Shown: positions 1 through 64,000 of the stretch, piece by piece | How the letters are laid out: each line of letters begins with the position of its first letter | Position numbering within the stretch: the first letter of the stretch is position 1 | NCBI GenBank assembly: GCA_947650365.1 | Contig: OX393550.1 | Coordinates: 120,964,374-121,028,373, forward strand | Source: Chamaelirium japonicum | Lineage: Eukaryota; Streptophyta; Magnoliopsida; Liliales; Melanthiaceae | DNA: 64,000 nucleotides | Reading direction: 5' to 3' | Position numbers and translations under genes: made by a program | Notes under the pieces: generated by a model | What the model saw: the letters and a program-made list of their open reading frames with translations, nothing else | Told to the model about the DNA's origin: nothing | Database searches by the model: none

Positions 1-550
1 ATCGTATGAATGAATTAGAATAGATTGTGCGAATGAATTAGAATGGATCGTATGAATGAATTAGATTGGATCGTATGAATGAATTAGAATGGATCTTGCG
101 AATGAATTAGAATGGATCGTACGAATGAATTAGAATGGATCGTACGAATGAATTAGAATGGATCGTGTGAAAGAATTAGAATGGATTGTATGAATGAATT
201 AGAATGGATCGTATGAACGAATTAGAATAGATCGTGCGAATGAATTAGAATGGATTGTACAAATGAATTAGAATGGATTCATTCGTGCGAATGAATTAGA
301 ATGGATCGTGCGAATGAATTAGAATGGATCGTACGAATGAATTAGAATGGATTGTATGAATGAATTAGAATGGATCGTGCAAATGAATTAGAATGGATCG
401 TACGAATGAATTAGAATGGATCATGGAAATGAATTAGAATGGATCGTACGAAGGAATTAGAATGGATCGTACGAATGAATTAGAATGGATACATTCGTGC
501 AAAAGAATTAGAATGGATTGTATGAATAAATTAGAATGGATCGTATGAGT

Positions 551-579
551 AAATTCGTACGATCGTGCTAGTGAATTAG
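551..579. repeat. R-to-F junction module in satellite
   Basis: Contains AATTCGTACGATCGTGCTAG, the reverse complement of the core also seen at 51610 and 56726. Confidence 0.75.
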
Positions 580-3500
580 AATGGATCATACGAATGAATT
601 AGAATAGATCGTACGAATGAATTAGAATGGATACATTCGTGCGAATGAATTAGAATTGATCGTACGAATGAGTAAGAATGGATCATACGAATGAAATAGA
701 ATGGATTGTACGAATGAATTAGAATGGATCGTATGAATGAATTAGAATGGATCGTACATATGAATTAGAATGGATCGTACGAATGAATTACAATGGATAC
801 AATCGTGCGAATGAAATAGAATGGATCGTACGAATGAATTAGAATGGATCGTACGAATGAATTAGAATGGATACACGATCCATTCTAATTCATTCATATG
901 ATCCATTCTAATTCATTCGTACGATCCATTCTAATTCGTTCGCACGATCCATTCTAATTCATTCGTATGATCCATTCTAATTCATTCGCACGAATGTATC
1001 CATTCTAATTCATTCGTACGATCCATTCTAATTCATTCGCATAATCTATTCTAATTCATTCGTACAATCTATTCTAATTCATTTGCATGGTCCATTCTAA
1101 TTCATTCGTACGATCCATTCTATTTCATTCGTACGATCCAATCTAATTCATTCATACGATCCATTCTAATTCATTCGCACGAATGTATCTATTCTAATCC
1201 ATTCTAATTCTTTTGCACGAATGTATCCATTCTAATTCATTCATACGATCCACTCTAATTCATTCGTACGATCCATTCTAATTCATTCATACGATCCATT
1301 CTAATTCCTTCGTACGATCCATTCTAATTAATTCATACGATTCATTCTAATTCATTTGCACGAATGTATCTATTCTAATTCATTCGTACGATCCATTCTA
1401 ATTCCTTCGTACGATCCATTCTAATTCCTTTGTACGACCCATTATATTTCATTCATGCGATCCGTTCTAATTTATTTGCACGAATGTCATACAATCCATT
1501 CTAATTCTTTTGCACGAATGTATCCATTCTAATTCTTTCACACGATCCATTCAAATTCATTCGTACGATCCATTCTATCTAATTCATTCACACGATCCAT
1601 TCTAATTCATTAATACGATCCATTCTAATTCATTCACACGAATGTATCCATTCTAATTCATTCGTACGATCCATTCTAATTCATTCGCACAATCGATTCT
1701 AATTCATTCGTACGATCCATTCTAATTCATTCATACAATCCATTCTAATTCTTGCAAACGATCCATTCTAATTCATTCGTATGATCCATTCTAATTCATA
1801 AGTACGATCCATTCTAATTCATTCGCACGAATGTATCCATTCTAATTCATTCGTACGGTCCATTCTAATTTATTCACACAATCTATTCTAATTCATTCGT
1901 ACGATCCATTCTAATTCATTCGTACTACGATCCATTCTAATTCATTCGCACGAATGTATCCATTCTAAATCATTCGTACGATCCATTCTAATTCATTCGC
2001 ACGATCCATTCTAATTCATTCATATGATCCATTCTAATTCATTCGTACGATCCATTCTAATTCATTTGCACGATCCATTCTAATTCATTCATACGATCCA
2101 ATCTAATTCATTCATACAATCTATTCTAAATCTTTCACACGATCCATTCTTATTCATTCGTACGATCCATTCTAATTCATTCGTACAATCCATTCTATTT
2201 CATTCATACGATCCATTCTTACTCATTCGTATGATCCATTCTAATTCATTCGCACGAATATATCCATTCTAATTCATTCGTACGAACCATTCTAAATCGT
2301 TCGTACGATCCATTCTAATTCATTCGTACGATCCATTCCAATTCCTTCGTACGATCTATTCTAATTCATTCATACGATCCATTCTAATTCATTTGTACGA
2401 TCCATTCTAATTCATTCGCACCATCCATTCTAATTCATTCATACGATCCATTCTAATTCATTCATACGATCTATTCTAATTCATTCGCATGAATGTATCC
2501 ATTCTAATTCATTCGTACGATCCATTTTAATTCATTCGCACGATCCATTCTAATTCATTCCTACGATCGATTCTAATTCATTCGTACGATCCATTCTAAT
2601 TCATTCGCACGATCCATTCTAATTTATTCATACAATCCATTCTAATTCATTCGTATGATCAATTCTAATTCCTTCGTATGATCCATTCTTATTCTTCCCA
2701 TGAATGTATCCATTCTAATTCATACGTACGATCCATTCTAATTCATTTATACGATCCAATCTAATTCATTCATACAATCCATTCTAATTCATTCGCACGA
2801 ATTTATCTATTCTAATTCATTCGTACGTACGAATGAATTAGAATAGATACATTCGTGCGAAAGAATTAGAATGGATCGTATGAATGAATTAGATTGGATC
2901 GTATGAATGAATTAGAATGGATCGTGCGAATGAATTAGAATGGATCGTACGAATGAACTAGAATGGATCGTATGATTGAATTAGAATGGATTGTGCGAAT
3001 GAATTAGAATGGATCGTACGAATGAATTAGAACGGATAAATTCGTACGAATGAATTCCTTCATACGTAAAGAATTAGAATGGAACGTACGAATGAATTAG
3101 AATAGATTGTGCGAATGAATTAGAATGGATCGTACGAATGAATTAGAATGGATAAATTCGTGCGATTGAATTAGAATGGATTGTATGAATGAATTAGATT
3201 GGATCGTATAAATGAATTAGAATGGATCGTACCTATGAATTAGAATGGATATATTCATGGGAATGAATAAGAATGGATCGTACGAAGGAATTAGAATGGA
3301 TCATACGAATGAAATAGAATGCATCGTATGAAGGAATTAGAATGGATTGTACGTACGAAGGAATTAGAATGGATCGTACGAAGGATCAAACGAATGAAAT
3401 AGAATGGATCGTACGATCCATTCTAATTCCTTCGTACGATCCATTCTAATTCATTCGCATGAATGTAGCCATTCTAATTCATTCGTACGATCCATTCTAA

Positions 3501-4863
3501 TTCATTCGTACGATCCATTCTAATTTATTCGTAGGATCCATTCTAATTCATTCGCACGATCCATTCTAATTCATTCATATGATCCATTCTAATTCATTCA
3601 TATAATCAATTCTAATTCTTTCACACGATCCATTCTAATTCATTCGTACGATCCATTCTAATTCATTCATACGATCCATTCTAATTCATTTGCACGAATG
3701 TATCCATTCTAATTCATTCGTACGATCCATTCTAATTCATTCGTACGATCCATTCTAATTCATTCGTACGATCCATTCTAATTCACTAGCCATTCTAATT
3801 CATTCATATGACACATTCTAATTCATTCGCACGAATGTATCCATTCTAATTCATTCGTACGATCCATTCTAATTCATTCGCACAATCTATTCTTATTCAT
3901 TCGTACAATGCATTCTAATTCATTCGCACGAATGTATCCATTCTAATTCATTCGTACGATCCATTCTAATTCCTTCGTTCGATCCATTCTAATTCCTTCG
4001 TAAGATCCATTCTAATTCATTCATACAATCCATTCTAATTCTTTCACACGATCCATTCTAATTCATTCGTACGTTCCATTCCGTACGATCCATTCTAATT
4101 CCTTTGTACGACCCATTATATTTCATTCGTATGATCCATTCTAATTCCTTTGTACGATCCATTCTAATTCATTCCCTTGAATGTATCCATTCTAATTCAT
4201 ACGTAGGATCCATTCTAATTCATTCATACGATCCATTCTAATTCATTCGTACGATCCATTCTAATTCATTCGTACGATCCATTCTAATTCATTCGCACGA
4301 TACATTCTAATTCATTCGCACGAATATATCGATTCTAATTCATTCGTACGATCCTATCTAATTCATTCGTACAATCCATTCTATTTCATTCATACGATCC
4401 ATTTTTACTCATTCGTACGATCCATTCTAACTCATTCGCACGAATATATCCATTCGTACGATCCATTCTAATTCATTCACACAATCCATTCTAATTCATT
4501 CGCACGAATGTATCCATTCTAATTCATTCGTACGATCCATTCTAATTCATTCATACGATCCATTCTAATTTATTCGCACAATCGATTCTAATTCATTTGT
4601 ACGATTCATTCTAATTCATTCGCACGATCCATTCTAATTCATTCATACGATCCAATCTAATTCATTCATACGATCCATTCTAATTGATTCGTATGATCCA
4701 TTCTAATTCCTTCGTACGATCCATTCTTTTTCATTCGTACGATCCATTCTTACTCATTCGTATGATCCATTCTAATTCATTCGCACGAATGTATCCATTC
4801 TAATTCATTGAGTAAGAATGGATCGTACATATGAATTAGAATGGATGCATTCATGGGAATGAA

Positions 4864-4895
4864 TAAGAATGGATCGTACGTACGATCCATTCTTA
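4864..4895. repeat. 32-bp perfect palindrome in satellite
   Basis: The arm TAAGAATGGATCGTAC is followed at once by its exact reverse complement. It is a head-to-head junction of two variant monomers, followed within 5 bp by a return to F orientation. Confidence 0.9.
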
Positions 4896-5304
4896 CTCAA
4901 TGAATTAGAATGGATACATTCGTGCGAAAGAATTAGAATGGATCGTACGAATGAGTAAGAATGGATCGTACGAATGAAATAGAATGGATTGTACGAATGA
5001 ATTAGAATGGATCGTACGAATGAATTAGAATGGATACATTCGTGCGAATGAATTAGAATGGATCATATGAATAAATTAGAATGGATTGTACGAATGAATT
5101 AGAATGGATCGTACGAAGGAATTAGAATGGATCGTACGCACGAATATATCCATTCTAATTCATTCGTACGATCCATTCTAATTCCTTCGTACGATCCATT
5201 CTAATTCATTGGTAGGATCCATTCTAATTCATTCATACGTCTTGCTCATTCGTACGATCCATTCTAATTCATTCGCACGAATGTATCCATTCTAATTCAT
5301 TGAG

Positions 5305-5336
5305 TAAGAATGGATCGTACGTACGATCCATTCTTA
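5305..5336. repeat. 32-bp perfect palindrome in satellite, second copy
   Basis: Same 32 bases as at 4864-4895, about 440 bp away, again between short blocks of opposite orientation. Confidence 0.9.
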
Positions 5337-8300
5337 TTCATTCCCATGAATGTATCCATTCTATTTCATACGTATGATCCATTCTTACTCAATGAATTAG
5401 AATGGATACATTCGTGCGAATGAATTAGAATGGATCATACGAATGAGTAAGAATGGATCGTACGAATGAAATAGAATGGATCGTACGAAGGAATTAGAAT
5501 GGATCATACGAATGAATTAAAATGGATTGTATGAATGAATTAGATTGGATCATATGAATGAATTAGAATGGATCGTGCGAATGAATTAGAATGGATCGTA
5601 CGAATGAATTAGAATTGATTATATGAATGAATTAGAATGGATGGTGCGAATGAATTAGAATGGATCGTACGAATGAATTAGAATGGATACATTCGTGCGA
5701 TTGAATTAGAATGGATCGTGCGAATGAATTAGAATGGATCGTACGAATGAATAAAAATGGATCGTACGCACGAATGTATCCATTCTAATTCATTCGTACG
5801 ATCCATTCTAATTCATTCGTACAATCTATTCTAATTCATTCGTACGATCAATTCTAATTCATTAGCACGATCCATTCTAATTCATTCGTACGATCCATTC
5901 TAATTCATTCGTATGATCCATTCAAATTCATTTGCACGAATATATCCATTCTAATTCATTCCTACGATCCATTCTATTTCATTCGTACGATCCATTCTTA
6001 CTCATTCGTATGATCCATTCTAATTCATTCGCACGAATGTATTCATTCTAATTTATTCGTACGATCCATTCTAATTCATTCGCACGATCCAATCTATTTC
6101 ATTCATACGATCCATTCTAATACATTCATACAATCCATTCTAATTCTTTCACACGATCCATTCTAATTCATTCGTACGATCCATTCTAATTCATTCGTAC
6201 AATCCATTCTATTTCATTCGTACGATCCATTCTTACTCATTTGTATGATCCATTCTAATTCATTCGCACGAATGTATCCATTCTAGTTCATTCGTACGAT
6301 CCATTCTAATTCATTCGCACAATCTATTCTAATTCATTCGCACGAATGTATCCATTCTAATTCATTCGTACGATCCATTCTATTTCATTCGCACAATCTA
6401 TTCTAATTCATTTGTACGATCAATTCTAATTCATTACCACGATCCATTCTAATTCATTCGTACGATCTATTCTATTTCAATCGTACAATCCATTCTTACT
6501 CAATCGTATGATCCATTCTAATTCATTCGCATGAATGTATCCATTCTAATTCATTCGTACGATCCATTCTAATTCATTCGCACAATCCATTCTAATTCAT
6601 TAATACGATCCAATCAAATTCATTCAAACGATCCATTCTAATACATTCGCACAAATGTATCCATTCTAATTCATTCATACGATCCATTCTAATTCATTCG
6701 CCCAATCTATTCTAATTCATTCGTACGATCCATTCTAATTCATTCGCATGATCCATTCTAATTCATTCGCACGAATGAATCCATTCTAATTCATTCGTAC
6801 AATCCATTCTATTTCATTCGTACGATCCATTCTATTTCATTCGAATGATCCATTCTAATTCCTTCGGACGATCCATTCTAATTCATTCCCATGAATGTTT
6901 CCATTCTAATTCATTCGTACGATCCATTCTAATTCATTCACACAATCTATTCTAATTCATTCATACGATCCATTCTAATTCCTTCGTACGATCCATTCTA
7001 ATCCTTCGTACGATCCATTCTAATTCATTCGTGCGAATGTATCATTCTAATTCATTGAGTAAGAATGGATCGTACAAAGGAATTAGAATGGATCATGCTA
7101 ATGAATTAGAATGGATCGTACGAATGAATTAGAATCAATTGTGCGAATGTATTAGAATGGATCGTACGAATGAATTAGAATGAATACAATCGTGCTAATG
7201 AATTAGAATGGATCGTATGAATGAATTAGATTGGATCGTATTAATGAATTAGAATGGATCGTACGATCCATTCTAATTCATTCACATGATCCATTCTAAT
7301 TCATTCATACAATCCATTCTAATTCATTCGTACGATCCATTCTAATTCATTCCATTCTAATTCATTCGTACGATCCATTCTAATTCATTCGTACAATCTA
7401 TTCTATTTCATTCGTACGATCCATTCTTACTCATTCGTATGATCTATTCTAATTCATTCACACGATCCTTTCTAATTCATTCAAACGATCCATTCTAATT
7501 CATTCATACAATCCATTCTAATTCTTTTACACGATCCATTCTAATTCATTCGTACGTTCCATTCTAATTCATTAGCACGATCCATTCTAATTCATTCGTA
7601 CGATCCATTCTAATTCATTCGTACGATCCATTCTAATTCATTCGCACGATCCATTCTAATTCATTCATACGATCCAATCTAACTCATTCATACGATCCAT
7701 TCTAATTCATTCGTATGATCCATTCTAATTCCTTCGTACGATCCATTATATTTCATTCGTCTGATCCATTCTTACTCATTCGTATGATCCATTCTAATTC
7801 ATTCGCACGAATGTATCCATTCTAATTCATTCGTACGATCCATTCTAATTCATTCGCACGATCCATTCTAATTCATTCATATGATCCATTCTAATTCATT
7901 CATACAATCCATTCTAATTCTTTCACATGATCCATTCTAATTCATTCGTACGATCCATTCTAATTCATTCGTACAATCCATTCTATTTCATTCGTACGAT
8001 CCATTCTTACTCATTCGTACGATCCATTCTAATTCATTCGCACGAATGTATCCACTCTAATTCATTCGTACGATCCATTCTAATTCATTCGCACGATCCA
8101 TTCTAATTCATTCATACTATCCATTCTAATTCATTCGTACGATCATTAGAATGGATCATACGAATGAAATATAATGGGTCGTACAAAGGAATTAGAATAG
8201 ATCGTACGAAGGAATTAGAATGGATTGTACGAATGAATTAGAATGGATACATTCGTGCGAATGAATTAGAATGGATCGTACGAATGAGTAAGAATGGATC

Positions 8301-10470
8301 GTACGAATGAAATAGAATGGATCGTACGAATGAATTAGAATGGATCGTGCGAATGAATTAGAATGGACCGTACGAATGAATTAGAATAGATTGTGCGAAT
8401 GAATTAGAATGGATCGTACGAATGAATTAGAATGGATCGTATGAATGAATTAGAATGGATCGTGTGAATGAATTAGAATGGATCGCACGAATGAATTAGC
8501 ATGGATCGTGCTAATGAATTAGAATGGAACATACGAATGAATTAGAATGGATCGTGTGAAAGAATTAGAATGGATCGTATGAATGAATTAGAATGGATCG
8601 TGCGAATGAATTAGAATGGATCATACGAATGAATTAGAGTGGATCGTATGAATGAATTAGAATGGATCGTACGAATGAATTAAAATGGATCGTATGAATG
8701 AATTAGAATGGATCGTATGAGTGAATTCGAATGGATCGTGCGAATGAATTAGAATGGATTGTACGAATGAATTTTAATGGATCGTATGAATGAATTAGAA
8801 TGGATCGTGCGAATGAATTAGAATGGATCGTATGAATGAATTAGATTGGAACGTATGAATGAATTAGAATGGATCGTGCGAATGAATTAGAATGGATTGT
8901 ATGAATGAATTAGAATGGATCGTATGAATGAATTAGAATGGATCGTGCGAACGAATTAGAATGGATCATACGAATGAATTAGAATGGATCGTATGAATGA
9001 ATTAGGATGGATCGTACGAATGAATTAGAATGGATCGTATGAATGAATTAGAATGGATCGTATGAGTGAATTCGAATGGATCGTGCGAATGAATTAGAAT
9101 AGATTTTACGAATGAATTAGAATGGATCATATGAATGAATTAGAATGGATCGTGCGAATGAATTAGAATGGATCGTACGAAGGAATTAGAATGGATCGTA
9201 CGAAGGAATTAGAATGGATACATTCGTGCGAATGAATTAGAATGGATCGTACGAATGAGTAAGAATGGATCGTACAAATGAATTAGAATGGATCATACGA
9301 ATGAATTAGAAGGGATCGTATGAAGGAATTAGAATAGATTGTGCGAATGAATTAGAATGGATCGTGCGAATAAATTAGAATGAATCCTATTAATGAATTA
9401 GAATGGATCGTGCGAATGAATTAGAATGGATCGTACAAATGAGTAAGAATGGATCGTGCGAATGAATTATAATGGATCATACGACTGAATTAGAATGGAT
9501 CGTATGAATGAATTAGAATGGATAGTGCGAATGAATTAGAATGGATCGTACGAATGAATTAAAATGGATCGTACGAATGAATTAGAATGGATACATTCGT
9601 GCGAATGAATTGGAATGGATCGTATGAATGAATTAGAATGGATCGTATGAGTGAATTCGAGTGGATCGTGCGAATGAATTAGAATGGATTGTACGAATGA
9701 ATTAGAATGGATCGTACGAATGAATTAGAATGGATAAATTCATGCGAATGAATTAGAATGGATCTTATGTTTGAGTAAGAATGGATCTATCGTACGAATG
9801 AAATAGAATGGATCGTACGAAGGAATTAGAATGGATCATATGAATGAATTAGAATGGATCATATGAATGAATTAGATTGGATCGTATGAATGAATTAGAA
9901 TGGATCGTGCGAATGAATTAGAATGGATCGTACGAATGAATTAGAATGGATCGTAAGAATGAATTAGAGTGGATACATTCGTGCGAATGAATTAGAATGG
10001 ATCGTACGAATGAATTAGAATAGATCGTACGAATGAATTAGAATGGATTGTATGAATGAATTAGAATAGATCGTACGAATGAATTAGAATGGATCATACA
10101 AAGGAATTAGAATGGATACATTCGTGCGAATGAATTAGAATGGATCGTGTGAATGAATTAGAATAGATCGTACGAATGAATTAGAATGGATCGTACGAAT
10201 GAATTAGAATGGATACATTCGTGCGAACGAATTAGAATGGATCGTACAAATGAGTAAGAATGGATCGTACGAATGGAATAGAATGGATTGTACGAATGAA
10301 TTAGAATGGATCGTACGAATGAATTAGAATGGATACATTCGTGCGAATGAATTAGAATGGATCATACGAATGAATTAGAATGGATCATGCAAATGAATTA
10401 GAATGGATCGTACGATCCATTCTATTTCATTCGTATGATCCATTCTATTTCATTCGTACGATCCATTCTA

Positions 10471-10501
10471 ATTAATTTGTACGATCGTGCTAGTGAATTA
10501 G
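10471..10501. repeat. R-to-F junction module in satellite
   Basis: Variant AATTTGTACGATCGTGCTAG, same orientation as at 551. Confidence 0.75.
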
Positions 10502-13500
10502 AATGGATCGTACGAATGAATTAGAATAGATTGTACGAATGAATTAGAATGGATCGTACGAAAGAGTAAGAATGGATCGTACGAATAAAATAGAATGGAT
10601 TGTACGAATGAATTAGAATGGATCATACGAATGAATTAGAATGGATCGTATGAATGAATTAGAATGGATCGTATGAGTGAATTCGAATGGATCGTGCGAA
10701 TGAATTAGAATGGATTGTACGAATGAATTAGAATGGATCGTATGTGCTAATGAATTAGAATGGATCGTATGAATAAAATAGAATGGATCGTATGAATTAG
10801 AATGGATCGTACGAATGAATTAGAATGGAACGTACGAATGAATTAGAATGGATCGTGTGAAAGAATTAGAATGGATTGTATGAATGAATTACAATGGATC
10901 GTATGAATGAATTAGAATGGGTCGTACGATCCATTCCAATTCATTGGCACGATCCATTCTAATTCATTTATACGATCCAATCTAATTCAATCATACGATC
11001 CATTCTAATTCATTCGCACGAATGTATCCATTCTAATTCATTCGTACGATCCATTCTAATTCATTCGCACAATCTATTTTAATTCATTCGTACGATCCAT
11101 TCTAATTCATTCGCACGATCCATTCTAATTCATTCGCACAATCTATTCTAATTCCTTCGTACGATCCATTCTAATTCATTCGCACGATCCATTCTAATTC
11201 ATTCGCACGAATGTATCCATTCTAATTCATTAGTATGATCCATTCTAATTCGTTCGTACAGACGATCCATTCTAATTCCTTCGTACGATCCATTCTAATT
11301 AATTCGCACGAATGTATCCATTCTAATTCATTCGTACGATCCATTCTAATTCCTTCGTACGTACGATCCATTCTAATTCCTTCGTACGATCCATTCTAAT
11401 TCATTCGCACGAATGTATCCATTCTAATTCATTCGCACGAATGTATCCATTCTAATTCATTCGCACGATCCATTCTAATTCATTCGCACGAATGTATCCA
11501 CTCTAATTCATTCATACGATCCATTCTAATTCATTCGCACGATCCATTCGAATTCACTCATACGATCCATTCTAATTCATACGTACGATCGATTCTAATT
11601 CATTCGCATGATCCATTCTAATTCATTCATACGATCCAATCTAATTCATTCATACGATCCATTCTAATTCATTCGCATGAATGTATCCATTCTAATTCAT
11701 TCTACGATCCATTCTAATTTATTCGCACAATCTATTCTAATTCATTCGTACGATCCATTCTAATTCATTCGCACGATCCATTCTAATTCATTCACACAAT
11801 CTATTCTAATTCATTCGTACGATCCATTCTAATTCATTCACATGATCCATTCTAATTCATTCGCACGAATGTATCCATTCTAATTCATTCGTACAATCCA
11901 TTCTAATTCCTTCATACGATCTATTCTAATACATTCGCACGAATGTATCCATTCTAATTCATTCGTACGATCCATTCTAATTCCTTCGCACGATCCATTC
12001 TAATTCATTCGCACGATCCATTCTAATTCATTCGCACGAATGTATCCACTCTAATTCATTCATACGATCCATTCTAATTCGTTCGCATGATCCATTCGAA
12101 TTCACTCATACGATCCATTCTAATTCATTCGTACGATCCATTCTAATTCATTCGCACGATCCATTCTAATTCATTCATATGATCCAATCTAATTCATTCA
12201 TATGATCCGTTCTAATTCATTCGCACGAATGTATCCATTCTAATTCATTCGTACGATCCATTCTAATTCATTCGCACAATCTATTCTAATTCATTCGTAC
12301 GATCCATTCTAATTCATTCGCACGATCCATTCTAATTCATTCACATAATCTATTCTAATTCATTCGTACGATCCATTCTAATTTATTCGCACGATCCATT
12401 CTAATTCATTCGCACGAATGTATCCATTCTGTTTCATTCGTACGATCCATTCTAATTCCTTCGTACGATCCATTCTAATTCCTTCGTATGTACGATCCAT
12501 TCTAATTCCTTCGTACGATCCATTCTAATTCATTCGCACGAATGTATCCATTCTAATTCATTCGTATGATCCATTCTAATTCCTTCATACGATCCATTCT
12601 AATTACTTCGTACGTATGATCCATTCTAATTCCTTCGTACGATCCATTCTAATTTAATTCGCACGAATGTATCCATTTTAATTCATTCGTACGATCCATT
12701 CTAATTCCTTCGCACGATCCATTCTAATTCATTCGTACGATCCATTCTAATTCAGTCGCACGAATGTATCCACTCTAATTTATTCATACAATCCATTCCA
12801 ATTCATTCGCACGATCCATTCGAATTCACTTATACGATCCATTCTAATTTGATCGTATGAAAGAATTAGAATGGATCATATAAATGAATTAGAATGGATC
12901 GTATGAATGAATTAGAATGGATCGTTCGAATGAATGAGAATGGATCGTTCGAATGAATGAGAATGGATCGTACGAATGAATTAGAATAGATCGTTCGAAT
13001 GAATTAGAATGGATCGTACGAATGAATTAGAATGGATCGTACGAATGAATTAGAATCGATCGTATGAATGAATTAGAATGGATCGTATGAATGAATTAGA
13101 TTGGATCGTATTAATGAATTAGAATGGGTCGTACGAATGAATTGGAATGGATCGTACGAAGGAATTAGAATGGATCGTACGAATGAATTAGAATGGATCG
13201 TACGAATGAATTAGAATGGATTCATTCATACAATCCATTCTAATTCTTTCACACTATCCATTCTAATTCATTCGTACGATCCATTCTAATTCATTCGTAC
13301 GATCTATTCTAATTCATTTGCACGAATGTATCCATTCTAATTCATTCATACGATCCATTCTAATTCATTCTAATTCGTTCATATGATCCATTCTAATTTA
13401 TTCGTACGAATGGATTGTATGAATGAATTAGAATGGATTCATTCGTGCGAATGAATTAGAATGGACCGTGCTAATGAATTAGAATTGATCGTACGAATGA

Positions 13501-16500
13501 ATTAGAATATATTGTGCGTTAGAATAGATTGTGCGAATGAATTAGAATGGATCGTACAAAGGAATTAGAATAGATCGTACGAATGAATTTGAATGGATAC
13601 ATTCGTGCGAATGAATTAAATTGGATCGAATGAATGAATTAGATTGGATCGTATGAATAAATTAGAATGGATCGTACGTATGAATTAGAATGGATACATT
13701 CATTCATGTGAATGAATTAGAATGGATCGTACAAAGGAATTAGAATGGATCATACGAATGAAATATAATGGGTCGTACAAAGGAATTAGAATGGATCGTA
13801 CGAAGGAATTAGAATGGATCGTACGAAGGAATTAGAATGGATCGTACGAATGAATTAGAATGGATACATTCATGCGAATGAATTAGAATGGATCGTACGA
13901 ATGAGTAAGAATGGATCGTACGAATGAAATAGAATGGATCGTACGAATGAATTAGAATGGATCATGCGAATGAATTAGAATGGATCGTACGAATGAATTA
14001 GAATGGATTGTGCGAATGAATTCGAATGGATTGTACGAATGAAATAGAATGGATCGTACGAATGAATTAGAATGGATCGTACAAATGAATTAGAATGGAT
14101 CGTACGATTGAATTAGCATGGATCGTGCAAATGAATTAGAATGGAACGTATGAATGAATTAGAATGGATCGTGCGAAAGAATTAGAATGGATTGTATGAA
14201 TGAATTAGAATGGATCGTATGAAAGAATTAGAATGGATCGTGCGAATGAGTAAAAATGGATCGTACGAATGAAATAGAATGGATTGTACGAATAAATTAG
14301 AATGGATCGTACAAAGGAATTATAATAGATCATACAAATGAAATATAATGGGTCATACAAAGGAATTAGAATGGATCGTATGAAGGAATTAGAATGGACC
14401 GTACGAAGGAATTAGAATGGATCGTATGAATGAATTAGAATAGATCGTACGAATGAATTAGAATGGATTATATGAATGAATAATAATAGATCATACGAAT
14501 GAATTAGAATGAATCATACGAAGGAATTAGAATGGATACATTCGTGCGAATGAATTAGAATGGATCGTGCGAATGAATTAGAATGGATCGTACGAATGAA
14601 TTAGAATGGATCATACGAATGAATTAGAATGGATACATTCGTGCGAATGAATTAGAATGGATCGTACGAATGAGTAAGAATGGATCGTACGAATGAGTAA
14701 GAATGGATCGTACGAATGAAATAGAATGGATCGTACGAATGAATTATAATGGATCGTGCTAATGAATTAGAATGGATCGTAAGAATGAATAAGAGTAGAT
14801 TGTGCGAATGAATTAGAATGGATTGTACGAATGAATTAGAATGGATACATTCGTGCGATTGAATTAGAATGGATCTTATGAATGAATTAGATTGGATCGT
14901 ATAAATGAATTAGAATGGATCGTGTGAATGAATTAGAATGGATACATTCGTTGCAAATGAATTAGAATGGATCGTGCTAATGAATTAGAATTGATCGTGC
15001 GAATGAATTAGAATGGATCGTACGAATGAATTAGAATGGATCGTACGAATGAATTAGAAAGGATCGTGCGAAAGAATTAGAATGGATTGTATGAATGAAT
15101 TTGAATGGATCGTGCGAATGAATTAGAATGGATCTTGCGAATGAATTAGAATGGATCGTACGAATGAATTAGAATGGATACATTCGTGCGAATGAATTAG
15201 AATGGATCGTATGAATGAATTAGATTGGATCGTATGAATGAATTAGAATGGATCGTGCGAATGAATTAGAATGGAACGTACGAATGAATTAGAATGGATC
15301 GTATGAATGAATTAGAATGGATCGTACTTTATGAATTAGAATGGATCATACGAATGAAATAGAATGGATCGTACGAAGGAATTAGAATGGATCGTACGAA
15401 GGAATTAGAATGAATCGTATGAATGAAATAGAATGGATCGTATGAATGAATTAGAATGGATCGTACGTATAAATTTGTGCGTATGAATGAATTAGAATGG
15501 ATCGTATGAAAGAATTAGAATGGATTGTATGAATGAATTAGAATGGATCGTATGAATGAATTAGAATGGATCGTACGAATGAATTAGAATGGATACATTC
15601 GTGCGAATGAATTAGAATGGATCATACGAATGAGTAAGAATGGATCGTACGAATGAAATAGAATGGTTTGTATGAATGAATTAGAATGGATCGTATGAAT
15701 GAATTAGAAAGGATCGTGCGAAAGAATTAGAATGGATTGTATGGATGAATTAGAATGGATCATGCGAACGAATTAGAATGGATCGTACGAATGACTTAGA
15801 ATGGATCGTATGAATGAATTAGAATGGATCGTGCGAATGAATTAGAATGGATCGTATGAATGAATTAGAATGGATACATTCGTGCAAATGAATTAGAATG
15901 GATCGTACGAATGAGTAAGAATGGATCGTACGAATGAAATAGAATGGATCGTACGAATGAATTAGAATGGATCGTGCTAATGAATTAGAATGGATCGTAC
16001 GAATGAATTAGAATAGATTGTGCGAATGAATTAGAATGGATCGTACGAATGAATTAGAATGGATACATTCGTGCGAATGAATTAGAATGGATCGTATGAA
16101 TGAATTAGATTGGATCGTATTAATGAATTAGAATGGATCGTGCGAATGAATTAGAATGGATCGTACGAATGAATTAGAATGGATACATTCGTGCGAATGA
16201 ATTAGAATGGATCTTACGATTGAGTAAGAATGGATCGTACGAATGAAATAGAATAGATCGTACGAATGAATTAGAATGGATCGTGCTAATGAATTTGAAT
16301 TGATCGTACGAATGAATTATAATAGATTGTGCAAATGAATTAGAATGGATCGTACGAATGAATTAGAATGGATACATTCGTGCGAATGAATTAGAATGGA
16401 TCGTATGAATGAATTAGATTGGATGTATGAATGAATTAGAATGGATCGTGCGAAGGAATTAGAATGGATCGTACGTGAGAATGAATTAGAATGGATTGTA

Positions 16501-18566
16501 CGAATGAATTAGAATGGATCGTATGAATGAATTAGAATGGATCGTGCGAATGAATTAGATTGGATCGTACGAATGAATTAGAATGGATACATTCGTGCGA
16601 ATGAATTAGAATGGATCATACGATTGAGTAAGAATGGATCGTACGAATGAAATAGAATGGATCATACGAAAAAATTAGAATGGATCATACAAATGAATTT
16701 GAATGGATCGTATGAATGAATTAGATTGGATCGTATGATGATCCATTCTAATTCATTCGCACAATCTATTCTAATTCATTCGTACGATCCATTCTAATTC
16801 ATTAGCACGATCCATTCTAATTCCTTCGTACGATCCATTCTAATTCATTTCGTACGATCCATTCTAATTCATTCGTATGATCCATTCTAATTTATTCGTA
16901 CAATCCATTCTATTTCATTCGTACGATCCATTCTTACTCATTCGTACGATCCATTCTAATTCATTCGCACGATCCATTCTAATTCATTAATACGATCCAT
17001 TCTAATTCATTGCACGATCCATTCTAATTCATTCGCACAATCTATTCTAATTCCTTCGTACGATCCATTCTAATTCATTCATACGATCCATTCTAATTCA
17101 TTCGTACGATCCATTCTTACTCATTCGTACGATCCATTCTAATTCATTCACACGATCCATTCTAATTCATTCGTATGATCCATTCTAATTCATTTGCACG
17201 AATGTATCCTTTCTAATTCATTCGTACGATCCATTCTAATTCATTCGCACAATCTATTCTAATTCATTCGTACGATCCATTCTAATTCATTCGCACGATC
17301 CATTCTAATTCATTCATACGATCCATTCTAATTCATTAGCACGATCCATTCTAATTCATTCGTACGATCCATTCTATTTCAATCGTACGATCCATTCTTA
17401 CTCATCCGTATAATCCATTCTAATTCATTCGCACAATCTATTCTAATTCATTCGTACGTTCTATTCTAATACATTATGTACGTATGAATTAGAATGGATA
17501 CATTCATGGGAATGAATAAGAATGGATCGTACGAAGGATTTAGAATGGATCAAACGAATGAAATAGAATGGATTGTACAAAGGAATTAGAATGAATCGTA
17601 TGAAGGAATTAGAATGGATCGTACGAATGAATTTGAATGGATCGTACGAATGAATTAGAATGGATACATTCGTGCGGATGAATTAGAATGGATCGTACGA
17701 AGGAATTAGAATGGATCGTACGAATGAATTAGAATAGATTGTGCGAATGAATTAGAATGGATCGTACGAATGAATTAGAATGGATCGTATGAATGAATTA
17801 GAATGGATCGTATGAGTGAATTCGAATGGATCATGCGAATGAATTAGAATAGATTATGCAAATGAATTAGAATGGATCGTGCGAATGAATTAGAATGGAT
17901 CGTACGAATGAATTAGAATGGATCGTACGAAGGAATTAGAATGGATCGTACGATGGAAATGGATCGTATGAATGAATTAGAATGGATACATTCGTGCGAA
18001 TGAATTAGAATGTATCGTATGAATGAATTAGATTGGATCGTATGAATGAATTAGAATGGATCGTGCGAATGAATTAGAATGGATCGTACGAATGAATTAG
18101 AATGGATCATACAAATGAAATATAATGGGTCGTACAAAGGAATTAGAATGGATCGTATGAAGGAATTAGAATGGATCGTACGAAAAAATTAGAATGCATC
18201 GTACGAATGAATTAGAATAGATCGTGCGAATGGATCGTGCGAATGAATTAGATTGGATCGTATTAATGAATTAGAATGGATCGTGCGAATGAATTAGAAT
18301 GTATCATACGAATGAATTAGAATGGATATATTTGTGCGAATGAATTAGAATGGATCATACGATTGAGTAAGAATAGATCGTACGAATGAAATAGAATAGA
18401 TCGTACGTACGATCTATTCTATTTCATTCGTACGATCCGTACGATCCATTCTAATTCATTCACACGATCCATTCTAATTCATTTGCACGAATATATCCAT
18501 TCTAATTCATTCGTACGATCCATTCTAATTAATTCAAACAATCTATTCTAATTCATTCGTACGATC

Positions 18567-19830
18567 TGTTGGGGGTAGACAGAAACCACATATCTTGGGT
18601 AGCATTGCAAACGCATCTGAGATAAGAGTTCTCGAGGGAGCCCGTCCAAAAAGCTCGCCCTCCCAGCCCATCAGGAGCTCGCCGCCCCACAGGGAGCTGG
18701 ATGGACACCTTGTATCTGAGTGCAGCTCGACTCTCCCAACCCCTCAGGAGCTCGCCCCGCAGGGAGCTGGATGGACACCTTGTATCTGAGTGCAGCTCGC
18801 AGGAGTTCGCTCCCCCGTGCTCACCAAATCACCTTGACAGGGAGCGAGATCCACATTAGGCTGAAAGGGCCCAGGCCAAGAGCACTCTTAAGAGCTCGCC
18901 TGAGCTCGATGGAGCTCGCCTGAGATCGCCCAGAAGCTCGCTCAGGAGCTCGCCTGAGCTCGATGGAGCTCGCCTGAGATCGCCCGGAAGCTCGCTCAGG
19001 AGCTCGCCCCGCAGCTCGCCAAGCTCACCCAGGAGCTCGCCTAAGCTCGCTCAGGAGCTCGCCCCGGAGTTCGCCAAGCCCGCGCGAGAACTCGCTGGCA
19101 GTGATAGCGGGAGTTAGACCGTCATGCATAACGAAGACACCGGCATCGCGAACGCCCCTAGCTCGCGCAGGAGCTCGCCCCTAGCTCGCTCAGGAGCTCG
19201 CCCAAGCTCGCCAGAATTCCCCAGTTTATCGAGAAGGTTGCTCCCGTGAGGTCCGACTCTTGATAGATGTGGAAGAGAAGGCGGAGCAATGGAGGGCGAG
19301 CTCACCTTAGCTCCCCGTCGGAGGTCGCCCACAATGTATGAGAGGATGCCAGGTGTCAAAACCCCACGGAAGCTACGTGGACAAACGTGGTCCACGGAAG
19401 CTCGCTCGAATCAGTTCGAGACCTCCCAGACTTGAACATTCCAGAAGGGCCACCTGGCCACGACAAGAAAGATTCCCCCCCCACTCAAACCGCCTGGCAG
19501 GCCTGACGACAGAATGTCAGGGCGCGAGTACCAAGGACTGTCAGACCCACGCGAGCCAGAACGTGGGGGGTCTAGAAGGCGCCGGAAGAATCTCCACGTG
19601 TCGGGCCACGGTAGGCCGCCGATTGCTATAAATGCTCACCCCCAGGCTCCATAGTACAGGTTCGAAATCCCTTTTCCTTCCTCTTTGGTCCATTACAGCT
19701 CGCCGTTGTGCCACTGTGACTGACTTGAGCGTCGGAGGGTCTGCGCTCCTGAGGGAGCCAGCCGTTCTCACGTTCTCTTTTCTTTGTCTTGCAGGCAGCC
19801 CGCACGGACCAGCGAAAAATCCCCCGAACA
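18567..19830 (+). repeat. 5' LTR of element 1
   Basis: The LTR is 1264 bp, opening TGTTGGGGG and closing CCCCCGAACA, so the ends form a short imperfect inverted repeat with TG...CA termini. U3 is crowded with GAGCTCGCC-like words and holds two internal duplications: a 70-bp period around 18690-18800 and a 54-bp period at about 18892-18999. A TATA box lies at 19627. It differs from the element 2 5' LTR by one C in a C-run (8 versus 9) and a substitution near 37436. Short open frames inside it look fortuitous. Confidence 0.95.
19627..19633 (+). promoter_or_regulatory. LTR TATA box, element 1
   Basis: TATAAAT in a GC-rich setting inside the LTR. A start of transcription about 30 bp downstream, near 19660, would define the U3/R border. 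The same box sits at the matching place in all LTRs of elements 2 and 3. Confidence 0.75.
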
Positions 19831-19832
19831 TT

Positions 19833-19850
19833 TGGCGCCGTCTGTGGGAT
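19833..19850 (+). other. Primer-binding site, element 1
   Basis: TGGCGCCGTCTGTGGGAT lies two bases after the LTR end. The first nine bases are complementary to a tRNA 3' end of the plant tRNA-Asp type (CGGCGCCA). The rest of the match cannot be verified here, so the tRNA identity is tentative. It primes minus-strand DNA synthesis. Confidence 0.85.
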
Positions 19851-19920
19851 CTTCGACTGGTTCCTGCGAGAACGCCCACGACCACGCGGTTGAGCGCAGT
19901 TCGCTCTCGTAACCTCAAGG

Positions 19921-21516
19921 ATGGCTCCGGCGACAAGGGGACGCAGGCGACCGAGGACTCGTGCCAGATCTGCGCGCAGCGAGCCTCCGGTCGAGACCCC
20001 TCAGCCCCAGGTCCCGCTCAGTGACCAACTCTTGTTGGAGATGTTGGCCACCCAGCGGGCGATGATGGAGGAGCTGACACGATTGCGTCAGGCTCCGGCG
20101 GCCAGCCGACGATCTGGGCCGGCGAAGACGGTGTCTCCGGTGCGACCACCGGCGTCAACATCGCGATCGCCCACGGTCGCTCCGGTGCGGCAGGTTTCCC
20201 AACCGGAACCCCCAGTCGGGAGAGCGGCTGTACGCGGGGTGCCGGAAACCCCGCTCACAAGGTTGCAGAAGCTAGTCACCCAGCGATCTAGCAACCAGGC
20301 GACCTCGCGCGCGACCATTCCCTGCCGCCGTAGCCGGAGCGCCGATTCTGAGGGGTCGGAGGCAAGATCTCTAGAGCGGGATCGCGACCCACGCCATCGG
20401 CGACGAGGGAAAGAGCCCGCGGTGGAAATATCTTCAGGAGCTCGAGAGGCAACGGCCTCCCACAGACCAACTGACGCGCCGAAGGAATCCGTGGGTGGAC
20501 AGCAGGGAGCCCGCTGAGCGGTTGCCCCCGAGGGTCGCCGCGGGGTGGGGCCGACCTCGCCACAAGGGAGCGTACGAGACCGCCTAGGACCTGCGCAGCC
20601 GCCTCTGGGAGTTCTCCCCGGGCGCTGGCGGCGACCTAGTGCGCCAGTAGATTTCCTTGAAGACCTTGCCGCCCACGGAGGTAGCTCGCCTTTCACCAGC
20701 GAGGTCCACCAAGGGGGTTTTCCGCACCACTGGACCCCCCCGAAGTTTGTATTGTTCGACGGGTCGCAGGATCCCGTTGACCATCTCTTGGCTTACAGAA
20801 AGCTTCTGTTTTTCCGGGACCAAGACCACGTCTTGTGCCGAGCATTCCCGAGCAGTTTGACCGGCTCGGCATTGAACTGGTTCCACAAGTTGCCGCCCGG
20901 CACGATCCCCGACTTTCCAACTCTCTCTAGGCTATTCCTGGAGCAGTATCGCTGCAATAGGCAGCCCCCGAAGAGAATCGAGTCTCTGTTTACTTTAACC
21001 ATGGGAGCTCGCGAGACGCTCCGGTGCTTCGCAACGCGATTCCGGAGCGCCTACCTCGCTCTGGAAGACGCGGCGGGCCAAGATCGTACCGTGGTGAGCG
21101 CTTTCAGAAGCGCCCTCCCCGAGGGTTGCAAGCTTCATGACGCTCTAGTGATCAAGGACCCTCGCACGATGGTTGAACTATTTGCCCTGGTCCAGCAACA
21201 CATCAAGCTCGAAGACGCTGTGCTAGACCGAAAGGGAAAGGCAGTCGAGCAGCGACCTCCTCCGGCCCCGCGACCGCTCGTCGTCAAGGCCGTGGAGAGA
21301 AGGGAGGTGCCCCTGGCGGTGGCTTTGCCTGGACCGCCCGCTGTTCCTGCTGAACAGCCCGCTGAAACCCCCACGGCTGTCGCTGGAAGGCCGGCGAACT
21401 GGCGCCTGCCTCCAGGACCCGGGGAGCGGGATTTCACCGTGCTGACCCACTCGCCAGGACAAATCTTCCATCAGATTCGGAATGAACCTTTCTTCCAGTA
21501 CCCGCCACCCCTATAG
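19921..21516 (+). pseudogene. gag: gag of element 1, interrupted by one stop
   Basis: Capsid (Gag) gene of the retrotransposon; it would form the virus-like particle that packages element RNA. It starts at ATG 19921 (residues MAPATRG) after a 90-nt leader and runs 531 codons to TAG 21514-21516. The N-terminal 200 residues are basic and rich in Arg/Pro/Ser. The retrotransposon-gag core follows, with LNWFHKLPPG and FLEQY as landmarks, then QQHIKLED and a Pro-rich tail. The frame is broken by TGA at 20515-20517; element 2 has CGA (Arg) there, so a CpG transition explains it. At 20735-20741 a run of seven C keeps the frame that element 3 also supports. The zinc knuckle lies beyond the TAG. Confidence 0.9.
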
Positions 21517-22425
21517 GTCGGAGAGCCTGGCTCTACCGACAACTCGCGGCGGTGCGCCTTTCATCGAAGCCCTGGGCATCACACTAACAGATGCCGGGCT
21601 CTCAAGAACCACCTCGAGGACTTGGTCACCCAGGGCCACTTGAATCAGTTTATTTCGCCTCCAAGGAGGTTCGAGGTAGTACCGACACGGGCCCCTCGGG
21701 AGGGAGATCGCCCGGGGCCCGCTGAGTCCGCCCTGCCTCCGCCTCCCGCGGAAGGACCGGCGATCTGCCATACCATTAGCGGGCGGCTGTGCGGCCCGAG
21801 ATCCAGTAATGAAGCCCGCCGACGAGTCAGGGAGATGGAGCGGGCACAAAAGGTATTTTCCGTCTCGCTAACTCCTACTTTACTTCAAGCACCAAGGGTG
21901 GAAGCCCGCGATTTTCTCTGGTTTTCGGAAGATGACATGACTGGGGTCGTTACGCCCCACAATGACCCCCTCGTCATACGCCTGATGATGGCTAACATCG
22001 AGGTGAGGCGAGCTCTGGTTGATCCGGGGAGCGCCGTGGACATCCTTTTTCTGTCGGCCTACCTGCGAATGGGGTTGAGACTCGCCGACCTGTCTCCCTC
22101 GACGAGCTCCCTCAGTGGGTTCACCGGAGAGGTCGCCAGAGTGGCAGGGGAGATAACCCTTACGGTGACCGCTGGCCCAGAGGCTCGCCAAGTCCGCTTC
22201 GCGGTAGTGGATGGAAGTTCCGCATTTAACGCCATCCTTGGGCGGCCTTGGCTAAGGCAAATGAATGCGGTAGCTTCACCCAACCATCAGGCCCTCAAAT
22301 TCCCGACCGCGAGCGGGGTCGTAGTAATTCGGGGTGATCAGGTAGCCGCTACCCGATGCGAGCAGGATGTCCTTCACCTCAGGGACATGGAGGTCGCCGA
22401 GGCCAAGAGGCCCGCACCCTCCTAG
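21517..22425 (+). CDS. pro: Zinc knuckle plus aspartic protease of element 1
   Basis: The frame continues straight from gag through the TAG at 21514. The first residues carry a knuckle-like pattern, C-x2-H-x4-GHH-x4-C (CAFHRSPGHHTNRC), then a stretch typical of plant Tat Gag-Pro. No ATG precedes this; the first in-frame ATG is at 21835, so the knuckle can only be made by reading through the stop or from a repaired element. The protease core has LVDPGSAVDILF (catalytic Asp) about 134 codons after 21622, and later AILGRPWL. The catalytic triplet is D-P-G rather than D-T/S-G. The protease would cleave the polyprotein. It ends at TAG 22423-22425. Confidence 0.85.
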   Translation, partial: VGEPGSTDNSRRCAFHRSPGHHTNRCRALKNHLEDLVTQGHLNQFISPPRRFEVVPTRAPREGDRPGPAESALPPPPAEGPAICHTISGRLCGPRSSNEARRRVREMERAQKVFSVSLTPTLLQAPRVEARDFLWFSEDDMTGVVTPHNDPLVIRLMMANIEVRRALVDPGSAVDILFLSAYLRMGLRLADLSPSTSSLSGFTGEVARVAGEITLTVTAGPEARQVRFAVVDGSSAFNAILGRPWLRQMNAVASPNHQALKFPTASGVVVIRGDQVAATRCEQDVLHLRDMEVAEAKRPAPS

Positions 22426-22431
22426 CAATTA
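22423..22431 (+). promoter_or_regulatory. Candidate UAG readthrough signal before pol, element 1
   Basis: TAG CAA TTA sits between protease and pol, with both sides in one frame. Established knowledge: UAG followed by CAR-YYA is the leaky-stop context of tobacco mosaic virus and relatives. The match is exact. That the plant ribosome uses it here is inference. Confidence 0.6.
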
Positions 22432-22515
22432 CCGCCCGCTACGAGCGAGCTATTAAGGAGCCCGCTGGAGGCCTCCTCGCTTAAGTCCCCTACTCCACCC
22501 CCGGGTGGGAGCGGT

Positions 22516-25500
22516 ATGGACCTTAAGTTGGAGGAGGGAGGTCGCCCGACAACCCCCAAGAGAGGAAGTTTTCCAATTGCCGAACCACTTCAAGAGGTCG
22601 ACATTGGCGGCAAGGAAGGGCCAGGAGTTGTTAGCCTCGGGACCTCGCTAACCAAGGGCGAGGTCCTGGCCATAACCAACTTGCTCAGGGAATACCGTGA
22701 CGTATTCGCCTGGAGCTTCGCGGACATGCCAGGGATTGACCCGGAGGTCGCCTGTCATCGTCTGCACACCATGAAGGAGTTCCCGCCGGTCAAGCAGAAA
22801 GCTCGGCACATACCTGCTGCAAAGTCCATTGCAGTGGCGGCAGAGATAGACAAGCTGGAGCGAGCCGGCTTCATCCGCGAGGCGCACTTCCCCGAGTGGA
22901 TCTCCAATATCGTGGCAGTGCCAAAGAAGAGCGGAGCGGTCAGGGTGTGCATCGACTTCTCCGACCTCAACAAGGCATGCCCGAAGGATGGATTTCCTCT
23001 TCCGAGAATAGGCGCACTGGTCGACGCAGCTGTCGGGTTCCAGGCCCTGTCCTTCATGGATGGATATTCTGGGTATAACCAGATACCTCTCCACGCCGAC
23101 GATCAGGAGAAGACCGCCTTCTACTCCGGAGCGGGCTACCAGAAGTTGTACTGCTATCGAGTGATGTCGTTCGGACTTAAGAACGCTGGAGCGACCTACC
23201 AAAGGCTAGTCACTCAGATGTTCAAAGATCAGATCGGCAGAAATGTCGAAGTTTATGTAGACGACCTCCTGGTGAAGAGTCGGGAGAGGGAGGGGCATGT
23301 TGCCGATCTCCGCGAAACCTTCGAGGTACTGAGAAAGTACCAAATGAGGCTAAACCCGGCGAAGTGCGCATTCGGGGTGACGTCGGGGAAATTCCTCGGG
23401 TACCTGGTCACCCACAGGGGGATCGAGGCCGACCCTGGGCAGATCCGAGCACTTGTCGAGATGCCCGCGCCGAGGACCCGGCAGGAAGTCCAGAGGCTGA
23501 GCGGGCGAATCGCCGCGCTCAATCGGTTCATCTCCAAATCCTCAGACAACTGCCGACCTCTTTTCGAGCTGCTACGAAAAGGAGCAAGCATTTGTTGGGA
23601 TGAGAAGTGCGAGCACGCCTTCCAAAAGATCAAGGACTACCTGGCGAGCCCACCGATCTTAGCGGCACCCAAAGAGGGCGCCGAACTCGGCGTGTACCTT
23701 GCGGTCACTGAGAATGCGGTGAGCGGGGTCCTGGTTGTGGAAGAAGCAAAGGTGGAGCGGCCTGTCTACTTTGTAAGCCACACAATGCTTCCCGCCGAGC
23801 TCCGGTATCGACCAATCGAGAAGGTCGCATTGGCCTTGGTCCTTACCGCGAGAAAGCTCCACCCCTACTTCTCGGCGCACCCTGTCAGGGTCATCACAGA
23901 GCACCCTCTAAAGAGCGCGCTCTCCAGGCCCTCAGTAGCCGGCAGGCTCTACCGTTGGTCCGCCGAGCTCGCCGCCTACGGCTTGGAGTATGTCCCTCGA
24001 GTTGCGGTCAAAGGACAGGCGCTCGCCGATTTCTTGGCGGACTTCCCCATAGAAGAACCGGTCCAGTACCGGGAGGATGAGCCAACTGAGGCACACCCTG
24101 GGAAGGCGAGGTTCTTGGACAATCAAGGCGAGCATCCTCCAACTAAGCGTTCAGAGGAGGCAGGCTGGGAATTATTCGTCGATGGATCCTCCAACGCTTT
24201 GGGGGCTGGGATCGGGGTCGCACTGATCGCCCAGTCGGTACTTCTGGAAAAGTCAGTCCGACTGGATTTCGTCGCTACCAATAATGAGGCGGAATATGAG
24301 GCGCTGCTGGCCGGCCTGGAGCTCGCCAAAGAGGTAGGCGCCGAACGCCTGAAGGTCTTTAGCGATTCCCAGCTAATTGTTTGCCAAGTCAATGGGGAGT
24401 ACGCCTCTCGGGACGCACGAATGGCGGGCTACGTGGATCTGGTGAAGCACAAGGCCGCGGAGTTCGAAAAGATTTCCTTCGAGCAAATTCCGCGGGCCGA
24501 TAATAGGCGAGCTGATGCTTTGGCAAACGCCGCCTCTTTGCTGGGAACATCAGAGGCTCGCCAGATTCTCATCGAAGTCCAAAGTCAGTCTCGGCTCCAA
24601 CTGATGGAGCCCGCTGTTAACCAAGTCTCCGCCAACGTACCACTCAGCGGGTGGACCGCCCCCATTTTTCGCTTTCTCCAGAAGGGCGAGCTACCAGAGG
24701 ATAGAGAGGAAGCCCGGCGAGTGGAGAAATGCGCTGGGCGCTATCTCATTCGCTGGGATCGCCTTTTTCGAAGATCCTTTGGCGGGCCAAGTCTCCGTTG
24801 CGTCGAGAGCCCGGAAACCGAAGAAGTTCTAAAGTGCATTCACTCTGGCGAGCTGGGAAACCACGCTGGTGGGCGGTCTCTTGCTACGAAAGTACGAAGG
24901 CAAGGATACTGGTGGCCCACTCTGGAGCAAGACGCTTTGAAGGTCGCCCAGAGGTGCATCCAGTGCCAGAAGCACGCCACCACGAACCATATGCCCACAG
25001 AAGAACTGCATCCTCTGGCGAGCCCCTGGCCTTTCCAGCAATGGGGGTTGGACATTGTGGGACCTTTCCCTGTGTCAGCCCGGCAAAAGAAATTCATCCT
25101 AGTAGCTACGGACTACTTCACCAAATGGGTGGAAGCGGTCCCGCTAGCTAAGATAGGCGAGAAGCAAGTCAAGGACTTCCTTTGGAAGAATATCTTCTGC
25201 CGCTTTGGGCTGCCACGAGTGCTGATCACCGACAATGGTCGCCAGTTCGACAATCGCTTGATCAGAAGCTTTTGTGCTGAATATGGGGTCGACCTAAGGT
25301 TCTCATCCCCGAGGTACCCTCAAAGCAACGGGCAGGCCGAAGCGACGAATCGCGTGATCTTGGACAACCTCAAGAAGAGGCTGGAAGGGAAAAAAGGATT
25401 GTGGGAGCAGGAGCTCGATGGAGTCTTGTGGGCCTATCGCACTACTCCACGTCGCTCAACTAACGAATCCCCTTTCAGTCTCACTTTTGGTTGCGAAGCC

Positions 25501-25887
25501 GTGCTACCCATAGAGGCCGAGCTGCCCACTGAAAGAAGGTTTGCGTCGGCGGAGGTCGACAACGACAAACTGCTAGTCGACTCCCTTGATCAACTTGAAG
25601 AAAGACGAGAGCGCGCCAATCTACACCTCGCCGGATACCGACAAGAGATGAAGCGCGCCTATGATAAAAGAGTCCGCCATCGGGCATTCAAAGCCGGGGA
25701 CATGGTGATAAGGAAGGTGTTCGCAAACACTCAAGAGCCTAATGCAGGAAAGCTCGCGGCGAACTGGGAAGGCCCTTACATAATACGCGAAGCGCGAGGC
25801 CAGGGGGCTTACCAGTTGATGACCGCTGAAGGCGACCTGTTAGAGCGGCCTTGGAATGCTTTACACCTTCGCAAGTTCTATGCCTAA
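22516..25887 (+). CDS. pol: pol polyprotein of element 1 (RT, RNase H x2, integrase)
   Basis: 1123 codons from ATG 22516; the same frame extends back to the UAG at 22423. The order of domains is reverse transcriptase about 85-340 (DFSDLNKACPKDGFPLP, MDGYSGYNQI, catalytic YVDD at 247-250), a first RNase H/connection region about 385-500, a second RNase H about 552-675 (VDGSSN D556, E593, SDSQ D617, ADALA D667), integrase zinc site H776, H783, C814, C817, and catalytic core D846, D906, E942 with 35 residues between the last two. A GPY/F-like motif NWEGPY lies near 1084-1088, and there is no chromodomain. It would copy element RNA into DNA and insert it. The frame is intact. It differs from the element 2 copy at residues 124, 586, 828, 896 and 1065. 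Confidence 0.96.
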   Translation: MDLKLEEGGRPTTPKRGSFPIAEPLQEVDIGGKEGPGVVSLGTSLTKGEVLAITNLLREYRDVFAWSFADMPGIDPEVACHRLHTMKEFPPVKQKARHIPAAKSIAVAAEIDKLERAGFIREAHFPEWISNIVAVPKKSGAVRVCIDFSDLNKACPKDGFPLPRIGALVDAAVGFQALSFMDGYSGYNQIPLHADDQEKTAFYSGAGYQKLYCYRVMSFGLKNAGATYQRLVTQMFKDQIGRNVEVYVDDLLVKSREREGHVADLRETFEVLRKYQMRLNPAKCAFGVTSGKFLGYLVTHRGIEADPGQIRALVEMPAPRTRQEVQRLSGRIAALNRFISKSSDNCRPLFELLRKGASICWDEKCEHAFQKIKDYLASPPILAAPKEGAELGVYLAVTENAVSGVLVVEEAKVERPVYFVSHTMLPAELRYRPIEKVALALVLTARKLHPYFSAHPVRVITEHPLKSALSRPSVAGRLYRWSAELAAYGLEYVPRVAVKGQALADFLADFPIEEPVQYREDEPTEAHPGKARFLDNQGEHPPTKRSEEAGWELFVDGSSNALGAGIGVALIAQSVLLEKSVRLDFVATNNEAEYEALLAGLELAKEVGAERLKVFSDSQLIVCQVNGEYASRDARMAGYVDLVKHKAAEFEKISFEQIPRADNRRADALANAASLLGTSEARQILIEVQSQSRLQLMEPAVNQVSANVPLSGWTAPIFRFLQKGELPEDREEARRVEKCAGRYLIRWDRLFRRSFGGPSLRCVESPETEEVLKCIHSGELGNHAGGRSLATKVRRQGYWWPTLEQDALKVAQRCIQCQKHATTNHMPTEELHPLASPWPFQQWGLDIVGPFPVSARQKKFILVATDYFTKWVEAVPLAKIGEKQVKDFLWKNIFCRFGLPRVLITDNGRQFDNRLIRSFCAEYGVDLRFSSPRYPQSNGQAEATNRVILDNLKKRLEGKKGLWEQELDGVLWAYRTTPRRSTNESPFSLTFGCEAVLPIEAELPTERRFASAEVDNDKLLVDSLDQLEERRERANLHLAGYRQEMKRAYDKRVRHRAFKAGDMVIRKVFANTQEPNAGKLAANWEGPYIIREARGQGAYQLMTAEGDLLERPWNALHLRKFYA

Positions 25888-26000
25888 GGAAATTTTTGTA
25901 AAATTTTCTTTTTGAAAAGGTTATAAATGAATGACGGGATTTTCCACAAAGAATTCCACCCGGAAGCTCGCCGCACCAAGAGCTCGCTTAATCTACAAAA

Positions 26001-26580
26001 CAGTCCGCCGTTGTGCGGACTTAAAGCAAGACCGGGATCCTCAGAGGCAGCCAGTGGGCGACCTTGAGCTTCCCGGAGCAGTCCGCCGTTGTGCGGACTT
26101 AAAGCAAGACCGGAATCCTCAGAGGCAGCCAGTGGGCGACCTTGAGCTTCCCGGGGCAGTCCGCCGTTGTGCGAACTTAAAGCAAGACCGGAATCCTCAG
26201 AGGCAGCCAGTGGGCGACCTTGAGCTTCCCGGAGCAGTCCGCCGTTGTGCGGACTTAAAGCAAGACCGGAATCCTCAGAGGCAGGCAGTGGGCGACCTTG
26301 AGCTTCCCGGGGCAGTCCGCCGTTGTGCGGACTTAAAGCAAGACCGGGATCCTCAGAGGCAGCCAGTGGGCGACCTTGAGCTTCCCGGGGCAGTCCGCCG
26401 TTGTGCGGACTTAAAGCAAGACCGGGATCCTCAGAGGCAGCCAGTGGGCGACCTTGAGCTTCCCGGGGCAGTCCGCCGTTGTGCGGACTTAAAGTAAGAC
26501 CAGGATCCTCAGAGGCAGCCGGTGGGCGACCTTGAGCTTCCCGGGGAAGTCCGCTGCCTAGTGGACTCTAAACCTAACCA
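26001..26580 (+). repeat. 78-bp tandem array after pol, element 1
   Basis: Seven units of 78 bp begin at 26001, 26079, 26157, 26235, 26313, 26391 and 26469, followed by a diverged eighth part. Nearly every unit contains GTCCGCCGTTGTGCGGAC, a 6-bp stem with a 6-base loop. Because 78 is a multiple of 3, the array leaves an open frame (25931-26497) of 26-residue repeats that starts at ATG. I treat this as a by-product, though a repeat protein is not excluded. Tandem repeats between pol and the 3' LTR are known in Tat-clade elements. Confidence 0.93.
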
Positions 26581-27027
26581 GGATCCTTCGCGTTCACCTG
26601 CCATGAACGGAAGCATCCTGGCGTTGGCAAACCCCTCAAAGGGCGAGCCCGCCAAACAGGATCATCGAGAGAAATTAACCGGGCAGGGGGCAGCTAGCAC
26701 TTATTAGTTTCCTTTAAAAATAAAAATCGTTTAAGTCTCTGAGTGTAGGGAAGTTTTTGAAGTCTTTTGGTTCGTTTTAACGTTTTCCGGGCTCAGAGAC
26801 TATCGAGTTTTTACGAGCATGCCGAGTTTTTCGTTTGCATATACTTAAAAATAAAAGGGTTGAATCGAATTAGCTGCCTCGCCCGGGGTCTCGCTCTCGA
26901 GGTCGCTGCGAACTCCCAAAGCGGACTCATAAAAGGCACATAGAAAGAAAGAAACGCATATGCGGGCCCAGAAAGATAAATTTCATTGATTGGCAAAAAT
27001 TACAAAAGTAGTTACAAGGCAGCAAGC
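26581..27027. other. Spacer between 78-bp array and antisense gene, element 1
   Basis: No gene is seen. The stretch from 26708 is AT-rich. It holds a perfect 9-bp inverted repeat, GTCTCTGAG at 26735-26743 and CTCAGAGAC at 26792-26800, with 48 bases between. As both pol and the antisense gene end toward this spacer, it should hold the 3' ends of both transcripts; I could not identify firm polyadenylation signals. Confidence 0.6.
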
Positions 27028-29577
27028 TCAAGGCTTGCTTGTCTCCGCCCCACTGTCGTCCCCTCGGCGCCGCTTCTTCGACCTTTCGGTCTTGTATTTC
27101 TCCACAGCGGCCAGGGCGCCTTTCTTGAGGAGATCGTCCAGTTGGGCTTGGAGGCGGCCTTGCTGAGCCCGAAGGCCATTGGTGTGTGTCTCCTTCAAGG
27201 CCGCAATCTCCGTCTTCAGAGCAGCGACCTCGCCTTGAAGTTGAGCCGCCTCCCGCTGTGCGACCTCCCGGGCGGACACAGCTTCGTCTCGCTCCGCCTT
27301 GGCGTTGAGGAGGGCAGTAGCGGACAGGCCTTTGGCTACCTCGGCCATGGCGAGGCCTGACGCCAGGGTTTTGACCCTGCGGTGCAGTGCCTCTGACTCC
27401 ACCCTCAGCTCCTCGGAGCCCTTGGCTCGCTGAAGCTCGTGGATGTGCTCGTCTACCTTGCGCTCGGACCCCCGAAGGGAATCATCGAACAAGGCGGCCA
27501 GTGCCTTCCCGGCCCCAGCGACCTCCGCGGCCAGCGCCTGGCTCTGCTTCTCCGCCTGCATAAGGAAGGTGAAAGAGTTAGCAAAAATTGAGACTAAGAT
27601 TTATAAGGAGGCAGGTGCGGTGAGTACCTCGGCAAGGCGTTCGCTTATGGAAGCGAAGGGAGCCCGCGCGAAAACGTTGCGGCCCAGCAGCTGCCGCACG
27701 TAGTGGGGCGCCCTCCCCTCCTCCGCAGAGGAGCCCGCGCTGGGACCCCCGGGAGCTCCGGAAGGAGGGGGCACGCCAGGAGGAGTGGGGGCTATCACCT
27801 CCCCCGGGCGAGCTCTGGCTCCTGGCGGGCTCGGAGGGTCCGCGGTGGCCCCCTTGGCCTCTGGCTCCGAGCTGAAGGACTCGGAGTCGGAGCCAATGTC
27901 AACAAAGCTAGGGGACCTGTAGACCAGGTCCCCTAAGCCCTGCTGGGAGCCCGCTCCCTCCTGGCCTTCTGCAGGAGGCGAGGCCGGAGGGGCGGGAGCT
28001 GGAGCGGCCGCCGGTGTAGAGGCCGCGAGAGTTGGAGCCGAGGCCGGCAAGGAGGTCGCAGCGACGGCGTCGGACTCGCCCTGCTGGACCCCTGCCCCGT
28101 CGGCGGGAGATGGAGGCTCCTGCCCGCTCGATCCCGGCCCTGGTGCGGGAGCTGATGGAGTCGCGGGCTTCATCCCTTGGGCGGGAGCAACAGGCTCCGC
28201 CCGAGGAGCTTGAGGGGCGGGCTCTTCTTCCTCGGAGCCTGTTGCCTCCTCCGCAGAGTCCGTCCAGCTGGGCTCCGAGTCCAAGCCCGCCTCCTCCAGC
28301 GCTTTCCGCCGTTGCTCCGCCTGGACGTCAGAAGGCGCGGGCCCCGCGCGTTTGGCCTTCTTCTTCCCGCGGGCCTCCATCTCCGGCGTCAGCACTGCTA
28401 TACGAAGCGGGACGGTCAGATCGCCCGGGAAGTAGCCCATTAGAATTTGAGCCATCCCGGACTCGACTTCCGCCATGGTAAGTGGGAGGTCGATGTTCGG
28501 GTCGTCGGGCTCAACCATTTGGATCTTGCGGCGGACAATTGGAGTTGGGGCGGGAGGCTGACCTGGGCCGGCGTCCGGGCGAGGAGGTTGCGGAGGAGCG
28601 GAAGCTTCGCCCTGGTGAAGCATCTCCATGGTATCGGGGTCGTTGAGGCGGATGGGCGAAGCCCGCCTCCGGACCGTCTTCTTACGGGGGTTGCCTCCCG
28701 AGCTCCCGGCCCCCTTGCTGGCCCCTTTGGAGGGAGGGGCGTTCTGCATCGGCGGAATAGCGCCGACCTCCTCCTCTTTCTTCTTCCGGACGGTCTTCTG
28801 CTTCAGCAGAATAGCGCCGGTCTTCCCGTCCTTCAGCTGGAAGACGAAGTCGGGGGCGGTGATCTTCTCCGGAGTCCGCCCACCGAGGTAGTGGAGGATC
28901 GCATCGTCCAGAGATCGCTCCCGGTCGGGAGCGATGCACTTCTTCTTCCCCGCCTTGTAGAAGGAGATCTCCCGGAAGACCGCCGTCGGGGGAACCCCGG
29001 GGTGAGCCGGGACTCCGCTGTGCCGCCCGCGCCAGTCGCCGACCGCCACGAAAGGATAGTCCTTCCAGTGGCGGTCCTTGCTCTCGATGGTGGAGAAGGG
29101 GAGCACCTCGCCAGGCCGCCCGGCGAGGTAGAAGTAGCCGCAGCCCGCGGTGCTGAAGACCGGTGAGGGCTTGAGGAGCCACTTTTTGAGCAAGTAGCTC
29201 AGTGGGATCCTCGCCTTCAGAGCGGTCTCCAGCTGGGACAGCCCGTAGAGTATCCCCCAGGAGTTTCCTGAGAGTTGGGCGGGGCAAAGCCCCGTCAACT
29301 CCAGGAGCTCCCCGGCGAGATGACTCAGGGGGAACCGCAGCCCGGACCACAGCAGCCCGACAGAAGCTACTGTGCCCTGGGGCGGCCTCCCCGAGAGTGG
29401 CATCTCGGTGACGAGGATCTCCCGAGGGAGATTGATCGCCGCCCGGATACTGTCCCCGACAGGCACCCCAACGGGGTTTTGCAGCCAGACCACCGCTCTT
29501 TCGGTGGCGGGCTCAGCGGCCTGGGCGGCAGCAGCAGCGGCAGCAACAGCAGCAGCAACGTCAGCAGCGGAAGCCAT
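27028..29577 (-). CDS. Antisense two-exon gene of element 1 (gypsy-type putative transposase family)
   Basis: It lies on the strand opposite to pol. Exon 1 runs 29577-27628 and exon 2 runs 27555-27028, joined in phase 0 across a 72-bp intron. The product is about 825 aa. ATG 29577 (residues MASAADV) is chosen because the longer open frame to 29619 begins with TTG. After an Ala-rich start, about residues 70-140 (LRFPLSHLAGELLELTG, KARIPLSYLL) resemble the plant family called putative gypsy-type transposon (Transposase_28). A long Pro/Ala/Ser/Glu-rich acidic segment follows. Exon 2 is a heptad-rich coiled coil ending in a basic KKRRRG cluster that could be a nuclear signal. Antisense genes in this position are known in Tat elements; their role is unknown. 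A TATA-like box lies about 100 bp upstream. Confidence 0.8.
27556..27627 (-). other. 72-bp GT-AG intron in the antisense gene, element 1
   Basis: On the minus strand the donor is GAG|GTACTC and the acceptor is a pyrimidine-rich run ending TTATGCAG|GCGGAG. It is AT-richer than the exons and contains the in-frame stop that ends the unspliced reading frame 8 codons after the donor. Removal joins two open frames in phase 0. Confidence 0.75.
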
Positions 29578-29672
29578 GAGAGCAGAAGGGCTAAAGCGAG
29601 CTGAAAGCACTAGAAGCAAAGGGAGAAGGGAGAGCTGTTTTCACGCAGCAGTAAAAATTGCCCCCCGTCCCC

Positions 29673-29680
29673 TATTTAAA
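29673..29680 (-). promoter_or_regulatory. TATA-like box for the antisense gene, element 1
   Basis: The minus strand reads TTTAAATA about 95-100 bp upstream of the chosen ATG at 29577, in otherwise GC-rich DNA. The spacing suits a plant core promoter with a leader of about 65 nt. Confidence 0.55.
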
Positions 29681-30162
29681 GGCGAGCGAGAGACAGGTGA
29701 ATCGACCCGCAGTTAATGCCCAAGCGCGCTCGGCGAGGCGACGTGACGGCGATCAAAGCGACAGCTCGCTTCTCTCAAATCGTCGAGCGCCACGTGGACC
29801 ACGCGTGGAAAAAGCTGCGCCGGCGCCAGCACTGTCCTTTATTGACAGAGAAAGGGACAAATGAGGAGGAGACACGCGTCTCGCGCCGATCGGGGTCTCA
29901 TGATGAGATTCGCTGTATCAGCGTTGAGCCTCGCGCCGTAGTTAAGGTGAAGCGACCGTTGGAGATTCGGTGCGATACCCAAGTCACAAGATCGCCCGCG
30001 GCAGGCGCCCCAAGCTCGCCCGAAGCAGACCCTGACCGCGTGTGACAAGCTCGCACCGGAAGGAGATCGCTCGTGGCTGACGCTCGTGGCCCGCCCAGCG
30101 TTTGTGAAATACTGGGAGTCAAAACTCTCGACGCAGATCGCTCGCGGTAGGTGCCCGCAGCT
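29681..30162. other. 3' non-coding remnant of element 1
   Basis: GC-rich sequence upstream of the antisense gene that holds the first unit of the 148-bp repeat (from about 29993) and then breaks at 30162 into satellite. In element 2 the same stretch continues for about 930 bp to the 3' LTR. No gene is seen; short antisense frames here read across repeat units. Confidence 0.7.
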
Positions 30163-33100
30163 CCATTCTAATTCATTCGTACGATCCATTCTAATTCCTT
30201 CGCACGATCCATTCTAATTCATTCGCACGATCCATTCTAATTCATTCGCACGAATGTATCCACTCTAATTCATTCATACGATCCATTCTAATTCGTTCGC
30301 ATGATCCATTCGAATTCACTCATACGATCCATTCTAATTCATTCGTACGATCCATTCTAATTCATTCGCACGATCCATTCTAATTCATTCATATGATCCA
30401 ATCTAATTCATTCATATGATCCGTTCTAATTCATTCGCACGAATGTATCCATTCTAATTCATTCGTACGATCCATTCTAATTCATTCGCACAATCTATTC
30501 TAATTCATTCGTACGATCCATTCTAATTCATTCGCACGATCCATTCTAATTCATTCACATAATCTATTCTAATTCATTCGTACGATCCATTCTAATTTAT
30601 TCGCACGATCCATTCTAATTCATTCGCACGAATGTATCCATTCTGTTTCATTCGTACGATCCATTCTAATTCCTTCGTACGATCCATTCTAATTCCTTCG
30701 TATGTACGATCCATTCTAATTCCTTCGTACGATCCATTCTAATTCATTCGCACGAATGTATCCATTCTAATTCATTCGTATGATCCATTCTAATTCCTTC
30801 ATACGATCCATTCTAATTACTTCGTACGTATGATCCATTCTAATTCCTTCGTACGATCCATTCTAATTTAATTCGCACGAATGTATCCATTTTAACTCAT
30901 TCGTACGATCCATTCTAATTCCTTCGCACGATCCATTCTAGTTCATTCGTACGATCCATTCTAATTCAGTCGCACGAATGTATCCACTCTAATTTATTCA
31001 TACAATCCATTCCAATTCATTCGCACGATCCATTCGAATTCACTTATACGATCCATTCTAATTTGATCGTATGAAAGAATTAGAATGGATCATATAAATG
31101 AATTAGAATGGATCGTATGAATGAATTAGAATGGATCGTTCGAATGAATGAGAATGGATCGTTCGAATGAATGAGAATGGATCGTACGAATGAATTAGAA
31201 TAGATCGTTCGAATGAATTAGAATGGATCGTACGAATGAATTAGAATGGATCGTACGAATGAATTAGAATCGATCGTATGAATGAATTAGAATGGATCGT
31301 ATGAATGAATTAGATTGGATCGTATTAATGAATTAGAATGGGTCGTACGAATGAATTGGAATGGATCGTACGAAGGAATTAGAATGGATCGTACGAATGA
31401 ATTAGAATGGATCGTACGAATGAATTAGAATGGATTCATTCATACAATCCATTCTAATTCTTTCACACTATCCATTCTAATTCATTCGTACGATCCATTC
31501 TAATTCATTCGTACGATCTATTCTAATTCATTTGCACGAATGTATCCATTCTAATTCATTCATACGATCCATTCTAATTCATTCTAATTCGTTCATATGA
31601 TCCATTCTAATTTATTCGTACGAATGGATTGTATGAATGAATTAGAATGGATTCATTCGTGCGAATGAATTAGAATGGACCGTGCTAATGAATTAGAATT
31701 GATCGTACGAATGAATTAGAATATATTGTGCGTTAGAATAGATTGTGCGAATGAATTAGAATGGATCGTACAAAGGAATTAGAATAGATCGTACGAATGA
31801 ATTTGAATGGATACATTCGTGTGAATGAATTAAAATGGATCGAATGAATGAATTAGATTGGATCGTATGAATAAATTAGAATGGATCGTACGTATGAATT
31901 AGAATGGATACATTCATTCATGTGAATGAATTAGAATGGATCGTACAAAGGAATTAGAATGGATCATACGAATGAAATATAATGGGTCGTACAAAGGAAT
32001 TAGAATGGATCGTACGAAGGAATTAGAATGGATCGTACGAAGGAATTAGAATGGATCGTACGAATGAATTAGAATGGATACATTCATGCGAATGAATTAG
32101 AATGGATCGTACGAATGAGTAAGAATGGATCGTACGAATGAAATAGAATGGATCGTACGAATGAATTAGAATGGATCATGCGAATGAATTAGAATGGATC
32201 GTACGAATGAATTAGAATGGATTGTGCGAATGAATTCGAATGGATTGTACGAATGAAATAGAATGGATCGTACGAATGAATTAGAATGGATCGTACAAAT
32301 GAATTAGAATGGATCGTACGATTGAATTAGCATGGATCGTGCAAATGAATTAGAATGGAACGTATGAATGAATTAGAATGGATCGTGCGAAAGAATTAGA
32401 ATGGATTGTATGAATGAATTAAAATGGATCGTATGAATGAATTAGAATGGATCGTGCGAATGAGTAAAAATGGATCGTACGAATGAAATAGAATGGATTG
32501 TACGAATAAATTAGAATGGATCGTACAAAGGAATTATAATAGATCATACAAATGAAATATAATGGGTCATACAAAGGAATTAGAATGGATCGTATGAAGG
32601 AATTAGAATGGACCGTACGAAGGAATTAGAATGGATCGTATGAATGAATTAGAATAGATCGTACGAATGAATTAGAATGGATTATATGAATGAATAATAA
32701 TAGATCATACGAATGAATTAGAATGAATCATACGAAGGAATTAGAATGGATACATTCGTGCGAATGAATTAGAATGGATCGTGCGAATGAATTAGAATGG
32801 ATCGTACGAATGAATTAGAATGGATCATACGAATGAATTAGAATGGATACATTCGTGCGAATGAATTAGAATGGATCGTACGAATGAGTAAGAATGGATC
32901 GTACGAATGAGTAAGAATGGATCGTACGAATGAAATAGAATGGATCGTACGAATGAATTATAATGGATCGTGCTAATGAATTAGAATGGATCGTAAGAAT
33001 GAATAAGAGTAGATTGTGCGAATGAATTAGAATGGATTGTACGAATGAATTAGAATGGATACATTCGTGCGATTGAATTAGAATGGATCTTATGAATGAA

Positions 33101-36100
33101 TTAGATTGGATCGTATAAATGAATCAGAATGGATCGTGTGAATGAATTAGAATGGATACATTCGTTGCAAATGAATTAGAATGGATCGTGCTAATGAATT
33201 AGAATTGATCGTGCGAATGAATTAGAATGGATCGTACGAATGAATTAGAATGGATCGTACGAATGAATTAGAAAGGATCGTGCGAAAGAATTAGAATGGA
33301 TTGTATGAATGAATTTGAATGGATCGTGCGAATGAATTAGAATGGATCTTGCGAATGAATTAGAATGGATCGTACGAATGAATTAGAATGGATACATTCG
33401 TGCGAATGAATTAGAATGGATCGTATGAATGAATTAGATTGGATCGTATGAATGAATTAGAATGGATCGTGCGAATGAATTAGAATGGAACGTACGAATG
33501 AATTAGAATGGATCGTATGAATGAATTAGAATGGATCGTACTTTATGAATTAGAAGGGATCATACGAATGAAATAGAATGGATCGTACGAAGGAATTAGA
33601 ATGGATCGTACGAAGGAATTAGAATGAATCGTATGAATGAAATAGAATGGATCGTATGAATGAATTAGAATGGATCGTAATAATGGATCGTACGTATAAA
33701 TTTGTGCGTATGAATGAATTAGAATGGATCGTATGAAAGAATTAGAATGGATTGTATGAATGAATTAGAATGGATCGTATGAATGAATTAGAATGGATCG
33801 TACGAATGAATTAGAATGGATACATTCGTGCGAATGAATTAGAATGGATCATACGAATGAGTAAGAATGGATCGTACGAATGAAATAGAATGGTTTGTAT
33901 GAATGAATTAGAATGGATCGTATGAATGAATTAGAAAGGATCGTGCGAAAGAATTAGAATGGATTGTATGGATGAATTAGAATGGATCATGCGAATGAAT
34001 TAGAATGGATCGTACGAATGACTTAGAATGGATCGTATGAATGAATTAGAATGGATCGTGCGAATGAATTAGAATGGATCGTACGAATGAATTAGAATGG
34101 ATACATTCGTGCAAATGAATTAGAATGGATCGTACGAATGAGTAAGAATGGATCGTACGAATGAAATAGAATGGATCGTACGAATGAATTAGAATGGATC
34201 GTGCTAATGAATTAGAATGGATCGTACGAATGAATTAGAATAGATTGTGCGAATGAATTAGAATGGATCGTACGAATGAATTAGAATGGATACATTCGTG
34301 CGAATGAATTAGAATGGATCGTATGAATGAATTAGATTGGATCGTATTAATGAATTAGAATGGATCGTGCGAATGAATTAGAATGGATCGTACGAATGAA
34401 TTAGAATGGATACATTCGTGCGAATGAATTAGAATGGATCTTACGATTGAGTAAGAATGGATCGTACGAATGAAATAGAATAGATCGTACGAATGAATTA
34501 GAATGGATCGTGCTAATGAATTTGAATTGATCGTACGAATGAATTATAATAGATTGTGCAAATGAATTAGAATGGATCGTACGAATGAATTAGAATGGAT
34601 ACATTCGTGCGAATGAATTAGAATGGATCGTATGAATGAATTAGATTGGATGTATGAATGAATTAGAATGGATCGTGCGAAGGAATTAGAATGGATCGTA
34701 CGTGAGAATGAATTAGAATGGATTGTACGAATGAATTAGAATGGATCGTATGAATGAATTAGAATGGATCGTGCGAATGAATTAGATTGGATCGTACGAA
34801 TGAATTAGAATGGATACATTCGTGCGAATGAATTAGAATGGATCATACGATTGAGTAAGAATGGATCGTACGAATGAAATAGAATGGATCATACGAAAAA
34901 ATTAGAATGGATCATACAAATGAATTTGAATGGATCGTATGAATGAATTAGATTGGATCGTATGATGATCCATTCTAATTCATTCGCACAATCTATTCTA
35001 ATTCATTCGTACGATCCATTCTAATTCATTAGCACGATCCATTCTAATTCCTTCGTACGATCCATTCTAATTCATTTCGTACGATCCATTCTAATTCATT
35101 CGTATGATCCATTCTAATTTATTCGTACAATCCATTCTATTTCATTCGTACGATCCATTCTTACTCATTCGTACGATCCATTCTAATTCATTCGCACGAT
35201 CCATTCTAATTCATTAATACGATCCATTCTAATTCATTGCACGATCCATTCTAATTCATTCGCACAATCTATTCTAATTCCTTCGTACGATCCATTCTAA
35301 TTCATTCATACGATCCATTCTAATTCATTCGTACGATCCATTCTTACTCATTCGTACGATCCATTCTAATTCATTCACACGATCCATTCTAATTCATTCG
35401 TATGATCCATTCTAATTCATTTGCACGAATGTATCCATTCTAATTCATTCGTACGATCCATTCTAATTCATTCGCACAATCTATTCTAATTCATTCGTAC
35501 GATCCATTCTAATTCATTCGCACGATCCATTCTAATTCATTCATACGATCCATTCTAATTCATTAGCACGATCCATTCTAATTCATTCGTACGATCCATT
35601 CTATTTCAATCGTACGATCCATTCTTACTCATCCGTATAATCCATTCTAATTCATTCGCACAATCTATTCTAATTCATTCGTACGTTCTATTCTAATACA
35701 TTATGTACGTATGAATTAGAATGGATACATTCATGGGAATGAATAAGAATGGATCGTACGAAGGATTTAGAATGGATCAAACGAATGAAATAGAATGGAT
35801 TGTACAAAGGAATTAGAATGAATCGTATGAAGGAATTAGAATGGATCGTACGAATGAATTTGAATGGATCGTACGAATGAATTAGAATGGATACATTCGT
35901 GCGGATGAATTAGAATGGATCGTACGAAGGAATTAGAATGGATCGTACGAATGAATTAGAATAGATTGTGCGAATGAATTAGAATGGATCGTACGAATGA
36001 ATTAGAATGGATCGTATGAATGAATTAGAATGGATCGTATGAGTGAATTCGAATGGATCATGCGAATGAATTAGAATAGATTATGCAAATGAATTAGAAT

Positions 36101-36793
36101 GGATCGTGCGAATGAATTAGAATGGATCGTACGAATGAATTAGAATGGATCGTACGAAGGAATTAGAATGGATCGTACGATGGAAATGGATCGTATGAAT
36201 GAATTAGAATGGATACATTCGTGCGAATGAATTAGAATGTATCGTATGAATGAATTAGATTGGATCGTATGAATGAATTAGAATGGATCGTGCGAATGAA
36301 TTAGAATGGATCGTACGAATGAATTAGAATGGATCATACAAATGAAATATAATGGGTCGTACAAAGGAATTAGAATGGATCGTATGAAGGAATTAGAATG
36401 GATCGTACGAAAAAATTAGAATGCATCGTACGAATGAATTAGAATAGATCGTGCGAATGGATCGTGCGAATGAATTAGATTGGATCGTATTAATGAATTA
36501 GAATGGATCGTGCGAATGAATTAGAATGTATCATACGAATGAATTAGAATGGATATATTTGTGCGAATGAATTAGAATGGATCATACGATTGAGTAAGAA
36601 TAGATCGTACGAATGAAATAGAATAGATCGTACGTACGATCTATTCTATTTCATTCGTACGATCCGTACGATCCATTCTAATTCATTCACACGATCCATT
36701 CTAATTCATTTGCACGAATATATCCATTCTAATTCATTCGTACGATCCATTCTAATTAATTCAAACAATCTATTCTAATTCATTCGTACGATC
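30163..36793. repeat. 23-bp satellite, duplicated block
   Basis: A near-exact second copy of 11949-18566. Orientation blocks follow the same order: R to about 31066, F to 31435, R to 31620, F to 34965, R to 35700, F to 36638, R to 36793. Differences from the first copy include a 13-bp insertion near 33679 and scattered substitutions, for example near 33555. No gene is seen. Confidence 0.95.
36789..36793 (+). other. Target-site duplication, left side of element 2
   Basis: CGATC directly before TGTTGGGGG, repeated directly after the 3' LTR at 50360-50364. It is part of the satellite monomer. The 5-bp length is usual for Ty3/gypsy. Confidence 0.93.
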
Positions 36794-38058
36794 TGTTGGG
36801 GGTAGACAGAAACCACATATCTTGGGTAGCATTGCAAACGCATCTGAGATAAGAGTTCTCGAGGGAGCCCGTCCAAAAAGCTCGCCCTCCCAGCCCATCA
36901 GGAGCTCGCCGCCCCACAGGGAGCTGGATGGACACCTTGTATCTGAGTGCAGCTCGACTCTCCCAACCCCTCAGGAGCTCGCCCCGCAGGGAGCTGGATG
37001 GACACCTTGTATCTGAGTGCAGCTCGCAGGAGTTCGCTCCCCCGTGCTCACCAAATCACCTTGACAGGGAGCGAGATCCACATTAGGCTGAAAGGGCCCA
37101 GGCCAAGAGCACTCTTAAGAGCTCGCCTGAGCTCGATGGAGCTCGCCTGAGATCGCCCAGAAGCTCGCTCAGGAGCTCGCCTGAGCTCGATGGAGCTCGC
37201 CTGAGATCGCCCGGAAGCTCGCTCAGGAGCTCGCCCCGCAGCTCGCCAAGCTCACCCAGGAGCTCGCCTAAGCTCGCTCAGGAGCTCGCCCCGGAGTTCG
37301 CCAAGCCCGCGCGAGAACTCGCTGGCAGTGATAGCGGGAGTTAGACCGTCATGCATAACGAAGACACCGGCATCGCGAACGCCCCTAGCTCGCGCAGGAG
37401 CTCGCCCCTAGCTCGCTCAGGAGCTCACCCAAGCTCGCCAGAATTCCCCAGTTTATCGAGAAGGTTGCTCCCGTGAGGTCCGACTCTTGATAGATGTGGA
37501 AGAGAAGGCGGAGCAATGGAGGGCGAGCTCACCTTAGCTCCCCGTCGGAGGTCGCCCACAATGTATGAGAGGATGCCAGGTGTCAAAACCCCACGGAAGC
37601 TACGTGGACAAACGTGGTCCACGGAAGCTCGCTCGAATCAGTTCGAGACCTCCCAGACTTGAACATTCCAGAAGGGCCACCTGGCCACGACAAGAAAGAT
37701 TCCCCCCCCCACTCAAACCGCCTGGCAGGCCTGACGACAGAATGTCAGGGCGCGAGTACCAAGGACTGTCAGACCCACGCGAGCCAGAACGTGGGGGGTC
37801 TAGAAGGCGCCGGAAGAATCTCCACGTGTCGGGCCACGGTAGGCCGCCGATTGCTATAAATGCTCACCCCCAGGCTCCATAGTACAGGTTCGAAATCCCT
37901 TTTCCTTCCTCTTTGGTCCATTACAGCTCGCCGTTGTGCCACTGTGACTGACTTGAGCGTCGGAGGGTCTGCGCTCCTGAGGGAGCCAGCCGTTCTCACG
38001 TTCTCTTTTCTTTGTCTTGCAGGCAGCCCGCACGGACCAGCGAAAAATCCCCCGAACA
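36794..38058 (+). repeat. 5' LTR of element 2
   Basis: 1265 bp with TGTTGGGGG and CCCCCGAACA ends. It has the same internal 70-bp and 54-bp repeats and GAGCTCGCC-rich U3 as element 1. The C-run near 37703 has nine C. Confidence 0.96.
37855..37861 (+). promoter_or_regulatory. LTR TATA box, element 2 5' LTR
   Basis: TATAAAT, expected to drive the genomic and gag-pol transcript from about 30 bp downstream. Confidence 0.75.
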
Positions 38059-38060
38059 TT

Positions 38061-38078
38061 TGGCGCCGTCTGTGGGAT
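38061..38078 (+). other. Primer-binding site, element 2
   Basis: TGGCGCCGTCTGTGGGAT, two bases after the LTR end, identical to element 1 and, on the other strand, to element 3. Confidence 0.85.
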
Positions 38079-38148
38079 CTTCGACTGGTTCCTGCGAGAA
38101 CGCCCACGACCACGCGGTTGAGCGCAGTTCGCTCTCGTAACCTCAAGG

Positions 38149-39745
38149 ATGGCTCCGGCGACAAGGGGACGCAGGCGACCGAGGACTCGTGCCAGATCTG
38201 CGCGCAGCGAGCCTCCGGTCGAGACCCCTCAGCCCCAGGTCCCGCTCAGTGACCAACTCTTGTTGGAGATGTTGGCCACCCAGCGGGCGATGATGGAGGA
38301 GCTGACACGATTGCGTCAGGCTCCGGCGGCCAGCCGACGATCTGGGCCGGCGAAGACGGTGTCTCCGGTGCGACCATCGGCGTCAACATCGCGATCGCCC
38401 ACGGTTGCTCCGGTGCGGCAGGTTTCCCAACCGGAACCCCCAGTCGGGAGAGCGGCTGTACGCGGGGTGCCGGAAACCCCGCTCACAAGGTTGCAGAAGC
38501 TAGTCACCCAGCGATCTAGCAACCAGGCGACCTCGCGCGCGACCATTCCCTGCCGCCGTAGCCGGAGCGCCGATTCTGAGGGGTCGGAGGCAAGATCTCT
38601 AGAGCGGGATCGCGACCCACGCCATCGGCGACGAGGGAAAGAGCCCGCGGTGGAAATATCTTCAGGAGCTCGAGAGGCAACGGCCTCCCACAGACCAACT
38701 GACGCGCCGAAGGAATCCGTGGGTGGACAGCAGGGAGCCCGCCGAGCGGTTGCCCCCGAGGGTCGCCGCGGGGTGGGGCCGACCTCGCCACAAGGGAGCG
38801 TACGAGACCGCCTAGGACCTGCGCAGCCGCCTCTGGGAGTTCTCCCCGGGCGCTGGCGGCGACCTAGTGCGCCAGTAGATTTCCTTGAAGACCTTGCCGC
38901 CCACGGAGGTAGCTCGCCTTTCACCAGCGAGGTCCACCAAGGGGGTTTTCCGCACCACTGGACCCCCCCCGAAGTTTGTATTGTTCGACGGGTCGCAGGA
39001 TCCCGTTGACCATCTCTTGGCTTACAGAAAGCTTCTGTTTTTCCGGGACCAAGACCACGTCTTGTGCCGAGCATTCCCGAGCAGTTTGACCGGCTCGGCA
39101 TTGAACTGGTTCCACAAGTTGCCGCCCGGCACGATCCCCGACTTTCCAACTCTCTCTAGGCTATTCCTGGAGCAGTATCGCTGTAATAGGCAGCCCCCGA
39201 AGAGAATCGAGTCTCTGTTTACTTTAACCATGGGAGCTCGCGAGACGCTCCGGTGCTTCGCAACGCGATTCCGGAGCGCCTACCTCGCTCTGGAAGACGC
39301 GGCGGGCCAAGATCGTACCGTGGTGAGCGCTTTCAGAAGCGCCCTCCCCGAGGGTTGCAAGCTTCATGACGCTCTAGTGATCAAGGACCCTCGCACGATG
39401 GTTGAACTATTTGCCCTGGTCCAGCAACACATCAAGCTCGAAGACGCTGTGCTAGACCGAAAGGGAAAGGCAGTCGAGCAGCGACCTCCTCCGGCCCCGC
39501 GACCGCTCGTCGTCAAGGCCGTGGAGAGAAGGGAGGTGCCCCTGGCGGTGGCTTTGCCTGGACCGCCCGCTGTTCCTGCTGAACAGCCCGCTGAAACCCC
39601 CACGGCTGTCGCTGGAAGGCCGGCGAACTGGCGCCTGCCTCCAGGACCCGGGGAGCGGGATTTCACCGTGCTGACCCACTCGCCAGGACAAATCTTCCAT
39701 CAGATTCGGAATGAACCTTTCTTCCAGTACCCGCCACCCCTATAG
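38149..39745 (+). pseudogene. gag: gag of element 2, frameshifted
   Basis: It has the same capsid gene layout as element 1: basic Arg/Pro-rich N-terminus from ATG 38149, then the gag core (LNWFHKLPPG, FLEQY). The element 1 stop is absent here (CGA at 38743-38745). A C-run at 38963-38970 has eight C instead of seven, which shifts the frame. The first open frame ends at 39009, and the core continues in the next frame to TAG 39743-39745. The shift falls just before the conserved core, so this copy should give a truncated Gag unless ribosomes slip on the C-run. Confidence 0.9.
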
Positions 39746-40654
39746 GTCGGAGAGCCTGGCTCTATCGACAACTCGCGGCGGTGCGCCTTTCATCGAAGCC
39801 CTGGGCATCACACTAACAGATGCCGGGCTCTCAAGAACCACCTCGAGGACTTGGTCACCCAGGGCCACTTGAATCAGTTTATTTCGCCTCCAAGGAGGTT
39901 CGAGGTAGTACCGACACGGGCCCCTCGGGAGGGAGATCGCCCGGGGCCCGCTGAGTCCGCCCTGCCTCCGCCTCCCGCGGAAGGACCGGCGATCTGCCAT
40001 ACCATTAGCGGGCGGCTGTGCGGCCCGAGATCCAGTAATGAAGCCCGCCGACGAGTCAGGGAGATGGAGCGGGCACAAAAGGTATTTTCCGTCTCGCTAA
40101 CTCCTACTTTACTTCAAGCACCAAGGGTGGAAGCCCGCGATTTTCTCTGGTTTTCGGAAGATGACATGACTGGGGTCGTTACGCCCCACAATGACCCCCT
40201 CGTCATACGCCTGATGATGGCTAACATCGAGGTGAGGCGAGCTCTGGTTGATCCGGGGAGCGCCGTGGACATCCTTTTTCTGTCGGCCTACCTGCGAATG
40301 GGGTTGAGACTCGCCGACCTGTCTCCCTCGACGAGCTCCCTCAGTGGGTTCACCGGAGAGGTCGCCAGAGTGGCAGGGGAGATAACCCTTACGGTGACCG
40401 CTGGCCCAGAGGCTCGCCAAGTCCGCTTCGCGGTAGTGGATGGAAGTTCCGCATTTAACGCCATCCTTGGGCGGCCTTGGCTAAGGCAAATGAATGCGGT
40501 AGCTTCACCCAACCATCAGGCCCTCAAATTCCCGACCGCGAGCGGGGTCGTAGTAATTCGGGGTGATCAGGTAGCCGCTACCCGATGCGAGCAGGATGTC
40601 CTTCACCTCAGGGACATGGAGGTCGCCGAGGCCAAGAGGCCCGCACCCTCCTAG
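39746..40654 (+). CDS. pro: Zinc knuckle plus aspartic protease of element 2
   Basis: This frame is open from the TAG at 39743 to the TAG at 40652. It has the knuckle-like cluster first and the protease motif LVDPGSAVDILF and AILGRPWL later, with the same sequence as element 1. It has no upstream ATG, so expression would require reading through the first UAG as part of Gag-Pro-Pol. The D-P-G catalytic triplet is unusual among retropepsins, though variation at this position is known in plant Tat elements. Its role would be polyprotein cleavage. Confidence 0.85.
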   Translation, partial: VGEPGSIDNSRRCAFHRSPGHHTNRCRALKNHLEDLVTQGHLNQFISPPRRFEVVPTRAPREGDRPGPAESALPPPPAEGPAICHTISGRLCGPRSSNEARRRVREMERAQKVFSVSLTPTLLQAPRVEARDFLWFSEDDMTGVVTPHNDPLVIRLMMANIEVRRALVDPGSAVDILFLSAYLRMGLRLADLSPSTSSLSGFTGEVARVAGEITLTVTAGPEARQVRFAVVDGSSAFNAILGRPWLRQMNAVASPNHQALKFPTASGVVVIRGDQVAATRCEQDVLHLRDMEVAEAKRPAPS

Positions 40655-40660
40655 CAATTA
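40652..40660 (+). promoter_or_regulatory. Candidate UAG readthrough signal before pol, element 2
   Basis: TAG CAA TTA, identical to element 1. Because the two elements are duplicates of one insertion, this is not independent conservation. Confidence 0.6.
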
Positions 40661-40744
40661 CCGCCCGCTACGAGCGAGCTATTAAGGAGCCCGCTGGAGG
40701 CCTCCTCGCTTAAGTCCCCTACTCCACCCCCGGGTGGGAGCGGT

Positions 40745-43700
40745 ATGGACCTTAAGTTGGAGGAGGGAGGTCGCCCGACAACCCCCAAGAGAGGAAGTTT
40801 TCCAATTGCCGAACCACTTCAAGAGGTCGACATTGGCGGCAAGGAAGGGCCAGGAGTTGTTAGCCTCGGGACCTCGCTAACCAAGGGCGAGGTCCTGGCC
40901 ATAACCAACTTGCTCAGGGAATACCGTGACGTATTCGCCTGGAGCTTCGCGGACATGCCAGGGATTGACCCGGAGGTCGCCTGTCATCGTCTGCACACCA
41001 TGAAGGAGTTCCCGCCGGTCAAGCAGAAAGCTCGGCACATACCTGCTGCAAAGTCCATTGCAGTGGCGGCAGAGATAGACAAGCTGGAGCGAGCCGGCTT
41101 CATCCGCGAGGCGTACTTCCCCGAGTGGATCTCTAATATCGTGGCAGTGCCAAAGAAGAGCGGAGCGGTCAGGGTGTGCATCGACTTCTCCGACCTCAAC
41201 AAGGCATGCCCGAAGGATGGATTTCCTCTTCCGAGAATAGGCGCACTGGTCGACGCAGCTGTCGGGTTCCAGGCCCTGTCCTTCATGGATGGATATTCTG
41301 GGTATAACCAGATACCTCTCCACGCCGACGATCAGGAGAAGACCGCCTTCTACTCCGGAGCGGGCTACCAGAAGTTGTACTGCTATCGAGTGATGTCGTT
41401 CGGACTTAAGAACGCTGGAGCGACCTACCAAAGGCTAGTCACTCAGATGTTCAAAGATCAGATCGGCAGAAATGTCGAAGTTTATGTAGACGACCTCCTG
41501 GTGAAGAGTCGGGAGAGGGAGGGGCATGTTGCCGATCTCCGCGAAACCTTCGAGGTACTGAGAAAGTACCAAATGAGGCTAAACCCGGCGAAGTGCGCAT
41601 TCGGGGTGACGTCGGGGAAATTCCTCGGGTACCTGGTCACCCACAGGGGGATCGAGGCCGACCCTGGGCAGATCCGAGCACTTGTCGAGATGCCCGCGCC
41701 GAGGACCCGGCAGGAAGTCCAGAGGCTGAGCGGGCGAATCGCCGCGCTCAATCGGTTCATCTCCAAATCCTCAGACAACTGCCGACCTCTTTTCGAGCTG
41801 CTACGAAAAGGAGCAAGCATTTGTTGGGATGAGAAGTGCGAGCACGCCTTCCAAAAGATCAAGGACTACCTGGCGAGCCCACCGATCTTAGCGGCACCCA
41901 AAGAGGGCGCCGAACTCGGCGTGTACCTTGCGGTCACTGAGAATGCGGTGAGCGGGGTCCTGGTTGTGGAAGAAGCAAAGGTGGAGCGGCCTGTCTACTT
42001 TGTAAGCCACACAATGCTTCCCGCCGAGCTCCGGTATCGACCAATCGAGAAGGTCGCATTGGCCTTGGTCCTTACCGCGAGAAAGCTCCACCCCTACTTC
42101 TCGGCGCACCCTGTCAGGGTCATCACAGAGCACCCTCTAAAGAGCGCGCTCTCCAGGCCCTCAGTAGCCGGCAGGCTCTACCGTTGGTCCGCCGAGCTCG
42201 CCGCCTACGGCTTGGAGTATGTCCCTCGAGTTGCGGTCAAAGGACAGGCGCTCGCCGATTTCTTGGCGGACTTCCCCATAGAAGAACCGGTCCAGTACCG
42301 GGAGGATGAGCCAACTGAGGCACACCCTGGGAAGGCGAGGTTCTTGGACAATCAAGGCGAGCATCCTCCAACTAAGCGTTCAGAGGAGGCAGGCTGGGAA
42401 TTATTCGTCGATGGATCCTCCAACGCTTTGGGGGCTGGGATCGGGGTCGCACTGATCGCCCAGTCGGTACTTCTGGAAAAGTCAGTCCGACTGGATTTCG
42501 CCGCTACCAACAATGAGGCGGAATATGAGGCGCTGCTGGCCGGCCTGGAGCTCGCCAAAGAGGTAGGCGCCGAACGCCTGAAGGTCTTTAGCGATTCCCA
42601 GCTAATTGTTTGCCAAGTCAATGGGGAGTACGCCTCTCGGGACGCACGAATGGCGGGCTACGTGGATCTGGTGAAGCACAAGGCCGCGGAGTTCGAAAAG
42701 ATTTCCTTCGAGCAAATTCCGCGGGCCGATAATAGGCGAGCTGATGCTTTGGCAAACGCCGCCTCTTTGCTGGGAACATCAGAGGCTCGCCAGATTCTCA
42801 TCGAAGTCCAAAGTCAGTCTCGGCTCCAACTGATGGAGCCCGCTGTTAACCAAGTCTCCGCCAACGTACCACTCAGCGGGTGGACCGCCCCCATTTTTCG
42901 CTTTCTCCAGAAGGGCGAGCTACCAGAGGATAGAGAGGAAGCCCGGCGAGTGGAGAAATGCGCTGGGCGCTATCTCATTCGCTGGGATCGCCTTTTTCGA
43001 AGATCCTTTGGCGGGCCAAGTCTCCGTTGCGTCGAGAGCCCGGAAACCGAAGAAGTTCTAAAGTGCATTCACTCTGGCGAGCTGGGAAACCACGCTGGTG
43101 GGCGGTCTCTTGCTACGAAAGTACGAAGGCAAGGATACTGGTGGCCCACTCTGGAGCAAGACGCTTTGAAGGTCGCCCAGAGGTGCATCCAGTGCCAGAA
43201 GCACGCCACCACGAACCATATGCCCGCAGAAGAACTGCATCCTCTGGCGAGCCCCTGGCCTTTCCAGCAATGGGGGTTGGACATTGTGGGACCTTTCCCT
43301 GTGTCAGCCCGGCAAAAGAAATTCATCCTAGTAGCTACGGACTACTTCACCAAATGGGTGGAAGCGGTCCCGCTAGCTAAGATAGGCGAGAAGCAAGTCA
43401 AGGACTTCCTTTGGAAGAATATCTTCTGCTGCTTTGGGCTGCCACGAGTGCTGATCACCGACAATGGTCGCCAGTTCGACAATCGCTTGATCAGAAGCTT
43501 TTGTGCTGAATATGGGGTCGACCTAAGGTTCTCATCCCCGAGGTACCCTCAAAGCAACGGGCAAGCCGAAGCGACGAATCGCGTGATCTTGGACAACCTC
43601 AAGAAGAGGCTGGAAGGGAAAAAAGGATTGTGGGAGCAGGAGCTCGATGGAGTCTTGTGGGCCTATCGCACTACTCCACGTCGCTCAACTAACGAATCCC

Positions 43701-44116
43701 CTTTCAGTCTCACTTTTGGTTGCGAAGCCGTGCTACCCATAGAGGCCGAGCTGCCCACTGAAAGAAGGTTTGCGTCGGCGGAGGTCGACAACGACAAACT
43801 GCTAGTCGACTCCCTTGATCAACTTGAAGAAAGACGAGAGCGCGCCAATCTACACCTCGCCGGATACCGACAAGAGATGAAGCGCGCCTATGATAAAAGA
43901 GTCCGCCATCGGGCATTCAAAGCCGGGGACATGGTGATGAGGAAGGTGTTCGCAAACACTCAAGAGCCTAATGCAGGAAAGCTCGCGGCGAACTGGGAAG
44001 GCCCTTACATAATACGCGAAGCGCGAGGCCAGGGGGCTTACCAGTTGATGACCGCTGAAGGCGACCTGTTAGAGCGGCCTTGGAATGCTTTACACCTTCG
44101 CAAGTTCTATGCCTAA
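40745..44116 (+). CDS. pol: pol polyprotein of element 2 (RT, RNase H x2, integrase)
   Basis: 1123 codons, open throughout, in frame with protease across the UAG. It has the same domains and catalytic residues as element 1: RT YVDD 247-250, second RNase H D556/E593/D617/D667, integrase H776-H783-C814-C817 and D846-D906-E942, GPY/F near 1084-1088. It differs from element 1 by H124Y, V586A, T828A, R896C and I1065M. R896C falls in the FCRFGLP segment just before the second integrase Asp, a usually conserved place, so it may weaken the integrase. Most of these changes are C/T or G/A, several at CpG. Confidence 0.96.
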   Translation: MDLKLEEGGRPTTPKRGSFPIAEPLQEVDIGGKEGPGVVSLGTSLTKGEVLAITNLLREYRDVFAWSFADMPGIDPEVACHRLHTMKEFPPVKQKARHIPAAKSIAVAAEIDKLERAGFIREAYFPEWISNIVAVPKKSGAVRVCIDFSDLNKACPKDGFPLPRIGALVDAAVGFQALSFMDGYSGYNQIPLHADDQEKTAFYSGAGYQKLYCYRVMSFGLKNAGATYQRLVTQMFKDQIGRNVEVYVDDLLVKSREREGHVADLRETFEVLRKYQMRLNPAKCAFGVTSGKFLGYLVTHRGIEADPGQIRALVEMPAPRTRQEVQRLSGRIAALNRFISKSSDNCRPLFELLRKGASICWDEKCEHAFQKIKDYLASPPILAAPKEGAELGVYLAVTENAVSGVLVVEEAKVERPVYFVSHTMLPAELRYRPIEKVALALVLTARKLHPYFSAHPVRVITEHPLKSALSRPSVAGRLYRWSAELAAYGLEYVPRVAVKGQALADFLADFPIEEPVQYREDEPTEAHPGKARFLDNQGEHPPTKRSEEAGWELFVDGSSNALGAGIGVALIAQSVLLEKSVRLDFAATNNEAEYEALLAGLELAKEVGAERLKVFSDSQLIVCQVNGEYASRDARMAGYVDLVKHKAAEFEKISFEQIPRADNRRADALANAASLLGTSEARQILIEVQSQSRLQLMEPAVNQVSANVPLSGWTAPIFRFLQKGELPEDREEARRVEKCAGRYLIRWDRLFRRSFGGPSLRCVESPETEEVLKCIHSGELGNHAGGRSLATKVRRQGYWWPTLEQDALKVAQRCIQCQKHATTNHMPAEELHPLASPWPFQQWGLDIVGPFPVSARQKKFILVATDYFTKWVEAVPLAKIGEKQVKDFLWKNIFCCFGLPRVLITDNGRQFDNRLIRSFCAEYGVDLRFSSPRYPQSNGQAEATNRVILDNLKKRLEGKKGLWEQELDGVLWAYRTTPRRSTNESPFSLTFGCEAVLPIEAELPTERRFASAEVDNDKLLVDSLDQLEERRERANLHLAGYRQEMKRAYDKRVRHRAFKAGDMVMRKVFANTQEPNAGKLAANWEGPYIIREARGQGAYQLMTAEGDLLERPWNALHLRKFYA

Positions 44117-44229
44117 GGAAATTTTTGTAAAATTTTCTTTTTGAAAAGGTTATGAATGAATGACGGGATTTTCCACAAAGAATTCCACCCGGAAGCTCGC
44201 CGCACCAAGAGCTCGCTTAATCTACAAAA

Positions 44230-44809
44230 CAGTCCGCCGTTGTGCGGACTTAAAGCAAGACCGGGATCCTCAGAGGCAGCCAGTGGGCGACCTTGAGCTT
44301 CCCGGAGCAGTCCGCCGTTGTGCGGACTTAAAGCAAGACCGGAATCCTCAGAGGCAGCCAGTGGGCGACCTTGAGCTTCCCGGGGCAGTCCGCCGTTGTG
44401 CGAACTTAAAGCAAGACCGGAATCCTCAGAGGCAGCCAGTGGGCGACCTTGAGCTTCCCGGAGCAGTCCGCCGTTGTGCGGACTTAAAGCAAGACCGGAA
44501 TCCTCAGAGGCAGGCAGTGGGCGACCTTGAGCTTCCCGGGGCAGTCCGCCGTTGTGCGGACTTAAAGCAAGACCGGGATCCTCAGAGGCAGCCAGTGGGC
44601 GACCTTGAGCTTCCCCGGGCAGTCCGCCGTTGTGCGGACTTAAAGCAAGACCGGGATCCTCAGAGGCAGCCAGTGGGCGACCTTGAGCTTCCCGGGGCAG
44701 TCCGCCGTTGTGCGGACTTAAAGTAAGACCAGGATCCTCAGAGGCAGCCGGTGGGCGACCTTGAGCTTCCCGGGGAAGTCCGCTGCCTAGTGGACTCTAA
44801 ACCTAACCA
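44230..44809 (+). repeat. 78-bp tandem array after pol, element 2
   Basis: Seven units plus a diverged eighth, matching element 1 unit for unit, with the same GTCCGC...GCGGAC hairpin. One substitution near 44617 changes the unit-joining CCCGGGG to CCCCGGG. Confidence 0.93.
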
Positions 44810-45256
44810 GGATCCTTCGCGTTCACCTGCCATGAACGGAAGCATCCTGGCGTTGGCAAACCCCTCAAAGGGCGAGCCCGCCAAACAGGATCATCGAGAG
44901 AAATTAACCGGGCAGGGGGCAGCTAGCACTTATTAGTTTCCTTTAAAAATAAAAATCGTTTAAGTCTCTGAGTGTAGGGAAGTTTTTGAAGTCTTTTGGT
45001 TCGTTTTAACGTTTTCCGGGCTCAGAGACTATCGAGTTTTTACGAGCATGCCGAGTTTTTCGTTTGCATATACTTAAAAATAAAAGGGTTGAATCGAATT
45101 AGCTGCCTCGCCCGGGGTATCGCTCTCGAGGTCGCTGCGAACTCCCAAAGCGGACTCATAAAAGGCACATAGAAAGAAAGAAACGCATATGCGGGCCCAG
45201 AAAGATAAATTTCATTGATTGGCAAAAATTACAAAAGTAGTTACAAGGCAGCAAGC
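44810..45256. other. Spacer between 78-bp array and antisense gene, element 2
   Basis: No gene is seen. It contains the same 9-bp inverted repeat (44964-44972 with 45021-45029) as element 1, and the 3' ends of the convergent pol and antisense transcripts are expected here. Confidence 0.6.
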
Positions 45257-47806
45257 TCAAGGCTTGCTTGTCTCCGCCCCACTGTCGTCCCCTCGGCGCC
45301 GCTTCTTCGACCTTTCGGTCTTGTATTTCTCCACAGCGGCCAGGGCGCCTTTCTTGAGGAGATCGTCCAGTTGGGCTTGGAGGCGGCCTTGCTGAGCCCG
45401 AAGGCCATTGGCGTGTGTCTCCTTCAAGGCCGCAATCTCCGTCTTCAGAGCAGCGACCTCGCCTTGAAGTTGAGCCGCCTCCCGCTGTGCGACCTCCCGG
45501 GCGGACACAGCTTCGTCTCGCTCCGCCTTGGCGTTGAGGAGGGCAGTAACGGACAGGCCTTTGGCTACCTCGGCCATGGCGAGGCCTGACGCCAGGGTTT
45601 TGACCCTGCGGTGCAGTGCCTCTGACTCCACCCTCAGCTCCTCGGAGCCCTTGGCTCGCTGAAGCTCGTGGATGTGCTCGTCTACCTTGCGCTCGGACCC
45701 CCGAAGGGAATCATCGAACAAGGCGGCCAGTGCCTTCCCGGCCCCAGCGACCTCCGCGGCCAGCGCCTGGCTCTGCTTCTCCGCCTGCATAAGGAAGGTG
45801 AAAGAGTTAGCAAAAATTGAGACTAAGATTTATAAGGAGGCAGGTGCGGTGAGTACCTCGGCAAGGCGTTCGCTTATGGAAGCGAAGGGAGCCCGCGCGA
45901 AAACGTTGCGGCCCAGCAGCTGCCGCACGTAGTGGGGCGCCCTCCCCTCCTCCGCAGAGGAGCCCGCGCTGGGACCCCCGGGAGCTCCGGAAGGAGGGGG
46001 CACGCCAGGAGGAGTGGGGGCTATCACCTCCCCCGGGCGAGCTCTGGCTCCTGGCGGGCTCGGAGGGTCCGCGGTGGCCCCCTTGGCCTCTGGCTCCGAG
46101 CTGAAGGACTCGGAGTCGGAGCCAATGTCAACAAAGCTAGGGGACCTGTAGACCAGGTCCCCTAAGCCCTGCTGGGAGCCCGCTCCCTCCTGGCCTTCTG
46201 CAGGAGGCGAGGCCGGAGGGGCGGGAGCTGGAGCGGCCGCCGGTGTAGAGGCCGCGAGAGTTGGAGCCGAGGCCGGCAAGGAGGTCGCAGCGACGGCGTC
46301 GGACTCGCCCTGCTGGACCCCTGCCCCGTCGGCGGGAGATGGAGGCTCCTGCCCGCTCGATCCCGGCCCTGGTGCGGGAGCTGATGGAGTCGCGGGCTTC
46401 ATCCCTTGGGCGGGAGCAACAGGCTCCGCCCGAGGAGCTTGAGGGGCGGGCTCTTCTTCCTCGGAGCCTGTTGCCTCCTCCGCAGAGTCCGTCCAGCTGG
46501 GCTCCGAGTCCAAGCCCGCCTCCTCCAGCGCTTTCCGCCGTTGCTCCGCCTGGACGTCAGAAGGCGCGGGCCCCGCGCGTTTGGCCTTCTTCTTCCCGCG
46601 GGCCTCCATCTCCGGCGTCAGCACTGCTACACGAAGCGGGACGGTCAGATCGCCCGGGAAGTAGCCCATTAGAATTTGAGCCATCCCGGACTCGACTTCC
46701 GCCATGGTAAGTGGGAGGTCGATGTTCGGGTCGTCGGGCTCAACCATTTGGATCTTGCGGCGGACAATTGGAGTTGGGGCGGGAGGCTGACCTGGGCCGG
46801 CGTCCGGGCGAGGAGGTTGCGGAGGAGCGGAAGCTTCGCCCTGGTGAAGCATCTCCATGGTATCGGGGTCGTTGAGGCGGATGGGCGAAGCCCGCCTCCG
46901 GACCGTCTTCTTACGGGGGTTGCCTCCCGAGCTCCCGGCCCCCTTGCTGGCCCCTTTGGAGGGAGGGGCGTTCTGCATCGGCGGAATAGCGCCGACCTCC
47001 TCCTCTTTCTTCTTCCGGACGGTCTTCTGCTTCAGCAGAATAGCGCCGGTCTTCCCGTCCTTCAGCTGGAAGACGAAGTCGGGGGCGGTGATCTTCTCCG
47101 GAGTCCGCCCACCGAGGTAGTGGAGGATCGCATCGTCCAGAGATCGCTCCCGGTCGGGAGCGATGCACTTCTTCTTCCCCGCCTTGTAGAAGGAGATCTC
47201 CCGGAAGACCGCCGTCGGGGGAACCCCGGGGTGAGCCGGGACTCCGCTGTGCCGCCCGCGCCAGTCGCCGACCGCCACGAAAGGATAGTCCTTCCAGTGG
47301 CGGTCCTTGCTCTCGATGGTGGAGAAGGGGAGCACCTCGCCAGGCCGCCCGGCGAGGTAGAAGTAGCCGCAGCCCGCGGTGCTGAAGACCGGTGAGGGCT
47401 TGAGGAGCCACTTTTTGAGCAAGTAGCTCAGTGGGATCCTCGCCTTCAGAGCGGTCTCCAGCTGGGACAGCCCGTAGAGTATCCCCCAGGAGTTTCCTGA
47501 GAGTTGGGCGGGGCAAAGCCCCGTCAACTCCAGGAGCTCCCCGGCGAGATGACTCAGGGGGAACCGCAGCCCGGACCACAGCAGCCCGACAGAAGCTACT
47601 GTGCCCTGGGGCGGCCTCCCCGAGAGTGGCATCTCGGTGACGAGGATCTCCCGAGGGAGATTGATCGCCGCCCGGATACTGTCCCCGACAGGCACCCCAA
47701 CGGGGTTTTGCAGCCAGACCACCGCTCTTTCGGTGGCGGGCTCAGCGGCCTGGGCGGCAGCAGCAGCGGCAGCAACAGCAGCAGCAACGTCAGCAGCGGA
47801 AGCCAT
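45257..47806 (-). CDS. Antisense two-exon gene of element 2 (gypsy-type putative transposase family)
   Basis: Exon 1 runs 47806-45857 and exon 2 runs 45784-45257, phase-0 junction, about 825 aa. The N-terminal half carries the Transposase_28-like region (LRFPLSHLAGELLELTG). The middle is low-complexity Pro/Ala/Ser/Glu. The C-terminal exon is a predicted coiled coil with a final basic cluster KKRRRG. It stays fully open in both duplicate copies with only a few residue changes (for example Ile to Val in the PLRIAVL segment), while gag is broken in both. Its function in the element life cycle is not known. Expression would come from its own upstream TATA-like box, producing RNA antisense to the element. 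Confidence 0.8.
45785..45856 (-). other. 72-bp GT-AG intron in the antisense gene, element 2
   Basis: Same donor GAG|GTACTC and acceptor TTATGCAG|GCGGAG as element 1, with an in-frame stop inside. Confidence 0.75.
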
Positions 47807-47901
47807 GAGAGCAGAAGGGCTAAAGCGAGCTGAAAGCACTAGAAGCAAAGGGAGAAGGGAGAGCTGTTTTCACGCAGCAGTAAAAATTGCCCCCCGTCCC
47901 C

Positions 47902-47909
47902 TATTTAAA
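47902..47909 (-). promoter_or_regulatory. TATA-like box for the antisense gene, element 2
   Basis: TTTAAATA on the minus strand, about 95-100 bp upstream of ATG 47806, identical to element 1. Confidence 0.55.
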
Positions 47910-48219
47910 GGCGAGCGAGAGACAGGTGAATCGACCCGCAGTTAATGCCCAAGCGCGCTCGGCGAGGCGACGTGACGGCGATCAAAGCGACAGCTCGCTT
48001 CTCTCAAATCGTCGAGCGCCACGTGGACCACGCGTGGAAAAAGCTGCGCCGGCGCCAGCACTGTCCTTTATTGACAGAGAAAGGGACAAATGAGGAGGAG
48101 ACACGCGTCTCGCGCCGATCGGGGTCTCATGATGAGATTCGCTGTATCAGCGTTGAGCCTCGCGCCGTAGTTAAGGTGAAGCGACCGTTGGAGATTCGGT
48201 GCGATACCCAAGTCACAAG

Positions 48220-48962
48220 ATCGCCCGCGGCAGGCGCCCCAAGCTCGCCCGAAGCAGATCCTGACCGCGTGTGACAAGCTCGCACCGGAAGGAGATCGCT
48301 CGTGGCTGACGCTCGTGGCCCGCCCAGCGTTTGTGAAATACTGGGAGTCAAAACTCTCGACGCGGATCGCTCGCGGTAGGTGCCCGCAGCTCGCCCGAGG
48401 CAGACCCTGGCCGCGTGCGACAAGCTCGCACCGGAAGGAGATCGCTCGTGGCTGACGCTCGTGGCCCGCCCAGCGTTTTTGAAAAGTACTGAGAGTCAAA
48501 ACTCTCGACGCAGATCGCTCACGGCAGGTGCCCGCAGCTCGCCCGAGGCAGACCCTGGCCGCGTGCGACAAGCTCGCACCGGAAGGAGATCGCTCGTGGC
48601 TGACGCTCGTGGCCCGCCCAGCGTTTTTGAAAAGTACTGAGAGTCAAAACTCTCGACGCAGATCGCTCGCGGCAGGTGCCCGCAACTCGCCCGAGGCAGA
48701 CCCTGGCCGCGTGCGACAAGCTCGCACCGGAAGGAGATCGCTCGTGGCTGACGCTCGTGGCCCGCCCAGCGTTTTTGAAAAGTACTGAGAGTCAAAACTC
48801 TCGATGCAGACCGCCCACGGCAGGCGCCCAAGCTTGCCCGAAGCTGACCCTGACCGCAGGTGAGGAGCTCGCATCGCAGGAGATCGCTCATGGCTGATGC
48901 TCGTGGCCCGCCCAGCGTTTGTGAAATACTGGCAGTCAAAGCTCTCGGCGCAGGCCGCCATC
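48220..48962 (+). repeat. 148-bp tandem array near the 3' LTR, element 2
   Basis: About five units. CGCACCGGAAGG recurs at 48281, 48427, 48575 and 48723, with a diverged form at 48870, giving spacings of 146, 148, 148 and 147 bp. Each unit also carries GGCCCGCCCAGCGTTT and TCAAAACTCTCGA. The duplication breakpoint of copy 1 lies in the equivalent of the first-to-second unit joint. Open frames on either strand here are repeat by-products. Confidence 0.9.
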
Positions 48963-49080
48963 GCTACTATCTTCGCCCCGCAAGAAAACTGTTACGGCAG
49001 ACATTGATATCAGGCACATAGCCGGGGATAGGAGTTCGCTAAGACTCCTGAGCAAGCGTCGAGTTTCCTCGATCACTCCC

Positions 49081-49094
49081 TCAGGAGGGGGTAA
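49081..49094 (+). other. Polypurine tract, element 2
   Basis: TCAGGAGGGGGTAA directly before the 3' LTR; it primes plus-strand DNA synthesis. The same 14 bases precede the 3' LTR of element 3. Confidence 0.9.
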
Positions 49095-50359
49095 TGTTGG
49101 GGGTAGACAGAAACCACATATCTTGGGTAGCATTGCAAACGCATCTGAGATAAGAGTTCTCGAGGGAGCCCGTCCAAAAATCTCGCCCTCCCAGCCCATC
49201 AGGAGCTCGCCGCCCCACAGGGAGCTGGATGGACACCTTGTATCTGAGTGCAGCTCGACTCTCCCAACCCCTCAGGAGCTCGCCCCGCAGGGAGCTGGAT
49301 GGACACCTTGTATCTGAGTGCAGCTCGCAGGAGTTCGCTCCCCCGTGCTCACCAAATCACCTTGACAGGGAGCGAGATCCACATTAGGCTGAAAGGGCCC
49401 AGGCCAAGAGCACTCTTAAGAGCTCGCCTGAGCTCGATGGAGCTCGCCTGAGATCGCCCAGAAGCTCGCTCAGGAGCTCGCCTGAGCTCGATGGAGCTCG
49501 CCTGAGATCGCCCGGAAGCTCGCTCAGGAGCTCGCCCCGCAGCTCGCCAAGCTCACCCAGGAGCTCGCCTAAGCTCGCTCAGGAGCTCGCCCCGGAGTTC
49601 GCCAAGCCCGCGCGAGAACTCGCTGGCAGTGATAGCGGGAGTTAGACCGTCATGCATAACGAAGACACCGGCATCGCGAACGCCCCTAGCTCGCGCAGGA
49701 GCTCGCCCCTAGCTCGCTCAGGAGCTCGCCCAAGCTTGCCAGAATTCCCCAGTTTATCGAGAAGGTTGCTCCCGTGAGGTCCGACTCTTGATAGATGTGG
49801 AAGAGAAGGCGGAGCAATGGAGGGCGAGCTCACCTTAGCTCCCCGTCGGAGGTCGCCCACAATGTATGAGAGGATGCCAGGTGTCAAAACCCCACGGAAG
49901 CTACGTGGACAAACGTGGTCCACGGAAGCTCGCTCGAATCAGTTCGAGACCTCCCAGACTTGAACATTCCAGAAGGGCCACCTGGCCACGACAAGAAAGA
50001 TTCCCCCCCCCACTCAAACCGCCTGGCAGGCCTGACGACAGAATGTCAGGGCGCGAGTACCAAGGACTGTCAGACCCACGCGAGCCAGAACGTGGGGGGT
50101 CTAGAAGGCGCCGGAAGAATCTCCACGTGTCGGGCCACGGTAGGCCGCCGATTGCTATAAATGCTCACCCCCAGGCTCCATAGTACAGGTTCGAAATCCC
50201 TTTTCCTTCCTCTTTGGTCCATTACAGCTCGCCGTTGTGCCACTGTGACTGACTTGAGCGTCGGAGGGTCTGCGCTCCTGAGGGAGCCAGCCGTTCTCAC
50301 GTTCTCTTTTCTTTGTCTTGCAGGCAGCCCGCACGGACCAGCGAAAAATCCTCCGAACA
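49095..50359 (+). repeat. 3' LTR of element 2
   Basis: 1265 bp, same ends except CCTCCGAACA in place of CCCCCGAACA at the right. It supplies the polyadenylation region of the element RNA. About four differences from the 5' LTR were found by eye. Confidence 0.96.
50156..50162 (+). promoter_or_regulatory. LTR TATA box, element 2 3' LTR
   Basis: TATAAAT. A transcript started here would run out of the element into the satellite at 50360. Confidence 0.65.
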
Positions 50360-50364
50360 CGATC
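50360..50364 (+). other. Target-site duplication, right side of element 2
   Basis: CGATC, identical to 36789-36793. Confidence 0.93.
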
Positions 50365-51609
50365 CTTTCTAATTCATTAGCACGATCCATTCTAATTCAT
50401 TCGTAGGATCCATTCTATTTCATTCGTACGATCCATTCTTACTCATTCGTACGATCCATTCTAATTCATTCTCACGATCCATTCTAATTCATTGTACGAT
50501 CCATTCTAATTCATTCGTACAGTCCATTCTATTTCATTCGTACGATCCATTCTTACTCATTCGTATGATCCATTCTAATTCATTCGTACGAATGTATCCA
50601 TTCTATTTCATTCGTACGATCCATTCTAATTCATTCGCATGATCCATTCGAATTCACTCATACGATCCATTCTAATTCATTCGCACGAATGAATCCATTC
50701 TAATTCATTCGTACAATCCATTCTATTTGATTCGTACGATCCATTCTTACTCATTCGTACCGTACGATCCATTCTAATTCATTCGCACGAATGAATCCAT
50801 TCTAATTCATTCGTACAATCCATTCTATTTCATTCGTACGATCCATTCTTACTCATTCGTACGATCCATTCTAATTCATTCGCATGATCCATTCTAATTC
50901 ATTCGTACGATCCATTCTATTTCATTTGTATGATCCATTCTTACTCATTCGTACGATCCATTCTAATTCATTCGCACGAATGTATCCATTCTAATTCATT
51001 CGTATGATCCATTCTAATTCCTTCGTACGATCCATTCTAATTCCTTCATACTATCCATTCTAATTCCTTTGTACGACCCATTATATTTTATTCGTATGAT
51101 CCATTCTAATTCCTTTGTACGATACATTCTAATTCATTCCCATGAATGTATCCATTCTAATTCATTCGCACGAATGTATCCATTCTAATTCATTCGTACG
51201 ATCTATTCTAATTCATTCATACGATCTATTCTAATTCATTCGTACGATCCATTTTAATTCATTCGCACGATCCATTCTAATTCATTCATACGATCCAATC
51301 TAATTCATTCATACGATCCATTCTAATTCATTCACACGAATGTATCCATTCTAATTCATTCGCACGATCCATTCTAATTCATTCATACGATCCATTCTAA
51401 TTCATTCATACAATCCATTCTAATTCTTTCACACGATCCATTCTAATTCATTCGTACGATCCATTCTAATTCATTCGTACGATCCATTCTAATTCATTCG
51501 TACGATCCATTCTAATTCCTTCACACGAATATATCCACTCTAATTCATTCATACGATCGATTCTAATTCATTCGCACAATCTATTCTAATTCATTCGTAC
51601 GATCCATTC

Positions 51610-51642
51610 TAATTCACTAGCACGATCGTACGAATTAATTAG
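51610..51642. repeat. R-to-F junction module in satellite
   Basis: CTAGCACGATCGTACGAATT followed by AATTAG, exactly at a switch from R to F. Confidence 0.8.
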
Positions 51643-53154
51643 AATGGATCGTATGAATGAAATAGAGATCATACGAATGAATTAGAATGGATCGTACGAA
51701 TGAATTAGAATGGATCGTGTGAAAGAATTAGAATGGATTGTACGAATGAATAAGAATAGATTGTGCGAAAGAATTAGAATGGTTCGTACGAATGAATTAG
51801 AATGGATACATTCGTGTGAATGAATTAGAATGGATCATACGAATAAATTAGAATGGTTCGTGCGAATGAATTAGATGGATCGTACGATCCATTCTATTTC
51901 ATTCGTATGATCCATTCGAATTCATTCGTACGATCCATTCTAATTCCTTCGTACGATCCATTCTAATTCATACGATCCATTCTATTTCATTCATATGATC
52001 CATTCTAATTCATTCACACGATCCATTCTAATTCATTCATACGATCCATTCTAATTCATTCGTACGATCCATTCTAATTCATTAGCACGATCCATTCTAA
52101 TTCATTCGTATGATCCATTCTATTTCATTCGTACGATCCATTCTTACTCATTCGTATGATCCATTCTAATTCATTCGCACGAATGTATCCAGATCCATTC
52201 TAATTAATTCGCACGATCCATTCTAATTCATTCGCATGATCCATTCTAATTCATTCGTACAATCAATTCTAACTCATTCGTACGATCCATTCTAATTCAT
52301 TCGCATGAACGTATCCATTGAAATTCATTCGTACAATCTATTCTAATTCATTCGTACGATCCATTCTAATTCATTCGCACAATCCATTCTAATTTATTCG
52401 CACAATCCATTCTAATTCATTCATACGATCCATTCTAATTCATTCATATAATCCATTCTAATTCTTTCACATGATCCATTCTAATTCATTCGTACGATCC
52501 ATTCTAATTCATTCGTACAATCCATTCTATTTCATTCGTATGATCCATTCTTACTCATTCGTACGATCCATTCTAATTTATTCGCACGATCTATTCTAAT
52601 TCATTCATACGATCCATTCTAATTCATTCATACGATCCATTCTAATTCATTCGCACGATCCATTCTAATTCATTCATACGATCCATTCTAATTCATTCGT
52701 ACGATCCATTCTAATTCATTCGCACGAATGTATCCATCCTTTGTACGATCCATTCTAATTCATTCATACGATCCATTCTAATTCATTCGTACGATCCATT
52801 CTAATTCATTCGCACGATCCACTCTAATTCATTCATACGATCCAATCTAATTCATTCATACGATCCATTCTAATTCATTCGCACAATCTATTCTAATTCA
52901 TTCGTACGATCCATTCTAATTCCTTCGTACGATCCATTCTAATTCCTTCGTATGTACGATCCATTCTAATTCCTTCGTACGATCCATTCTATTTTATTCA
53001 TATGATCCATTCTAATTCCTTCGTACGATCCATTCTTATTCATTCCCATGAATGTATCCATTCTAATTCATACGTACGATCCATTCTAATTCATTCGTAC
53101 GATCCATTCTAATTCATTCGCACAATCCATTCTAATTCATTCGCACGATCCATT

Positions 53155-53188
53155 CTAATTAATTCGTACGATCGTGCAAGTGAATTAG
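53155..53188. repeat. R-to-F junction module in satellite
   Basis: AATTCGTACGATCGTGCAAG, one base from the copy at 551. Confidence 0.75.
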
Positions 53189-56100
53189 AATGGATCGTAC
53201 GAATGAATTAGAATAGATCGTACGAATTAATTAGAATGGATACATTCGTGCGAATGAATTAGAATGGATCGTGCGAATGAATTAGAATGGATCGTACGAA
53301 TGAATTAGAATGGATCGTACGAATGAATTAGAATGGATCGTGCGAATGAATTAGAATGGATCGTATGAATGAATTAGAATGGATACATACGTGCAAATGA
53401 ATTAGAATGGATCGTACGAATGAGTAAGAATGGATCGTACGAATGAAATAGAATGGATTGTACGAATGATTTAGAATGGATTCATTCATGCGAATGAATT
53501 AGAATGGATCGTGCGAATGAATTAGAATAGATCGTATGAATGAATTAGAATGGATCGTGCTAATGAATTAGAATAGATCATACGAATGAAATATAATGGG
53601 TCCTATAAAGGAATAAGAATGGATCGTACGAAGGAATTGGAATGGATCGTACAAAGGAATTAGAATGGATCGTACGAATGGATTAGAATGGATATATTCA
53701 TGCGAATGACTTAGAATGGATCGTACGAATGAATTAGAATGGTTTGTACGAATGTATCCATTCTAATTCATTCGTACGATCCATTCTAATTCCTTCAAAG
53801 ATCGTACGAATGAATTAGAATGGATCGTGCGAATGAATTAGAATGGATCGTACGAATGAATTAGAATGGATCGTATGAATGAATTAGAATAGATCATGTG
53901 AATGAATTAGAATGGATCGTACGAATGAATTAGAATGGATCGTATGAATGAATTAGAATGGATCGTACAAACGAATTAGATTGGATCATACGAATGAAAT
54001 ATAATGGGTCGTACAAAGGAATTAAAATGGATCGTACGAAGGAATTAGAATGGATCGTACGAAGGAATTAGAATGGATCGTACGAATGAGTAAGAATGGA
54101 TCGTACGAATAAATTAGAATGGATCGTGTGAAAGAATTAGAATGGATCGTGCGAATGAATTAGAATGGATCGTACGAATGAATTAGAATGGATCGTATGA
54201 ATGAATTAGAATGGATCGTGCTAATGAATTAGAAAGGATCGTACAAATGAATTAGAATGGATCGTATGAATGATTTAGAATGGATCGTGCGAATGAATTA
54301 GAATGGATCGTATGAATGAAATAGAATGGATCGTATGAAATAGAATGGATCGTACGAAGGAATTAGAATGGATCATACGAATGAATTAGAATGGATCATA
54401 CGAATGAAATAGAATGGATCGTACGATCCATTCTAATTCATTCGCACAATCTATTCTAATTCATTCGTACGAACAATTCTAATTCATTAGCATGATCCAT
54501 TCTAATTCATTCGTACGATCTATTCTATTTCATTCGTACGATCCATTCTTACTCAATCGTATTATCCATTCTAATTCATTCGCACGAATGTATCCATTCT
54601 AATTCATTCATAAGATCCATTCTAATTCATTCGCACGATCCATTCTAATTCATTCATACGATCCAATCTAATTCATTCATACGATCCATTCTAATTCATT
54701 CGCACAATCTATTCTAATTCATTTGTACGATCCATTCTAATTCCTTCGTATGATCCATTCTAATTCCTTCGTACGTACGATCCATTCTAATTCATTCGCA
54801 CGATCCATTCTAATTCATTCATACGATCCATTCTAATTTATTCGTGTGATCCATTCTAATTCATTCGCACAATCTATTCTAATTCATTCGTACGAATGTA
54901 TCCATTCTAATTCATTTGTACGATCCATACTAATTCATAAGTTCGATCCATTCTAATTCATTCATACGATCCATTCTAATTCATTTGCACGAATATATCC
55001 ATTCTAATTCATTCGTACAATCCATTCTATTTCATTCGTAAGATCCATTCTTACTCATTCGTACGATCCATTCTAATTCATTTGCACGAATGTATCCATT
55101 CTAATTCATTCGTACGATCTATTCTAATTCATTCGTACGATACATTCTAATTCACTAGCACGATCGAACGAATTCACTCATACGATCCATTCTAATTCAT
55201 TCATACAATCCATTCTAATTCTTTTGCACGAATGTATCCATTCTAATTCATTCGTACGATCCATTCTAATTCCTTCGTACGATCCATTCTAATTCATTTG
55301 CACGATCCATTCTAATTCATTCGTACGATCCATTCTAATTCATTCGCACGATCCATTCTAATTCATTTATACGATCCATTCTAATTTATTCATACGATCC
55401 ATTCTAATTCATTCGCAAGATCCATTCAAATTCATTCGCACGAATGAATCCAGTCTAATTCATTCGTACAATCCATTCTAATTCATTCGCACGATCTATT
55501 CTAATTCATTCATACGATCCATTCTAATTCATTCATACAATCCATTCTAATTCTTTCACACGATCCATTCTAATTCATTCGTACGATCCATTCTAATTCA
55601 TTCGTACGATCCATTCTAATTCATTCGCACGATCCATTCTAATTCATTCGCACGATCCAATCTAATTCATTCGTATGATCCATTCTAATTCATTCGCACA
55701 ATCTATTCTAATTCATTCATATGATCCATTCTAATTCATTCGTACGATCCATTCTAATTCATTCGCACGATCCATTCTAATTCATTCGCACGAATGTATC
55801 TATTCTATTTCATTCGTACGATCCATTCTAATTCATTCGCACGATCCATTCTAATTCATTCATACAATCCATTCTAATTCATTGCATGAATGTAACCATT
55901 CTAATTCATTCGTACGATCCATTCTAATTCCTTCGTACGATCCATTCTAATTCCTTCGTACGATCCATTCTGTTTCATTCGAATGATCCATTCTAATTCC
56001 TTCGTACGATCCATTCTAATTGATATGTACGATCCATTCTATTTCATTTGTACGATCCATTCTTACTCATTCGTACGATCCATTCTAATTCATTCGCGCG

Positions 56101-56725
56101 AATGTATCCATTCTAATTCATTCGTACGATCCATTCTAATTCATTCGGACGATCCATTCTTATTCATTCGCACAATCTATTCTAATTCATTCGTACGATC
56201 CATTCTAATTCATTTATACGATCCAATCTAATTCATTCATACAATCCATTCTAATTCATTCGCATGAATTTATCCATTCTAATTCATTCGTACGATCCAT
56301 TCTAATTCATTCCTACAATCCATTCTATTTCATTTGTACGATCCATTCTTACTCATTCGTACGATCCATTCTAATTCATTCGTACATACGATCCATTCTA
56401 ATTCATTTGCACGAATACATTCGTACGATCCATTCTTACTCATTCGTACGATCCATTCTAATTCATTCGCACCAATGTATCCATTCTAATTCATTCATAC
56501 GATCCATTCTAATTCTTAAGTACGATCCATTCTAGTTCATTCATACAATCCATTCTAATTCATTTGCACGAATATATCCATTCAAATTCATTCATACAAT
56601 CCATTCTATTTCATTCATACGATCCATTCTTACTCATTCGTACGATCCATTCAAATTCATTCGCACGAATGTATCCATTCTAATTCATTCGTACGATCTA
56701 TTCTAATTCATTCGTACAATCCAAT

Positions 56726-56759
56726 CTAATTCCCTAGCACGATCGTACGAATTAATTAG
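56726..56759. repeat. R-to-F junction module in satellite
   Basis: CTAGCACGATCGTACGAATT again at an R-to-F switch, identical in the core to 51610. Confidence 0.8.
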
Positions 56760-57747
56760 AATGGATCGTGCGAATGAATTAGAATGGATCGTATAAATGA
56801 ATTAGATTGGATCGTATGAATGAATTAGAATGGATCGTGCAAATGAATTAGAATGGATCGTATGAATGAATTAGAATGGATCGTACTTATGAATTAGAAT
56901 GGATCCAATGGATCGTACGAATGAATTAGAATGGATAAATTCATGCGAATGAATTAGAATGGATTGTAGGAATGAATTAGATTGGATCGTATAAATGAAT
57001 TAGAATGGATCATACGAATGAATTAGAATAGATCGTATGAATGAATTAGAATGGATCGTGCGAATGAATAAGAATGGATCGTACGAATGAATTAGAATAG
57101 ATTGTGCGAATGAATTAGAATGGATCGTACGAATGAATTAGAATGGATACATTCGTGCGAATGAATTAGAATGGATCGTATGAATGAATTAGAATGGATC
57201 GTATGAGTGAATTCGAATGGATCGTTCGAATGAATTAGAATGGATTGTACGAATGAATTAGAAGGATCGTACGAATGAATTAGAAGGGATACATTCGTGC
57301 GAATGAATTAGAATGGATCATACGTTTGAGTAAGAATGGATCGATCGTACGAATGAAATAGAATGGATCGTATGAAGGAATTAGAATGGATCATACGAAT
57401 GAATTAGAATGGATCGTATGAATGAATTAGATTGGATCGTATGAATGAATTAGAATGGATCGTGCGAATGAATTATAATGGATCGTACGAATGAATTAGA
57501 ATGGATCGTATGAATGAATTAGAGTGGATATATTCGTGCGAATGAATTAGAATGGATCGTACGAATGAATTAGAATAGATCATACGAATGAATTAGAATG
57601 GATTGTATGAATGAATTAGAATTGATCGTACGAATGAATTAGAATGGATCGTACGAAGGAATTTGAATGGATACATTCGTACGTACGAAGGAATTAGAAT
57701 GGATCGTACGAATGAATTAGAATGGATCATGCGAATGAATTAGAATG

Positions 57748-57752
57748 GATCG
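57748..57752 (+). other. Target-site duplication, left side of element 3
   Basis: GATCG, repeated at 63185-63189. Confidence 0.92.
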
Positions 57753-58765
57753 TGTTTGGGGGATTTTTCACTGGTCCTTGCGAGCCACCTGCAAGACAGA
57801 AAAGAGAACGTGAGAACGGCTGGCTCCCTTAGGAGCGCAGACCCTCCGACGCTCAAGTCAGTGATGGTAGCACAACGGAGAGCTGTTGTATACCAAAGTG
57901 GTAGGGAATAGGATTTCGAACCTGTACTTTGGAGCCTGGGGGTATGCATTTATAGACAGTGGCGACCTATCGGGGTGTGACGTGTGGCAGCTCTTTCCAG
58001 AGCCTTCTAGACCCCCACGTTCTGGCTCGCGTGGGTCTGACAGTCCTTGGTACTCGCGCCCTGACATTCTGTCGTCAAGCCTGCCAGGCGGTTTGAGTGG
58101 GGGAGAGCATCTTTCTTGTCGCGGCCAGGTGGCTATTCTGGAATGTTCAAGTCTGGGAGGTCTCAGCACCGACTCGGGTGGGCTTCCGTGGACTATAATC
58201 GCCCACGTAGCTTCAGTGGGGTTTCGACACCTGGCAGTTCTTTAAGCTGCTCTATACTGGGGCGATCTCAAGGGGGAAGCGAGGGCGAGCTCGCCCTCCG
58301 TTGCTCCGTCTTCTCCTCCATATCTATCAAGAGTCGGACCTCGCAGGAGCTACCTCTTCGATAAACAGGGGAAGCTTGGCGAGCTTGGGCGAGCTTCTGG
58401 GCGAGCTCGGGCGAGCTCCTGGGCGAGCTTGGGCGAGCTCCTGCGCGAGCTGGGGACGTTTGTGGTGCTGGTATCTATGTATGCATGACGGTCTAACTCC
58501 CGCTGCCACTACAAGCGAACTCCTGCGCGAGTTTGGCAAGCTTTAGTGCGAGCTCGGGCGAGCTCCTGAGCTAGCTTAGACGAGCTCCTGAGCGAGCTTG
58601 GGCGAGCTCCTGAGCGAGCTCTTTGTCTAAGCAATTTACTGAGTTTAGATGTGTTGTACTAAGGCCCCTTCAGCCCAATGTGGATCTCGCTCCCTGATAG
58701 CCGTTCGATCGAGCTCATACGGATAAGGGTTCCAACTTCTGGACGGATTTCAGCCACCCCCAACA
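57753..58765 (-). repeat. 3' LTR of element 3
   Basis: 1013 bp on the minus strand, TGTTGGGGGT to CCCCCAAACA. It shares its end sequences and TATA region with the LTRs of elements 1 and 2. It holds fewer copies of a 22-bp GAGCTCCTGAGCGAGCTT-type repeat than the other LTR. A TATA box (TATAAAT, minus strand) lies at 57948-57954. Confidence 0.93.
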
Positions 58766-58779
58766 TTACCCCCTCCTGA
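58766..58779 (-). other. Polypurine tract, element 3
   Basis: The minus strand reads TCAGGAGGGGGTAA just before the 3' LTR, identical to element 2. Confidence 0.88.
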
Positions 58780-58829
58780 ATGAGCGTCCAAGGAAACTTG
58801 ACGCTTGCTCAGGAGTCTTATTGCAAACG

Positions 58830-59350
58830 TCGAGCGGGCTGTTTCGAGAGCTTTGACATTTAATATTTCACAAACGCTGGGCGGGCCGGGAGCGTCAGCC
58901 ACGAGCGATCTCCTTCCGGTGCGAGCTTGTCACACGCGGTCAGGGTCTGCGTCGGGCGAGCTGCGGGCACCAGCCGTGAGCGATCTGCGTCGAGAGTTTT
59001 GACTCCGAGTATTTCACAAACGCTGGGCGGGCCGGAAGCGTCAGCCACGAGCGATCTCCTTCCGGTGCGAGCTTGTCACACGCGGTCAGGGTCTGCGTCG
59101 GGCGAGCTGCGGGCTCCTGCCGCGGGCGATCTTGCGGTGTGGGCTTTGGCTCGGCGTCTCATGGGTGAGACCTCGAGGACGATGCTGCTATGTCCAAGGA
59201 ACGTAGCTATCCGCTACTGCAAGCATCGGGCGGGCCGGGAGCACCTTCCACGGGCGGCCTCCTTCCGGTGCGAACTAGCCGCGCACAGTCGGGGTCCACT
59301 CTGGGCGGGCTGCAGATACCTGCCGCAAGCGACCTCGCGTAGGGTCTCCG
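58830..59350 (-). repeat. Diverged 146-148-bp repeats, element 3
   Basis: Two clear units (the word GCGGGCCGG at 58881 and 59027, 146 bp apart) and one or two decayed ones match the 148-bp array of element 2. No gene is seen in this stretch. Confidence 0.75.
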
Positions 59351-59499
59351 GGCGGGTTACGAGCCACAGCCACGGGTTGGTCCCGGGCGGGCTGTGAGCC
59401 ATGGCCACTGGTGCTTCTTCTCTCTGTGTTCTGCTCAAACTGCCTCCCGCTACTGCCACGTGGACAACAAACTGGTGTGGCCTTGTGCCGAAAGTTGTG

Positions 59500-59954
59500 C
59501 CGCGTCTGCCCGTGATGTCACCAGATCGCTCAACGAGCTAAGCTGCGTGGCATCAGGCCGCGTAAGGTGTCTCCGCCGCGTCTGCCCGTGATGTCACCAG
59601 ATCGCTCAACGAGCTAAGCTGCGTGGCATCAGGCCGCGTAAGGTGTCTCTGCCGCGTCTGCCCGTGATGTCACCAGGTCGCTCAACGAGCTAAGCTGCGT
59701 GGCATCAGGCCGCGTATGGTGTCTCTGCCGCGTCTGCCCGTGATGTCACCAGGTCGCTCAACGAGCTAAGCTGCGTGGCATCAGGCCGCGTAAGGTGTCT
59801 CTGCCGCGTCTGCCCGTGATGTCACCAGGTCGCTCAACGAGCTAAGCTGCGTGGCATCAGGCCGCGTATGGTGTCTCTGTCGTGTCTGCCCGTGATGTCA
59901 CCAGGTCACTCAACGAGCTAAGCTGCGTGGCATCAGGCCGCGTATGTGTTCTCC
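59500..59954 (-). repeat. 76-bp tandem array, element 3
   Basis: Six units start at 59500, 59576, 59652, 59728, 59804 and 59880, each with CCGTGATGTCACCAG and AGCTAAGCTGCGTGGCATCA. I did not see this array in elements 1 or 2. CGTGATGTCACC contains the near-palindrome GTGATGTCAC. It shows no coding sign. Confidence 0.9.
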
Positions 59955-60211
59955 CCGACGATCCGAAGACCATACCCCGGACGAGGTAGCTAAATCGATA
60001 AAAAATAAACGACATCGCAAAAAGATCGATATGCACGAGAATTCGATATGTTCGAAATAGTAGGGCCCTATAGCTCGACAAAAATACAAAACGATAGAAA
60101 TCGAACCAAAACAGAGCGTAAGGGCCAAAGGGTGGAAGTCCAACGAGCGATGAAAGAATCAAAAAGCTAGCTACCCCCTGACCGGTTAAGGATCCTCAGA
60201 ACCTCGGTTTA
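59955..60211. other. Unassigned AT-rich spacer, element 3
   Basis: AT-rich sequence between the 76-bp and 78-bp arrays. Nothing recognisable is seen; the open frames on the minus strand show no family resemblance. Confidence 0.5.
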
Positions 60212-60608
60212 AGACTGCCCCGGGAAGCTCAAGGTCGCCCACTGGCTGCCTCTGAGGATCCCGGTCTTGCTTTAAGTCCGCACAACGGCGGACTACCCCG
60301 GGAAGCTCAAGGTCGCCCACTGGCTGCCTCTGAGGATCCCGGTCTTGCTTTAAGTCCGCACAACGGCGGACTGCCTCGGGAAGCTCAAGGTCACCCACTG
60401 GCTGCCTCTGAGGATCCCGGTCTTGTTTTAAGTCCGCACAACGGCGGACTGCCCCGGGAAGCTCAAGGTCGCCCACTGGCTGCCTCTGAGGATCCCGGTC
60501 TTGCTTTAAGTCCGCACAACGGCGGACTGCCCCGGGAAGCTCAAGGTCGCCCACTGGCTGCCTCTGAGGATCCCGGTCTTGCTTTAAGTCCACGCAACGG
60601 TGGACTGC
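60212..60608 (-). repeat. 78-bp tandem array, element 3
   Basis: Five units homologous to the post-pol array of elements 1 and 2, on the opposite strand. The unit nearest gag has stem GTCCAC with GTGGAC instead of GTCCGC with GCGGAC, a paired change that keeps the hairpin. The next unit begins 78 bp on. Confidence 0.92.
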
Positions 60609-60728
60609 TCTTTGAGGATGCTGCACGTGAGCTGATCGCGTGCGAGCTGTTCGCTGTAGATTACTATCGAGCACAGATTTGAACTAGTCCAAACACACTA
60701 TCGCACAAAATGGTTTACAAGAGGGCGC

Positions 60729-61994
60729 CTACACACAAGGTAGGAGGCTGCTGCTGCTCGGCCATCTCCTTCGACGATCCAGCACCACATCTTCGAGCTT
60801 AATGTGTTGTTGGACCAAGGCAAAGAGCTCGATCATGGTGCGGGGATCAGAAATGACTATCGCATCATGAAGCTCACCTCCTTCGGGGAGCGCGCTCCGA
60901 AAGGCACTCACGGCCGTCCGGTCTCGCCCTGCTGAGTCCTCAAGAGCGTGATAGGCATTCCGGAATCGCATTGAGAAGCACCGGAGGGTTTCCCTTGCGC
61001 CCATGGTAAGACCGAACAGTGATTCGATCTGCTTCGGAGGTCGCCGATTGCACCGGTACTGTTCCAGGAACAGCCCGGATAGAGCAGTGAAGCTCGGGAC
61101 CGAGCCCGGAGGTAACTTATGAAACCAGTCGAGGGCCGAACCCACCAAGCTGCTCGGGAAGGCGCGGCACAGAACGTGGTCCTGATTCCGAAATAATAAC
61201 AACTTTCGGTAGGCCAAGAGGTGGTCCACGGGGTCTTGCGACCCGTTGAACAAAACAAACTTTGGTGGGGTCCAGTGCTGAGGGAAACCTCCCTAATGAA
61301 CCTCGTTGGTGAAGGGCGAGCTCCCTCCCCGGACGGCGAGCTCTTCTAAGAGGTCGACGGGCGTGCTAAGTAGCTGCCAGCGCTCGGGATGATTTCCCAA
61401 AGACAGCTGCGCAGGTACCAAGCAATCATGCACGCTTCCTCGAAACCGGTTCGCAGCCTTGCTACGGTTGTGCTCGGGGGCGACGTCCTCTGACTCGCCC
61501 GAGTCCGCACCGGGGCTTCGTCGGCGAGGGGGGGCCATCGGCAGGGTTGACTTATTGCTGGAGCACTGGGTGCCGAGTCGCTGCGGCCGCTCGAGCGCGG
61601 TCCCTCTCGTCCGGCGTGCCACTGCGTCCTCCACAGGGGGCTCCTGCTGGGATGCCCGCCATGTGGGCGCCATAGTGGGTTGATGCGATGCTGGGACAAG
61701 GGGAGGTCGCACAGGGGAAACAACCCCCGCCGATACTACTGGACGCTGGGACGGGATCACTGACTCTTCCCTCCGCGGGGTGAGCCCGGGGGAGAGATCA
61801 GTGATCCGGCTCATCGTCGGAACCTGGCGCAGTCGCACTATCTCGCCCACCATGGCCCGCTGAGTGGCCAACACCTTCAAAAGGAGATGGCCGTTGAGCG
61901 GGACAGGGGGTTGTGATGCTTCAGCGAGCAGCTCGCTTTGTGCAGACTCGGCATGGGCTTTCACCCGTTTCTGCCTCCGCGTGACCGGAGCCAT
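60729..61994 (-). pseudogene. gag: gag of element 3, with one in-frame stop
   Basis: It starts at ATG 61994 (residues MAPVTRR, matching MAPATRG of element 1) and spans 422 codons in one frame, broken by TAG at 61293-61295 where element 1 has CAA (Gln). The gag core follows (LDWFHKLPPG, FLEQY, QQHIKLED), then the frame ends at 60729 after an Arg/Ser-rich tail with no zinc knuckle. Compared with element 1, about 60 residues of the basic N-terminal region are missing. If the stop is recent, this could once have made particles; today it would give only the N-terminal part. Confidence 0.88.
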
Positions 61995-62063
61995 CTGGGT
62001 GTCTGGAGAAGCACGGCTTTCAACCGCGTGGTCGTGGGCGTTCTCGCAGGAACCAGTCGATAG

Positions 62064-62081
62064 ATCCCACAGACGGCGCCA
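62064..62081 (-). other. Primer-binding site, element 3
   Basis: The minus strand reads TGGCGCCGTCTGTGGGAT, two bases inside the 5' LTR, the same as elements 1 and 2. Confidence 0.87.
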
Positions 62082-62083
62082 AA

Positions 62084-63184
62084 TGTTTGGGGGATTTTTC
62101 ACTGGTCCTTGCGAGCCACCTGCAAGACAGAAAAGAGAACGTGAGAACGGCGGGCTCCCTTAGGAGCGCAGACCCTCCGACGCTCAAGTCAGTGATGGTA
62201 GCACAACGGAGAGCTGTTGTATACCAAAGTGGTAGGGAATAGGATTTCGAACCTGTACTTTGGAGCCTGGGGGTATGCATTTATAGACAGTGGCGACCTA
62301 TCGGGGTGTGACGTGTGGCAGCTCTTTCCAGAGCCTTCTAGACCCCCACGTTCTGGCTCGCGTGGGTCTGACAGTCCTTGGTACTCGCTCCCTGACATTC
62401 TGTCGTCAAGCTTGCCAGACGGTTTGAGTGGGGGAGAGCATCTTTCTTGTCGCGGCCAGGTGGCTATTTTGGAATGTTCAAGTTTGGGAGGTCTCCGCAC
62501 CGACTCGGGCGGGCTTCCGTGGACTATAATCGCCAACGTAGCTTCAGTGGGGTTTCGACACCTGGCAGTTCTTTAGGCTGCTCTATACTGGGGCGATCTC
62601 AAGGGGGAAGCGAGGGCGAGCTCGCCCTCCGTTGCTCCGTCTTCTCCTCCATATCTATCAAGAGTCGGACCTCGCAGGAGCGACCTCTTCGATAAATAGG
62701 GGAAGCTTGGCGAGCTTGGGCGAGCTTCTGGGCGAGCTCGGGCGAGCTCCTGGGCGAGCTTGGGCGAGCTCCTGAGCGAGCTTGGGCGAGCTCCTGCGCG
62801 AGCTGGGGGCGTTTGTGGTGCTGGTATCTTTGTATGCATGACGGTCTAACTCCCGCTGCCACTACAAGCGAACTCCTGCACGAGTTTGGCGAGCTTTTGT
62901 GCGAGCTCGGGCGAGCTCCTGAGCTAGCTTAGACGAGCTCCTGAGCGAGCTTGGGCGAGCTCCTGAGCGAGCTTGGGCGAGCTCCTGAGCGAGCTTGGGC
63001 GAGCTCCTGAGCGAGCTTGGGCGAGCTCCTGAGCGAGCTCTTTGTCTAAGCAATTTACCGAGTTTAGATGTGTTGTACTAAGGCCCCTTCAGCCCAATGT
63101 GGATCTCGCTCCCTGATAGCCGTTCGATCGAGCTCATACGGATAAGGGTTCCAACTTCTGGACGGATTTCAGCCACCCCCAACA
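62084..63184 (-). repeat. 5' LTR of element 3
   Basis: 1101 bp. It is 88 bp longer than its partner, which equals four extra copies of a 22-bp unit (one near 62765, three in 62940-63020). TATAAAT lies at 62279-62285 on the minus strand. Confidence 0.93.
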
Positions 63185-63189
63185 GATCG
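63185..63189 (+). other. Target-site duplication, right side of element 3
   Basis: GATCG, matching 57748-57752. Confidence 0.92.
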
Positions 63190-64000
63190 TATGAATGAAT
63201 TAGAATAGATTGTGCGAATGAATTAGAATGGATCGTACGAATGAATTAGAATAGATTGTGCGAATGAATTAGAATGGGTCGGACGAAAGAATTAGAATGG
63301 ATCGTATGAATGAATTAGAATAGATCGTACGAATGAATTAGAATGGATTATATGAATGAATTCGAATAGATCGTACGAATGAATTAGAATGGATCGTACG
63401 AAGGAATTAGAATGGATATATTCGTGCGAATGAATTAGAATGGATCGTGCGAATGAATTAGAATGGATCGTACGAAAGAATTACAATGGATCGTACGAAT
63501 GAATTATAATGGATACTTTCGTGCGAATGAATTAGAATGGATCGTACGAATGAGTAAGAATGGATCGTACGAATGAAATAGAATAGATCGTACGAATGAA
63601 TTAGAATGGATCGTGCTAATGAATTAGAATGGATCGTACGAATTAATTAGAGTAGATTGTGCGAATGAATTAGAATGGATCGTACGAATGAATTAGAATG
63701 GATACATTCGTGCGAATGAATTAGAATGGATCGTATGAATGAATTAGATTGGATCGTATAAATGAATTAGAATGGATCATGCGAATGAATTAGAATGGAT
63801 ACATTCGTGCGAATGAATTAGAATGGATCGTGCTAATGAATTAGAATTGATCGTGCGAATGAATTAGAATGGATCATACGAATGAATTAGAATGGATCGT
63901 ACGAATGAATTAGAAAGGATCGTGCGAAAGAATTAGAATGGATTGTATGAATGAATTTGAATGGATCGTGCGAATGAATTAGAATGGATCGTGCGAATGA
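63185..64000 (+). repeat. 23-bp satellite array, right end of window
   Basis: F-orientation monomers, with 28-bp variants, continuing the array interrupted by element 3 and running off the window. No gene is seen. Confidence 0.96.

Follow-up and report, generated by a model that had tools for sequence, protein, structure and literature searches.

In tobacco mosaic virus (TMV), the CAR-YYA hexamer beside the UAG stop codon is essential for readthrough and 25 flanking bases suffice; tyrosine is inserted at the UAG, and readthrough is lost when the first C is changed to G (as described in PMC2754532). Readthrough amounts to ~10% in vivo for TMV and to 32% for the TMV context in a leaf reporter (PMC2754532), and UAGCAAUUA gives 2-5% in applications (PMC12371167); in the accounts of these two papers, the published range for this context is 2-5% to 32%. 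The type I signal has been described as sufficient alone (PMC2194720). In 2009, verified cases of readthrough in plants were viral only, according to PMC2754532, and Arabidopsis mRNAs are cited as further cases in a more recent review (PMC12371167).

The means by which plant LTR elements produce Gag in excess of Pol have been described in few cases, among them splicing in EVADE and BARE (PMC12786077) and in Ogre (PMC6317226). The rice gypsy element RIRE2 has been proposed as a readthrough candidate (cited in PMC2754532). CAR-YYA was looked for in a fungal element and not found, as stated in a passage of PMC3441728.

The retrotransposon studied here has its stop between protease and pol at position 22423. 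This stop and the CAR-YYA after it are kept across three Tat-type families and, judging from that conservation, very probably form a leaky stop of type I (TMV-like) that is programmed. Translation would mostly terminate at 22423, with release of Gag-Pro, while a smaller share of ribosomes would insert an amino acid at the UAG and continue into Gag-Pro-Pol. The ratio of Gag-Pro to Gag-Pro-Pol would be set in this way and used in particle assembly. By analogy with the systems above, we infer that ribosomes pass, at what rate and with which amino acid, and that assembly makes use of the ratio.

The element and its Gag-Pro/Pol junction

The window, i.e. the whole 64,000-nucleotide stretch of Chamaelirium japonicum DNA that was analysed, harbours a Ty3/gypsy element amid stretches of a 23-bp satellite. 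The gag, protease and pol regions all lie in frame 1, as judged from the window ORFs. Satellite arrays of the 23-bp unit, on both strands, flank the element within positions 1-64000. The element is present twice, in an 18.2-kb tandem duplication of satellite and element with 99.74% identity between the copies. The features are as follows.

20515..20517, + strand: TGA within gag, in copy 1 only (CGA in copy 2), decay
20518..21513, + strand: open-frame stretch for gag (capsid), with a match to Pfam Retrotrans_gag PF03732 (E 1.4e-9)
21514..21516, + strand: TAG in late gag, in both window copies, local decay
21517..22422, + strand: nucleocapsid and protease (weak Asp_protease_2 PF13650 match, E 0.0034, below the curated cut-off)
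22423..22425, + strand: TAG, predicted leaky stop between protease and pol
22426..22431, + strand: CAATTA, type I CAR-YYA readthrough context, directly after the TAG
22432..22680 (end approximate), + strand: rapidly evolving linker, reached only by ribosomes that pass the stop
22426..25884, + strand: pol, with RT, RNase H, second RNase H and integrase (Pfam RVT_1, RT_RNaseH, RVT_3, rve)
25885..25887, + strand: pol stop TAA, ordinary, then GGAAAT
27604..29640, - strand: antisense ORF of 679 aa, 3' of pol (weak Transposase_28 match, E 0.11, below cut-off)
40652..40660, + strand: identical stop and hexamer in the duplicated copy
40655..44113, + strand: pol of the duplicated copy

In 21517..22422, we spotted by eye what we take to be a zinc-knuckle-like stretch and, at DPGS, an aspartic-protease-like site. 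The pol ORF codes for 1153 residues in the same frame as the stop at 22423 and is thus an in-frame coding extension. In its product, Pfam places RVT_3 (586-703) between RT_RNaseH (423-518) and Integrase_H2C2 (795-851), and a second RNase H between RNase H and integrase is the Ogre/Retand domain order as given in PMC6317226. By its second RNase H, the element fits the Tat lineage of Ty3/gypsy (Ogre/Retand branch). Retand elements carry an antisense ORF with a TRP28 domain between pol and the 3' LTR; here, the 679-residue antisense ORF is present with a sub-threshold Transposase_28 match, and a search around the window copy (window 18567-30162) found no pair of LTRs. The window copy ends in satellite and may be truncated at its 3' end. 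A second gag-like ORF (60732-61292, - strand, Retrotrans_gag, E 1.2e-8) lies outside both studied copies.

The sequence-only reading had described a TAG at 22423-22425 with CAATTA immediately after it in the gag/protease/pol frame, an open frame beyond and a duplicate site at 40652. All three are borne out by the window sequence: no further stop occurs until the pol TAA at 25885, and the second site is part of the 99.74%-identical duplication and therefore adds no independent support. Its chance estimate for CAR-YYA, 1 in 512, holds for even letters; by the element's own codon use (1198 codons), the figure is about 1 in 854. It had also placed gag, protease and pol in one frame, which is correct for the shared frame but not for a clean reading upstream, given the stops at 20515 and 21514. 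The gag of copy 2 also changes frame. A role of the TAG at 21514 as a second programmed stop was discarded, since 37 of the 40 nearest copies have CAG there, and the TAG thus represents local decay.

Conservation across copies and families

Copies were searched for in one genome (1.52 Gb). All 40 nearest copies, two of which are the window's own, keep TAG CAATTA CCG. In 24 of them, the TAG at the site is the sole stop over 20704-24297 (3.6 kb), with no indels. Other stops, found at 11 sites among these copies, are never followed by CAR-YYA, and neither is the pol stop (TAAGGAAAT). As these 40 copies are recent relatives, their agreement alone is weak evidence.

For a site-blind test, we used the flanks of the family A site, with nine free bases replacing stop and hexamer. 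This pattern matched 1351 places (687 + 664), against 0 for the reversed control. Among the first 100 places in contig order, one of which is the window's, 96 read TAG CAATTA, one TAG CAGTTA, one TAG TAATTA and two TAT CAGTTA; hence 98 of the 100 have TAG, and 97 have TAG plus CAR-YYA. With TAG in all 40 near copies and in 98 of these 100 places, a copy-specific nonsense codon was rejected as an explanation of the site.

The two TAT CAGTTA copies of family A (C2:91648052-91648086 and C2:91670156-91670190) have a tyrosine codon instead of the stop and would make the fusion constitutively. With a distance of 22 kb between them on the same contig and CAGTTA in both, they may represent a single event. 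Tyrosine is also the residue inserted at the TMV UAG, as reported in PMC2754532.

A second site-blind test relied on the RT motif downstream of the site, which was found at 2743 + 2778 places and at none in the control. Of 100 places listed, we read 60, made up of 30 from the start of the list, 10 from its end and 20 chosen for an unusual motif. TAG with the full CAR-YYA is present in 51 copies, TAG with one base off in five; two have no stop and two are unreadable. The full site is in frame with the RT motif in 46 of the 60 copies, and is also present, with a later frameshift, in L075, L090, L094 and L093/L110, and in L101/L111 (site outside the stretch first retrieved). By family, the 51 full sites comprise 42 of A, five of B and four of C. 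All 56 judged copies of families A to C have TAG at the site, and a sense codon replaces it in none of them. In L081 and L103, the site is deleted or rearranged.

The copies with one base off are L064 (CGGTTA), L087 (CACTTA), L088 and L089 (TAGTTA) and L104 (CAAATA). All five contain other stops, compared with another stop or a frame change in 19 of the 51 full-site copies, over stretches of unequal length. L088 and L089 have two stops in a row (TAG TAG TTA), the second in place of the hexamer's opening codon, a pattern that C-to-T decay of a CAG in a CHG site would give.

The full hexamers take five forms, CAATTA, CAACTA, CAATCA, CAGTTA and CAGCTA. As a check that makes no assumption of CAR-YYA, we tallied codon 2 after the stop in the 56 judged copies: it is TTA in 48, TCA in four, CTA in three and ATA in one, and so ends in A in all 56. 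Such codons are scarce in the element, where YTA accounts for 30 of 172 Leu codons and TCA for 9 of 97 Ser codons; the encoded dipeptide alone is therefore no explanation for the constant final A.

Across 44 family A copies, identity is 1.00 for the TAG and on average 0.96 for the hexamer, and falls to 0.77 in the next 52 nt; the 16 of 60 copies set aside are those of families B, C and D, two unreadable ones, L093 and L101. In the same 44 copies, 9 of 336 nine-base windows match the conservation of the site, so that the family A peak is sharp, not unique. The linker dN/dS ranges from 0.27 to 1.47 (56 codons, 21 family A pairs), which implies modest constraint on the first residues past the stop; close copies account for the values around or above 1. 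No strong RNA structure was found 3' of the stop in dot-bracket folds without pseudoknots (fold z -0.93, 0.46, 0.19, -1.79). As these z-scores are unremarkable, a simple RNA fold was rejected as the marker of the site.

The families are diverged. At the protein level, A and B are 36% identical over the protease stretch and 60% over pol, and the silent distance between families is undefined (saturated) or at least 1.5. From the stop to the RT motif, there are 279-303 nt in A (316 in the frameshifted L110), 189 in B and 192 in C. In the family B copy L071, 1011 codons are open except for the single TAG, and family C reads CAA TAG CAATTA. The sequence-only reading had proposed searching related elements of the same genome for the bases after the protease stop; in that search, families A, B and C all keep TAG, and 51 of the 56 judged copies have the full CAR-YYA. 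On the alignments at hand, a site shared by three diverged families with different linkers is a family feature, not the accident of one copy.

A family D was also found (L100, L106; two of the 60 copies), with no stop at this position. In the family D sequences L112 and L113, the protease continues into a long repetitive linker and the RT lies in another frame; L113 has one linker stop where L112 has Trp. This arrangement may represent frameshift decay or a different recoding.

In database relatives, protease and RT match one protein in 100 of the best 120 of 6005 (gene models may bridge a stop), and thus the lineage as a whole does not share the stop. The named organisms among these best 120 are eudicots and two magnoliids. 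The single-protein relatives agree with the cluster counts given in PMC11963269, where a single gag-pol ORF characterises 37 of the 63 Retand clusters, the share being 83% for eudicots and 29% for the paper's "Liliaceae". Protein searches with Gag-Pro yielded six matches for L014 (27-37% identity) and eight for L071 (27-33% identity, five of the eight sequences read), all at the protein level, at which the DNA context is not visible. Among viral contigs scanned for relatives, three stretches fit a pattern and none was confirmed.

Alternative routes to Pol

An Ogre-like intron might remove the stop from part of the transcripts, Gag-Pro-Pol being then made from spliced RNA. Ogre relatives do splice, with a mean gap of 274 bp between gag-pro and pol (according to PMC6317226), but in families A to C one stop is followed by a linker open up to the RT motif in 42 of the 46 sampled copies with an in-frame site. 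In a crude consensus scan, none of seven representatives had a GTRAG donor, and A, B and C had no AGGT site in common. Splicing would also leave CAR-YYA unexplained, and we consider it very unlikely.

Pol might also have a start codon or an mRNA to itself, through re-initiation or an internal promoter. There is a precedent in the Candida element Tca2, whose gag/pol junction has promoter activity and no detectable readthrough in yeast, as described in PMC2194720; Tca2 is, however, reported without CAR-YYA (PMC3441728), which separate initiation leaves unexplained. The sequence-only reading had pointed to a pol ATG 90 bases after the stop (22516..22518, + strand). This does not hold in the 40 near copies, where the codon is ATG in three, GTG in 36 and deleted in one; it is therefore no family feature and was rejected as the pol start. 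More generally, the linkers of the 46 sampled copies contain no conserved pol start codon, and in 29 of them no in-frame ATG follows the stop until one within the RT motif. Separate initiation thus appears highly improbable.

Least probable of all, to the point of being barely credible, is an ordinary nonsense mutation that arose in a dead or helped element and was carried along by hitch-hiking copies: the window copies do have further nonsense codons, and a stop in a master copy would pass to all its copies, but the same stop and hexamer occur with open pol frames in three families at saturated or at least 1.5 silent distance, the 11 other stop sites of the 40 near copies lack CAR-YYA, and a dead element does not fit families B and C.

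Comparison with known systems

The rice gypsy element RIRE2 was reportedly described by Ohtsubo in 1999. It is placed among the Retand elements by PMC6317226. Ogre, of the Tat lineage, resembles the present element by its two ORFs, gag-pro then pol, and differs by its partly spliced intron, as described in PMC6317226. In murine leukaemia virus, an in-frame UAG between gag and pol is likewise read through (PMC5009743); its 3' signal is a pseudoknot, whereas here we find CAR-YYA and, in folds modelled without pseudoknots, nothing remarkable. Candida Tca2 and Verticillium VdLTRE5 also have an in-frame stop between gag and pol. In contrast with the present element, they are Ty1/copia elements with UGA, and CAR-YYA is not reported for them in the passages of PMC3441728 that deal with them.

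Our literature search, judged by titles, the beginnings of abstracts and passages, found no plant retrotransposon with CAR-YYA after a stop. Readthrough of a gag/pol stop is already known; what is new here, by this search, is a TMV-type signal conserved across families. A type I signal conserved in diverged, high-copy elements would represent another Gag/Pol route, and its many natural variants would form a large collection of leaky stops. Annotation calls for caution as well, as such elements look like two ORFs or broken genes, yet the stop is a feature.

On balance, it seems fairly probable that the TMV-type UAG-CAR-YYA is a standing switch between Gag-Pro and Gag-Pro-Pol in an old branch of plant Tat/Retand elements, retained in three or more families while their silent sites became saturated and, extrapolating from the copies read, present in thousands of copies of one genome. 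If so, plants would have a major use of type I readthrough outside viruses. The likeness to the tobamovirus signal, UAG plus CAR-YYA, is close: the nine bases of the window are UAGCAAUUA of PMC12371167, as given there. The difference lies in the setting, a viral replicase for TMV and a retrotransposon Gag-Pro/Pol junction here, where readthrough is predicted from sequence. In family C, the likeness extends upstream, with a 5' CAA beside the stop as described for TMV (PMC2754532), so that this family combines the TMV core with the 5' CAA.
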